The position numbers were made by a program, and so were the translations under genes. 55,182 nt of DNA from Rhodoferax sp. Lineage in GTDB: Bacteria; Pseudomonadota; Gammaproteobacteria; Burkholderiales; Burkholderiaceae_C. Under the pieces are notes generated by a model. That model was not told the DNA's origin, searched no databases, and saw nothing but the letters and a program-made list of their open reading frames with translations. Of this stretch, positions 1 to 55,182 are shown piece after piece. Within the stretch, counting starts at the first letter, position 1, and each line of letters starts with the position of its first letter. The stretch spans positions 1-55,182 of the forward strand of contig VMTC01000015.1 in assembly GCA_013791765.1 (NCBI GenBank), in the 5' to 3' direction.

Positions 1-59
1 GCCCCCTCGGGGGGCAGCGACGTACACGTAGTGACAAGCGTGGGGGCCATATTGATTAC

Positions 60-857
60 TTACATCCTGAAGTGCTCGCCGAGATACACCCGGCGCACTT
101 CGGCGTCGTTGACGATCTCGGCCGGGGTCCCCTGGGCCAGCACACTGCCATCGCTGATGATGTAGGCGTGGTCGCAAATGCCCAGCGTTTCGCGTACGTT
201 GTGGTCGGTGATCAGCACCCCAATGCCCCGACTTTTGAGAAAACTGATGATGCGTTGAATTTCGATCACCGCAATCGGGTCGATCCCCGCAAAGGGCTCA
301 TCAAGCAGAATGAATCGCGGTTGCGTGGCCAGTGCGCGCGCAATCTCGACCCGCCGGCGTTCACCGCCCGACAGCGCCAGCGCCGGGGTCTCCCGCAGGT
401 GCTCCACGCGCAAGTCCTGCAACAGGGCGGTCAGTCGTATTTCAATCTCAGCCTTGCGCAGCGGCTGGCCTGCTTCGTCAAGCTGCAACTCCAGCACCGC
501 GCGCACGTTGTCCTCTACATTGAGCTTACGAAAGATGGAGGCTTCTTGCGGCAGATAACTCAGACCGAGCCGGGCCCGCCGGTGAATCGGCAGATGCTCC
601 ACCGACTGACCATCGATCTTGATGTCACCGGCGCTGGCCGGCACCAGGCCCACGATCATGTAGAACGATGTCGTTTTACCGGCGCCGTTGGGCCCTAGCA
701 AGCCGACCACCTCGCCCTTGCAGACCACCAGTGACACGTCTTTGACCACCTTGCGGCTGCCATAGGACTTCTGCAGATGACTGGCCTCAAGTCGGCTCTC
801 ACACTGGGCACCGTCGCTGCGCAGAGAAGCCGGACGCACACCGCTGGCCGGCATCAC
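60..857 (-). CDS. lptB: LPS export ABC transporter ATP-binding protein LptB
   Basis: This is the cytoplasmic ATPase of the LptBFG complex, which extracts lipopolysaccharide from the inner membrane and pushes it along the Lpt bridge. The 265-residue product has a Walker A motif GPNGAGKT at residues 55-62, the signature LSGGE at 162-166 and Walker B FILLDEPF at about 182-189. It is some 20 residues longer than E. coli LptB at the N-terminus, and there is no later methionine before the conserved part begins. Its start codon overlaps the lptA stop by 4 bases, so the two are probably translationally coupled. Bases 1-59 beyond its stop show nothing I can assign; in many relatives rpoN follows lptB. 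Confidence 0.95.
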
Positions 858-1483
858 TTTGCTTCCCCGCCCAGCGCAGGGGTGGCGCGCAGCGCAGCAG
901 GAGGCGCTGGCGCTTCGGTGGCGGGAGCAGTGGCGGGACCAGTAACCGCCCGGGGTGTCAGCATGGCACGCACCCGCCCGCCGGCGGCGCTGGGCGCGCC
1001 TTGGGCGACCCCGCCATCAATGCTGAACACATCCGTGCTGTTGTTGTAAACGATCACGCCGCCGCTCATCTCGTCGTTCACCGTTGCGCCAAGGTAACGG
1101 CGCAACTGCGCCTGCTTGACGAATTTCACCGTGTTGGCGCGGCTGTCGTATTCAATTCTCTCGCCCTGGCCTTCAATGAATTCATCGAGTCCCTCACGCT
1201 TCTGGCGAAAAAACGCGAGTTTGCCGGGCTCGGCCGTGACCACGCCATACTGGTAGCCCTCGGGGTCCTGGCGTACTTCAATGCGGGCGCCGCGAATCAA
1301 AATTGTGCCTTTGGTCAAGACCACACGGCCGCTAAACACACTGGTCTTCTTGATGTCGTCGTAGTGCAAGGCATCGGCTTCCACATTCATGGGCTTGTTG
1401 CGGTCGGCCTGTTCAGCGCATGCCCATCCAGCGGGCAAAGCCAGGGTCGCGAGCAACAACAAAGTGGAGAGTGGTGATTTCAT
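854..1483 (-). CDS. lptA: LPS transport periplasmic protein LptA
   Basis: This periplasmic OstA-fold protein forms the bridge carrying LPS between inner and outer membranes. The protein starts [19 protein letters not shown] with a clear Sec signal peptide ending near ACAEQ, followed by the LptA/OstA domain ([12 protein letters not shown], then [19 protein letters not shown]). I chose the ATG at 1483 because it starts the signal peptide; a longer in-frame reading from 1564 adds a non-conserved stretch. The C-terminal 40 residues are rich in Ala and Pro. lptB follows with a 4-base overlap. No lptC or kdsC lies upstream, where relatives often have them; dsbA is there instead. Confidence 0.9.
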
Positions 1484-1646
1484 AAAGGCATGAATCTTGC
1501 GTTGAATTCTTGTCTTTTTATTGTAACGACCCAAGGCCACACCTGACCTGGCTGTGCCACCCATTGGCCGAAGTAATCAAGTCGACCAGAAATGCACCGG
1601 GTCTGGCGGGACTTCGCCGGAGCACATGATGCTGTGCGCTGGCCAG

Positions 1647-1672
1647 CTGCGCTTGCGTTAACGCAAGCGCAG
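1647..1672. repeat. 26 bp perfect palindrome downstream of dsbA
   Basis: The half-site CTGCGCTTGCGTT is followed directly by its exact reverse complement, giving a loop-free 26 bp dyad in the dsbA-lptA gap. On the minus strand it lies 36 bases past the dsbA stop, but no T-run follows it. It is therefore either a weak or Rho-assisted terminator hairpin, an mRNA 3'-end stabiliser, or a protein-binding site. The rest of the gap (1484-1707) has no gene I can support. Confidence 0.6.
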
Positions 1673-1707
1673 GGCCCACGCGACGGCCGAACCAACGGGC
1701 CAGGGCC

Positions 1708-2382
1708 TTATTGACCGCTGCGCACTTGCCCGATCAAGAATTCCACCACTTGCAGTGAACGTTCCATGCTTTTGGCGAGGGAGCCGTCGGTGTAAAAGCG
1801 ACCCGCCACGCCCAATGCGGGCACCCCTTCAACCCTGTAAGCGTTCTGCAACTGGGTGGCGCGGCTGGTTTTGGTCGAGACCGAGAACGAGTTGTACTGC
1901 TCCAGGAATTTAGCTTTATCAACGCCCTGTTTGGCGACCCAATCGGCAATCGCGTCGCCCTTGGCCAGGTTTTGTTTTTCCCCGTGGATGGCGGCGAAGA
2001 CCTTGCGGTGCAGTTGCTCGAGCAAGCCCATCGCCTCCAGGGCGTAGAACAGACGCTGCTGCGGCGCAAAGTCGTCGCGAAACGCAATCGGCACGCGCCG
2101 CACCACCACATCCTTGGGCACGCGCTTGCTCCAGGCATCAAAGGTCGGCTCAAAGACACTGCAATGGGGGCAGCTGTACCAGAAAAACTCGACAACTTCG
2201 ATTTTTCCGGCAGGCGCCTCCACCTGCGCGCGCTGCTCCAATTTCAGGTAGTCCGCGCCGAGTTCGGGCTTCTTGCCCTGCACCTGGGCCGGGACGGTGG
2301 TTTGGGCCTGTGCGTTTGGCAGTACCAACGCGCTGGCGGCCAGCGCGGCGCCACAGCTAAGGGAAAAATCACGACGCTTCAT
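1708..2382 (-). CDS. dsbA: Thiol:disulfide interchange protein DsbA
   Basis: This is a periplasmic thioredoxin-fold oxidase that introduces disulfide bonds into exported proteins. The active site CPHC sits in the context FFWYSCPHCSVFEP, and the cis-proline loop appears as VEGVPALGV. The product begins MKRRDFSLSCGAALAASALVL, with a twin-arginine-like signal peptide cleaved near AQA. The ATG at 2382 is chosen because GGAG lies about nine bases upstream; an ATG five codons earlier lacks such a site. It lies between the SPOR-domain gene and lptA on the same strand. Confidence 0.93.
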   Translation of the reverse strand: MKRRDFSLSCGAALAASALVLPNAQAQTTVPAQVQGKKPELGADYLKLEQRAQVEAPAGKIEVVEFFWYSCPHCSVFEPTFDAWSKRVPKDVVVRRVPIAFRDDFAPQQRLFYALEAMGLLEQLHRKVFAAIHGEKQNLAKGDAIADWVAKQGVDKAKFLEQYNSFSVSTKTSRATQLQNAYRVEGVPALGVAGRFYTDGSLAKSMERSLQVVEFLIGQVRSGQ

Positions 2383-2453
2383 AGGAAAACACTCCAAAAA
2401 AGTAGTGGGACCGGGTGAATCAACAATAGTTCAACGAATCAAGGGCGATAGCG

Positions 2454-3059
2454 TTAACGCTGTACCCGCACCAATGCCGTTTCGTAACCGGCGGCATCGA
2501 GCTTTTCTTTGATGCTGTCGGCCTCTTCCTTCTTGTTGAGGGGCCCCACGCGCACCCTGAATACCGCCCGGCCAGCCTGCTCACGCTCGCTCACTTTGGC
2601 CTGGACGCCCCCGAGAGACAGGCGTGCGCGCTGGCTCTCTGCATCTTGCGCCGTGCGAAAGGCCCCAATTTGTACAAAATAGGTAAATGGTTCAGCCGCT
2701 GCGCCGGAGGCACTGGCCTGCGCCAGATCTCCCAAGGGATCGGCCGACACGGCGGGCTTGAGTTCAGACCCCTTGGCGGCTGGCATCGCGGGAACATCCT
2801 CATCCACGCCCGCGCCACTGCCCATCTGCGCAGGGGCTACCGGTTTGGCCGGGGTTTTGCCATACAGGGGCGCGTTGGGGTCCCAGTTCTTGTTGCGTTC
2901 GGACTCGATCACATCCTGATTCACCGAGCGATTTTGACCCTTGTTGATAAATGGAATCGGCACCTTGGTCACATAGACCGCCACCGCCAGCGCGGCCCCG
3001 AGACCGACCACGACGCCTAGGATGAAGCCCAAGATGGTGCCTCCGCGTTGTTGTTTCAT
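2454..3059 (-). CDS. SPOR-domain cell-division-associated membrane protein (FtsN-like)
   Basis: The 201-residue protein has a short cytoplasmic head (MKQQRGG), one membrane segment at about residues 8-30 (ILGFILGVVVGLGAALAVAV), a Pro/Ala-rich periplasmic linker and a C-terminal SPOR domain (YFVQIGAFRTAQDAESQRA to the end). SPOR domains bind denuded septal peptidoglycan, and the single-membrane-pass plus linker plus SPOR layout is that of FtsN-type division proteins. It sits between argS and dsbA on one strand and may share their transcript. The assignment to FtsN itself is not certain, since several SPOR proteins have this shape. Confidence 0.85.
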   Translation of the reverse strand: MKQQRGGTILGFILGVVVGLGAALAVAVYVTKVPIPFINKGQNRSVNQDVIESERNKNWDPNAPLYGKTPAKPVAPAQMGSGAGVDEDVPAMPAAKGSELKPAVSADPLGDLAQASASGAAAEPFTYFVQIGAFRTAQDAESQRARLSLGGVQAKVSEREQAGRAVFRVRVGPLNKKEEADSIKEKLDAAGYETALVRVQR

Positions 3060-3163
3060 GCATTGCTCTTTCTAGTAGCTGGGGACAGAGCGCAAGGCCG
3101 GTCCCGCAAGTTTATGGTTTCAGTTGCCGACAGGGCTCAAACGCCGTCCACAAGGCGGTTGAA

Positions 3164-4849
3164 TTACATTTTTTGCGGAGCGCTCACGCCCAGCACCGCC
3201 AGGCCATTGTGCAGCACCTGCGCAGTGGCCGCGACCAAGGCCAGACGGGCGCACTTAACAGCCTCGTCGTCCACCAGAATGCGCTCGGCATCATAGTAGC
3301 TGTGGTAGCAGGCTGCGAGTTCGCGCAGGTAAAACGTGACGTCGTGCGGGGCAAAGTCAAGCGCCGCTGCGGTGAGCATCTCGGGGTATTTGGCCAGCAG
3401 CAGCAGCAGCAGCAGCGCCTGCGGGCTTTGCAGCGGGCTCAGGTCGGCTTGTTGCAAGCTGGCCACATCGCCGCCCCAGGCCGTCAGCACCGAGCAAATC
3501 CGGGCATGGGCGTATTGCACGTAATACACCGGGTTGTCGTTGTTCTTGGCCACGGCCAAGTCGACATCGAAGGTGTACTCGGTGTCGGGCTTGCGGCTGA
3601 GCAAAAAGAAGCGCACCGCATCTTTGCTGGTCCACTCGATCAGGTCGCGCAGCGTCACGTAGCTGCCGGCGCGTTTGGATATTTTGACCTCTTCGCCGCC
3701 CTTGACCACACGCACCATGGTGTGCAACACGTAGTCGGGGTAGCCTTCGGGGATGCCCACGTTGGCCGCTTGCAGACCGGCGCGCACGCGGGCAATGGTG
3801 CCGTGGTGGTCAGTGCCCTGGATGTTGACCACCTTCTCGAAACCGCGTTCCCACTTGGTGATGTGGTAGGCCACATCGGGCACAAAGTAGGTGTAGCTGC
3901 CGTCGCCCTTGCGCATGACGCGGTCCTTGTCGTCGCCGTACTCGGTGGTTTTGAGCCACAGGGCGCCATCGTGCTCAAAGGTCCTGCCGGCCTGCATCAA
4001 TCTTTTGACGACCGCATCGACCCGGCCACTGAGATACAGGCTCGATTCCAGGTAATAGTTGTCAAACTGGACGCCAAAGGCTTTGAGGTCCAAGTCTTGC
4101 TCGCGGCGCAGATAGGCCACCGCAAACAGCCGCATGTCGTCCAGCGCCTCAATATCGCCCGAGGCGGTGAATTCGCGGTCGTCCGACTGCACCGTCTTTT
4201 TCGCCAGGTAATCAAAGGCGATGTCCGCGATGTAGTCGCCGTTGTAGGCAGCGGCATTCTCGCCGCTCGGCCATTCGGGATCGCCCGGTTTGAAGCCGCG
4301 GGCCCGCAGCTGGGTGCTGCTGGCCAGGGTGCCGATCTGCACGCCGGCGTCGTTGTAATAGAACTCGCGGTACACCTCCCAGCCCTGCGTCTGGTTCAGG
4401 TTGCAGATGGCGTCGCCCAGGGCGGCCTGACGGCCGTGGCCCACATGCAGCGGGCCGGTCGGGTTGGCCGAAACAAACTCCACCAACATGCGTTTGCCCA
4501 TGGCGGGCTGGCTGCCAAACTGCTGGCCCTGCGACAACACCGCGCGCACGGTTTGCTGTTTGGCCTCGGGCTTGAGTTTGATGTTGATGAAACCGGGGCC
4601 GGCAATGTCAACCGCGTCGACCCAGCGTGCAAACGGCGCCGTCGCCAGCAACGCGGTGCGCAAGGTTTCCGCCAGCTGACGCGGATTGAGCTTGAGCGGC
4701 TTGGCCAACTGCATGGCAGCGGTGGTGGCCAGGTCGCCATGGGCGGCGACTTTGGGCGATTCAAAGACGGCTTTGGACCCCGCGCCGGGGGATAAATTTT
4801 CCAGCGTCTGGCGCAGGACTTCGAGTAATTCAATTTTTACAGAGAGCAT
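3164..4849 (-). CDS. argS: Arginyl-tRNA synthetase
   Basis: This is a class I aminoacyl-tRNA synthetase charging tRNA-Arg. The 561-residue product has the N-terminal additional domain, the HIGH-type motif HVGH at residues 135-138 in [13 protein letters not shown], the KMSKS-like element [13 protein letters not shown], and the C-terminal anticodon-binding domain ending in [15 protein letters not shown] run of CAG/CTG units at about 3398-3420 encodes seven consecutive leucines ([15 protein letters not shown]). Slippage there would change length by whole codons rather than shift the frame. The 300-base region upstream probably holds its promoter. Confidence 0.96.
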
Positions 4850-5049
4850 GGCTTCATTTTAGGGGGGGGACAAGGACCTATCTGCGCGGCTGCGCCGGCC
4901 GACGCAAGGATAGCCACACGCGGCACAAAAAACCCCGCCAGTTTGACTCCTAGCCATTAGCTTAAAGTGTTGATTTTGGCGGCGAAACCGTCTGAAACCC
5001 TCATGGCGCTTAGCGTCTGTACCATTCCCTGTGCCGAAGATTTCTCCGG
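4850..5049. other. Intergenic region upstream of argS
   Basis: About 200 bases between the argS start and the terminator at 5050-5086. Open frames here have no recognisable protein character. The stretch probably contains the argS promoter on the minus strand, but I could not fix convincing -35 and -10 boxes. Confidence 0.4.
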
Positions 5050-5086
5050 ACGCAAAAGAGGCCGCGAACCCAAGCTGGGCGCGGCC
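5050..5086 (-). terminator. Rho-independent terminator of the CoA-transferase gene
   Basis: On the minus strand a GGCCGCG/CGCGGCC stem (5060-5066 paired with 5080-5086, 13-base loop) is followed by CTCTTTTG. It lies about 66 bases past the stop of the CoA-transferase gene that ends at 5153, so it fits as its terminator. Confidence 0.65.
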
Positions 5087-5152
5087 TTCAGTCAATCCGT
5101 CAACACGTTAATGTAATGGCTAGGTTTGACTCAAGCGGGGTTTTCTTTTTGC

Positions 5153-7105
5153 TCACTTGTCCCAATCGAGTCGTGCTTTCAGGAAGCCACCGGTGCCGTA
5201 ACGTGTGACCCGGCTGTAAAAGCGTGCAGTCAAACGCTTGACCATGGCGGAGTAGGCGTCCACCAAAGTGGGCAGAATCGTGAAGCTGTCGTAATTGACC
5301 ACCACCACCACGCGCTCGGCCGGGCAGCTCACCACCGGGGCCAATAACTCGGTCACCATGCGCTCGACCTCGGCAATGTCGGACAGTGCGTCGATGGCGA
5401 GCCCTTCGCAGTTGATGAAGAGCACGCGGCGCGCCCGGTCCAACTCAAAACGTTGCGCCAGCGGGGTTGCGAGCAGACGCTCACGCAGACCGAATGGGCC
5501 CTGGGCAAACAAGGCCGTGTCCATCAACTTGAGACGGGGGCTGATGATCGGCATGAAATCCATCTGCGCCAGCACGTCGCGCTCGAGGTCGATGCCGGGC
5601 GCAATCTCGATCAGTTCCAGCGCCCCGCCCTGCGCGTCGCCCGTCAATTGAAAAACACAACGCTCCGTCACATACAGCACGCGCTGGCCGCGCCGGCGCG
5701 CTTCACGCCCACTGAAGGTGCGATGCTCTACCGCTTGCACAAACTTGCGCGTGCTGCCCTCAGCCACCACGCGCAAGCGCCCACTCTCCACGCGCACGTC
5801 CAGATCGCCGGCGGTGAAGGTGCCGACAAACACCACCGTCTTGGCGTTCTGGCTGATGTTGATGAAGCCACCGGCACCGGCCAACCGGGGCCCGAACTTG
5901 CTGACATTCAGATTGCCCTGGGCGTCGGCTTGTGCCAGGCCCAGCACCGCGATGTCGAGGCCGCCACCATCGTAAAAATCAAACTGGTTGGGCTGGTCAA
6001 TCACTGCCTGGGTGTTGACAGCCGCGCCAAAGCTCATGCCGCTGGCCGGAATGCCGCCGATGACACCGGGTTCGGCCGTGAGCGTCATCAGGTCGATCAC
6101 TTTTTCTTCAGCCGCCACGCTGGCCACGCCTTCGGGCATGCCAATGCCCAGGTTCACCACATTGTTGGGCCGCAGTTCCAGCGCGGCGCGGCGGGCAATC
6201 ACCTTGCGCACGCTCATGGGTAGCGTTGCCAGCGTGTCCATCGGCACGCGGATCTCACCGGAATAGGCCGGGTTGTACTGTTCAGAAAAAGTTTGCATGT
6301 GGTGCGCCGGGTCGGTCGCCACCACCACCGCATCGACCAGCACGCCGGGCACCCGCACCTGGCGCGGATGCAGGGTGCCGCGCTCGGCGATACGCTCTAC
6401 CTGTGCGATGACAATGCCACCCGAATTGCGCGCCGCCATCGCAATCGCCAGCGCTTCAAGCGTGAGCGCCTCGCGCTCCATGCTGAGGTTGCCGTCGGGG
6501 TCGGCGGTGGTGGCGCGGATGATGCCCACCGAGATCGGAAAGGCCTTGTAAAAAAGATACTCGCGGCCATCAATTTCCATCAGACGCACCAGTTCTTCGG
6601 TGGTGCGGGCGTTGATTTTTCCGCCGCCAAAGCGCGGATCAACAAAGGTGTCGAGCCCCACATGGGTCAGCGTGCCGGGCTTGCCCGCGGCAATGTCGCG
6701 AAACAGATGAGAAATCACGCCTTGCGGCAGGTTGTAGGCCTCAATCGCGTTGTCCACCGCCAGTTTTTGCAAGGCCGGCACCAGGCCCCAGTGACCGCCG
6801 ACCACGCGGCGCACCATACCGACATGGCCGAAATGGTTCAGGCCGCGGCTCTGGCCATCGCCCTGACCGGCGGCATAGACCAACGTCAACTGGCCCGGCA
6901 CGCCGACACCGGTTTCACGCTGATGCTCCAGAAAACGCGCCTCCAGCGCCACCGCAATTTCCTCGGCAAAACCGATGCCGACGAAACCGCTGGTGGCCAC
7001 GGTGTCACCATCATGAATCAGCCGCACCGCCTCTTGTGCCGTGACCACTTTGTTGCGCCGCGTGCCCGGCCCCACGTGTTCGTCGAGATTGAAATTGGTA
7101 TGCAA
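5153..7105 (-). CDS. Acyl-CoA:acetate/propionate CoA-transferase (Pct/YdiF family) with C-terminal extension
   Basis: This is a fused alpha-beta class I CoA-transferase that moves CoA between short-chain acyl donors and acceptors. The N-terminal half begins [26 protein letters not shown]; the beta half contains the region around the catalytic glutamate ([14 protein letters not shown]) and [21 protein letters not shown]. At 650 residues it is about 120 longer than typical propionate CoA-transferases. The added tail (from about residue 530, [20 protein letters not shown] onward) looks like a separate small alpha/beta domain. The gene is single and is transcribed divergently from the amidotransferase gene at 7168. 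Acetyl-CoA hydrolase is a common alternative name; the true acyl substrate cannot be read from the sequence. Confidence 0.85.
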
Positions 7106-7167
7106 AATGTCTCCTCGTCTGTGGCAATTTCAAGCTTGGCGTGTCTCACTGCGCTTAAACTGCGCCC

Positions 7168-8064
7168 ATGTGCCAATTGCTTGGAATGAACAGCCATCTG
7201 CCCGCCAGTCTAACGCTGAGTTTCACCGGTTTTTCACAACGCGGCGGCTCCACCGCCCACCACAGCGACGGCTGGGGCATTGCCTTCTTTGAAAGCGAGC
7301 CCGCCACACCGGATCAACCCGGCAAGGGGGTGCGCTTTTTTGTCGACAAAGAGGGCGCGGCCACCTCTGCGATTGCCAAGATGCTGCGCAGCTACCCGAT
7401 CAAGAGCCACAACGTCATCGCCCATGTGCGCAAGGCCACCGTGGGCGCCGTGGCACTGGAGAATTGCCACCCGTTTGTGCGCGAACTGTGGGGTCGCTAC
7501 TGGGTCTTTGCGCACAATGGCGACCTCAAAGACTATGCACCCAGCCTGCACGGCAGCTTTCGCCCGGTCGGCAATACAGACAGCGAACTGGCGTTTTGCT
7601 GGCTCTTGCAGGAGCTGGCCAAGTCGCATGTTGGCGTACCCAGTATTGAAGAGCAAGGTCGCACGCTGGCCGAGCTGGTGCCGCAGATTGCCAGGCATGG
7701 CACTTTCAATTTTTTGCTGAGCAACGGCCAAGCCCTGTGGGCGCATGCCAGCACCCAGTTGCATTACGTGTTGCGCCAGCACCCGTTCAAGCCCGTCCAC
7801 CTGAAAGACGACGATGTGAGCGTGGACCTGGCCAGCCTCAACAGCGCGCTGGACCGCCTGGCCATTGTGGTGACCGAGCCTTTGACGACCGACGAGGACT
7901 GGGTCGCCATGACGCCGGGCGAACTGCTGGTGTTCGTCGATGGCGAAATCGCGCAGTGCAGTGGCTCAAACTGCAAGCCGGCGTGTCAGCTGCTCGCGGC
8001 CTGCTCCAAGGCATCGATGAACATGGCCGCCACGTCAAAGCCGGTCTGGTCAAAAATCTCCTGA
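7168..8064 (+). CDS. Class II glutamine amidotransferase (YafJ family)
   Basis: This is an N-terminal nucleophile-type glutaminase-fold protein. Cys2 directly follows the initiator methionine (MCQLLGMN), as in active members where the methionine is removed. Conserved stretches include FTGFSQRGGSTAHHSDGWG, HVRKATVG, NCHPFVRELWG, FAHNGDL and NTDSELAFCWLL. The cellular substrate of YafJ proteins is not established. The product of 298 residues is longer than E. coli YafJ (255): after the usual end (PGELLVFVDGE) about 35 residues continue, and this tail is encoded opposite the 3' end of gshB with a 79-base convergent overlap. The tail is probably a run-on rather than a domain. Confidence 0.88.
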   Translation: MCQLLGMNSHLPASLTLSFTGFSQRGGSTAHHSDGWGIAFFESEPATPDQPGKGVRFFVDKEGAATSAIAKMLRSYPIKSHNVIAHVRKATVGAVALENCHPFVRELWGRYWVFAHNGDLKDYAPSLHGSFRPVGNTDSELAFCWLLQELAKSHVGVPSIEEQGRTLAELVPQIARHGTFNFLLSNGQALWAHASTQLHYVLRQHPFKPVHLKDDDVSVDLASLNSALDRLAIVVTEPLTTDEDWVAMTPGELLVFVDGEIAQCSGSNCKPACQLLAACSKASMNMAATSKPVWSKIS

Positions 8065-8933
8065 AAGCAGGTCGGGCTGGTGACGTTGATCTCGGTCAGG
8101 CTGTCGCCAATCACGTCCAGCCCGATCAGCAGCAAGCCGCGATCAAACAGAATCGGCCCGAGTGACTCGGCAATGAAACGGTCACGCGTGCTCAAAGGCT
8201 GCGCCACCCCTTTGCCGCCTGCGGCCAGGTTGCCACGCACCTCGCCGCCTTGTGGAATGCGCGCCAGGCAGTAGGGCACCGGTTTGCCGCCAATGACGAG
8301 CACGCGCTTGTCGCCGTCCACGATCTCGGGCAGAAACTTCTGCACCATAAGGCTCTGCGCGCCATGGCGGTTCAGCGTCTCGGTAATCGAGCCCAGGTTC
8401 AGGCCATCCGGTCCGACGCGGAAGATGCCCATGCCGCCCATGCCGTCGAGCGGCTTCAAGATGATGTCCTGGTGCTCGGCGTGAAAACGTTTAATGTCGG
8501 CCTCGTCGCGCGTGACCAGGGTCGGCCCGATGAACTGCGGGAATTCCATGATGGCGAGCTTTTCCGGGTGGTCGCGCAGCGCGCCCGGCTTGTTGAAGAC
8601 GCGGGCGCCTTCCCGTTCGGCTTGTTCTAGCAGGTGCGTGGCGTAGAAAAACTCGGAATCAAAAGGCGGGTCTTTGCGCATCAGAATGGCATCGAAGTCT
8701 TTCAAAGCCACGGCGCGCGACTTTCGCACCTCAAACCACGCATCAGCTTGCCCGCTCAAGACAATATCGCGCACGTGCGCGGTGACCAATGCGCCGCGCT
8801 GCCACATCACATCTTGCGGCTCACAGGCTGCCACAAGGTGGCCGCGCTTTTGCGCCTCGCGCATCATGGCAAAGGTGCTGTCCTTGTAGATCTTGAAAGA
8901 TTCAAGAGGATCGGTGATGAAAAGAAGGTTCAT
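7986..8933 (-). CDS. gshB: Glutathione synthetase
   Basis: This ATP-grasp enzyme joins gamma-glutamylcysteine and glycine to make glutathione. The 315-residue product matches the bacterial GshB family in length and motifs: [20 protein letters not shown] at the N-terminus, [34 protein letters not shown] (glycine-rich ATP loop) and [19 protein letters not shown] near the C-terminus. Its start overlaps the kup stop by 4 bases. With gshA two genes upstream, both steps of glutathione synthesis are in one operon. Confidence 0.96.
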
Positions 8934-10798
8934 ATTTCAATCTTGGAGCCGAGCTCGACCACGGCGTTATTGGGTAGGCGCAAAAAGTCGGCTGCGCCGC
9001 TGGCATTGTGGTGCATCTGCGCAAACAGCTTTTCGCGCCACTGCGACATGCCACTGTTAATGGTCGGCACGATGGTGTCGCGCGACAAGAAATAGCTGGT
9101 GCTCATGGGATTGAGATCGCAACCCCGGCCTTTCATGTGTTGCAGTGCCCAGGGAATGTTGGGATCATTCTTGAAACCGTAGTTGATGATGACCTGCCAG
9201 CAGTCGTGCCCCAGGGATTCGATCTCGAGTCGTTTGGCCAAGCCGATCCAGGGCACTTCATGGTTGCGCACCGTGACAAACAAGTTATTAGCGTGCAACA
9301 CCTTGTTGTGCTTGAGGTTGTGTAGCATGGCATTGGGCACCGTGCCAGCCTCGGCGGTCAGGAATACGGCCGTGCCTTCCACCCGTACGGGCGGACTGAC
9401 AAACACCGCCTCCAAAAAACTGTTCAGGTCAATCGCGTCCGCGCGCAATTTGTCGTTGAGCAGGCGCCTGCCGTCTTTCCAGGTGATCATGAGGATGAAA
9501 ATGGCGCCGCCAATGAGCAGCGGGAACCAGCCGCCGTCAAACAGTTTGAGCAGGTTGGAGGCCCAGAACGCAAAATCGACCACGAAAAAGAAGCTGGTCG
9601 CGCCAATGCACAGCGCCAGGGGCAGCTTCCAGTTGTAGCGAATGACAAAAAAGGTCAGTATGGTGGTGATCAGCATGTCAGTGGTGACCGCAATGCCATA
9701 AGCCCCCGCCAGATTGCTCGAGGACTTGAAGATCATCACCGCCAGCACGATGGTCACAAACAGACCCCAGTTGACAAACGGCAGGTAGATCTGCCCGGTT
9801 TCTTTGACGCTGGTGTGCATGATCTTCAGGCGTGGCAGATAACCGAGCTGAATCACCTGCTTGGTGATCGAGAAGGCGCCGGAGATCAACGCCTGCGACG
9901 CAATCACGGTTGCCAGCGTAGCCAGGCCAACCAGCGGCAACAGGGCCCATTCGGGCGCCATCAGAAAAAATGGGTTGGTCACGGCGGCCGGGTTATTCAG
10001 CAACAGGGCGCCCTGGCCAAAGTAGTTGAGTACCAGCGCGGGCATGACGACGGCAAACCAGGCCAATCGGATCGGCTTCTTGCCGAAATGCCCGAGATCG
10101 GCATAAAGCGCCTCGGCCCCGGTCACGCACAACACCACCGCGCCCAGGATGATGAAGGTGATACCGGGCTGGCGCCAGATGAAGCCCAGCGCGTAGTGCG
10201 GACTGATGGCCCACAATATGCTTGGGTGGCTGGCAATCTGCACCACGCCCAACACGGCAATGCAGGCAAACCAGACCACGGTCAGCGGCCCAAAAAACTT
10301 GCCAATGCCCGCGGTGCCGCGTTTTTGCACCCAAAACAGACCAAACAGAATCAGCAAGGTGAGCGGAATCACGTATTTCTTGAAGGCGGGCGACACCACC
10401 TCGAGTCCTTCCACCGCCGACAGCACCGAAATTGCGGGTGTAATGACACCATCACCATAAAACAGACAGGTGCCAAAAATACCCACCAACAACAAGACCT
10501 TGCGCAGTGCAGGCTTGTCTTTGACCGATTGCGAGGCCAGCGCCAGCATCGCAACCAGGCCACCCTCACCGTTGTTGTCGGCCCGCAGCACCAGCGTGAC
10601 GTACTTGAGCGAGACGATCACGGTCAAGGTCCAAAAGAAGATGGACAAAACGCCATGCACATTGTCTGTGGTGAACGGCACATGGCCGGCGCCAAACACC
10701 TCTTTCATGGCATACAGCACACTGGTGCCGATGTCGCCATAGACGACGCCGATGGCGCCCAGCGTCAACGCCGAAAGAGACGATTTGGTAACTGCCAC
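8930..10798 (-). CDS. kup: Low-affinity potassium uptake protein Kup
   Basis: This is a K+:H+ symporter of the KUP/HAK/KT family in the inner membrane. The 622-residue product begins with the conserved first helix ([24 protein letters not shown]), contains [19 protein letters not shown], and has roughly 12 hydrophobic segments followed by a soluble C-terminal domain of about 150 residues. It lies between gshA (8-base gap) and gshB (4-base overlap), so potassium uptake is transcribed together with glutathione synthesis. Confidence 0.95.
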
Positions 10799-10806
10799 GG
10801 TTACGC

Positions 10807-12099
10807 TTAGTCGTAAACCTCGGCCTCGGGATTTGTCGCTTCAAGCTCATAGCTGGCGGCCAGCATCGCCAGACGCCCCACCACGCCATACATGTAAAAG
10901 CGGTTCGGGGCGCTGGCCCCGGGGCGCACGCCGGGCTGCGGCATATGGGTACTGTGCTCAAACGCCAGGGGAACGAAATCCGCGCCCGGTGCGCTCAGGT
11001 CTTCATCGATGCCACGGCCGGCATGGATGCGGTAAAACCCGCCGACCACGTAGCGATCCATCATGTAGACCACTGGCTCGGCGACCGCGTCGTTCATGCG
11101 CTCCTTGGTCAGCACCCCTTCCTGGACTAGGATGTCGTGCGGCTGCGCAGCGCGTGTGCCGCCGCCCTGCTGTTGCGCCTGCAAACTCAGCGCCTGCAAT
11201 TCCTTGGCGTCGCGCACGGTGACGATGCCCATGGCGTGGGCGGAGTTGTCTGCCTTGAGCACTACATAGGGCCTTTCCTTGATGCCGTACTCTTTGTACT
11301 TACGCCGAATTTTGGTGAGCAAGGCATCGACCTGGGTGCTCAAGCATTCCAGGCCGACGCCCTGGGCCAAATTGGCGTCATCACATTTTTCAAACAGAGG
11401 GTTAATCAGCCAGGAATCAATCCCCAGCAACTTGCCCATGCGCTTGGCCACCTCTTCATAACATTTAAAGTGGGTGCTCTTGCGCCGAGTGCTCCAACCT
11501 GCATGCAAGGGCGGCAGAACGTATTGCTCGTAAATCTCTTCCAGAATGCCGGGAACGCCCGCGCTGAGGTCGTTGTTGAGCAAAATCGTGCACGGGTCAA
11601 AGTCTTTCACGCCCAGTCGGCGCTTGCCACGAATGACGGGCTCCAAGGTGATCGACTCGCCATTGGCCATGGCCAGCGTCGTTGTTTTCTTGATGGCAGG
11701 GTCAATCGAACCCAGGCGCACATTCAGGCCGGCCATTTGGAAAATGCGCTGCAACTGGGCCAGACTGGCCAGGTAACCAGCATGCGTGGCGTGGTTTTCG
11801 GGAATCACCAGCAGGTTGCGCGCCTCCGGGCAGATCTTCTCGATCGCGGCCATGGCGGCCTGCACCGCCAGCGGCAGCATCTCAGCCGTCAGGTGGTGCC
11901 AGCCGCAGGGGAACAGATTGGTGTCGACCGGTGCGAGCTTGAAGCCGGCGTTGCGTACATCGACCGAACTGTAGAACGGCGGCGTGTGCTCCATCCATTC
12001 CAGCCGGAACCAGCGCTCAATGGCCGGCATGGAGTCGAGCACGCGTTGCTCCAGTTCGTTGATCGGGCCGGTGAGGGCAGTGACGAGATTTGGAACCAT
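10807..12099 (-). CDS. gshA: Glutamate-cysteine ligase, proteobacterial type
   Basis: This enzyme makes gamma-glutamylcysteine, the first step of glutathione synthesis. The 430-residue product belongs to the GshA type found in many beta- and acidophilic gammaproteobacteria, which is unrelated in length and motifs to E. coli GshA. Diagnostic stretches are [10 protein letters not shown]-like text near residue 25, [33 protein letters not shown] and [15 protein letters not shown]. It is the first gene of gshA-kup-gshB on the minus strand. A short dyad at 12140-12154 lies upstream. Confidence 0.9.
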
Positions 12100-12139
12100 A
12101 CGGTCTTTTTTTAATACTTTAGAGTCACAATTTTAACGC

Positions 12140-12154
12140 TTGAGTTTGACTCAA
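12140..12154. promoter_or_regulatory. Small dyad upstream of gshA
   Basis: TTGAGT and its complement ACTCAA are separated by TTG, about 41 bases upstream of the gshA start and past the proA stop. A third ACTCAA copy follows six bases later. It could be an operator for gshA or a weak 3' hairpin for proA; nothing in the sequence decides between these. Confidence 0.3.
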
Positions 12155-12202
12155 CAACTCAAAATTCGAAACCGATGCAAGCGCCGCCCGCAAGTCGCGA
12201 GT

Positions 12203-13537
12203 TTAAGCGCGCAATTCACCGTCGCCCAGCACCACGTACTTTAGTGAGGTCAGGCCTTCGATGCCGACCGGGCCACGGGCGTGAAATTTGTCGGTCGAAA
12301 TACCGATTTCGGCCCCCAGGCCGTACTCAAAGCCATCGGCAAAGCGCGTGCTGGTGTTGACCATGACGCTGGCGGAATCGACCTCGCGCAAGAACTGCTG
12401 GGCATGCATGTGATCGCGCGTCAAGATGGCATCGGTATGGTGGCTCGAATACTGGTTGATGTGGGCAATAGCCTCATCCACGCCGGCCACCACCTTGATG
12501 CTGATGATCGGCGCCAGGTATTCCTCAGACCAGTCAGACTCCTGGGCTGACAGCAGCACCGGTCTGGTCTTTAATTCTGAATCAATAGCAATACATGCAG
12601 TATCCACGAGGGCTAGAGCCTGATTTGATTCAAATATAGCAAGCGTTTCCGGGTCGCACCGCATCTCGACCCCCTTGGCGGCGAAGACCTGCCCAATCAG
12701 GGGCAAAAACTCCGCTGCCACGGCGCGCGCCACCAGCAGGCTCTCGGTGGCGTTGCATGGACTGTATTTGTTGGTTTTGGCGTTGTCGGCCACCCGCACC
12801 GCCATGGCGATGTCGCAGGGGTCGTCCACGTAGGTGTGGCAGTTGCCGTCCAGGTGCTTGATGACCGGCACTTTCGCATCACGACTGATGCGCTCGATCA
12901 AGCCCTTGCCACCGCGCGGGATGATCACATCCACATACTGCGCCATGGTGATCAACTGGCCCACCACGGCGCGGTCGGTGGTTTGCACCAGTTGCACCGC
13001 CTCCAGCGGCAACCCGCTCTCCGAGAGTGCTTGCTGCACCAGTCTGGCCAGCGCCTTGTTGGACTCAATCGCTTCCGAGCCGCCGCGCAAGATGCAGGCA
13101 TTGCCGCTCTTGATCGACAGGCTGGCCGCTTCGATCGTCACGTTCGGGCGGCTCTCGAAAATCATGCCAAACACGCCGATCGGCACCCGCATTTGCCCCA
13201 CGCGAATGCCGCTGGGCTGCTGGCGCAGCGCCGTGATCTCGCCAATGATGTCCGCCATGCCAGCGAGCTGCTCGCAGCCCTGGGCGCAGGTCTCGATCAC
13301 CTTGGGCGTCAATTTCAGCCGGTCCACCAGCGGCGCGGCCAGGCCCGCAGCTAGCGCGCGCTCAATGTCCCGGGCGTTGTCGATCTGCAGCGCCTGCACA
13401 TTGGCACGCAGCAGCTTGGCCAGTTTGCGCAGTGCTTCATTTTTAGTAGCTGTCTGCGCCCTTGCCATAAGGGCTGAGGCCTGTTTTGCTTTAAAACCAA
13501 GGGCGTTGGTGTAGTCGTTGATGTTGAGGGGATTCAT
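12203..13537 (-). CDS. proA: Gamma-glutamyl phosphate reductase with in-frame repeat insertion
   Basis: This NADPH-dependent enzyme of proline synthesis reduces gamma-glutamyl phosphate to the semialdehyde. Conserved parts include [14 protein letters not shown], the catalytic cysteine C261 in [14 protein letters not shown], and [16 protein letters not shown]. The start at 13537 ([14 protein letters not shown]) matches relatives; the frame is open upstream to 13669 but that part is not conserved. The product is 444 residues against about 417 in E. coli. The surplus falls at residues 300-322 ([19 protein letters not shown]), which is the translation of a dispersed repeat copy on the other strand (12571-12642). 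The insertion keeps the frame and lies in a surface-type region away from C261. Confidence 0.93.
12571..12642 (+). repeat. Dispersed repeat copy A, in frame inside proA
   Basis: The core GAGGGCTAGAGCCTGATTT is flanked by AATCAATAGCAAT on the left and CAAATATAGCAA on the right. It matches copies at 15461, 18609, 29225, 32427, 36521 and 42886. Here it is translated on the opposite strand as an insertion of about 20 residues in ProA. Strand is given as the orientation of GGGCTAGAGCC. Confidence 0.8.
13441..13498 (+). repeat. Dispersed repeat copy B, degenerate, inside the proA 5' end
   Basis: TAGTAGCTGTCTGCGCCC and, 16 bases on, AGGGCTGAGGCCTGTTTT align without gaps to copy G at about 28 of 41 positions. 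It encodes residues of the ProA N-terminus ([18 protein letters not shown]) that also align with normal ProA without any insertion. It may be a resemblance by chance or a gene-conversion patch; this is the least certain copy. Confidence 0.3.
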
Positions 13538-13646
13538 ATACGCTTCACTCAAATTCCACAATGGACAGGGTGCGCCCAAGGGGTGCGCGCCGCATCGCTG
13601 CATTTTGGCAGAGTTGCTACACGCCCCGCGGGCCCGAAGCAGCCGG

Positions 13647-13790
13647 TCACGGCTTCCTGAAACAGGCATTCAGTGTTCGCAGCTGGCGATGCGGGAATTT
13701 CATCCACTGCAACCGGCTATCCGGCGGCAACTTGAAATGCTCGGCGTCATTGGGAGAATTCAACCGAGATTGTTCACCGGTGCGGCCCAT
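13647..13790 (-). CDS. Possible 47-residue small protein
   Basis: A short frame runs from ATG at 13790, 12 bases past the DUF1499 gene stop, to TGA at 13647, ahead of proA. The product ([19 protein letters not shown], then [18 protein letters not shown] and a Cys-containing end) has normal-looking codon use, but I recognise no family and see no Shine-Dalgarno sequence. It may be the remnant of a longer gene or a chance frame in the 265-base proA upstream region. Confidence 0.22.
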
Positions 13791-13802
13791 GGGCGAATTA
13801 AC

Positions 13803-14294
13803 TCATGGCGCTGCTGCCAAAGCCGCACGCACTACTTCAATGCGTTTACGGTTCGCACCAAGGTCGCTTTTGCCTAAACGTGAGGCCGAGCGCACTTGGA
13901 TGACGTTGGCGGTAGGGTCAAACCAAAATTCTACGTCGTCAACATATTTCATCAGCGCGGTGGTGTATTGGGCATACAAGTAGTCGGGAGCGTTGGTTAT
14001 GAGCTTAGCGCCATCCATGCCTTCCACAATACCTTTTAGTTTTGCAATGGTGCTTGGGCCGTCGCCGGGCAGTGCGAGTGGCGCAATGCTGGAATACGTG
14101 CGTTGAGGGTGGTCTGGGTAGAGGTCGGCCTGGCTGCTGACGCTGTTGTCGGTGGAGGAGAGTCCTTTGAGTTTGCCTTGCTGTAGCCCTAAATCTGTGG
14201 GAGCCTTGCCATGCAGCAGACCCATCTGTCCAGCAACGATGGCACTCACTACCAGAGCCAAAGCCACGATAACTATCCACTTCATAATCAACAA
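13803..14294 (-). CDS. DUF1499 family membrane-anchored protein
   Basis: This is a conserved protein of unknown function. One N-terminal hydrophobic segment (MKWIVIVALALVVSAIVAG) is followed by a DUF1499-type domain, with DNSVSSQADLYPDH early and the conserved tail VDDVEFWFDPTANVIQVRSASRLGKSDLGANR. The start is ambiguous. The usual ATG is at 14285, but GGAG lies eight bases before a TTG at 14294, which I prefer; an ATG at 14309 is a third choice. It is on the same strand as proA with about 265 bases between them. Confidence 0.8.
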   Translation of the reverse strand: MLIMKWIVIVALALVVSAIVAGQMGLLHGKAPTDLGLQQGKLKGLSSTDNSVSSQADLYPDHPQRTYSSIAPLALPGDGPSTIAKLKGIVEGMDGAKLITNAPDYLYAQYTTALMKYVDDVEFWFDPTANVIQVRSASRLGKSDLGANRKRIEVVRAALAAAP

Positions 14295-14496
14295 TGCGTT
14301 TTCTCCCATGTTTTGCGACCCTGTTGCAGCCACCCATTTTCAATTCTAGGGGGCGACTGTTTGGCGGGGGCTTGGGATGGACACGATGGAGGTGCTGGTT
14401 GTCGGGTCATGGACAATGATCGGCATTTTCCATCAACTGCCTGACCGGTGGCGCTGCCTGCAAGTTCCATAATCACGCTCCAAAACACCGCCCATC

Positions 14497-15420
14497 ATGC
14501 CAACACCCTGCCTGCCCCCCGATATCCGCATTTTTGAGCGCGGCTGGCTCTCGTCCAACAACATTCTGATTTGTGGGCGTGATGCCTGCGCGCTGATTGA
14601 CAGCGGCTACGTCAGCCATGCGCCCCAAACCCTGGCGCTGGTGCAAGCGGCGCTGCAAGGGCGAACCCTCGATGTGCTGGTCAGCACCCACCTGCACAGC
14701 GACCACTGCGGCGGCAACGCGGCACTGCAAAGCGCGTACCCGGCGCTGGTCACCCATATTCCGCCTGGGCAGGCCGGCCACGTCGAGAGCTGGGACCCGC
14801 AGGCACTGACCTACACGCCGACCGGGCAGAGTTGCCCCCAGTTCCGCTTCGATGCGCTGCTGGCCCCGGGCAGTGAGCTGCGGCTCGGCGACGAGCTGTG
14901 GCAAGTGCACGCCGCACCGGGACACGACCCGCACTCGGTGATCTTGTTTGAGCCGACCTCGCGCACCCTGATTTCGGCCGATGCCTTGTGGCAACGCGGC
15001 TTTGGCGTGGTGTTTCCGGAGCTGGAAGGGCTGGACGCGTTTGAGGCCGTCGGCCAGACCATTGATCTGATCGAGTCGCTGGCGCCCAAGCTGGTGATAC
15101 CCGGGCACGGCAGCGCCTTTGAGGGCGTCACACAAGCCATTGCCGTGGCGCGCGCGCGCCTGGACAGCTTTGTCTCACAACCGGCCAAACACATCAGCTA
15201 CGCGGCGAAAGTGCTGCTCAAATTCAAGCTGCTCGAAGTGCAAGCCATCGCGTTGGAGGAACTCATCACTTGGGCCAGCGCCACGCCCTATTTTTCGATG
15301 ATTTTCGAGCAGCACTTCCCGCAGCAGGATTTTCGGCAGTGGATCGAACAGCTGATTGGCGACTTGATCCGCTCGGGCGCGGCGTCGCGCGCCGGACTGA
15401 TGCTGCGCAATGCCGGATGA
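14497..15420 (+). CDS. Metallo-beta-lactamase-fold hydrolase
   Basis: This 307-residue protein has the MBL-fold metal site HxHxDH in VSTHLHSDHCGG, a later histidine in HAAPGHDPHSV, the bridging aspartate in LISADALWQRGFG and the final histidine in IPGHGSAFEG. The roughly 90-residue C-terminal helical part is typical of the glyoxalase II/lactonase-like branch. No substrate can be assigned. A CGAA-loop terminator follows at once. Confidence 0.88.
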   Translation: MPTPCLPPDIRIFERGWLSSNNILICGRDACALIDSGYVSHAPQTLALVQAALQGRTLDVLVSTHLHSDHCGGNAALQSAYPALVTHIPPGQAGHVESWDPQALTYTPTGQSCPQFRFDALLAPGSELRLGDELWQVHAAPGHDPHSVILFEPTSRTLISADALWQRGFGVVFPELEGLDAFEAVGQTIDLIESLAPKLVIPGHGSAFEGVTQAIAVARARLDSFVSQPAKHISYAAKVLLKFKLLEVQAIALEELITWASATPYFSMIFEQHFPQQDFRQWIEQLIGDLIRSGAASRAGLMLRNAG

Positions 15421-15424
15421 AAGA

Positions 15425-15448
15425 CGGCACCCGAAGGTGCCGTTTCGA
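15425..15448. terminator. Terminator hairpin after the MBL-fold gene and the glcB 3' fragment
   Basis: ACGGCACC-CGAA-GGTGCCGT is a perfect 8 bp stem with a tetraloop at 15425-15444, followed by TTC on the plus strand. It serves the MBL-fold gene. It is also the counterpart of the terminator at 18571-18596, so it belonged to the second glcB 3' end. Confidence 0.75.
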
Positions 15449-15460
15449 TGGAATTGCTTG

Positions 15461-15525
15461 TTTTATAAGCCAAATCAGCCTCCAGCCCTCGTGTCTATTG
15501 CCTAAGCAGCTATCTATTTCATAAG
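15461..15525 (-). repeat. Dispersed repeat copy C, downstream of the glcB 3' fragment
   Basis: Contains AAATCAGCCTCCAGCCCTCG, then TATTGCCTAAGCAGCTATCTAT. It matches the other copies in reverse orientation. It occupies the same position relative to the glcB fragment as copy D does relative to intact glcB, so it was part of the duplicated segment or was acquired before the copies separated. Confidence 0.7.
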
Positions 15526-15529
15526 CACC

Positions 15530-15785
15530 TTAGACGGCCAAAGCCATCACCGCCGCCGCCTTCACCTTCAGCCGCCATGCGTGCAGCAAGGGCTCGGTGT
15601 AGCCACTGGGTTGCGCCAAGCCCTTGAACACCAGATCACACGCGGCCATGTAGGCCATGCTGGTGTCAAAGTGCCCCGCCATCGGCTGGTACAGCGGGTC
15701 ACCGGCGTTCTGCTGATCCACCACCGCCGCCATGCGCTCAAAGGTTTCCTTCACTTGGCGCTGGGTCACGACGCCATGGTGCAGC
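15530..15785 (-). pseudogene. 3'-terminal fragment of a second malate synthase G gene
   Basis: The last 80 or so residues (from LHHGV through [20 protein letters not shown] to [13 protein letters not shown]) are nearly the same as the C-terminus of GlcB encoded at 18683-20959, with differences such as GHFDTS for GNFDTS and GLAQPS for GMAQPS. Similarity stops upstream of LHHG, near 15785, where unrelated sequence begins. The fragment lacks the catalytic regions and cannot work alone. With its own terminator and repeat copy it forms a diverged direct repeat of the intact gene's 3' end, and the two copies bracket the decayed cassette at 15863-18540. Confidence 0.88.
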
Positions 15786-15862
15786 CCGCGCACCCTGTCA
15801 CAAGGATGCAGGTTTTGTGAAGGCACAATGGGCTGATCGAGAAACCCGTCTTAAATTACACA

Positions 15863-16246
15863 ATGGCTCGCATATTTGACAATATTGTCCAGGACTGGCT
15901 GGGCGCTTTGCGCGCCACCCTGCAAGTTTCCAAACGCTCCTATTTTTGCGTGGGTTATCTGAACCTTCGGGGTTGGCAAGCCATTGACGACTTGATTGCA
16001 CCTGGGGACCCTGCCAAGGGCCAAGTTTCTCGTGTCCTGGCCGGCATGCAGCGTCCACCCCACGAAGAAATTCGCAAACTGTACCGACAGTCTCAAGAAG
16101 TTGGTCTGATCGACAACGCCACGGCCAGCCGTCTCAAACCCCAGTGCGCTGCGCACCTGCGTGAGCAAATCACCTTGGGCATTCCTACCGGGCAAGACGA
16201 AGCCAGTTTGCGCCGCTTGGCCCGCCAAGGTTCCAGCGATGATTGA
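15863..16246 (+). pseudogene. N-terminal remnant of a PLD-domain helicase
   Basis: The 127-residue frame begins MARIFDNIVQDWLGALRATL and continues SYFCVGYLNLRGWQAIDDLI. From memory this is the N-terminus of large (about 1,000 residue) superfamily 2 helicases with an N-terminal phospholipase D-like region, often found in restriction or defence islands. It stops after LRRLARQGSSDD, where relatives continue into the PLD motif and helicase, so a deletion has removed the rest. It overlaps the ATPase gene downstream by eight bases. Whether the short product is made is unknown. Confidence 0.65.
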
Positions 16247-17741
16247 GCTCTCCCCCGCCCAAGCCGCCGAACGCATCCCCGCGCTGCTGGCCGCTTCTGA
16301 GAGCCGCACGCTCGACTTCAAACGCATCAGCGGCAAGCAAGGCCGCATGTACGAGGCTGTCTGCGCCTTTGCCAATACCGAGGGCGGTTTGCTGGTGCTC
16401 GGCATTGGCGACGCCAAAGCCATGAAGCCGGGCGACAAGCCGCAGAGCCGCTTGTTTGGCATTGAAGAAAACGCAGAAGGCTTTGATGACTTTCGGCGCG
16501 AACTGCTCAACCGCTTTACCCCCGCCATCACCAAACTGCACTGGATTCGCGTGCCCTGCACGCTGAACAACGGGCAGCCGGGGAGTGTGGTGCTGTTGCG
16601 CGTCGAGAAGAGTGATCAGGTGCACTCCATTGTGGGCAACGGCACCTGGACGCGCATGGATGCCAGCAACCGTGAGCTGAGCGCGGCGGAGATTGCCGAC
16701 TTGGCCTACCAGCGTGGCGTGAAAAGTGCCGAAACGTTGCCGATGCCGGTGGCACTGAACCTGCTGGATTCCGGCGCGTGGCGCAGCTACTGCACTACGC
16801 GCGGTTTAGCTAATGCTGATTTGGCAGTGCGCTTGCCACGGTTGGGCCTTGCTGTGTCTGTGGATGGCGGCTTGCAGCCACTGCTGGCAGCGTTGCTGCT
16901 GTTTGCCGATGAGCCGGGGGCGCTGCTGGCTGGGCAAGGCATGCGGGCGGATATTCGGGTGTTCCATTACCAAGGCAAGGCGGTGCAGCGTGGCGAGGTG
17001 CCTAACCTGGTACTACCGCCAAAAACTATCACCGGCCCGGTGATAGAGCAGATTGCCAAGGCGCAAGCCTACGTGCTGGACCGGGTGGCGCAGGGGTTGG
17101 TGATGGAGGGTTCGGGCTTCAAGACGCGCTACCGTTTCCCGGAACGGGTGATTAAAGAGGCCATTACCAACGCTGTGTTGCACCGCGACTACCGGCTCAA
17201 CCGCGACATCCACATCCGCATTTTTGATGACCGGGTGGAGGTGAAAAGCCCGGGGCGGCTGCCCGGCAATCTGACGCCTGCCACCGTCGACAAAGCAGGC
17301 TCTGTGCCGCGCAACAGTTTGCTCGCGCGACACTTGCGCGAGTTTCCCAATCCGCCCAATGTGGATGCGGGCGAGGGGGTGCCCATGATGTTTGCGCAAA
17401 TGGAACAGGCCAAACTGTACGAGCCGCTGTACCGCTAGCAACTGGATGGGGCGGTGCCTACGCTGCTGGTGACGTTGCTGAACGAAGAGCGCCCACCGCC
17501 GTGGGTGCAGGTGAGTGACTGGATTGACCGCAATGGCCCGATTGCCAACAGCAAACTGCGGGAGATTTCGGGGCTGGATACGTTGGCAGCCTCCAAGCAG
17601 TTGCGGCAGTGGGTCGTGCAAGGCGTGTTGGTGGCGCTGCCCGCCGCTTCACGCCAACAGGCCAGTTACACCAAACCTGAGCTGGCCGAGCTGGCGGATT
17701 TGTCTCTTTCATTATCTTTTGGCTTGGATAATGAAATTTGA
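16239..17741 (+). pseudogene. AlbA/Schlafen-type ATP-binding protein gene with an in-frame amber codon
   Basis: The start at 16239 gives MIELSPAQAAERIPALLA, with the AlbA_2 (Schlafen-type ATP-binding) domain at about residues 20-150 (SRTLDFKRISGKQGRMYEAV, FANTEGGLLVLGI). A GHKL-like ATP-binding segment lies at about 300-370 (FPERVIKEAITNAVLHRDY, DRVEVKSPGRLPGNLT). The frame meets TAG at 17436-17438 after KLYEPLYR. It then continues without shift to 17741 with typical C-terminal winged-helix sequence (SDWIDRNGPIANSKLREISG). A single CAG-to-TAG change would explain this. A GTG at 17454 could start the C-terminal part separately. Proteins of this family are thought to act as transcription regulators or defence ATPases. 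Confidence 0.75.
17708..17735. repeat. Palindromic site 1, TTCATTATC-N10-GATAATGAA
   Basis: Perfect 9 bp arms around a 10-base spacer, covering the last codons and stop of the AlbA-type ATPase gene. The same arms and spacer length recur at 18433-18460. Single arms also occur at 17783-17791 and, as TTTATCCATGAA, across the start codon of the DprA-like gene. Confidence 0.75.
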
Positions 17742-17751
17742 AGTGCAATAA

Positions 17752-17773
17752 AACCTATATGTATCAATAGGTT
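17752..17773. promoter_or_regulatory. 7 bp dyad in the DprA-like gene upstream region
   Basis: AACCTAT and ATAGGTT are separated by eight bases, about 40 bases upstream of the start at 17811. Together with the TTCATTATC half-site at 17783-17791 this suggests an AT-rich operator and promoter region. Confidence 0.35.
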
Positions 17774-17810
17774 ATGTCATTGTTCATTATCCAAAGCTGT
17801 ATCTTTATCC

Positions 17811-18314
17811 ATGAAAACCTGGCACGCCACCCACCAAAGTCTGGCCCTGACTGGCGTGGGTGGGCAAGCCTTGCTGACGCAACCCATGATGGCCTTCTTC
17901 GCCTCCCGCCAGTGCCCCGGCACGGCCATTCGAGCGGCCATTGACTGGGCTTTGCAGCAGGCCCAGGCTCGGCAGGTCGTGATTAGTGGCTTTCATGCAC
18001 CGCTGGAGCAGTCGGTGTTGACGGTGCTGCTGCAAGCGCGCAGCCCTGTGGTGGTTGTATTGGCCCGGCCAGTCGACGGTGCCAAGCTGCCGTCCGCGTG
18101 GGTTGAACCCATGGCGCAGGGTCGTGTGGCAGTGGTTAGCAGCGTTGCCACAGCCAAGCGACTCACTGTTGAGAGGGCTACCTTGCGTAATGCGCAGGTA
18201 GCACAACTGGCTACCAACATCGTGGTGGCGTACGCGAGTTCGGGTGGAAGTCTGGCGGATTTGTTGGCGAAGTGGCGGCACACAATGCTTATCGAGATGT
18301 TCAAAAAGGACTGA
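17811..18314 (+). CDS. DprA/Smf-like Rossmann-fold protein
   Basis: The 167-residue product resembles the nucleotide-binding core of DprA/Smf: GVGGQALL at the N-terminal glycine loop, VVISGFHAPLEQSVL, and the late motif LRNAQVAQLATNIVVAYASSGGSL, which corresponds to RN-x-IIA-x-LS in DprA. It is only about half the size of a full DprA and lacks the C-terminal winged helix. Such short DprA-like proteins occur in defence-type operons next to AlbA-type and AAA ATPases, as here. The function is not known. The start lies inside a TTTATCC/ATGAA half-palindrome. It is the only undamaged reading frame in the cassette. Confidence 0.7.
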   Translation: MKTWHATHQSLALTGVGGQALLTQPMMAFFASRQCPGTAIRAAIDWALQQAQARQVVISGFHAPLEQSVLTVLLQARSPVVVVLARPVDGAKLPSAWVEPMAQGRVAVVSSVATAKRLTVERATLRNAQVAQLATNIVVAYASSGGSLADLLAKWRHTMLIEMFKKD

Positions 18315-18318
18315 TTCA

Positions 18319-18420
18319 ATGATTACCCAACTGACGCTGCGTAACTTCAAAAGTATTGGCGAGCAAAGCTACCAGACGCGCCACGTCATCACGCGCATGC
18401 CACCAAGCCGGATACGTTAG
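18319..18420 (+). pseudogene. Truncated AAA-family ATPase (RecF/OLD-like N-terminus)
   Basis: The 33-residue frame begins MITQLTLRNFKSIGEQSYQ, the typical opening of RecF/OLD-type AAA ATPases just before the Walker A loop. It then diverges and ends at TAG before any P-loop, so most of the gene is deleted. It starts four bases after the stop of the DprA-like gene, which shows that the two were one operon. Confidence 0.7.
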
Positions 18421-18432
18421 AAAAGTAGGCAG

Positions 18433-18460
18433 TTCATTATCTTTGGGCTCGGATAATGAA
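18433..18460. repeat. Palindromic site 2, TTCATTATC-N10-GATAATGAA
   Basis: Identical arms and spacer length to site 1, 725 bases away. The two sites bracket the DprA-like gene and the AAA remnant. Confidence 0.75.
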
Positions 18461-18509
18461 ATCAAAGATCACGAAAACATGTTTATTTTCAATGAGGTAT
18501 CGATTTTGT

Positions 18510-18536
18510 CATTATCTTTTTTTGGATAAATGAACA
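18510..18536. repeat. Palindromic site 3, degenerate
   Basis: TCATTATC and GGATAAATGA are separated by a T-tract. It is a less perfect version of sites 1 and 2, and the T-rich spacer could also act as a terminator for the cassette. Confidence 0.5.
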
Positions 18537-18570
18537 GTTCTCAGAAGCCAAATCTTCGTCGCCTGAATTG

Positions 18571-18596
18571 AAAACGGCACCCGAAGGTGCCGTTTT
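18571..18596 (-). terminator. Bidirectional terminator of glcB
   Basis: AAAACGGCACC-CGAA-GGTGCCGTTTT is a perfect 11 bp stem. On the minus strand the loop reads TTCG, a very stable tetraloop, and the stem ends in a T-run. It lies about 87 bases past the glcB stop and matches the hairpin at 15425-15444. Confidence 0.9.
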
Positions 18597-18608
18597 ATGA
18601 GCTTAAGA

Positions 18609-18667
18609 GGAAAATTAGGCTCTGGCCCTCGTATCCATTGCGTATATAGCTACCAAATCAATAGCAA
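18609..18667 (-). repeat. Dispersed repeat copy D, between glcB and its terminator
   Basis: Contains TTAGGCTCTGGCCCTCGTAT, then TATATAGCTACC and AATCAATAGCAA. It lies in the 3' untranslated part of glcB, 16 bases past the stop. Confidence 0.75.
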
Positions 18668-18682
18668 ACTGCCGCAATGTCA

Positions 18683-20959
18683 TCAAACCGCGGGAGCAAC
18701 CGGTTGCGTCATCTGTGCTGCCGCCGCCTTCACCTTTAACCTCCAGGCGTGCAGCAGCGGCTCGGTGTAGCCACTCGGTTGCGCCATTCCCTTGAACACC
18801 AGATCGCAGGCGGCCATATAGGCCATGCTGGTGTCAAAGTTCCCGGCCATCGGCTGGTACAGCGGGTCGCCGGCATTCTGCTGGTCCACCACGGCGGCCA
18901 TGCGCTCGAACGTCTCCTTGATCTGCGCGGCGCTCGCGACGCCATGGTGCAGCCAGTTCGCCATGTGCTGGCTGCTGATGCGCAGCGTGGCGCGGTCTTC
19001 CATCAGGCCAACATTGTGGATGTCAGGCACCTTGGAGCAGCCCACGCCCTGGTCGATCCAGCGCACCACGTAGCCCAGAATGCCCTGCGCGTTGTTGTCG
19101 AGCTCCTGCTGAATCTCGGCGGCGCTCCAGTTGGTGCTGGTCGCCAGCGGCACTTGCAGCAGGCCGCTCAGCAAGTTGTCGCGCTCCTTGTCGGCGTTGA
19201 CCTTTTCCATTTGCTTTTGAATGTCGCTCACCAGCACCTGGTGGTAATGCAGCGCGTGCAGCGTGGCGCCGGTCGGGCTGGGCACCCAAGCGGTGTTGGC
19301 ACCGGCCAGCGGGTGCGCAATCTTTTGCTTGAGCATGTCTTTCATCAGGTCCGGCATGGCCCACATGCCTTTACCGATCTGCGCCCGGCCGCGCAGGCCG
19401 CAGGACAGGCCGACCAGCACGTTGTTGCGCTCGTAGGCGGCAATCCAGGCGCTGGTTTTCATGTCGCCCTTGCGGATCATGGCGCCGCCCTGCATGGCGC
19501 TGTGCATCTCGTCGCCGGTGCGGTCCAGGAAGCCGGTGTTGATAAAGGCCACGCGGCTGGCCGCAGCGCCAATGCAGGCCTTGAGGTTGACGCTGGTGCG
19601 GCGCTCTTCGTCCATGATGCCGAGCTTGACGGTGCTCTCAGAAAGGCCGAGCATTTTTTCGACCCGGCCAAACAGCTCATTGGCAAAAGCCACTTCTTGC
19701 GGGCCGTGCATTTTGGGTTTGACGATGTAAACCGAGCCCTTGCGCGAGTTGCGGATGGCGTCCTTGGCGCTGCGCTTGAGGTCATGCATGGCGATGGTGG
19801 TGGTGACGATGGCGTCCAGGATGCCTTCGGGGATTTCGCGCGTCTCGCCGGCCTTGTCGGTGTACAGAATGGCCGGATTGGTCATCAGGTGGCCAACGTT
19901 GCGCACAAACATGAGTGAGCGCCCGTGCAGCACGACTTGTTTGCCTTTGCCAGCAGGCGGGGTGTAGAGGCGGTCGGCGTTGAGGCCGCGGGTGAAGGTC
20001 TTGTCGCCCTTGGTGACGCTCTCGGTCAGCGTGCCTTGCAGGATGCCGAGCCAGTTGCTGTAGGCCAGCACCTTGTCATCGGCATCGACGGCAGCAATGG
20101 AGTCTTCCAGGTCCAGGATGGTCGAGAGTGCGGCTTCGAGCACCAGGTCGCAGACGCCGGCCGGGTCGCTCGCGCCAATCAGGGTAGCGCGGTCGATGAT
20201 GATGTCCAGGTGCAGGCCGTTGTGCTGCAGCAGCACCGAACTCGGGGCCTTGGCGTCGCCCTGGTAGCCAACCAGTTGCGCCGGGGTCACCAGGCTGGTG
20301 TTCGAGCCATCCGCCAGCTTGACGGCGAGCTTGCCGTCCTTGATGCGGTAGCCGACGGAGTCGACGTGCGAGCCCTTGCGCAGCGGCGCGGTACGGTCCA
20401 GCACATGGCGCGCGTAGGCGATGACCTTGGCACCGCGCTTGGGGTTGTAGCCGCCTTTTTTTCCGACCCTTTCACAGCCTTTGGTCTCGTCAAGCACATC
20501 GGTGCCATAGAGCGCGTCATACAAGCTGCCCCAGCGTGAGTTGGCGGCGTTCAGGGCATAGCGTGCGTTCAGGATCGGCACCACCAGCTGCGGGCCGGCT
20601 TGCACGGCCAATTCAGCGTCGACCTTGGTGGTGGTGATGCGGGCTTTCTTGGGCGGCTCCACCAGGTAGCCGATTCTCTCCAGAAAGGCGCGGTAGGCGC
20701 TCATGCTGTTCGGGGCAGTGCTGTCGCTCATGTTGATCGGGCCGGGATGGGCTGCATGCCAGGCGTCGAGCTCGGTTTGCAGGCGATCACGCTCGGCCAG
20801 CAAGGCGATGTTCTTTGGCGCAAGATCAGCCACGATGGCGTCAACGCCCTTCCAGAATTTGGCAGGGGTGACGCCTGTTCCGGGCAGTACCTGGGTGTCG
20901 ATAAATTGTTGCAGCACAGTGGCAATTTGCAGGCGATGCTTCGGTGTACGTTCGGTCAT
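18683..20959 (-). CDS. glcB: Malate synthase G
   Basis: This enzyme condenses glyoxylate and acetyl-CoA to malate in glyoxylate and glycolate assimilation. The 758-residue product has the GlcB-type layout: an N-terminal clasp, [10 protein letters not shown] and a TIM-barrel core with [11 protein letters not shown], the substrate region [30 protein letters not shown], and the C-terminal plug with [14 protein letters not shown]. It is slightly longer than E. coli GlcB (723), mainly through a loop near residues 70-85 and an Ala-rich tail. Its last 80 or so codons are present again in diverged form at 15530-15785. Confidence 0.96.
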
Positions 20960-21041
20960 GGTGCGGTGGCTTCCAAAAAAAGGTTGCTGAAAAAAGGTGA
21001 CGCCAACGGGTGGGCGATGGGGTGATGATACAAAAATGCCT
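20960..21041. other. glcB upstream region
   Basis: Short A- and GC-rich stretch between glcB and the dehalogenase remnant. It probably holds the glcB promoter; no clear boxes were found. Confidence 0.35.
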
Positions 21042-21221
21042 TCAAGCCGTTAATATTTGCAGCACATCGCGCACGCTGGCGTCCACGCGTGTGGGCTGCG
21101 TGCCAAGCTCTTCAAACGGCAACTCGCAGCGGCTGACCCACAAGGTCTGGCAGGGGCGCGCCGTAGGCGTCGAACAAGGCTGCGGGGTAGACGGAGCGTG
21201 GACACTGCTGTTGTGGCTCAT
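21042..21221 (-). pseudogene. Remnant of a type II haloacid dehalogenase gene
   Basis: The last 40 or so codons of this 59-codon frame read LWVSRCELPFEELGTQPTRV and end DVLQILTA, which fits the C-terminal end of type II (S)-2-haloacid dehalogenases (normally LWVNR-x-G-x-P-x-EELG-x-P). Just upstream, in another frame, ALFDAYGAPL matches the N-terminal HAD motif LFDAYGTL that holds the nucleophile. The start and end of the gene are thus joined with the middle deleted and the frame lost. The fragment lies head-on behind the CoA-transferase promoter region. Confidence 0.6.
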
Positions 21222-21349
21222 GTCTTGCGCTGGTCCTTAGTCCAATTAGGAGCCCTGACCAACAAATAGCGCCCGCATCGATGGCTCCATCGTTCACAAT
21301 GTGCCGCCTTCACATTAGACCCTCACCCAACCCGCTCAAAAATTCTTGC

Positions 21350-22567
21350 ATGAATCAACTCAAGCCACTGCCCCCTGCAAGCCAGGCACTGCCGCTGACC
21401 GGTCTGCGCGTGGTCGAATTCACCCATATGGTGATGGGCCCGACCTGCGGCATGGTGCTGGCCGATATGGGGGCGGATGTGATCAAGGTCGAGCCGATCG
21501 AGGGCGACCGCACCCGGCACTTGCTGGGCGCTGGGGCGGGCTTCTTCCCCATGTTCAACCGCAACAAGAAAAGCATTGCGATTGATCTGCACCAGCCAGA
21601 AGGCGCTGTCGTGGCGCGCCAACTGGCTACCAGCGCCGACGTAGTGTTGGAAAATTTCAAGCCTGGAACCATGGCCAAATACGCGCTGGACTACCCGGCG
21701 CTGTCGCGCGAGAACGAGCGCCTGATCTATGTCAGCCACAAGGGATTCTTGCCCGGCCCCTACGAGCACCGCACTGCGCTCGACGAAGTGGTGCAGATGA
21801 TGGGCGGCCTGGCCTACATGACCGGACGCCCCGGCGACCCGCTGCGCGCGGGCAGCAGCGTCAATGACATCATGGGTGGCCTGTTTGGCGCCATTGGCAC
21901 TTTGGGCGCCCTGATCCAGCGCGGCATCACCGGCAAAGGGCAAGAGGTGCAAAGTGCGCTGTTCGAAAACAACGTGTTTCTGGTCGGCCAGCACATGCTG
22001 CAGTACGCCATGACAGGCCAGCCGGCCGCACCCATGCCCGCGCGCATCTCGCCCTGGGCGGTATACGACGTGTTCACGGTCAAGAATGGCGAGCAGATAT
22101 TTCTGGCCGCCGTGAGCGACGCGCAATGGCTGGCGTTTTGCGATGCCCTGGGCTTCGATGACCTGAAACTGGACCCGCGCTTCGCCAGCAACAACGATCG
22201 GGTGCGCGCGCGCCCTGCCCTGCTGGCGATCCTGCGCGCGCGCCTGGCCGATCGAACGGCGGGCGAATTGGCAGCCCTGCTCGAAGCCCGTGAGCTGCCG
22301 TTTGCGCCGATCCGCCGGCCCGAAGAGCTGTTCGACGATGAGCATCTGCTGGCCACCGGGGGCCTGGCGGACATCACCCTGCCTGATGGCGCGCGCGCCG
22401 GGCAAGCGACCAAGGCCCCGCTGTTCCCGTTCACCCTGGGTGGCCAGCGCCTGGGCGTGCGCCTGCAGCCGCCAAGGCTCGGCCAGCACACGGCCGAGCT
22501 GCTGATTGAACTCGGATACAGTAGCGGCCAAATGGAGACGCTGCGCGTAAATCACGCCATCGCATAA
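21350..22567 (+). CDS. Class III (CaiB/BaiF family) CoA-transferase
   Basis: This 405-residue protein has the family N-terminus GLRVVEFTHMVMGPTCGMVLADMGADVIKVE, the stretch RNKKSIAIDLHQPEG, the predicted catalytic aspartate D145 in RTALDEVVQMMGG, and TGKGQEVQSALFENN. Such enzymes transfer CoA between carboxylic acids such as carnitine, formate/oxalate or succinate/aromatic acids; the substrate is not readable here. The ATG at 21350 is chosen because the family consensus begins soon after it, while upstream in-frame sequence is not conserved. It stands alone, with the FimV-like gene 15 bases beyond. Confidence 0.88.
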   Translation: MNQLKPLPPASQALPLTGLRVVEFTHMVMGPTCGMVLADMGADVIKVEPIEGDRTRHLLGAGAGFFPMFNRNKKSIAIDLHQPEGAVVARQLATSADVVLENFKPGTMAKYALDYPALSRENERLIYVSHKGFLPGPYEHRTALDEVVQMMGGLAYMTGRPGDPLRAGSSVNDIMGGLFGAIGTLGALIQRGITGKGQEVQSALFENNVFLVGQHMLQYAMTGQPAAPMPARISPWAVYDVFTVKNGEQIFLAAVSDAQWLAFCDALGFDDLKLDPRFASNNDRVRARPALLAILRARLADRTAGELAALLEARELPFAPIRRPEELFDDEHLLATGGLADITLPDGARAGQATKAPLFPFTLGGQRLGVRLQPPRLGQHTAELLIELGYSSGQMETLRVNHAIA

Positions 22568-22582
22568 GAAAATCAATCAATC

Positions 22583-24589
22583 GTGCGGAATAGCTGTTTG
22601 AAACACAAGACAAAAATCGTGGGAATCGCCTTGCTGTGCCTAGCCCTGGGCAGCCAGGCGCTGACACTGGGTCGCATCCGCGGCGTCGTGCTGGTAGGTA
22701 AACCACTGGATGTGGCGGTGCAGGTTCAGCTCGATGCCAGCGAGAGTGCCGCGTCCCTGTGTTTTGATGCCGATGTGTTTCATGGCGATACGCGCCAGGA
22801 GGCCAGTCGCGTGCGCGTGCGCGTGGAGCCCACCGCGCAGCCCCAAAGCGCTCAGGTGCGCATCCTTTCGTCGGCCATCATCGATGAGCCCGTCGTTACC
22901 GTCTATTTGCGCAGCGGCTGCGTGCAAAAAGTCACGCGCACCTACGTGCTGCTGGCCGAACTAACCAGTGAGTTGGCGCCGCCGCTGCCGGCCTTGTTGG
23001 GCGCTCCTTCAGCCACGGCCAGGGCATTGACACCAACGCCCTGGGCTGAGCCCGCTGCCACGGCACAAACTGCCAAGCCAGCGCTGCGCGCAGAACGCCC
23101 GATCCAGCCGCGGGCTGAAAATTCCGCCCCGGCCAAACCCAGGAGCGTGATGAGCGGCGCAACCCGCAAAGCGGCGCCAGCCTCAGGGCAAGCCCGCTTG
23201 ACGCTCGACTTGCTGGAGTTGATGGAGGATCGCGAGCCAACGCTCAATTTCTCGACCGAGATGTTGACCCAGCCCAGCGCCGACCCGCTGCGCCGCGCCG
23301 AAGCAGCCGCCCTTTGGCGCGCACTGAATGCATCGCCCGAAGAAATTTTGCGGCAAAGCGCCCAGGCGCTCGCCCTGGAGGCCGACGTCTCGTCCCTGAA
23401 GACCCTGACCGCCAAGAACCAGGCCGGCTTGAGCGATCTAGGCACACGCTTGCACAAAGCCGAGTCGGAGCGCTTTTCAGCCTGGGTGGTCTATGCACTG
23501 CTCGGCGCTTTGCTGGCCTGTCTGGCGGCACTGGCTCTTGTCTGGAATCGTCAGCGCCGCCTGCAGGAGCATGACAAAGACTGGTGGGACCGGGCAAACA
23601 CCGGGCAGCCAGCTGTCGTCGACACGAGTGAACCCAAGTGGCAACCTGAGCCCCAGGCAGCGCCCGTCCCGCCACCGCGTGGCCCGACGGCGACTGCGGC
23701 AACAGCCCCCCCCTCTGGTAATGCCGGCTTATGGAAAGATTCTTCACCGGCCTCTAATATGGATGTCAGCATGGTCGAGGTAAGCCATTCTATTTTTGAT
23801 GAGCTTATGCAGGCAGACGCCGCCGCCATCGCAACGCCGGGGGTGGCAGCCGCAAGCGGCAACGCAGCACCGACACGCAGCCTGAACGCCTTGACGAGCC
23901 TCAGTCAGCAGCAGGTGAACCTCTTGGTCGCACAGGGTCGACCGGAGCAGGCCATCGGCCTTCTCAAGCAACATCTGCATGACGGTGGCAACCCCAATCC
24001 GGCGCTGTATCTGGAGTTGCTCGGTCTGTTGCACAACTTGGGTTTGAAAGCCGATTTCGGGCATTACCGAGAGGAATTCGGTCGCTTCTTTACCGCCAAA
24101 ATTCCGGAATTTTCGGTGTTCAAGAATGAAGGCCGCAGCCTGGAGGCCTACGCGCAGTTGTTGTCCCGCATCGCCGAACTATGGCCCACGCCCCAAGCGC
24201 TGGAGGTGCTGCAAGCCTGCATTTTTCAGGATCATTACGAGGCCACGCATCAACCCTTTGATTTGGCGGCCTTTCGTGAGCTGCTGCTGCTGTATGCCGT
24301 GGCGCAACGTCTAGCGCTCATGCCCCCAGCGCTCAACAGCGAAGCAACTCAGGCCTACCTGCCCCCGCCTGCGCCGCTGGACCTGGTGGACCTGGATCTG
24401 GACCTGGACCTGGACTTGTCTGAACCGCAGCAGGCGCCTGCAGGCTTGGCGCCAATGGCCGGTCTGGCTGTCGATATTGCGCTCCCGATCGGCGATGCGT
24501 CAACCTCAGAGGCGCCCAGCCAGCGCGGCAACATGATTGACTTCGACCCGCCCGAAAAGCGCAAGCACGCGCCGCCCCGCCGCAGTTAA
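22583..24589 (+). CDS. FimV-like membrane protein with C-terminal Asp-Leu repeat
   Basis: The 668-residue product starts at GTG with a Sec-type signal (KIVGIALLCLALGSQA), followed by the short N-terminal domain seen in FimV proteins (LTLGRIRGVVLVGKPLDVAV). A Pro/Ala linker follows, then one membrane helix at about residues 309-331 (WVVYALLGALLACLAALALV), a cytoplasmic helical, probably TPR-like region (VNLLVAQGRPEQAIGLLKQH), and an acidic tail with the repeat DLVDLDLDLDLDLSE. FimV family proteins help assemble polar type IV pili and related machinery. No pilus genes are nearby. The gene ends 14 bases from the converging E2 gene. Confidence 0.7.
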   Translation: MRNSCLKHKTKIVGIALLCLALGSQALTLGRIRGVVLVGKPLDVAVQVQLDASESAASLCFDADVFHGDTRQEASRVRVRVEPTAQPQSAQVRILSSAIIDEPVVTVYLRSGCVQKVTRTYVLLAELTSELAPPLPALLGAPSATARALTPTPWAEPAATAQTAKPALRAERPIQPRAENSAPAKPRSVMSGATRKAAPASGQARLTLDLLELMEDREPTLNFSTEMLTQPSADPLRRAEAAALWRALNASPEEILRQSAQALALEADVSSLKTLTAKNQAGLSDLGTRLHKAESERFSAWVVYALLGALLACLAALALVWNRQRRLQEHDKDWWDRANTGQPAVVDTSEPKWQPEPQAAPVPPPRGPTATAATAPPSGNAGLWKDSSPASNMDVSMVEVSHSIFDELMQADAAAIATPGVAAASGNAAPTRSLNALTSLSQQQVNLLVAQGRPEQAIGLLKQHLHDGGNPNPALYLELLGLLHNLGLKADFGHYREEFGRFFTAKIPEFSVFKNEGRSLEAYAQLLSRIAELWPTPQALEVLQACIFQDHYEATHQPFDLAAFRELLLLYAVAQRLALMPPALNSEATQAYLPPPAPLDLVDLDLDLDLDLSEPQQAPAGLAPMAGLAVDIALPIGDASTSEAPSQRGNMIDFDPPEKRKHAPPRRS

Positions 24590-24603
24590 CCGGGTGCCCC
24601 GGG

Positions 24604-25929
24604 CTACGCCACCAACAGCGTGCCCGGGCATTCCAGGTAGCCACGCATCTTCTGGATGAATTGCGCCGCGTACATGCCGTCGACCACCCGGTGGTCAAAC
24701 GATGAAGACAGGTTCATCATCTTGCGCGCCACCACCAGAGAGCCTTTGATCATGGGCCGCTCGACAATGCGGTTGGTGCCCACAATGCCCACTTCAGGGT
24801 GATTGATGACCGGGGTGCTGACAATGCCACCCAGGGCGCCCAGGCTGGTCAGGGTGATGGTGGAACCGCTCAAATCCTCGCGCGCGGCCTTGCCGCTGCG
24901 AGCGGCTTCGCTGGCGCGCAGCACGGCGCTGGCTGTGGCCCACAGGTCCAGCGTTTCGGCGTGGCGGATCACCGGCACCATCAAGCCGTTGGTGGTTTGG
25001 GTCGCCATACCCAGATGCACGGCGCCGTAGCGGGTGACCACACCGGCATCGTCGTCATAACGGGCGTTCACCTCGGGGTGATCGCGCAGCGCCAGCACCA
25101 TGGCGCGGATCAAAAACGGCAGCAGCGTCAGGCGCCCACGCGTGGCGCCGTACTGGGCGTTCAAGCGCGCGCGCAGGTCTTCAAGTTCGGTGACGTCGAT
25201 TTCTTCGACATAGGTGAAGTGTGGAATGCGGCGTTTGGCATCCTGCATTTTTTGTGCGATCTTGCGGCGCAGGCCAATCACCGGGATGACTTCTTCGGCG
25301 TCGCGCTGCGCGTAACGCGGGTCAAAGCCCGCGCTGGTGCGCGCATGCCCGCCCGGTTTGGCGCAGGCGTCCAGGTCCTCTTGCGTGATGCGTCCAGCCG
25401 TGCCGGTGCCCGTGACCGTGGCCAGGTCGATGCCCAGCTCCCAAGCCTGGCGCCGTATCGCCGGGGAAGCGATCGGCAGATCACCCACAGGACGGGCTGG
25501 AGGCACGGCCTTTGTCGCGGCCGGGGCCGCCTCGGGCGCAGGCACCTCTGCAACCGCTGCTGACGCCGTGGAAACTGTGGCGGCGGGCGCGGCTGCTGCC
25601 ACGGCGGCAGCAACCGCAGGAGCGGCAGAAATTGCAGCAGCTGCAGGCGCCGGCACGACTGTCGCGCCGACGCCAGCCTGGGCCGATCCCAGCACCTCAA
25701 TGTGAATAATTTCCGTGCCCACCGCCACCACTTGCCCGGCGGTCACGTTGAGCGACACCACGGTGCCCGCCACCGAGGACGGGATTTCAACCGTGGCTTT
25801 GTCGGTCATGACGTCGGCCAGAATCTGGTCTTCAGCGACCACATCGCCCACCTTTACATGCCAGGCCACCAGCTCGACCTCGGCAATGCCTTCGCCAATA
25901 TCGGGCATCTTGATTGTTTGAATGCTCAT
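24604..25929 (-). CDS. bkdB: Branched-chain 2-oxoacid dehydrogenase E2 (dihydrolipoyl acyltransferase)
   Basis: This is the core acyltransferase of the BCKDH complex. It has one lipoyl domain (MPDIGEGIAEVELVAWHVKV, lipoylated Lys44 in MTDKATVEI), a long Ala/Pro/Val hinge (about residues 80-150), a peripheral-subunit-binding domain (IASPAIRRQAWELGIDLATV) and the catalytic domain with HRVVDG at 413-418. The 441-residue length and VAWHVKVGDVV spacing fit the branched-chain type better than the pyruvate type. The start lies next to the E1beta stop. No E3 (lpd) gene follows; fimV-like sequence converges instead. Confidence 0.9.
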   Translation of the reverse strand: MSIQTIKMPDIGEGIAEVELVAWHVKVGDVVAEDQILADVMTDKATVEIPSSVAGTVVSLNVTAGQVVAVGTEIIHIEVLGSAQAGVGATVVPAPAAAAISAAPAVAAAVAAAAPAATVSTASAAVAEVPAPEAAPAATKAVPPARPVGDLPIASPAIRRQAWELGIDLATVTGTGTAGRITQEDLDACAKPGGHARTSAGFDPRYAQRDAEEVIPVIGLRRKIAQKMQDAKRRIPHFTYVEEIDVTELEDLRARLNAQYGATRGRLTLLPFLIRAMVLALRDHPEVNARYDDDAGVVTRYGAVHLGMATQTTNGLMVPVIRHAETLDLWATASAVLRASEAARSGKAAREDLSGSTITLTSLGALGGIVSTPVINHPEVGIVGTNRIVERPMIKGSLVVARKMMNLSSSFDHRVVDGMYAAQFIQKMRGYLECPGTLLVA

Positions 25930-25930
25930 C

Positions 25931-28401
<2,471 letters not shown>

Positions 28402-28431
28402 TTATTTTTCCTGCGTCTGGATTGATCGCCC

Positions 28432-29286
28432 TCAGCCGCGAAAGCGTTTGCGCGTGAGCGCCAGCGCGACCCAGAAACCAGCCACCGTATAGGCCACCAG
28501 CACCAGCGTATGCCGCAACCAATGCGTCGGCCACTGGTCCATGAACAGCGGGCGCACCAGTTCCACCGCGTTGGTCAGCGGCAGCCAGCTTGAAATCAGA
28601 CGTACCATCTGCGGCAATTGCTCCAGCGGAAAAAAGATGCCGCTGAGGAACATCATGGGCGTCAGAAACAACGTGAAGTAATAGGTAAAAAAGTCGTAGC
28701 CCTTGGCCAGCGCGTTGAAGATCAGCGCCAGGCAACTGAAGGTGATGCCAACGCCCAGCAGCACCGGCCAGGCCACCAGCAATTTGGGTGAGTGGCTGAT
28801 GCCCAGGGCCAGCATCACGCCCAGAATGGCCGTCACGGTGAACAGCGCCTTGAACGCCGCCCACAGCATTTCGGCCAGCACGATGTCGTCCAGGTTCACT
28901 GGCGCGTTCATGATGCCGTCCCAGGTTTTCTGCACATGCATGCGCGAAAAGGCCGAGTACAGCGCCTCAAAACTGGCCGCCTGCATGGCGCTCATGCAGA
29001 TCGAGCCGCTGGCCAGAAACAGGATGTAGGGCACCGGCGTGCCATCGACACTGACCTTGCCGACCAGCGCGCCCATGCCATAGCCAAAGGCGACCAGCCA
29101 CATCAGGGGTTCGGCAATGTTGCCCACCAGACTCGGGATCGCCAGCTTTTTCCAGACCAGCAGGTTGCGCAAGAACACGGGCCACCAGCGCATGGAGAGT
29201 TCGGGTGCGCGCCATATTGAGGCATCTTTTTGGCCTCTAGCCCCCGTGGATAAAGCGCCGTTAGCTCGTTTATTCATAGTAGTCAT
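28432..29286 (-). CDS. NodJ-like ABC-2 exporter permease
   Basis: The 284-residue inner-membrane permease has six hydrophobic segments (for example GNIAEPLMWLVAFGYGMGAL, YYFTLFLTPMMFLSGIFFPL) and the ABC-2 signature region near LTNAVELVRPLFM, closest to NodJ-type partners of NodI-like ATPases. The substrate is unknown; in rhizobia NodIJ export lipo-chitooligosaccharides, but non-nodulating betaproteobacteria carry the pair as well. The first 22 residues (MTTMNKRANGALSTGARGQK) are encoded by dispersed repeat copy E, and conserved sequence begins near RWWPVFLRNLLVW. The chosen start is five bases from the upstream ATPase stop, so the repeat lies in frame within the gene. Confidence 0.85.
   Translation of the reverse strand: MTTMNKRANGALSTGARGQKDASIWRAPELSMRWWPVFLRNLLVWKKLAIPSLVGNIAEPLMWLVAFGYGMGALVGKVSVDGTPVPYILFLASGSICMSAMQAASFEALYSAFSRMHVQKTWDGIMNAPVNLDDIVLAEMLWAAFKALFTVTAILGVMLALGISHSPKLLVAWPVLLGVGITFSCLALIFNALAKGYDFFTYYFTLFLTPMMFLSGIFFPLEQLPQMVRLISSWLPLTNAVELVRPLFMDQWPTHWLRHTLVLVAYTVAGFWVALALTRKRFRG
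29225..29282 (-). repeat. Dispersed repeat copy E, in frame at the 5' end of the ABC permease gene
   Basis: Contains GGCCTCTAGCCCCCGTGGAT, then AAAGCGCCGTTAGCTCGTTT. It is in the same orientation as the permease gene and is translated as its N-terminal residues. Confidence 0.75.
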
Positions 29287-29291
29287 GGTGC

Positions 29292-30215
29292 TCAGGCATC
29301 CTCGCGAATTTGTCGACCAGTGAGTTTCAGGAACAAGTCCTCCAGATTGGCCGGACGGTGCAGCGTGCGCAGCCGCGGGTAGGCGGCCAGGGCTTGCATC
29401 AGCGGCTTGGCATCGACCGTGTAGAAAAAAACCGTCTCGCCACTGACTTCAACCCGTGCTGCCATCGCTTTGAGGGGCGACTCCACCAGCCCCAGTGCGC
29501 CGGCGCCAAATACTTCGACCACATCGGGCTCCAGATGCTGGGCGATCAAATCACGCGGCGAGCCTTCGGCAATCTTCTTGCCATGGTCGACCACCAGCAG
29601 CCGGTTGCACAGGCGTTCGGCCTCGTCCATGAAGTGCGTGGTCAGCAAGATCGATTTACCCTCGGCCAGCAGCATCTGCAGGCGCTCCCACATGAGGTGG
29701 CGTGCCTGCGGGTCCAGCCCGGTGGTGGGCTCATCGAGCAGCAACAGGCGCGGGTTGTTGACCAGCGCGCGCGCCAGGCTCAAGCGCCGCTTCATGCCGC
29801 CCGAGAGCTCGCCTGGCTTGGCGTCGGCCTTGTGGGTCAGTGATGCAAACTGCAGCAGCGCCGGGATGCGCTCCTTGATCTGCGCCGCTCTCATGCCGAA
29901 GTAGCGACCATAAACCAACAGATTTTCCGCACACGAAAAATCGGGGTCGAGCGTGTCCATCTGGCTCACCACGCCCAGCTGCGCCTTGATGGCGAGCGCG
30001 TCACGCGGCATCTGCAGGCCAAACGCCGTGACCAGCCCGCCATCGGGCACGGTCAGGCCCAGGCACATGCGAATGGTGGTGGTTTTGCCCGCGCCGTTGG
30101 GGCCGATCACGCCCAGGCACTCGCCCGGTGCGATCTCAAAAGACATGTCGCTCACTACTGTGGCATCACCGTAGCGTTTGACCAGATGTTGGACGGATAG
30201 GATGGATTCAGTCAT
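29292..30215 (-). CDS. NodI-like ABC exporter ATP-binding protein
   Basis: The 307-residue ATPase has Walker [10 protein letters not shown] at residues 38-46, signature LSGGM at 137-141, Walker B with DEPTTGLD at 161-168 and switch histidine in LLTTHFMDEAERLC. The stretch QMDTLDPDFSCAENLLVYGRYFG is characteristic of NodI-type proteins. The permease gene follows five bases after its stop. The pair forms a half-transporter ABC-2 exporter. Confidence 0.88.
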   Translation of the reverse strand: MTESILSVQHLVKRYGDATVVSDMSFEIAPGECLGVIGPNGAGKTTTIRMCLGLTVPDGGLVTAFGLQMPRDALAIKAQLGVVSQMDTLDPDFSCAENLLVYGRYFGMRAAQIKERIPALLQFASLTHKADAKPGELSGGMKRRLSLARALVNNPRLLLLDEPTTGLDPQARHLMWERLQMLLAEGKSILLTTHFMDEAERLCNRLLVVDHGKKIAEGSPRDLIAQHLEPDVVEVFGAGALGLVESPLKAMAARVEVSGETVFFYTVDAKPLMQALAAYPRLRTLHRPANLEDLFLKLTGRQIREDA

Positions 30216-30323
30216 GAGTGGAATTGTGGCTGAGCGATTTCATGAAATTTTTCTACACGAGTGTGTCATTGCCGCACAAGTCTGGCGAACGTGGGCTTGA
30301 AGCTGTCGATGCAGCTGCGGTCT

Positions 30324-30728
30324 TCAGATGGCAGGCGAGATGACATTTAACGATGCAAAGTAATTGCGAAAGAATCCAGCCTCATTGGTCAGTAGCGCAT
30401 CGGCTTGCACAATGGCGTGGGCCCCGATCAAGAAGTCGGGGGCGACGCGCTCACGTGGCCCCTTGTTGCGCGCATAGCTGCGCATGATGCGAGCAGCTAC
30501 CAGCGCGGCCTCCATGGACAACGGGTCGTGGTCAATTTGGCACGCCTGTAAAAAGTCTCGCAAATCCTGCTCGTCAGAAAAATACCGCCCCAGCTCAGCC
30601 ACCACCACCGCGCAGACACACAGACTGCCGTGGGCCAGTGCCTGTTCTAACGCAGTCTGAGCGGCAGGCGCGCCGGGCGCACCCTTGACAATATCAAACA
30701 AGACGCTTGAATCCACAGCGGTTTTCAT
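30324..30728 (-). CDS. vapC: PIN-domain toxin (VapC type)
   Basis: The 134-residue PIN protein has acidic residues expected of the metal site at D6 (MKTAVDSSVLFD), E45 (VVVAELGRYF) and D98 (VAPDFLIGAHA), plus the late LLTNEAGFF motif. VapC toxins cut specific RNAs, often initiator tRNA or rRNA; the target here is unknown. The start overlaps the antitoxin gene by four bases, the usual arrangement. Confidence 0.88.
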   Translation of the reverse strand: MKTAVDSSVLFDIVKGAPGAPAAQTALEQALAHGSLCVCAVVVAELGRYFSDEQDLRDFLQACQIDHDPLSMEAALVAARIMRSYARNKGPRERVAPDFLIGAHAIVQADALLTNEAGFFRNYFASLNVISPAI

Positions 30729-30985
30729 GCTTTGACATTCTCATCTTGCCAAGGCACGGGTCGGCCTCGCAGTTCTGTCAGGGCTTCGTTGGTGGTCAAG
30801 CCGTCATCCAAGGCCTTGCCAACCCAGCGACTCAGGTCAAGTGCCACCTTTTTCTGGATCAATAGCTGCCCATCGACAACGCGAATTTGCAGCTTGGCGC
30901 CAGGTTTGAGGCCAAGCTCGTCACGTGCTTCTTTAGGAATCACAATCTGGCCACGTTCCGCCAGTGTGACGTCGATTACATCCAT
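30725..30985 (-). CDS. vapB: AbrB/SpoVT-type antitoxin (VapB)
   Basis: The 86-residue product has an AbrB-type swapped-hairpin DNA-binding domain (LAERGQIVIPKEARDELGLK, PGAKLQIRVVDG) and a C-terminal tail that should bind the toxin (RWVGKALDDGLTTNEALTEL). AAGGAG lies at good distance from the ATG at 30985. It precedes the PIN toxin with a four-base overlap and probably autoregulates through the upstream repeats. Confidence 0.88.
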   Translation of the reverse strand: MDVIDVTLAERGQIVIPKEARDELGLKPGAKLQIRVVDGQLLIQKKVALDLSRWVGKALDDGLTTNEALTELRGRPVPWQDENVKA

Positions 30986-31008
30986 TGCGTACTCCTTAAG
31001 TTGAGAAA

Positions 31009-31040
31009 ATTAGTATGCATTAATTAGTATGAATACTCAA
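31009..31040 (-). promoter_or_regulatory. vapBC promoter overlapped by operator repeats
   Basis: On the minus strand TTGAGT (31035-31040) and CATACT (31012-31017) are spaced 17 bases apart, each matching four of six consensus positions of sigma-70 boxes. Overlapping them are two direct copies of ATTAGTATG (31009-31017, 31023-31031) and the palindrome AGTAT-GA-ATACT (31026-31037). Autorepression by the antitoxin complex is the natural reading. Confidence 0.55.
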
Positions 31041-31151
31041 GTACGAAATCATATTCAGCAATTTGGCACTGAGTTTCACTCTGGCGGGCACCCCACAGAA
31101 GGCGCCAAGGCAATGTGCGCCGTCCCTGCCTAAAATTGGTTCACCTTTTAA

Positions 31152-32420
<1,269 letters not shown>

Positions 32421-32426
32421 GCTTTA

Positions 32427-32492
32427 TGCTTTCATATTTATAGCTAGTCGCGCTTATTTGACGAGGGCTAGAGCCTGGTTTCTTATAAATTG
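32427..32492 (+). repeat. Dispersed repeat copy F, downstream of purT
   Basis: Reads through TATAGCTAGTCGCGCTTATT, then GACGAGGGCTAGAGCCTGG and TTTCTTATAAATTG. With copy G it is the clearest example of the consensus. Confidence 0.85.
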
Positions 32493-32504
32493 AAAGAGCT
32501 AATC

Positions 32505-32521
32505 CCCCGGCTTTGCCAGGG
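32505..32521 (-). terminator. Possible terminator of the copper operon
   Basis: On the minus strand CCCTGGC and GCCGGGG pair over seven positions (one G-T) around an AAA loop, six bases past the stop of the CusF-like gene. The following sequence GATTAGCTCTTTC is only moderately T-rich. Confidence 0.4.
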
Positions 32522-32526
32522 AGAAA

Positions 32527-32868
32527 TTACTTGCTGGGCTGTAGGTCTGTGACGATCATCTGCCCATTTTCGTGAATGACCATGAAGCGCACCTTGTCGC
32601 CTGCCTTGACTTTGTCGAGCATGGACTTGTCCTTGGCCACAAAAACCATGGTCATTGGCGGCATCTCCAGGTGTTTGATCTCGCCATGCCGGATGGTGAG
32701 CTTGCCCGCTTCTTTGTCGATTTTTCGAACTTCTCCGTCGGTCAAGCCGGGCTTGGCAGACATCGCCATGGCGTCTTGATCTGGGGACGTTTGTGCGAGC
32801 ACTGCCCCTGAAAACAGCGATGACAGGGCGATGGCGGTTGCCAACAGCAAGGGTTTGGTTTGTTTCAT
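32527..32868 (-). CDS. CusF-like periplasmic copper-binding protein
   Basis: The 113-residue product has a Sec signal peptide ending near AVLAQ and a CusF-type OB-fold domain (GEVRKIDKEAGKLTIRHGEI, then MPPMTMVFVAKDKSML). The ligand histidine and the two methionines of the PMTM motif are present. The tryptophan that stacks on Cu(I) in E. coli CusF is replaced (EMPPMTM), as in CusF-like domains attached to CusB/SilB proteins. It probably buffers or passes on periplasmic copper. It is the last gene of the operon beginning at 36181. Confidence 0.85.
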   Translation of the reverse strand: MKQTKPLLLATAIALSSLFSGAVLAQTSPDQDAMAMSAKPGLTDGEVRKIDKEAGKLTIRHGEIKHLEMPPMTMVFVAKDKSMLDKVKAGDKVRFMVIHENGQMIVTDLQPSK

Positions 32869-32920
32869 GATGGATGTCCTGAGAAAAGTGATGGCCCCGG
32901 CAAGGCGCAGTGATCGGAAG

Positions 32921-33424
32921 CTACTTGGCGGCGACGATGACCTGGCCCTTCATGCCGGCGTCGAAGTGACCCGGGTGCAGACAGGCGAAGTCGACAGCGG
33001 TGGTTTTTGTAAATTGCCAGATCACTTCGCCCTGCTTGCCGGGTGCCAGACTGATCTTGTTGGGCTCGTCGTGCTCCATGTCGGGGAACTTCTTCATGAC
33101 TTCATAGTGTTCCAGCAATTCCTGTTGAGTTCCCAGGCTGAATTCATGTTTGACGCTGTCGGTGTTTTTCAGGACGAAGCGGATCGTCTCGCCCTTTTTC
33201 ACCTTGATTTCAGAGGGTTTGAAGCGCATGCCGCTGGCCATTTCCACATGGACCGTGCGGCTGACCTTGGACGCGACGCCGGGCTTGCCAATGGGCGAGT
33301 CGCCATGCCCGCCACCATGTCCGCCACCATGCGCGCCTGCGGCTAATGCCGCAGAAGCCGCTGCAAGCAAGGCGATGGCAACCAATGTGGAAGACTTAGA
33401 GGGGAGAAGTTTTGAAAATTTCAT
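32921..33424 (-). CDS. Periplasmic cupredoxin
   Basis: The 167-residue exported protein has a signal peptide (STLVAIALLAAASAALAAG), a His/Gly-rich stretch (HGGGHGGGHGD) and a cupredoxin domain. The blue-copper ligands fit the histidine in SVKHEFSLG and the C-terminal FACLHPGHFDAGMKG, which supplies Cys, His and Met. The start at 33424 gives a proper signal peptide; the frame is open further upstream but that part overlaps the multicopper oxidase gene. It probably carries or stores copper with the oxidase encoded just upstream. Confidence 0.87.
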   Translation of the reverse strand: MKFSKLLPSKSSTLVAIALLAAASAALAAGAHGGGHGGGHGDSPIGKPGVASKVSRTVHVEMASGMRFKPSEIKVKKGETIRFVLKNTDSVKHEFSLGTQQELLEHYEVMKKFPDMEHDEPNKISLAPGKQGEVIWQFTKTTAVDFACLHPGHFDAGMKGQVIVAAK

Positions 33425-33494
33425 GTTTACTTTTTCATTAAAGGTTGATAACGCGGGAGTGAATGGATTCAAGACGGCTGCAACGGTTTTCAGT

Positions 33495-34904
33495 TCAATG
33501 CGACATGCCCGACATACCCGACATGCCTTTGCTGCCGGGCTTGATGGCGCTTGCTGCGGCCGGTGCCGCCTCGGTGCTGCCGCTTGGGCGAGCGGCCTGT
33601 GGCGTGGCGCCATTCCACTCATACGCCACGGTGCCGGCTGGAAAGTTATAGGGTCCAGGGTCGCTGTAGTCCCCCGGTTTCTGGTCTTTGCGCACCTTGA
33701 ATACCGTGAACATGCCGCCCATTTCCAGCGGACCAAACTGACCCGTGCCAGTCATCATGGGGGCTGTGTTGTCGGGGATGGGCATCTGCATCTCACCCAT
33801 GTCGGCCATGCCGCGTTCGCCCATCAGCATGTAGTCGGGCGCGACCTTCTGAATCTTGCCGACCAGGCCACGGTGGTCCACGCCAATCATGGTCGGTACC
33901 GCGTGGCCCATGGCGTTCATGGTGTGGTGGCTCTTGTGGCAGTGCATGGCCCAGTCGCCTTCTTCATCGGCAACCAGCTCAATCTGGCGCATCTGCCCCA
34001 CCGCCACATCCGTGGTGACTTCGTACCAGCGCGTGCTGGGCGGGGTCGGGCCGCCGTCGGTGCCGGTCACCAGAAACTCGTGGCCATGCAAGTGGATCGG
34101 GTGGTTGGTCATGGTGAGGTTGCCCACCCGTATACGCACGCGGTCGTTCAGCCGCACATTCAGGGTGTCGATGGCCGGGAAAACGCGGCTGTTCCAGCAC
34201 CAGATGTTGAAGTCCGTCATGGTGTTGATCTTGGGCGTCTTGCTGCCGGGTTCCACGTCAAACGCGTTGAGCAAAAAGCAAAAATCGCGGTCCACCTCGC
34301 TGATGTGGGGGTGTTTGGCCTTGGGGTGGGTCACCCACATGCCCATCATGCCCATGGCCATTTGCACCATTTCATCCGCGTGGGGGTGGTACATGAAGGT
34401 GCCCGGGCGACGCGCCTCGAACTCGTAGACAAAGGTTTTGCCCACAGGAATGGCGCGTTGCGTGAGCCCGCCGACACCATCCATGCCGCTGGGCAGGCGC
34501 TGGCCGTGCCAGTGGATGGTGGTGTGCTCGGGCAACTTGTTGGTGACAAAAATGCGCACGCGGTCGCCTTCAACCACCTCGATGGTCGGGCCCGGGCTCT
34601 GGCCGTTGTAGCCCCACATGTTGACCTTGAATCCCGGGGACACCTCGCGCACCACCGGTTCGGCCACCAGGTGGAATTCCTTGACGCCGCTGTTCATGCG
34701 CCAGGGCAAGGTCCAGCCGTTCAGGGTGACCACCGGGTTGTAGGGTCGGCCGGTGGTCGGGACCAGCGGAGGTGCGGTTGCCACCGAGGTCTGGATCACC
34801 GGCTCGGGCAGGCCGGCCAGCGCCGAACGCGCCACGGCCAGGCCAGCCACCGAGGCGGCGGCCCCTGCAAAAAATTGTCGACGTGAGTTGAGGTTCATGT
34901 GCAT
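33495..34904 (-). CDS. Periplasmic multicopper oxidase (CopA-like)
   Basis: The 469-residue enzyme has a twin-arginine signal (NSRRQFFAGAAASVAGLAVA) and all four copper-binding motifs: HWHG at 131-134, HPHADE from 173, HPIHLHGH at 268-275 and HCHKSHHTM at 321-329. Such enzymes oxidise Cu(I) to the less toxic Cu(II). The tail is Met/Gly/Ser-rich (GMSGMSGMSH), a likely extra copper-binding segment. Start choice: AGGA precedes both the ATG at 34904 (4 bases) and the one at 34898 (10 bases); the second may be the real one. The ribosome site lies just outside the inverted-repeat element at 34917-35077. Confidence 0.9.
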   Translation of the reverse strand: MHMNLNSRRQFFAGAAASVAGLAVARSALAGLPEPVIQTSVATAPPLVPTTGRPYNPVVTLNGWTLPWRMNSGVKEFHLVAEPVVREVSPGFKVNMWGYNGQSPGPTIEVVEGDRVRIFVTNKLPEHTTIHWHGQRLPSGMDGVGGLTQRAIPVGKTFVYEFEARRPGTFMYHPHADEMVQMAMGMMGMWVTHPKAKHPHISEVDRDFCFLLNAFDVEPGSKTPKINTMTDFNIWCWNSRVFPAIDTLNVRLNDRVRIRVGNLTMTNHPIHLHGHEFLVTGTDGGPTPPSTRWYEVTTDVAVGQMRQIELVADEEGDWAMHCHKSHHTMNAMGHAVPTMIGVDHRGLVGKIQKVAPDYMLMGERGMADMGEMQMPIPDNTAPMMTGTGQFGPLEMGGMFTVFKVRKDQKPGDYSDPGPYNFPAGTVAYEWNGATPQAARPSGSTEAAPAAASAIKPGSKGMSGMSGMSH

Positions 34905-34916
34905 GGTTTCCTGTTA

Positions 34917-35077
34917 GGGATGCGGAAATTGCCTATGTCCCGTTTATGGCAAGCGCTGGCGGGAAGCAGTGCTAGGCGCTGGGAGCGCCGTGTGGCTATG
35001 CCACACAAGCGAGTAGCAACGACGCAATGCGCCCGCCAGTGCTGCCAGAAAGGGGATATTTGGCATTTCCGCATCCC
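34917..35077. mobile_element. MITE-like 161 bp inverted-repeat element in the copper operon
   Basis: The ends GGGATGCGGAAAT and ATTTCCGCATCCC are perfect inverted repeats. The similarity continues inward with a few mismatches for about 50 bases (GCGCTGGCGGG against CCCGCCAGTGC). The centre holds two perfect stem-loops: GGCGCT-GGG-AGCGCC (34975-34989) and GTGTGGC-TAT-GCCACAC (34990-35006). Direct TTA triplets flank both ends (34914-34916, 35078-35080), which may be a 3 bp target duplication; the right one is the stop codon of the TolC-like gene. No open frame encodes a transposase, so it would be non-autonomous. I recall similar sequences from other Comamonadaceae but cannot check this here. 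Confidence 0.7.
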
Positions 35078-36181
35078 TTAGTGCGCAGCGGGTGCGGCAG
35101 CGTCACTGCCACCGCCTAAAGATACAAAACTGTCGGGTTCGCCGCCTTGCAGCACCCATTGCAGGTCGGTCTCGGCGAGCCAGAAGTCACGCTGCGCACC
35201 GATGGCATCAATGGCGGCCTGTGATTGGTTGCGTGCTTCACCTAGCAGATCCCAGACACTGCTCAACATGCCGTTGTAGTGCAGCGTTGTTTCCTCGCTG
35301 ATGAATTCGCGCGTCTTCATCTCATCCCGGCTGCCTTTGGCCAGCGCGTGGCTGGCCTGATAGGCCGCCAACGCCATGTCGATGTTGGCCCGGTTGCGCA
35401 GGCGCTCTGCCTCTGGCAGTTGCGCCTGGATCGCCAGCGCCTTTTTTTGCCATGCATCAAGTGGCACAAGCTGTGGGGGCACCTCTGGCAGGGTTTCGGC
35501 CAGCGTCACGCTGGCGACTGTGCCGGTTAAGCCCAGTGTCTTGACCAGACTGGCCAGGGTCTGGGTCGCCGCATAGTGCGCGCGCGTCAGCTTCATTTTG
35601 GCGGATGACTGCACCAGTTGCACGCGGGCTTGTTGCAGCGCGCTCCAGTTGCCCACCTTCACCATGCGTTGGCCGAGTTCGCTCGCTGCGTCGGCCGCGT
35701 CCATAATGGCTTGGTAGGCTGGCACCGCCTGGCGCGCGGCAAGCGCCTGCAACCAGGCTTTTCTGGCTTGCACGGCCACGTGCAACACCTCGTCCATGTC
35801 ATCCACCTTGCGCTGCAGGCCTGGATCAACTTCGGTCCAATGACCCGAAGCGACAAGTTCCACATTGGCCGCGCCGAGACGAGCCAGCGAAGGCGCCAAA
35901 TCGCGATGATTACGCCAGGCCTGACGAGTGACATCCTCGACCGTCAACAGCTTGAGCCCCTCTGCGACCGGGCTCTGAACCGCCTGAGGCGGCACATTCG
36001 CTTGCTCCCATTTCAGTACGTCCGCGTGGCCCCGTTTGAGTGAGCCAACCGTGTCGTTGGCATTTCGCCAGGTTTGCTCAACGCCAGATGAGCTGGTCTG
36101 TGCTGACAATGTCAATGGGGTCGACAGGAGGCCAAAAAGCATGAGCGGCCACACATGACTTGGTTTAAATTTGAAAGTCAC
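35078..36181 (-). CDS. TolC-family outer membrane protein of the copper operon
   Basis: The 367-residue exported protein (signal near residues 10-27, LMLFGLLSTPLTLSAQ) is rich in long helices (DDMDEVLHVAVQARKAWLQA, MKLTRAHYAATQTLASLVKT), as expected for a TolC/outer-membrane-efflux fold. It is shorter than usual TolC proteins (about 420-480) and divergent, so an actual channel role is uncertain. It starts at GTG with AGGA about nine bases upstream. As first gene before the multicopper oxidase it matches copper clusters of other betaproteobacteria. Its stop codon abuts the inverted-repeat element. Confidence 0.7.
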   Translation of the reverse strand: MTFKFKPSHVWPLMLFGLLSTPLTLSAQTSSSGVEQTWRNANDTVGSLKRGHADVLKWEQANVPPQAVQSPVAEGLKLLTVEDVTRQAWRNHRDLAPSLARLGAANVELVASGHWTEVDPGLQRKVDDMDEVLHVAVQARKAWLQALAARQAVPAYQAIMDAADAASELGQRMVKVGNWSALQQARVQLVQSSAKMKLTRAHYAATQTLASLVKTLGLTGTVASVTLAETLPEVPPQLVPLDAWQKKALAIQAQLPEAERLRNRANIDMALAAYQASHALAKGSRDEMKTREFISEETTLHYNGMLSSVWDLLGEARNQSQAAIDAIGAQRDFWLAETDLQWVLQGGEPDSFVSLGGGSDAAAPAAH

Positions 36182-36257
36182 TATTTAACTTCCTTTTGAT
36201 ATGGATCAAACATTTCTCATTGTGCGGGTTGACGAGTGTCATTTGCATGTCTAGAAA

Positions 36258-36273
36258 ATTACAAAACCGTAAT
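36258..36273. promoter_or_regulatory. Candidate CopR/CusR-type operator
   Basis: ATTAC and GTAAT are separated by six bases (AAAACC), 77-92 bases upstream of the first copper gene. The layout resembles boxes bound by copper-responsive OmpR-type regulators. No such regulator is encoded in the window, so this rests on motif and position only. Confidence 0.45.
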
Positions 36274-36879
36274 CTTCATCAATGATGTGCTGGGGCGCCA
36301 CCAGAATTCTTGCCAAGATAGGGCGCTTTTTGCACGAACCGTTGCCACGACCGCTATCCGACGGAATACTTTGCAGAAAATTGCCGCGTCAGATTTGACC
36401 GGCGAGCGGCAGTCGTTCGTAACCGACAGCAACCGGCGCTGCATTGCGGGTAGAAAACGCCTGCGTCAACGCCAAGTTGACAGTGTCGATAGGTGAAGTC
36501 GCACGCAGCGTGATTTTAGTGCTCATAAATACGTAGCTATATGCGCTTATTCGACGTGGGCTAGAGCCTGTTTTTTCATAAATTTTGGTGAGTTCAGGGC
36601 CTTTGTCCGGGTTTCAATCTACTGATGCGCCAACCCGATACCGGCCATTGAATTCACGACCAAATATTCACCAGAGTGACGGCTTTGTAAGCTGGGGATG
36701 CTCTGCATAACGATCAGCGATCATCAGCACGAGGCCTCGCATCTTCTATGCGGTAAGGGTTGTGCCAGGACCGATTGGAAAGATGCCGCAGCGGGCGCAA
36801 CACGGGTCAATGCCACCGGCCAGAATTTGATTTTGTATCGACTATTTGGTGGAAATCCAAAGGTTCTGCTGCTTCCCGG
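36274..36879. other. Gene-poor region between the copper operon and the Hen1-like gene
   Basis: About 600 bases. Apart from repeat copy G, I see no gene. An 86-codon frame on the plus strand (36236-36496) and a shorter one at 36698-36961 have compositions unlike neighbouring proteins and no ribosome site. The stretch at 36340-36480 might be decayed coding sequence, but nothing is recognisable. Confidence 0.4.
36521..36586 (+). repeat. Dispersed repeat copy G, intergenic
   Basis: Reads through TACGTAGCTATATGCGCTTA, then TTCGACGTGGGCTAGAGCC and TGTTTTTTCATAAATTTT. It is one of the best-preserved copies. Confidence 0.85.
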
Positions 36880-37488
36880 TCACAGCGCCTCTAGCGCCAC
36901 GAAGCGCGCCATCTGGCTCGAACTGCCCCGCACCGGGTCGGGTGGACCCAGGTCGGTGTAACTCACGCTGTAGCCGTGGCGCAGGGCCACGCCAGCGGCC
37001 CAATGCTGAAACTGCGCGCGGCTCCACTCAAAGTGGTGGCCGGGATGGCGTTTGCGCCCGGCCTGCATGCCATGCAGCAGGTTGTATTCCTGATTCGGGG
37101 TGGTCACCAGCACCAGGCCCGGGTGCATGCTGGCGAACACGGCGCGCTCCACTCGGGGCAGGTGGCCGGGCTCGATGTGCTCGATGGTTTCGAGCAGCAC
37201 AGCGGCATCGAAACCCGTCAATTCCCGATCCACCTCTGCAAACGAGCCCAGGCGAACCGCCAGCCGAGGTTCGGGTCGCAGCCAGTCCAGGCCCAGCGCC
37301 AAGCGCGCGTCCGCCAGCGCCCGTTCATCAATGTCGATGCCAAGCAGCCGCACAAACTGCGGATGCAGGCGCAGGCGCAGCAGCAGTTCGCCCGGTCCGC
37401 AACCCAAATCCAGCACACTGTTGGCGCCGCTGGCCAGCAGCGTGCTCACCACCGTGTCCAGTCGCTCGTGGTGCAATGAGGTCGCCAA
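36880..37488 (-). CDS. Hen1-like RNA 3'-terminal ribose 2'-O-methyltransferase (methyltransferase domain only)
   Basis: The 202-residue SAM-dependent methyltransferase has motif I VLDLGCGPGELLLRL (about 25-39) and the acidic IDIDE. It also has the residues that bind the metal in Hen1 enzymes: E100, E103 and H104 in LLETIEHIEPGHL, and a histidine cluster in RHPGHHFEWSRAQFQ (H148-H152). TTPNQEYN and the C-terminal PPDPVRGSSSQMARF also match Hen1. Hen1 methylates the 2'-OH at RNA 3' ends; in bacteria it usually has an additional N-terminal half and is paired with the repair enzyme Pnkp. Both are missing here. Start is TTG at 37488, three bases past the LysR gene stop. Confidence 0.75.
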   Translation of the reverse strand: MATSLHHERLDTVVSTLLASGANSVLDLGCGPGELLLRLRLHPQFVRLLGIDIDERALADARLALGLDWLRPEPRLAVRLGSFAEVDRELTGFDAAVLLETIEHIEPGHLPRVERAVFASMHPGLVLVTTPNQEYNLLHGMQAGRKRHPGHHFEWSRAQFQHWAAGVALRHGYSVSYTDLGPPDPVRGSSSQMARFVALEAL

Positions 37489-37491
37489 GGG

Positions 37492-38457
37492 TCAGTCCGC
37501 AGGGTGGGGTTCTTCGCTCTGGGCCTCTTCCAGCAGCCAGGTTCGAAATGCCTGGACCGCCGGGCGGGCGGCGATGGCCTGCGGTACAACCACATAGTAA
37601 GCAAAGTTCTGCGCTACAGCGATATCGAAAGGGGCCACCAGTCTGCCTTGGGCGATGGCCGTCGCCACCAGGGGTTTTGACGCCAGCGCAACGCCCAAAC
37701 CATCAAGCGCCGCCACGTAGACCAACCCCGAGTCGCTGAAGTGCGGCCCGCGCTGGCTGTCAACATCGGTCACGCCCGCGAGCCGGAACCAGTCATCCCA
37801 GCTCGGTCCGCCGTGCTCGCCGGCGCCCACCTTGTCATGCAAAAGAACTTGGTAGCGCATGTCGGACGGCACCCGCAAGGGCGCATTGGCTTGAAGCAGC
37901 TTGGGGCTGCAAACGGCGATGTAATCCGAGCCAAACATTCGATCCACCTGAAAGCCGGGGTAAGACCCGACACCAAAGCGGATCACCACCACGGCGTCTT
38001 CCTGGCGCAAGTCCATGTTGTCCAGCGCGGTCGTGTCGAGCGCCTGGGAGCCATCGATGGTACTCAGAGAACGAATCACATGCAGGCTCGCCGACGGCTC
38101 AGCCAGGGCAAAGCGGCGCAGCCGGGGCACCAGCCATCGGGTTGCAAACGAGGGCGGCAACACGACGATCAAGCGCCCCTGGCTGACGCGCTCATGGGCG
38201 CTCTCTACCGCAGCGCAAAAGCATACCAGCCCCTCGCGCACCTTGGGCAGCATCGCCTCCCCCTGCGGCGTAAGTTCCAAAGCTCGCGTGAGCCTATGAA
38301 ACAAGGGGAAGTCAAGAAACTCTTCCAGCAACTTAATCTGGTGGCTCACGGCAGTCGGTGTGACCGACAGCTCCAGCGCTGCATTCTTAAAGCTCAGGTG
38401 CCGCGCAGCTGCCTCAAAGGCACGCAAGGCATTCAGGGGCGGCAGACGGTAAGACAT
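37492..38457 (-). CDS. LysR-family transcriptional regulator (GcvA-like)
   Basis: The 321-residue regulator starts MSYRLPPLNALRAFEAAARH at 38457. It has the N-terminal winged helix-turn-helix (FKNAALELSVTPTAVSHQIK) and a periplasmic-binding-protein-like effector domain (RLIVVLPPSFATRWLVPRL). The opening matches the GcvA/AmpR-like branch. It lies just upstream of the Hen1-like gene on the same strand and diverges from the small gene at 38575; either could be its target. The effector is unknown. Confidence 0.88.
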   Translation of the reverse strand: MSYRLPPLNALRAFEAAARHLSFKNAALELSVTPTAVSHQIKLLEEFLDFPLFHRLTRALELTPQGEAMLPKVREGLVCFCAAVESAHERVSQGRLIVVLPPSFATRWLVPRLRRFALAEPSASLHVIRSLSTIDGSQALDTTALDNMDLRQEDAVVVIRFGVGSYPGFQVDRMFGSDYIAVCSPKLLQANAPLRVPSDMRYQVLLHDKVGAGEHGGPSWDDWFRLAGVTDVDSQRGPHFSDSGLVYVAALDGLGVALASKPLVATAIAQGRLVAPFDIAVAQNFAYYVVVPQAIAARPAVQAFRTWLLEEAQSEEPHPAD

Positions 38458-38574
38458 AGCTGAGTTTTTGTTATCTGTCGCATGAGAATTGATCGCTTGT
38501 TGCATTGCAGCATTGAAACTATCGTAGCACTGTGTCCCCAAAAAGGACGTTTATTAAGGAAAGGATCCAACATC

Positions 38575-38760
38575 ATGGAACAAAAACACATCGACATCGA
38601 AGCCCACATCCGTCAGGCCCAAAAACAGCGCGCTCAAGCGCAGGCTGAGCTTCTTGCCGCCGGCTGGAATAAATGCGTTCAGATGGTCAGCAGTCTGGCG
38701 CAACGCCGGCTGAAGGCCCATATTGTTGCCGCCAGGTCGCACGCCAGCGCTATCTATTGA
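38575..38760 (+). CDS. Small hypothetical protein, 61 residues
   Basis: The ATG at 38575 has an AAGGA-type site about 15-20 bases upstream. The product (MEQKHIDIEAHIRQAQKQRA, then AELLAAGWNKCVQM) is a mostly helical, basic small protein with a Trp-Asn-Lys-Cys centre. I do not recognise a family with confidence. It diverges from the LysR gene with 117 bases between, so LysR may control it. Confidence 0.5.
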   Translation: MEQKHIDIEAHIRQAQKQRAQAQAELLAAGWNKCVQMVSSLAQRRLKAHIVAARSHASAIY

Positions 38761-38990
38761 TGGCATCAGGCCGTGGCCGACCTTGGCTGCGACACGCAGA
38801 ACATGTGCATCAAGGGCGATCCCATTGGGGCAAAATCTGGCGCTCATCCTGGTGGTACGGGCGCTGGAACAATCCTAATTCGATGACAGCGACCAAAACG
38901 TATCTGGGGCAACTTGGTCGTTTGCTGAGGTGGCTTGATAATCCATAGGTTCAAGCATTTCTCGCGCTGAACCAACGCAGGGGGAGGAAC

Positions 38991-39095
38991 GTGAACCGGT
39001 ACGAAGCTTTTGACACTCGCGCGCAGAGCTTGCCGGTGAGGCGCAACATGTCCAAGTTTTTTTCAATGCCGGGATTGTCGATCAAAAAAGTGTGA
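38991..39095 (+). CDS. Possible 34-residue leader peptide
   Basis: A strong purine-rich site (GGGGGAGGAAC) directly precedes GTG at 38991. The frame ([20 protein letters not shown], ending LSIKKV) stops eight bases before the hyi start. It could be a translated leader coupled to hyi or a remnant of a small gene. The spacing between the site and the GTG is short. The rest of 38761-39102 holds nothing I can assign. Confidence 0.25.
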
Positions 39096-39102
39096 GCCCA
39101 GC

Positions 39103-39933
39103 ATGCCCCGCTTTGCCGCCAACCTGAGCTTCTTGTACCCCGAACTGCCGTTTCTGGCGCGCTTTGAGGCAGCCGCGCGGGATGGCTTTCAAGCTGTGGA
39201 ATTCCTGTTTCCTTACGCTTGGCCACAGCGCGAGCTGGCAGAACGACTCAAAGACAACGCCCTGCAGCAGGTTTTGTTCAATGCGCCGCCCGCAGGTGGC
39301 GATCTCGCTGCGGTGAATGCGGCCTGGGACGCGGGCGAGCGCGGGCTGCTTTGCCTGACCGGGCGTCAGTCCGAGTTCCGTTTCGGGCTGCAACTGGCAC
39401 TGGAGTACGCTGGCGCGCTGCAGTGCCCGCGCCTGCATGTCATGGCCGGGCGGGTGCCGCAGGGTGTGGCGCGTGAATCGCTATTCGATGATGTGGCTGA
39501 CAACCTGCGCTGGGCCTGCGCGCAAGCAGCCAAACAAGGCGTGACGCTGATGATCGAGCCGATCAACCAGCGCGATATGCCGGGCTATTTTTTGCATCAG
39601 CAAGCCCAGGCGCATGCATTGCTGGACGCCGTGGATGCCCCCAACCTGCGGGTGCAGATGGACCTCTACCACTGCCAGATCAGTGAGGGCGATATAGACA
39701 CCAAGCTGCGCCGTTACTTGGTCGGCGCTCGCGTCGGCCACATCCAGATCGCAGGAGTGCCCGAACGCCATGAGCCCGACAGCGGCGAGCTGAACTACCC
39801 CTATTTGCTGGCGCTGATTGACGAACTCGGCTACAGCGGCTGGGTCGGCTGCGAGTACCACCCGCGCTTGGGCGCACAGGTGGGCGCCACCACAGCAGGA
39901 CTGGCCTGGCGCACGCCCTGGCTGGCGCGCTGA
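39103..39933 (+). CDS. hyi: Hydroxypyruvate isomerase family protein
   Basis: This 276-residue TIM-barrel enzyme of the Hyi/OtnI group interconverts hydroxypyruvate and tartronate semialdehyde, or 2-oxo-sugar acids. Matches are [52 protein letters not shown] and [13 protein letters not shown]. The metal-binding acidic residues at IEPIN, MDLYH and CEYHP are present. In glyoxylate operons hyi accompanies gcl and glxR; here it stands apart from these but shares a window with glcB, so a link to glyoxylate metabolism is possible but not shown. Confidence 0.88.
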
Positions 39934-39999
39934 CGCCAGGAGCACCAGCGCCATGGCATGATCAGATCCATCGCCCGCAAACCTCATAAGGAATTTTGT

Positions 40000-41475
40000 A
40001 TGAATGCACGCCTTCCCGCAGCAAGGCTGAACGCCAGCCAAGTGCTCAACGAGGTCAGTCAAGCCTGGGACAATGATCTCGTGGCCCAGCTCAGCGATTA
40101 CATCGCCATTCCCGCCAAGTCACCCATGTTCGATCCGGACTGGGCGCAACACGGTTTTATTGACACGGTGGTGCGCAACGCAGCGCAATGGGTCGAGGCG
40201 CAAAAGGTGGCCGGTTTGAAGCTCGAAGTCATCCGCCTGCCCGGTCGCACGCCGGTGCTGTTTTTTGAAGTGGCAGCATCCACTGGCAGCGCCAACCAGG
40301 CCGCGTCCAGCCAGACCGTGCTGATGTACGGCCACCTGGACAAACAGCCCGAGTTCACCGGCTGGCGCAGCGACCTGGGACCGTGGACGCCCAAGTATGA
40401 AGACGGCAAGCTCTATGGCCGCGGTGGCGCCGACGATGGGTACGCCATCTATGCCGCCATCACCGCGATCCAGGCGCTCAAGAGTCAGGGCGCGGCGCAC
40501 CCGCGCATCGTGGGGCTGGTGGAAACCTGCGAAGAAAGCGGCTCCTATGACCTGCTGCCCTACATTGACGCGCTGCGCCCGCGGCTGGGCGATGTGGCGC
40601 TGGTGATCTGCCTGGACTCGGGCGCGGGCAATTACGACCAGCTTTGGCTGACCAGCAGCCTGCGCGGCATGGCCAGCGGCACGCTCAGGGTCGATGTGCT
40701 GACCGAGGGCGTGCATTCGGGCGATGCCAGCGGGCTGGTGCCGTCGAGCTTTCGAGTTCTGCGCCACCTGCTCGACCGGCTCGAGGACAGTGCCACCGGC
40801 CGCCTGCTGCCCGCAGCCTTTCATTGCGAAGTACCCGCGGATCGGCTGCGCCAGGCCCAAGCCACCGCCGCGATTCTGGGTGAAGAACTGTACAAGCGCT
40901 TCCCCTGGGCTCACGCTGACTGTGGCGGCGCCAATCAGACCATGCTGCCCACCAGCTCCGACCCGCTGCAAGCCCTGCTGAACCGCACCTGGGCGCCCAC
41001 GCTCAGCGTCACTGGCGCTGAGGGCTTGCCCGATCTGAAGAATGCGGGCAATGTGCTGCGACCCTTTACCGCCTTCAAGCTCAGCCTGCGCCTGCCACCG
41101 CTGGTGGAGGCGGGCGCTGCGGTGCAACAACTCAAGGCGCTGCTGGAAGACAATGCACCCTACAACGCCAAAGTGAGCTTTGGAGGCGGCGCCGGCGCCA
41201 CCGGCTGGAACGCGCCCAGCACCGCACCGTGGTTTGAGCAGGCCTTGAACGCGGCCTCGCAAGATTACTTTGGTGCACCCTGCGGCTACATCGGCCAGGG
41301 CGGCACAATTCCACTCATGAACATGCTTTCCACTGGATTTCCCAATGCACAAATGATGGTCTGCGGCGTGCTCGGCCCCAAGAGCAACGCGCACGGCCCC
41401 AACGAGTTCTTGCATGTGCCCTATGCCAAGAAGCTGACCGCCGCTGTGGCACAAATAATCACGCAGGTGCCCTGA
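40000..41475 (+). CDS. M20-family metallopeptidase
   Basis: The 491-residue dinuclear zinc peptidase or amidohydrolase has metal-ligand regions MYGHLDKQPE, GRGGADDGYA, VETCEESGS and VICLDSGAG, and the dimerisation-lid region SLRGMASGTLRVDVLTEGVH. The start at 40000 has AAGGA seven bases upstream. It overlaps the next gene by one base (TGATG). Related proteins are dipeptidases or acetylornithine deacetylase relatives; specificity is not evident. Confidence 0.88.
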   Translation: MNARLPAARLNASQVLNEVSQAWDNDLVAQLSDYIAIPAKSPMFDPDWAQHGFIDTVVRNAAQWVEAQKVAGLKLEVIRLPGRTPVLFFEVAASTGSANQAASSQTVLMYGHLDKQPEFTGWRSDLGPWTPKYEDGKLYGRGGADDGYAIYAAITAIQALKSQGAAHPRIVGLVETCEESGSYDLLPYIDALRPRLGDVALVICLDSGAGNYDQLWLTSSLRGMASGTLRVDVLTEGVHSGDASGLVPSSFRVLRHLLDRLEDSATGRLLPAAFHCEVPADRLRQAQATAAILGEELYKRFPWAHADCGGANQTMLPTSSDPLQALLNRTWAPTLSVTGAEGLPDLKNAGNVLRPFTAFKLSLRLPPLVEAGAAVQQLKALLEDNAPYNAKVSFGGGAGATGWNAPSTAPWFEQALNAASQDYFGAPCGYIGQGGTIPLMNMLSTGFPNAQMMVCGVLGPKSNAHGPNEFLHVPYAKKLTAAVAQIITQVP

Positions 41476-42320
41476 TGACTGATAGCACTCTCTCTACCTT
41501 TGTGGCGCTGGACGGCGACAACCTAGCAGTGCAGGACTGGCCGCTGGCGCCAGGTGTAGCGCTGCGTGGTGTGGTCTTGCTGGTGCATGGTCTGGGCGAG
41601 CACGTCGGGCGCTATGACAAGCTGGCCGGCCAGCTCAATGACTGGGGCTTTGCGGTGCGAGGCTACGACCAATACGGCCACGGCGAGTCGGGCGGACCGC
41701 GCGGCGGCTTGAGCAGTGACACCCGTTTGCTAGATGATCTGGCCGACATCGTGGACAGTACGCGTGCGCGCATGGCGCCTCACACGCCGCTGATCCTGCT
41801 CGGGCACAGCATGGGCGGCCTGGTGGCGGCGCGCTTTGTGGCCTTGGGTGTGCGGCCGGTGCAGGCGCTGGTTTTGTCCTCGCCATCGCTGGACCCCGGC
41901 CTGAATGCGGTGCAGAAACTGCTACTGGCCGTGCTGCCCAAGATGGCGCCCAATTTTCGCATCGGCAACGGGCTCAATTCGTCGCTGATCTCGCACGATC
42001 CGGCGGTCGTGGCCGCTTATGGCGCCGACAAACTGGTGCACGACCGCATATCGGCGCGCCTGGCGCGGTTTATTGCCGATGGCGGACCAGCGACCGTGGC
42101 GCAAGCGCCCACTTGGTCTATCCCCACGCTGCTGCTTTATGCCGGGGCCGACCGCCTGGTCAACCCGGCCGGCAGTCGCGCCTTTGCCGCAGCAGCACCC
42201 AAGGCGGTGCTCGAATCCCATTGCTTTGAGGGGCTCTACCATGAGATATTCAACGAATCCGAACTTGAAGCCAAAGCCGTTTTTGCGGCACTGAAACAGT
42301 GGCTCGATGTCCGGTTTTAG
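41475..42320 (+). CDS. Alpha/beta hydrolase, monoacylglycerol lipase-like
   Basis: The 281-residue hydrolase has oxyanion region LLVHGLGEHVGRYDKLAG, RGYDQYGHGESGGPRG, nucleophile motif LLGHSMGGLVAARF, the aspartate in YAGADRLVNPAGS and the histidine in EGLYHEIFNE. This set is typical of the monoacylglycerol lipase/lysophospholipase group (COG2267). It is translationally coupled to the M20 peptidase gene. Confidence 0.88.
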   Translation: MTDSTLSTFVALDGDNLAVQDWPLAPGVALRGVVLLVHGLGEHVGRYDKLAGQLNDWGFAVRGYDQYGHGESGGPRGGLSSDTRLLDDLADIVDSTRARMAPHTPLILLGHSMGGLVAARFVALGVRPVQALVLSSPSLDPGLNAVQKLLLAVLPKMAPNFRIGNGLNSSLISHDPAVVAAYGADKLVHDRISARLARFIADGGPATVAQAPTWSIPTLLLYAGADRLVNPAGSRAFAAAAPKAVLESHCFEGLYHEIFNESELEAKAVFAALKQWLDVRF

Positions 42321-42439
42321 CGGTAATTCGGGGGCAGTTTTTAATTTCCCCCATCCTCGCGGCTTGTTGATATTGGACAGCTGAGCGGCCCCGCCCTTGG
42401 GTACACTCGGCTCGATTGCTTACCCCAAGGAGTCCCCGC

Positions 42440-42862
42440 ATGAAGATTCTTCTCGCCGTTGACGGCAGCCCCTACACCAAGAAAATGCTGGCTTACCTGA
42501 CCACGCATGATGAGTTGTTCAGCCCGGGCAACGAGTACATCGTGTTCACGGTCCAACCCTTGATCCCCGCGCGAGCGCGCGCTGCCGTGGGCAAGCAGAT
42601 CATGGACAAGTACTATGTGGACGAGGCCGAAAAGGTGCTGGCACCGGTCACCAAGTTCTTGCTGCGCCACGGCATTGATGCCAAGAGCGAATGGAAGGTC
42701 GGCCACGCGGGCGAAAGCATTGCCCAGTTCGCAGAAAGCGCCGAGTTCGACATGATCATTATGGGCTCACACGGCCACGGCACGCTAGTCAACCTGGTGA
42801 TGGGCTCGGTGGCCACCGAAGTGCTGGCGCACTGCAAGGTGCCGGTGCTTCTGGTGCGATAA
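42440..42862 (+). CDS. Universal stress protein
   Basis: The 140-residue product has a UspA fold with N-terminal MKILLAVDGSPYTKKMLAYL and the ATP-binding motif GSHGHGTLVNLVMGSVA near the C-terminus. AAGGAG precedes the ATG at 42440. It is single and probably induced under growth arrest or stress. Confidence 0.92.
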   Translation: MKILLAVDGSPYTKKMLAYLTTHDELFSPGNEYIVFTVQPLIPARARAAVGKQIMDKYYVDEAEKVLAPVTKFLLRHGIDAKSEWKVGHAGESIAQFAESAEFDMIIMGSHGHGTLVNLVMGSVATEVLAHCKVPVLLVR

Positions 42863-42885
42863 GCGGCTCGGTAGATGCCGGCAAT

Positions 42886-42936
42886 AAAATATTAATTTAG
42901 TAGCATCACAAGCTTATTCCACCTGGGCTAGCGGGC
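42886..42936 (+). repeat. Dispersed repeat copy H, at the 3' end of the tetR gene
   Basis: Reads through TTTAGTAGCATCACAAGCTT, then ATTCCACCTGGGCTAGCGG. Its end overlaps the last three codons and stop of the TetR gene, whose stop codon TAG comes from GCTAG of the repeat. Confidence 0.7.
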
Positions 42937-43545
42937 ATTTAGACCCTCAAAGCAGGTGCTGAGCACCATCGTCACGATTTGCTCGTCCTGGTACAGACCG
43001 CCCATCTTCAGAAACTCCAGCACCGGGTCGCAGGCGCGGGCAAAGAAGGTGTACAAAATGGCAATCGCCGGTAGCGCCGGGTTGAGCGCCCCGCCAGCTT
43101 GCGCGGCCTCGATCCACGCGCCCAGCCGATCGCTCACCTCCATCAAACCATCCATGTAGTCTTTGTTGCCGATCAGTGTCGCGCGCAGCGTTGAGTTCTG
43201 GCTGGGCAAGGACGGCATGTCACCGGCCAGCTTGACTTGCAGCGTCCAGCGCACCACGTCGCGCAGGTTCTGCAGCGGCGGCGCCTGCTCAGGCAAGGCG
43301 CTGATGAAATCCTGCGCCCGGCGCATGACGCGCACCATGGCGGCTGCGGCCAGCTCCTCCTTGCTGGCGAAGTGTTTGTACAGACTGGCTTTGGCGATGC
43401 CCACTTGAAGCGCCACCTCGTCGACCGTCATCGCTTCAAAGCCCTTCTCAGCGAGCAGCCGGTTCACGGTCTGGATGATGGCCTCTTCGCGGGCCTTGAG
43501 CATTTGCTGTTTGAATGAAGTTTTAACGACGGCGGCAGATTTCAT
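42928..43545 (-). CDS. TetR-family transcriptional regulator
   Basis: The 205-residue repressor has a TetR helix-turn-helix in EKGFEAMTVDEVALQVGIAK followed by ASLYKHFASKEEL. The ligand-binding part contains RDVVRWTLQVKLAGDMPSLP. Its last residues (NAR) and stop are provided by dispersed repeat copy H, so the original C-terminus may have been slightly different. The target is unknown; the neighbouring genes are a universal stress gene and argP. Confidence 0.88.
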   Translation of the reverse strand: MKSAAVVKTSFKQQMLKAREEAIIQTVNRLLAEKGFEAMTVDEVALQVGIAKASLYKHFASKEELAAAAMVRVMRRAQDFISALPEQAPPLQNLRDVVRWTLQVKLAGDMPSLPSQNSTLRATLIGNKDYMDGLMEVSDRLGAWIEAAQAGGALNPALPAIAILYTFFARACDPVLEFLKMGGLYQDEQIVTMVLSTCFEGLNAR

Positions 43546-43636
43546 ACCCGGATTTTATCCAGATGCGTCGAAATCCGGATGCACTGACTTTTATATTACC
43601 AATCAGTATAGAAGGGTGACTCGGGCCACGGAAGGC

Positions 43637-44545
43637 TCACTGCAAGGCCACGGCCGCAGCCTTTGTCAAGGCCGCTGTCAGCGCATCGAGCACCACCGAG
43701 TCCAGATTCCAGCAATGCCAGTACAAGTCGACCGGCAGCACATGCCCTGGTGCCACCTCCACCAGAGCGCCACTGTGCAAATGCTCGCGCACCTGCAACT
43801 CGGGCAGCACGCTCACGCCCCAGCCCGCCAGCACTGCGCTGACCTGGCCTTGCGAACTGGGCACATACAACTGGCTCAGCGCCACGTGCTTGAGATGAAA
43901 AGCGTGCGAGATGAACTCGCCCTGCAAATCGTCCTTGCGGTTAAAGGCAATGAACGGTACTTGGCGAAAGTTGTGCGGCGACAGGCCATTCGGGCAATGC
44001 GCTGCGGCATAGCCCGCCTCGGCCACGGCCACGTAGCGCATGGCACCCAGCGGCACCATCTTGCAACTTCGCAATGCCTGCTTGAGCGTGGTGACGCAAC
44101 CGAGCACCCGGCCCTCGCGCAGCCATTCAATGGTGAAGTCCTGGTCATCGGTGATGATCTCCAGCCCGAGGCCGCGGCGCGCCAAGTCTCCCAAAGCCCC
44201 CAGCGCCCAGGTGGCAATGCTGTCGGCGTTGATGGCAATCGAGACGCGCTCAACATCGCCCCCGCCGCCGCCCGCGCCCGGCGTCAGTTCTTGCAGGTCG
44301 CGCGCCAGGTCGGCCCGTAGCAGCCGCGTCTGCAGGGCGTGTTTGAGCAACAGGCGCCCGGCCGACGTGGGCTTCAAGGGCCGACTGCGCACAATCAGCA
44401 CAGTGCCCACCTGGACCTCCAGCGAGCGCAAACGCTGCGACACCGCCGACTGGGTGATCGACAAGCGCACGGCGGCACGCTCAAAGCCACCCTCTTCCAC
44501 AATGGCGGCAATACATTCCAGGGCATCCGGGTCAAAAGTACTCAT
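43637..44545 (-). CDS. argP: LysR-family regulator ArgP
   Basis: This 302-residue LysR protein matches ArgP along its length: FERAAVRLSITQSAVSQRLR in the helix-turn-helix, VSIAINADSIATWALGAL, LKQALRSCKMVPLGAMRYVA, CPNGLSPHNFRQVPFIAF and VDLYWHCWN. ArgP senses lysine/arginine and usually activates a divergent LysE/ArgO exporter gene. No exporter is next to it here; the divergent neighbour is the Memo-like gene at 44688. Confidence 0.85.
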   Translation of the reverse strand: MSTFDPDALECIAAIVEEGGFERAAVRLSITQSAVSQRLRSLEVQVGTVLIVRSRPLKPTSAGRLLLKHALQTRLLRADLARDLQELTPGAGGGGGDVERVSIAINADSIATWALGALGDLARRGLGLEIITDDQDFTIEWLREGRVLGCVTTLKQALRSCKMVPLGAMRYVAVAEAGYAAAHCPNGLSPHNFRQVPFIAFNRKDDLQGEFISHAFHLKHVALSQLYVPSSQGQVSAVLAGWGVSVLPELQVREHLHSGALVEVAPGHVLPVDLYWHCWNLDSVVLDALTAALTKAAAVALQ

Positions 44546-44687
44546 ATCAGTTAGTCTAATGCCAGATTACATACGCCACTGGACTGCGGCGCTGACCGAT
44601 ACTGAAATCTGCTGGCTCTGACTTGATAAACCACAAATCAGCCTGCCATAGCTGCGTTTAAGCTTTGCCGAAAACGGAGATCACTAC

Positions 44688-45512
44688 ATGGATACTGTGC
44701 GGCCCCCCGCTGTTGCGGGTGCTTTCTATCCCGGAGAGGCGTCGGTATTGAGGCACGACGTCACGGCCCTGCTGGGCCAGGCGCGGCCCGAAGCAGAGGC
44801 ACGCACCGCGACACCGAAGGCGCTGATCGTGCCCCATGCCGGCTACGTCTACTCCGGCGCCATCGCCGCACAGGCCTATGCGCGACTTGCCCCTTTGCGC
44901 ACCAGCATCCGCCGCGTGATCCTGCTGGGGCCGGTGCACCGCGTGCCGGTGCGGGGCTTGGCCTTGCCGGGGGTTGCCGCCTTTGACACGCCACTGGGTC
45001 GCATCGCCATCGACCAGGAGGCCGTGGCCATCATTGCACACCTGCCGCAAGTGGTGGTCAGCCGCGCCGCCCACGCCCAGGAACACTCGCTGGAGGTGCA
45101 ACTGCCGTTCTTGCAGGTGGTACTCGTTGATTTCAAACTGGTGCCGCTGGCGGTGGGCGACGCCACACCCGCGCAAGTGGCCGAGGTGTTGGAGGCGCTC
45201 TGGGGCGGGCCTGAGACCTTGATCGTCATCAGCTCCGACTTGTCGCACTTCTTGCCTTACGACAGCGCGCAAGCGCTGGACCAGGGCACGGTGCAAAACA
45301 TGATGCAGCTCAACAGCAGCATCACGCACCACCAGGCCTGTGGCGCCGCGCCGGTCAACGGCCTGCTGCAGGCGGCGCGCCAGCACCACCTGCAGCCCGA
45401 ATTGCTCGGGCTGTGCAACTCCGGTGACACGGCGGGCGACAAGAGCCGGGTGGTGGGCTACGCCGCGCTGGCGTTCAGACCGGAGCCGGGCAATGTCCAA
45501 GTCGCACACTAA
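44688..45512 (+). CDS. amrB: AmmeMemoRadiSam system protein B (Memo-like)
   Basis: The 274-residue Memo family protein resembles class III extradiol dioxygenases: MDTVRPPAVAGAFYPGEASV at the start, VPHAGYVYSGAIAAQAY, LGPVHRVPV, the QEHSLEVQLPFLQ motif and VISSDLSHFLPY, which supply the conserved histidines. Its biochemical role in bacteria is not established. The following gene overlaps its end by 20 bases, and the radical SAM gene follows that, giving the standard trio. Confidence 0.9.
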   Translation: MDTVRPPAVAGAFYPGEASVLRHDVTALLGQARPEAEARTATPKALIVPHAGYVYSGAIAAQAYARLAPLRTSIRRVILLGPVHRVPVRGLALPGVAAFDTPLGRIAIDQEAVAIIAHLPQVVVSRAAHAQEHSLEVQLPFLQVVLVDFKLVPLAVGDATPAQVAEVLEALWGGPETLIVISSDLSHFLPYDSAQALDQGTVQNMMQLNSSITHHQACGAAPVNGLLQAARQHHLQPELLGLCNSGDTAGDKSRVVGYAALAFRPEPGNVQVAH

Positions 45513-46136
45513 GCCCGACACTGCGGTGCACAGCGGCCCGCATCAGGGCGCGATCAGCAAGGGCCACACCTTGCTGCCGATAGCCCGCGCCAGCATTTCG
45601 ACGGCCTTGGGGCGCCCATTGCAAGCGCAGGAACACGAGTCTTGGCTGCAGGCGTCAGGCGCGTGCTTTGTCACCTTGAGCCAACACGGTCAGTTGCGCG
45701 GCTGCATCGGCACGCTTGAGGCGCGGCGCAGCCTGCTGGCCGATGTCAAGGCCAATGCCCTGGCGGCGGCATTTTCTGACCCGCGCTTTGCACCGCTGGC
45801 CGCAGTCGAACTGGCGCACACCGAGATTGAGGTCTCTCTGCTGTCGGCCATGCAGGCTATGGAGTTTGAGAATGAAGCCCACGCCTTGGCCCAGTTGCAA
45901 CCCGGCATAGATGGCGTGGTTTTTGAGTACGCGCATTACCGCAGCACCTTCTTGCCGCAGGTCTGGGAGCATCTTCCCAGCATACCCGAGTTCATGGCGC
46001 ATCTGAAACACAAGGCCGGCCTGCCGAGCGACTTCTGGGCTACGGGTGTGCGCCTGCAACGCTACAGCGTGAGCAAATTCAAGGAAAGCGAACTCGAGCC
46101 CGCTAGCGCCAAGACCGCCACAAAGGAGAAGCCCTA

Positions 46137-46137
<1 letters not shown>
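45493..46137 (+). CDS. amrA: AmmeMemoRadiSam system protein A (AMMECR1 family)
   Basis: The 214-residue AMMECR1-domain protein contains GACFVTLSQHGQLRGCIGTL, with the conserved LRGCIG motif, and FSDPRFAPLAAVEL. The ATG at 45493 is chosen by homology and lies within the end of the Memo gene. The function is unknown; the human homologue is linked to a contiguous-gene syndrome. It ends in TAATG shared with the radical SAM gene. Confidence 0.9.
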
Positions 46138-47213
<1,076 letters not shown>

Positions 47214-47232
47214 ACAGTGCAAAGGACTTGCG

Positions 47233-47880
47233 ATGGTTGCAACACACGCACAACTGGTTCATGTCCCGGTAGATGGCGTTCACATCGAAGGCTTGTTGGA
47301 ACTGCCGCCCGAGCCCCAGGGCATCGTGCTATTTGCCCACGGCAGCGGCAGCAGCCGACACAGCCCGCGCAACAACTACGTCGCACACGTCTTGCACGAC
47401 AAAGGTATCGGCACGCTCTTGATGGACTTGCTCACGCCGGTGGAAGACCTCGACTTCCAGACCCGCTTCGACATTGCCTTGCTGACCCGCCGCCTGCTGG
47501 CGGCCACGCACTGGGTCAAGCGGTTTGAGAGCACCCGGCAACTGCCGATGGGCTACTTTGGCGCCAGCACCGGCGCCGCAGCCGCCTTGCAGGCTGCAGT
47601 GGCATTGGGTCGTGACATCCGGGCGGTCGTTTCGCGCGGCGGGCGCCCTGACCTGGCGGGCCATGAAGCGCTGGTCAAAATCAAATCGCCCGCCTTGCTG
47701 CTGGTGGGCGGCCACGATCCCGTTGTGATTGAACTCAACCGCGAAGCCTATGCCCGCCTGCCCGCCACCAAGGAGCTGAGCATCATCCCCGGGGCCACCC
47801 ATTTGTTTGAAGAGCCAGGCACCCTGGAGGAGGTGGCGCGCCAGGCTGCTGTGTGGTTCGGCCAGTACCTGAAAAGCTGA
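47233..47880 (+). CDS. Dienelactone-hydrolase-like alpha/beta hydrolase
   Basis: The 215-residue hydrolase has an early oxyanion segment GIVLFAHGSGSSRHSPRNNY, nucleophile elbow GYFGASTGAAAALQA, aspartate in LLVGGHDPVVIELN and histidine in IIPGATHLFEEPGTLEE. It resembles small hydrolases fused to phosphoribosyltransferase domains in other bacteria; here the phosphoribosyltransferase gene is adjacent on the opposite strand. The start at 47233 was chosen from the family N-terminus. Confidence 0.85.
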   Translation: MVATHAQLVHVPVDGVHIEGLLELPPEPQGIVLFAHGSGSSRHSPRNNYVAHVLHDKGIGTLLMDLLTPVEDLDFQTRFDIALLTRRLLAATHWVKRFESTRQLPMGYFGASTGAAAALQAAVALGRDIRAVVSRGGRPDLAGHEALVKIKSPALLLVGGHDPVVIELNREAYARLPATKELSIIPGATHLFEEPGTLEEVARQAAVWFGQYLKS

Positions 47881-47913
47881 AATCGATAGGCCCAGAGGCT
47901 GCTCAGCTCAGCT

Positions 47914-48537
47914 TCAAAACTCTTTCAACAGTTCAATCACCTCGTCATCTTCCACCTGCGGGAAGTGTTGGTAGAACTGCCCCACCGCCTGGAAGGACGC
48001 GGGGGTTTCCAGGCATAGAACTTCGTCCGCCAGATCAGCCACTTTGGTCAGCGTATCGGGTGGAGATACAGGAATGGCGCAAATCAATTTGGCCGGTTTC
48101 ATGGCGCGCAAACCATGTAACGCCGAGATCATGGTGGCACCGGTGGCCAAGCCGTCGTCAATCACGATGACGATGCGCCCATCCGGACTAATGGGAGGGC
48201 GGATTGGCGTGTACTGGGCGCGGCGCTGGCGAATGGTCTGCGTCTGGGTCCGCTTCTCGGCTTCCAGGTAGGCCGCACTGCCGCCATAGAGCTGGGCGAA
48301 ATCGGCCAAATACGTCCAGCCGCTTTCATTGATTGAACCAATGGCCAGTTCCGATTGGCTCGGCGCGCGCAGCTTGCGCACCAGCACCACATCGAGTTCA
48401 CCACCGAGTTTGTCGGCGATGATCTTGCCCATCGGCACCGCGCCGCGCGGGATCGCCAGGATCAGCGGATTCTTGCCGCGATAGGCCTTGAGCCGCTCGG
48501 CCAGCCGGTTAGCAGCGTCAGTGCGATCACGAAACAT
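47914..48537 (-). CDS. Phosphoribosyltransferase-fold protein
   Basis: The 207-residue type I PRTase has the PRPP-binding loop VIVIDDGLATGATMISALHG and an N-terminal ILAIPRGAVPMGKIIADKLG. This group, often next to or fused with a dienelactone-hydrolase-like domain, has no assigned substrate. It converges on the hydrolase gene with 33 bases between. Confidence 0.87.
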   Translation of the reverse strand: MFRDRTDAANRLAERLKAYRGKNPLILAIPRGAVPMGKIIADKLGGELDVVLVRKLRAPSQSELAIGSINESGWTYLADFAQLYGGSAAYLEAEKRTQTQTIRQRRAQYTPIRPPISPDGRIVIVIDDGLATGATMISALHGLRAMKPAKLICAIPVSPPDTLTKVADLADEVLCLETPASFQAVGQFYQHFPQVEDDEVIELLKEF

Positions 48538-48795
48538 GACTCAGCTGCACCTGTGCGCTATTTCACCTGACTGCGCGGCCAATAGCCCGGCTGTCTTTTC
48601 CATCATGTCGCTCCTTGATATCGAAAATACCCGATTTCCGGTAAGGGCGAGTTTCATATGCCGGTGCGATCAACGCTTGATTATTCGCAAGCGGGCATGA
48701 CAAGGCGCCGCTATGCTGAGATAAAAATTTTGTGTTGCTGCGCTTGTCAAGAGGCGCCATCAAGACGCCTGGCGAGTCATGAACTGAACAAAAGC

Positions 48796-49755
48796 ATGCT
48801 GCTCTTCTCACTCGACCCGAATCCGACTTTGGCCCAGGCTCTGGCGGTCAATCTGGGCGTGCCGCTAGCGCCGCACGAGGAACGACGCTTTGAAGATGGT
48901 GAGTACAAGCTCAGGCCGTTACTGGACCCACGTGGCAGTGACGCTTACGTCCTGCACAGCCTTTACGGGGATGCACAAAACAGCCCGCAAGACAAATTGT
49001 GCCGACTACTGATGTTCATCGCCACCTTGCGCGAGCATGGGGCGGCGCGGGTGACGGCGGTCGTGCCCTACCTGGCCTACGCCCGCAAGGACCGGCAAAC
49101 CAAAGCCTTCGATCCCGTAAGTCTGCGCTACGTGGCGCAGCTGTTTGAGGCCGTCGGAACCCAGCAACTGATTGTGCTGGAGGCCCACAACGTGGCAGCT
49201 TTTCAGAACGCCTGTCGTTGCCCGAGCGTCCACTTGGAAGCCCAGCATGCATTTACTGCCAAGGCTGCCGAATTGGCCGGAGGCGACCCGCTGGCGGTGG
49301 CTTCGCCGGACCCCGGTGGCGTCAAGCGGGCTCAACTCTGGCGTGAATTATTGGAGACGGTGCTGCGCCGTCCCGTGGGTTTTGCGATGGTGGACAAGCG
49401 CCGCAGTGCCGGCGTTGTTAGCAGCGACAACCTGGTTGCCGGCGAGGTCGACGGGATGCGTGTTTTCCTGATTGATGACCTAGTGGCCAGCGGCGAGACC
49501 CTGCGGCGCGCGGCGCTGGCCTTGCGACGAGCCGGCGCCCGCGAAGTGGTGGCATGTGTGGCACACGGACTATTCACGGGCTCGGCGACGCAGGCGCTGG
49601 CCGACGACAGCATTGCACGCATCATCATCACTGACAGCGTTCCACCATTGCGTGTGCCGCTGGCGTGCGCGTTACGGGCCAAGCTGAGCATCGCCTCGGC
49701 CGCACCCTTGTTGGCACAGGCCATCAAAGCGTGTCTGGGTGCAAGGTCTGATTGA
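48796..49755 (+). CDS. Ribose-phosphate pyrophosphokinase paralogue
   Basis: The 319-residue protein has the PRPP-synthetase layout: RRFEDGEYKLRPL, VVPYLAYARKDRQTKAFDPV, SPDPGGVKRAQLW, the flexible-loop-type VDKRR and the ribose-5-phosphate loop LIDDLVASGETL. Some positions differ from housekeeping Prs (LEAHN for LDLHA, ASGET for DTAGT), so it is probably a second, specialised enzyme. In other bacteria such paralogues lie next to nucleoside or AMP phosphorylase genes, absent here. The ATG at 48796 starts the conserved region. Its end overlaps the converging kinase-like gene by 32 bases. Confidence 0.85.
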   Translation: MLLFSLDPNPTLAQALAVNLGVPLAPHEERRFEDGEYKLRPLLDPRGSDAYVLHSLYGDAQNSPQDKLCRLLMFIATLREHGAARVTAVVPYLAYARKDRQTKAFDPVSLRYVAQLFEAVGTQQLIVLEAHNVAAFQNACRCPSVHLEAQHAFTAKAAELAGGDPLAVASPDPGGVKRAQLWRELLETVLRRPVGFAMVDKRRSAGVVSSDNLVAGEVDGMRVFLIDDLVASGETLRRAALALRRAGAREVVACVAHGLFTGSATQALADDSIARIIITDSVPPLRVPLACALRAKLSIASAAPLLAQAIKACLGARSD

Positions 49756-50761
49756 AAGACTTCAACGCCAACAGGGCACACGCGACATAGCGTTGCGCCA
49801 GCGCAGGCCAGAGCTCAGGCGAGCGCGGCCTGGCGTCAAGCAGGTGAGCCATCGTCAGGCGCGCGCGCAGCATGGCACGGTAGGCGGTATAAAAATACAG
49901 CAAGCCCGGTCCCGGGTGATCTTCCAAGGCCTCGGCAATAGCGGCAATCAGCCGCGAGCCGATCCAGGGCGCACCGGCCATGTCGCACTCCAGCCCGAGA
50001 TAGGCAATTTCGTCAAAAGGGTCTACTTGCCGCAATTGCGCACTGAACTCCAGGCAGTCAATCACCACCGGGGGATCGAGCAGACAGACATGATCAGGTC
50101 GCAAGTCCCCGTGCCCGTCCAGCACACGCCCCTGCGCTGCGCGGGCCCGCAATAAGTCGGCACACTGCGACAGTGCCGCATCCAGCCCGTCCAGGGCAAG
50201 CTCCACATCCGCCAGCGCCAACTCCGGACGCAGCAGCAGCTCGCGGCTCAAGAGCTGTTCATGCTCGAAGCGCTGCAGATACTCGTTCGCGCTGACGGGC
50301 GCCGTTGGCGCCGCCCGGTAGAACGCGCTGAGCAAGGCAAGCAGTGCATCAATATCTTTTTTTGTAACCATATGGCCGGCAATCAATTCGCGCAGCATCT
50401 GATGCTGGGGCAGGCGGCGCATCACCACCAGCCAGTCGACGGTTTCTCCGGGCGCGGGCAGCTGTGCCTGCGGCACCAGCGCAAAGTCGCCCGCCCGCCA
50501 CTGCAAGGCTGCCACGCCGAGATAGACCGCCGGCGCCAAGCGCGCGTTCAACCGCACCTCTTCGCGGCAATAGAACGCGCGCGCCTGCAGGGTGCTGAAG
50601 TCCAGAAATGGGAAGCGCACCGGCTTCTTGAGTTTGAAGACCTGCTGCTCCAGCAGGAAGACCCATGACATATGGGTTTCTATGAGGTCGACCTGCTGAC
50701 ACGAACATCCATAGCTGGCCGGCGACTGCAGAAACTTCAGCTTGGCCTGAGTGTCGGGCAT
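49724..50761 (-). CDS. Aminoglycoside-phosphotransferase-like kinase domain protein
   Basis: The 345-residue protein resembles the kinase half of bifunctional APH/P-loop proteins: VFLLEQQVFKLKKPVRFPFL, WLVVMRRLPQHQMLRELIAG and the catalytic-loop region LDGHGDLRPDHVCLLDPPVV followed by DPFDEIAYLGLECD. In many relatives a C-terminal P-loop kinase domain follows; it is missing here. The substrate is unknown. The start at 50761 (MPDTQAKLKFLQSPASYG) is preferred to an upstream methionine because conserved sequence begins there. Confidence 0.8.
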   Translation of the reverse strand: MPDTQAKLKFLQSPASYGCSCQQVDLIETHMSWVFLLEQQVFKLKKPVRFPFLDFSTLQARAFYCREEVRLNARLAPAVYLGVAALQWRAGDFALVPQAQLPAPGETVDWLVVMRRLPQHQMLRELIAGHMVTKKDIDALLALLSAFYRAAPTAPVSANEYLQRFEHEQLLSRELLLRPELALADVELALDGLDAALSQCADLLRARAAQGRVLDGHGDLRPDHVCLLDPPVVIDCLEFSAQLRQVDPFDEIAYLGLECDMAGAPWIGSRLIAAIAEALEDHPGPGLLYFYTAYRAMLRARLTMAHLLDARPRSPELWPALAQRYVACALLALKSFNQTLHPDTL

Positions 50762-50929
50762 GGTGTACGGCCTTGAAAAAGTGAGCGTGGTCGGCACCGC
50801 CAACCAACCCGTCGAAGTCTGATTCACGGCTCAAGCGGGCACTTGATTTTTCGCAACGCCGCGCAGCAGAGCCTGGCTATTCTGAAGGAATAGATTCTTG
50901 TCCCGTCGCAAGGCCCACCAGGAGATGCC

Positions 50930-51583
50930 ATGAAAACAGATTCAGAACTCAAGAAGGACGTGCTGGCAGAAATGCTCTGGGATCCTTTGATTCCAGAAGC
51001 ACGGGTGGGCGTTTCAGTCACCGACGGCGTCGTTACCTTGACCGGGCACATCGACACCTATGCGGAAAAAGTAGCGGCCAAGCGCGCGGTTGAGCGCGTC
51101 AGCGGCGTGAAGGCCATTGCAATGGAACTTGACGTCATCCCGGCGGGTGTACACCAGCGCAGCGACACCGAGATCGCTGCCGCCGTGGAGCACGCACTCA
51201 GCTGGAACACCTCGGTGCCGCAAGGCCGGATCATGGTGTCAGTAGAAAAAGGCTGGGTCACCCTGAGCGGCGAGCTGGACTGGAATTTCCAGCGCCGTGC
51301 CGTGGAACGCATGATTCGCCCACTCAAAGGGGTGGCGGGCATCATTGACAATATTCTGCTCAGGGCACTTCCGATTCCGGTGAACCTGTCAACCCGTATC
51401 CAGGAGGCACTGACGCGTCAGGCGCAGCGTGAAGCCCGGCGCATCGAGATTTCAATGGACGGCAGTGTGGTGACCTTGCGCGGCCACGTGCATTCCTGGG
51501 CCGAACGCAACGCGGCCGAGGGTGCCACCTGGTCGGCGCCGGGCGTCAGCCGAGTCAACAACCAGTTGACAGTCGAGGCCTAG
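50930..51583 (+). CDS. BON-domain protein with three BON repeats
   Basis: The 217-residue protein consists of three BON domains at about residues 3-70, 78-146 and 150-217, each with the pattern V-x-V-x-x-G-x-V-x-L-x-G (VSVTDGVVTLTGHI, VSVEKGWVTLSGEL, ISMDGSVVTLRGHV). No signal peptide is visible, unlike periplasmic OsmY, so it may be cytoplasmic. BON domains bind phospholipid or act with stress responses. It has a good AGGAG site and leads a same-strand run with the CBS, acetyl-CoA synthetase and E1 genes. Confidence 0.9.
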   Translation: MKTDSELKKDVLAEMLWDPLIPEARVGVSVTDGVVTLTGHIDTYAEKVAAKRAVERVSGVKAIAMELDVIPAGVHQRSDTEIAAAVEHALSWNTSVPQGRIMVSVEKGWVTLSGELDWNFQRRAVERMIRPLKGVAGIIDNILLRALPIPVNLSTRIQEALTRQAQREARRIEISMDGSVVTLRGHVHSWAERNAAEGATWSAPGVSRVNNQLTVEA

Positions 51584-51590
51584 CGCGACC

Positions 51591-52043
51591 ATGGCCAGCC
51601 AGTTGAAGGACTTCGCGACGTCAAAGGTCGCCGTGGTGGAGCCAGAGACACCCACCGTGGTGGTGGCGCAACTCATGCGAAAGCACCACATCGGCGCCCT
51701 GGTGGTGGTCGACGCCCACGAGAAGACGCACCCGATCGGTATCGTGACCGACCGCGACCTGGTGCTCGAGTTGATGGCCGAGGGATTGGACCCGGCGGTC
51801 TTTACCGCGGGCGACATCATGTCGGTTGATCTGGTCACCGCGACACCGGAGATGGACACGCTGGAGGCGGTGCAACTCATGAAGACGCATCGGCTGCGTC
51901 GTCTGGTCATTAACGATGACGAGGGCCGTCTGGTGGGCATCGTCACGATGGAAGACGTCCTGGAGCTCCTTGCCGGTGAATTGGCCAACCTGGCTGCCGG
52001 GCTTTCGGGAGCGCGTGACCGAGAAATCAGCGAACGCGAATAA
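51591..52043 (+). CDS. CBS-domain pair protein
   Basis: The 150-residue protein has two CBS domains (about residues 8-66 and 73-130): VAQLMRKHHIGALVVVDAHE and LMKTHRLRRLVINDDEGRLV. CBS pairs bind adenine nucleotides or SAM and often gate partner enzymes. It lies seven bases after the BON gene and 41 before the acetyl-CoA synthetase gene, so an energy-sensing role for these enzymes is plausible but inferred. Confidence 0.9.
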   Translation: MASQLKDFATSKVAVVEPETPTVVVAQLMRKHHIGALVVVDAHEKTHPIGIVTDRDLVLELMAEGLDPAVFTAGDIMSVDLVTATPEMDTLEAVQLMKTHRLRRLVINDDEGRLVGIVTMEDVLELLAGELANLAAGLSGARDREISERE

Positions 52044-52084
52044 GCGGGCCGAGCTGACCCGGCTGATTCAGCCAAGGGAGACAC

Positions 52085-53859
<1,775 letters not shown>

Positions 53860-53863
<4 letters not shown>

Positions 53864-54903
53864 ACAAGATGAAGGTGCCGGCCCCGCCCCATGGTCCGGT
53901 GCCATGGCAAAAGGAATTTGCATTGAGCATGCTGGCCGACATGCTGCGCATCCGCCGCATGGAAGAGCGCGCGGCGGAACTCTACGGCCAGCAAAAAATC
54001 CGCGGCTTCCTGCACCTGTACATCGGCGAGGAAGCGGTGGCCGCTGGTGCCCTGCGTGCCCTGCTGGCTGATGACAACGTGGTGGCCACTTACCGCGAGC
54101 ACGGTCACGCGTTGCTGCGCGGCCTCAAGATGGACACCATCATGGCCGAAATGTTTGGCCGCCAGGACGGTTGCTCACGCGGGCGCGGGGGCTCCATGCA
54201 TTTGTTTGACCGGGAGCACCGATTCTTTGGCGGTCAAGGTATTGTGGGCGGGGGCTTGCCCCTGGCAACCGGTTTGGCGCTGGCTGACAAATTGTCAAAG
54301 CGCCACGCGCTGAGCGCCTGCTTCTTCGGCGAAGGCGCCATGGCCGAGGGCGCCTTCCACGAAGCCATGAACCTGGCCGCGCTGTGGCAGCTGCCGGTGC
54401 TATTTTGCTGCGAGAACAACCTCTATGCCATGGGCACCGCGCTGGCGCGCTCGGAGTCCCAGACCGATCTGTGCGTCAAGGCTGCGTCCTACGGCGTGGA
54501 GGTCATGACGGTCGATGGCATGGACGTGGTGGCGGTGCATGAGGCAGTGCGCGTTGCCGCGCAAAAGGTGCGCGACGGGAGCAGCCCGTTGTTTGTCGAG
54601 CTGCGCACCTACCGCTTTCGCGCACATTCCATGTTTGACCCCGACCTGTACCGTGCCAAGGCGGAAATTGAAGCCTGGAAAACGCGCGGGCCGATCCATA
54701 CCTACACCGCCCGCCTCAAGGCGCAAGGACTCCTTTCGGAAGACGAGTTTCTGGCGCTCGACGCTGCGGCTGTTGCCGAGGTCGAGGCGGCCGTGGCTTT
54801 TGCGGAAGGCTCAAACTGGGAGTCGGTGGAAGATTTGCTGCGCGACGTGCATAGCTCGGCAGAGTCGGCTGCGGCCGGGGCTGCCGCTGCGGGAGCCGCA
54901 TGA
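53860..54903 (+). CDS. Pyruvate/acetoin dehydrogenase E1 alpha subunit
   Basis: The 347-residue thiamine-diphosphate enzyme subunit has [39 protein letters not shown] and the diphosphate motif [20 protein letters not shown] followed by [12 protein letters not shown]. It is of the short PdhA/AcoA type, distinct from the bkdA1 product at 26983-28218. It is coupled to acsA upstream and to the beta-subunit gene downstream. The Ala-rich tail (AAAGAAAAGAA) is unusual. Pyruvate is the most likely substrate; acetoin cannot be excluded. Confidence 0.9.
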
Positions 54904-55182
54904 TGGGGCGGCGCATCAGCTACCGCGAAGCCCTGCGCGAGGCGCTACGGGCGGCGTTGCAAGCCGACCCACGCGTTTTCCTGATGGGTGAGGACGTGGG
55001 TTGCTACGGCGGCACCTATGCGGTGTCCAAGGGCTTGCTGGAAGAATTCGGTCCCGAGCGCATCCGTGACACGCCGCTGTCTGAGCTGGGTTTTGTGGGC
55101 GCTGGCGTGGGTGCGGCCCTGGGCGGCATGCGCCCGATAGTGGAAATCATGACCGTCAACTTCAGCCTGCTCGCGCTCGACC
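54900..55182 (+). CDS. Pyruvate/acetoin dehydrogenase E1 beta subunit, cut by window end
   Basis: The first 94 codons read [40 protein letters not shown] and [20 protein letters not shown], the N-terminal transketolase-like part of E1beta. It overlaps the E1alpha stop in ATGATGG. An E2 gene would be expected next, outside the window. Confidence 0.9.

Follow-up and report, generated by a model that had tools for sequence, protein, structure and literature searches.

The 3' end of glcB as a candidate integrase-free docking site for defence and other genes in Rhodoferax and related genera

Our results suggest that the 3' end of glcB, the malate synthase G gene, is probably a recurrent docking site that works without an integrase, and that cargo joined to a glcB tail enters it by homologous recombination. 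This reading is built on observations made in the window (the whole stretch analysed, 55,182 nt of the Rhodoferax sp. contig VMTC01000015.1) and in its relatives: a cassette bracketed by two glcB ends, an empty site, constrained divergence between the ends, recurrence, arrays, varied boundaries and the linkage of one operon to the gene end.

In the window, the cassette lies between a metallo-beta-lactamase-fold gene (14497..15420, plus strand, Pfam Lactamase_B) and an intact glcB (18683..20959, minus strand, 758 aa, Pfam malate synthase domains), whose last ~280 nt constitute copy 2 of the repeated end. Copy 1 is an orphan (15545..15790, minus strand) that matches glcB codons ~667-748, with no stop among the aligned codons. 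The sequence-only reading had proposed two glcB 3' ends in the same orientation, each with a repeat and a terminator, and the coordinates confirm it: direct repeat D1 pairs 15552-15798 with 18720-18966 in the same orientation (85% identity over 247 nt), and direct repeat D6, the terminator hairpin, pairs 15421..15445 with 18571..18595 (96%). A dispersed genomic repeat of ~50 bp, unstranded like the hairpin, adjoins the terminator (copy 1, 15457..15525; copy 2, 18612..18666); at least 28 other places in the same genome match either copy, a lower bound obtained with 40 of 131 candidates scored.

The cargo had been described as a decayed cassette of four genes, and the decay is evident. A PLD-SNF2 helicase stub (15863..16246, plus strand) shows 82% identity over 15863-16228 to codons 1-122 of a 1,130-aa PLD/SNF2 helicase from a related locus (L052); alone, it matched no family in the Pfam search. 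Its C-terminus, SSDD, resembles the methyltransferase ends in L052 and L042, and from its sequence the stub is apparently fused to the last codons of a deleted type IIG methyltransferase. It is followed by an AlbA gene (16239..17438, plus strand, Pfam SLFN_AlbA_2 and HATPase_c_4), which ends in a TAG at 17436-17438 and whose frame reopens past it (17439-17741); this gene is 88%, 85%, 88% and 56% identical to those of L041, L042, L052 and L133, respectively. The frame of the DprA-like (SLOG) gene (17811..18314, plus strand; Pfam DNA_processg_A, 5e-9; PADLOC PsyrA, 1e-16) is intact. Last comes a truncated open reading frame of 33 codons (18319..18420, plus strand), likened by eye to the start of an AAA ATPase, which had no match in the Pfam and PADLOC family searches. 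An unstranded 28-bp palindrome, TTCATTATC-N10-GATAATGAA, is present at 17708..17735 and again at 18433..18460.

Intact versions of the operon were found in relatives, and they correct the proposed gene content. The helicase, the AlbA ATPase and the DprA-like gene belong to the conserved set; the AAA-like start was not seen in the relatives compared, and the fourth conserved gene is instead a type IIG restriction-methyltransferase, deleted in the window. The L052 protein is a fused enzyme of this type, matching PDLC03628 over profile positions 8-1099 of 1,100 (E 1e-265). This operon adjoins a glcB end in ten genomes. Its helicase is best matched by HKD+Snf2 C3a139 (1e-49), with weaker matches to DrmD (7e-33) and DrmA (8e-14), and its methyltransferase by REase_MTase_IIG, with weaker DrmMI matches; the AlbA and DprA-like proteins had no Drm match, and neither DrmB nor DrmC was among the matches listed for the four proteins. 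The core genes of DISARM are drmA, drmB and drmC, and the four operon proteins scanned do not make up this set.

The two glcB ends differ from each other in a manner expected of functional sequences. By codon position, the differences between copies 1 and 2 number 9/4/20, and between gene end and orphan they number 2/4/27 in genome G010, 9/4/30 in G045 and 0/0/6 in G602. In 7 of the 10 gene-end/orphan pairs, among them that of the window, the third-position excess is significant (p < 0.05); it is not in G060 (p 0.086), G800 and L141 (too few sites in the latter two). Since the differences fall mostly in third positions and the orphan carries no stop, one of the ends appears to have been imported rather than to have decayed in place, and this codon-position pattern disfavours a decayed duplicate. 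Among 1,075 ORFs used as a control (200 aa or longer; drawn from the window, from ~399 kb of its genome, from 400 kb of G010 and from the retrieved glcB loci), downstream truncated copies of a 3' end on the same strand were six from glcB, one weak case (86 nt, 77%) and two from internally repetitive ORFs.

In support of an insertion, comparison of the locus in relatives revealed an empty site at six related loci (G081, G036, G035b, G080, G054 and G015), where the metallo-beta-lactamase gene is convergent with glcB at a distance of 43-150 bp. Bracketed cargo also occurs in other species and genera, and includes Avs2, DarTG with CHAT, SNF2/AAA and HipA/GmrSD as well as non-defence genes, in inserts of ~1.5-8 kb. 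Beyond the genus, orphan tails were seen on one contig in G800 and G685 and across contigs in G602. These brackets, the six empty sites and the third-position excess in 7 of 10 pairs support the earlier proposal that incoming DNA carrying its own glcB 3' end restored the gene. Within the genus, 4 of 73 loci tested have orphan tails of at least 200 bp and five have tails of 41-84 bp (five loci with glcB ending less than 400 bp from a contig edge, and one lacking glcB, had been dropped); the other 64 have neither, which counts against the docking reading.

Second glcB matches in G512, G684 and G836 proved to be pieces of the gene that lie at contig ends and overlap identically, and those in G791 (95.9%, 121 nt) and G860 (84%, 63 nt) are ambiguous; none was counted. 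Nor was use made of a short remnant of glcB that lies in G036 (L046) at a distance from the gene itself; its one neighbour scanned is a GMC oxidoreductase.

Two successive orphan tails are present in Polaromonas sp. P2-4 (a complete genome), a Hylemonella MAG and G685; L146 and L147 show no second tail, which counts against the docking reading. The outer and inner tails are 85.5 versus 90.6%, 88.4 versus 92.9% and 79.6 versus 89.0% identical to the gene, respectively. Thus, the outer tail is the more diverged in all three arrays, which suggests that the newest cassette is the one adjoining the gene. The counts exclude a third tail piece in G010, which is largely intergenic sequence and may represent dispersed repeat.

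We propose that a cassette would consist of cargo and an adjacent glcB 3' tail (with the terminator in the window and in G685). Homologous recombination in this tail, presumably of the RecA type, would provide glcB with a working end from another lineage and leave the old end beyond the cargo. A first illegitimate junction may create a new bracket; in such a two-tail bracket both homology arms would match one short conserved target, and the cassette could enter the glcB of a relative whatever its other neighbour. Later arrivals would displace earlier cassettes outward, generating arrays of cargo and tails. In the genome studied here, the helicase/type IIG/AlbA/DprA cassette would have arrived via a glcB tail, subsequently losing ~6.4 kb of helicase and methyltransferase sequence and gaining the stop in the AlbA gene, while the DprA-like frame would have been kept open. 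More speculatively, the tail may be a portable single-target homology arm, and two-tail cassettes an integrase-free mobile class of defence elements that spreads between genera through ordinary recombination, stacks like integron cassettes and possibly travels as circles with one hybrid tail; we consider this extension possible, though less likely than not. Note that contig C8 of G602 comprises cargo plus tail with a 130-bp exact overlap of its ends, and could be a circle or a tandem copy.

When each 3' copy was compared with relatives, as had been suggested, copy 1 was sister-like on the terminator side and copy 2 on the gene-body side. Which end is the 'old' one looks mosaic, on moderate evidence. 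A single switch fits 45 of 59 informative sites between the two copies (permutation p 0.0002 when G081 and G063 serve as references; the sites are not independent). With four reference genomes the signal is weaker (44 of 64 sites, p 0.015; coding/noncoding Fisher p 0.14), and in G010 it is weak (20 of 27 non-independent sites, p 0.044). In the coding part, copy 2 and not copy 1 is nearer to the sister species, which counts against our reading. G045 is a chimera, with a foreign-looking glcB body and a genus-like last ~350 nt; this and the mosaic switches in the window and G010 are possible signs of raised recombination in glcB, the one gene examined for them. The search for a donor of the tail found none, the tail of G027 being just 75.6% identical to copy 2.

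The strongest competitor is a one-sided event in this lineage, in which a linear fragment of cargo plus glcB end from a relative recombined through homology in glcB and had its other end joined illegitimately within the recipient gene, ~80 codons before the stop, with no pre-formed bracket or circle. In its favour, the boundaries vary between genomes, and the genes found inserted behind glcB at many orphan-free loci fit junctions outside the gene. However, the cargo-adjacent copy 1 looks foreign rather than native (moderate evidence). That cargo and tail move as one unit is suggested by the two-tail arrays, and by the presence of this operon next to glcB ends in other genera. We regard this explanation as possible but rather unlikely.

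Less probable still is that a recombinase, since lost, integrated the cargo site-specifically at glcB. The precedent, as described in the sources cited, is e14, an E. coli K-12 prophage that carries a putative integrase gene and has 11-bp direct repeats at its site in icd; it brings in a diverged 3' end, by which the gene is restored, and an orphan end is left over (PMC11148124, PMC4759930). The glcB locus resembles it: a central-metabolism gene is restored by a diverged 3' end, and the orphan left behind with the frame restored recalls the e14/icd pattern (165 bp with 12 changes in the account given in PMC11148124). It differs from e14, as portrayed there, in that its boundaries vary, it has no fixed core, it forms arrays, and integrase and transposase families had no match among the 48 proteins scanned (its own cargo and other loci, some of them non-cargo). 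The left boundaries are spread over about codons 595-690 of glcB, and a fixed attachment site was rejected on this spread. The last 131 glcB residues had no relative in viral contigs, and two phage records that matched (89% query cover) were both annotated glcB, malate synthase G, so a phage carrier was rejected. A plasmid carrier was rejected too, for the records with high coverage: of 137 plasmid records that matched (30 of them listed), 131 carry 80% or more of the query at a single location, and six cover less.

Very unlikely, in our judgement, is an insertion that duplicated the resident 3' end, with the copies diverging later. The class of long target duplication (Nobusato et al. 2000, as cited in PMC1643837 and PMC3031569) is defined there by restriction-modification genes between long direct repeats of variable length. 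The glcB insert is similar in being missing from relatives and bracketed by long, variable target repeats, and the ~98% identical repeats of G800 and G602, like the nearly identical coding tails of G800, would fit it too. In contrast to that class as cited, the window's repeats are not copies of the resident target (85% identity, third-position excess, no stop) and resemble the functional ends of two lineages, one gene is used across the family and insertions are successive. In the window, G010 and G045, the mostly third-position differences and stop-free orphan are unlike a decaying copy. Finally, we give almost no credence to the suggestion that cargo replaced all but the end of one of two tandem glcB genes: the second copy has the expected orientation and a separate contig of G646 carries a second 3' piece of 313 codons, but among the 77 genomes of the genus that have a glcB match no pair of complete copies was seen (a second copy truncated at a contig end, as in G035, falls outside this count), and six loci show a single-gene empty site.

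Integron arrays accumulate units of cargo and recombination tail, the newest adjoining the platform. Cargo-tail units accumulate at glcB similarly, with the newest probably beside the gene; unlike an integron, the glcB cargo scanned has no integrase match, and the tail is the end of a host gene.

Many hotspots have been described as free of mobile-element genes, and double recombination in two flanking core genes was proposed for them in 2017 (PMC5635113); in the treatment of core defence hotspots in PMC10250203, mobile-element scars are not expected and hotspot construction is called future work. As far as these accounts go, glcB is alike in being one core locus with many cargoes and no match to mobile-element families in the proteins scanned. 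It differs from them in leaving a gene-end scar, and a single gene end could serve both sides. Among the papers listed, no title presents glcB as a site of insertion, which is not proof of absence. The nearest precedents are e14/icd, long target duplication and integrase-less hotspots. Since the glcB scars record arrival order and ancestry, the recombination model is directly testable, and a search keyed on orphan glcB ends is a simple way to look for unknown defence genes in the family.

The sequence-only reading had held that the 3' end of glcB (malate synthase G) is present twice in the same orientation with a decayed cassette in between, and both claims were confirmed. The intact gene occupies 18683-20959 on the minus strand, and an orphan end of its last ~82 codons lies in the same orientation at 15545-15790, beside a metallo-beta-lactamase-fold (MBL) gene at 14497-15420. 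The terminator hairpin is near-identical in both copies, and a dispersed ~50-bp repeat sits behind both ends (15457-15525 and 18612-18666), and one copy or the other is matched at 28 or more further positions of the same genome. Between the two ends we observed a 127-codon stub (15863-16246) corresponding to the start of a PLD-SNF2 helicase, an AlbA_2/HATPase gene with a TAG at 17436-17438, a DprA-like gene whose frame is open, and a 33-codon AAA-like start.

Six related loci display the empty site, MBL and glcB being convergent with 43-150 bp between them; among other loci where both were located, the gap reaches 10.9 kb. Own-versus-own searches of 73 glcB loci of the genus, including some second contigs of the same genome, recovered orphan ends 200 bp or longer in four (the window, the single-contig genome G010, G045 and G060) and remnants of 41-84 bp in five (G019, G069, G058, G065 and G086); a 29-bp match in G070 was left out of the orphan count. 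Gene clusters are common to all five, and these remnants may represent one single insertion. The family sample contained the glcB end in 343 of 399 genomes and, as counted from the match table, more than once in 12. Re-inspection of the ten multi-match genomes outside the genus placed orphan and gene on one contig in G800 and G685 and on separate contigs in G602, G646 and G724; in the other five the matches were either ambiguous or fragments of the gene at the ends of contigs. In the order-wide sample (82/399 genomes with a match), two matches occurred only in the window's genome and G425, in the latter across two contigs. As a control, 1,075 ORFs with a minimum length of 200 aa, which took in glcB genes and covered only parts of two genomes plus the glcB loci, gave as truncated downstream 3'-end copies six glcB cases, one weak 86-nt match and two internally repetitive ORFs.

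Judged by codon position, the differences between orphan and gene end fit import rather than decay, with p <0.05 in 7 of 10 pairs. The counts were 9/4/20 in the window (p 0.002), 2/4/27 in G010 and 9/4/30 in G045 (both p <0.05), 2/1/8 in G685 (p 0.02) and 0/0/6 in G602 (p 0.002); in Polaromonas sp. P2-4 they were 4/3/14 for the inner tail (p 0.005) and 6/9/17 for the outer (p 0.048). The G060 pair showed a trend (p 0.086), the L141 pair had too few sites, and the G800 tails hardly differ, the few mismatches falling at the edges of the alignment. Note that just two stops were present among the tails tested, both in the P2-4 outer tail.

The noncoding tail of the orphan copy, beside MBL, resembles the sister species G081 and G063; near the cargo, the native-like copy is that of the intact gene, which is also closer to the sister species over the whole coding part. 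With these two references, a single switch accounts for 45/59 sites (p 0.0002 by permutation), and with four references for 44/64 (p 0.015). G010, compared with reference G023, switches in the same direction (20/27 sites, p 0.044). This pattern lends moderate support to an exchange inside the glcB tail, only moderate because the sites are not independent. The G045 glcB (L039) is a visible chimera: its foreign-looking body (first ~1,750 nt) has 56-80% identity to the 14 genus members listed, its genus-like last ~350 nt 75-92% to the same 14, and its end reaches 91.7% against G023 over the last two windows.

Two tandem orphan tails plus the gene were found in the complete P2-4 genome (L158), a Hylemonella MAG (L141) and G685 (L121). 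In all three arrays the outer tail diverges more from the gene than the inner one. The match to the P2-4 glcB is split into three pieces, and the gene may be broken.

Intact relatives of the window's cassette, in L052/L136, L139, L144, L146 and L162, combine a PLD-SNF2 helicase with a type IIG restriction-methyltransferase, an AlbA ATPase and a DprA-like gene. Compared with L052, the window has lost ~6.4 kb, a stretch that starts at codon 122 of the helicase and runs to the end of the methyltransferase. Helicase N-terminal pieces lie directly before AlbA in the window, L140, L155, L158 and L163, and farther upstream in L154 and L171; in L165 the piece is fused to part of the methyltransferase. 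These remnants span 32-126 codons. The losses are apparently separate, as if the operon start were retained for AlbA expression. Of 171 loci, 80 were kept and 41 of these (L136-L176) were examined; a glcB match lies close to the operon in nine (L138, L141, L143-L147, L158 and L165), giving ten genomes with the window; L138, L143 and L165 agree in content with G027, G015 and G724, respectively. Among the ten contigs, four stop inside the glcB tail (L138, L143, L144 and L145), an effect that a repeat could have, and no second tail was seen in L146 or L147.

Bracketed cargo comprises AlbA-DprA in the window, L141 and L158; CHAT-AAA, alpha/beta hydrolase, macro-domain protein and DarT in G010; Avs2 in G045; SNF2 helicase and AAA_21 in G685; and GmrSD_N and HipA in G800. 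Further genes near glcB ends include type III RM (G014), AbiD (G084), Eco57I (G070) and zeta toxin (G724). Cargo is not defence-like in G060 (SDR, TetR, Crp), the G019 group (beta-lactamase-fold protein) and the scanned parts of G602 (sigma factor, GST, YceI). Two gene clusters are common to G049 (L103), behind glcB, and G015 (L042), inside the AlbA operon, where their members are DUF6978 and DUF1828.

A 28-bp palindrome, TTCATTATC-N10-GATAATGAA, whose arms are invariant around a variable centre, is located at the 3' end of AlbA, behind the DprA-like gene, or in both places (window 17708-17735 and 18433-18460). It matches 24 of 255 loci, some being duplicate records, among them L041, L042, L052, L053, L133, L137, L140, L141, L146, L149, L150, L153, L158, L165 and L167. 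The window contains TTCATTATC five times, where 0.09 occurrences would be expected. The palindrome could serve the AlbA protein as an operator, or the dprA unit could recombine at it.

Site-specific insertion is disfavoured, because the left boundaries of the orphans vary (about codons 595-690) and no integrase or transposase family matched among 48 proteins scanned, some of them not cargo. A restored gene end is described for e14 in icd (PMC11148124, PMC4759930); the pattern is common to both cases, e14 being a prophage. Other papers report insertion with long target duplication for RM genes (PMC1643837, PMC3031569) and hotspots that lack an integrase and recombine through the core genes on either side (PMC5635113), and PMC10250203 names the construction of core defence hotspots as future work. 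In the part of the open-licence literature that was searched, no counterpart came to light for the combination seen here, in which tails are stacked and a host-gene end, apparently imported, recurs at a single gene across a family. Contig C8 of G602 (L118; 7,841 bp) holds cargo and a glcB tail with a 130-bp exact end overlap, which recurs at the start of the glcB-carrying contig; it is compatible with a circular molecule or a tandem copy, but may be a graph artefact. We propose that the first bracket would have arisen through one homologous and one illegitimate junction. Thereafter the bracket would supply two arms for one target, and the cassette could be moved by recombination confined to the tail.
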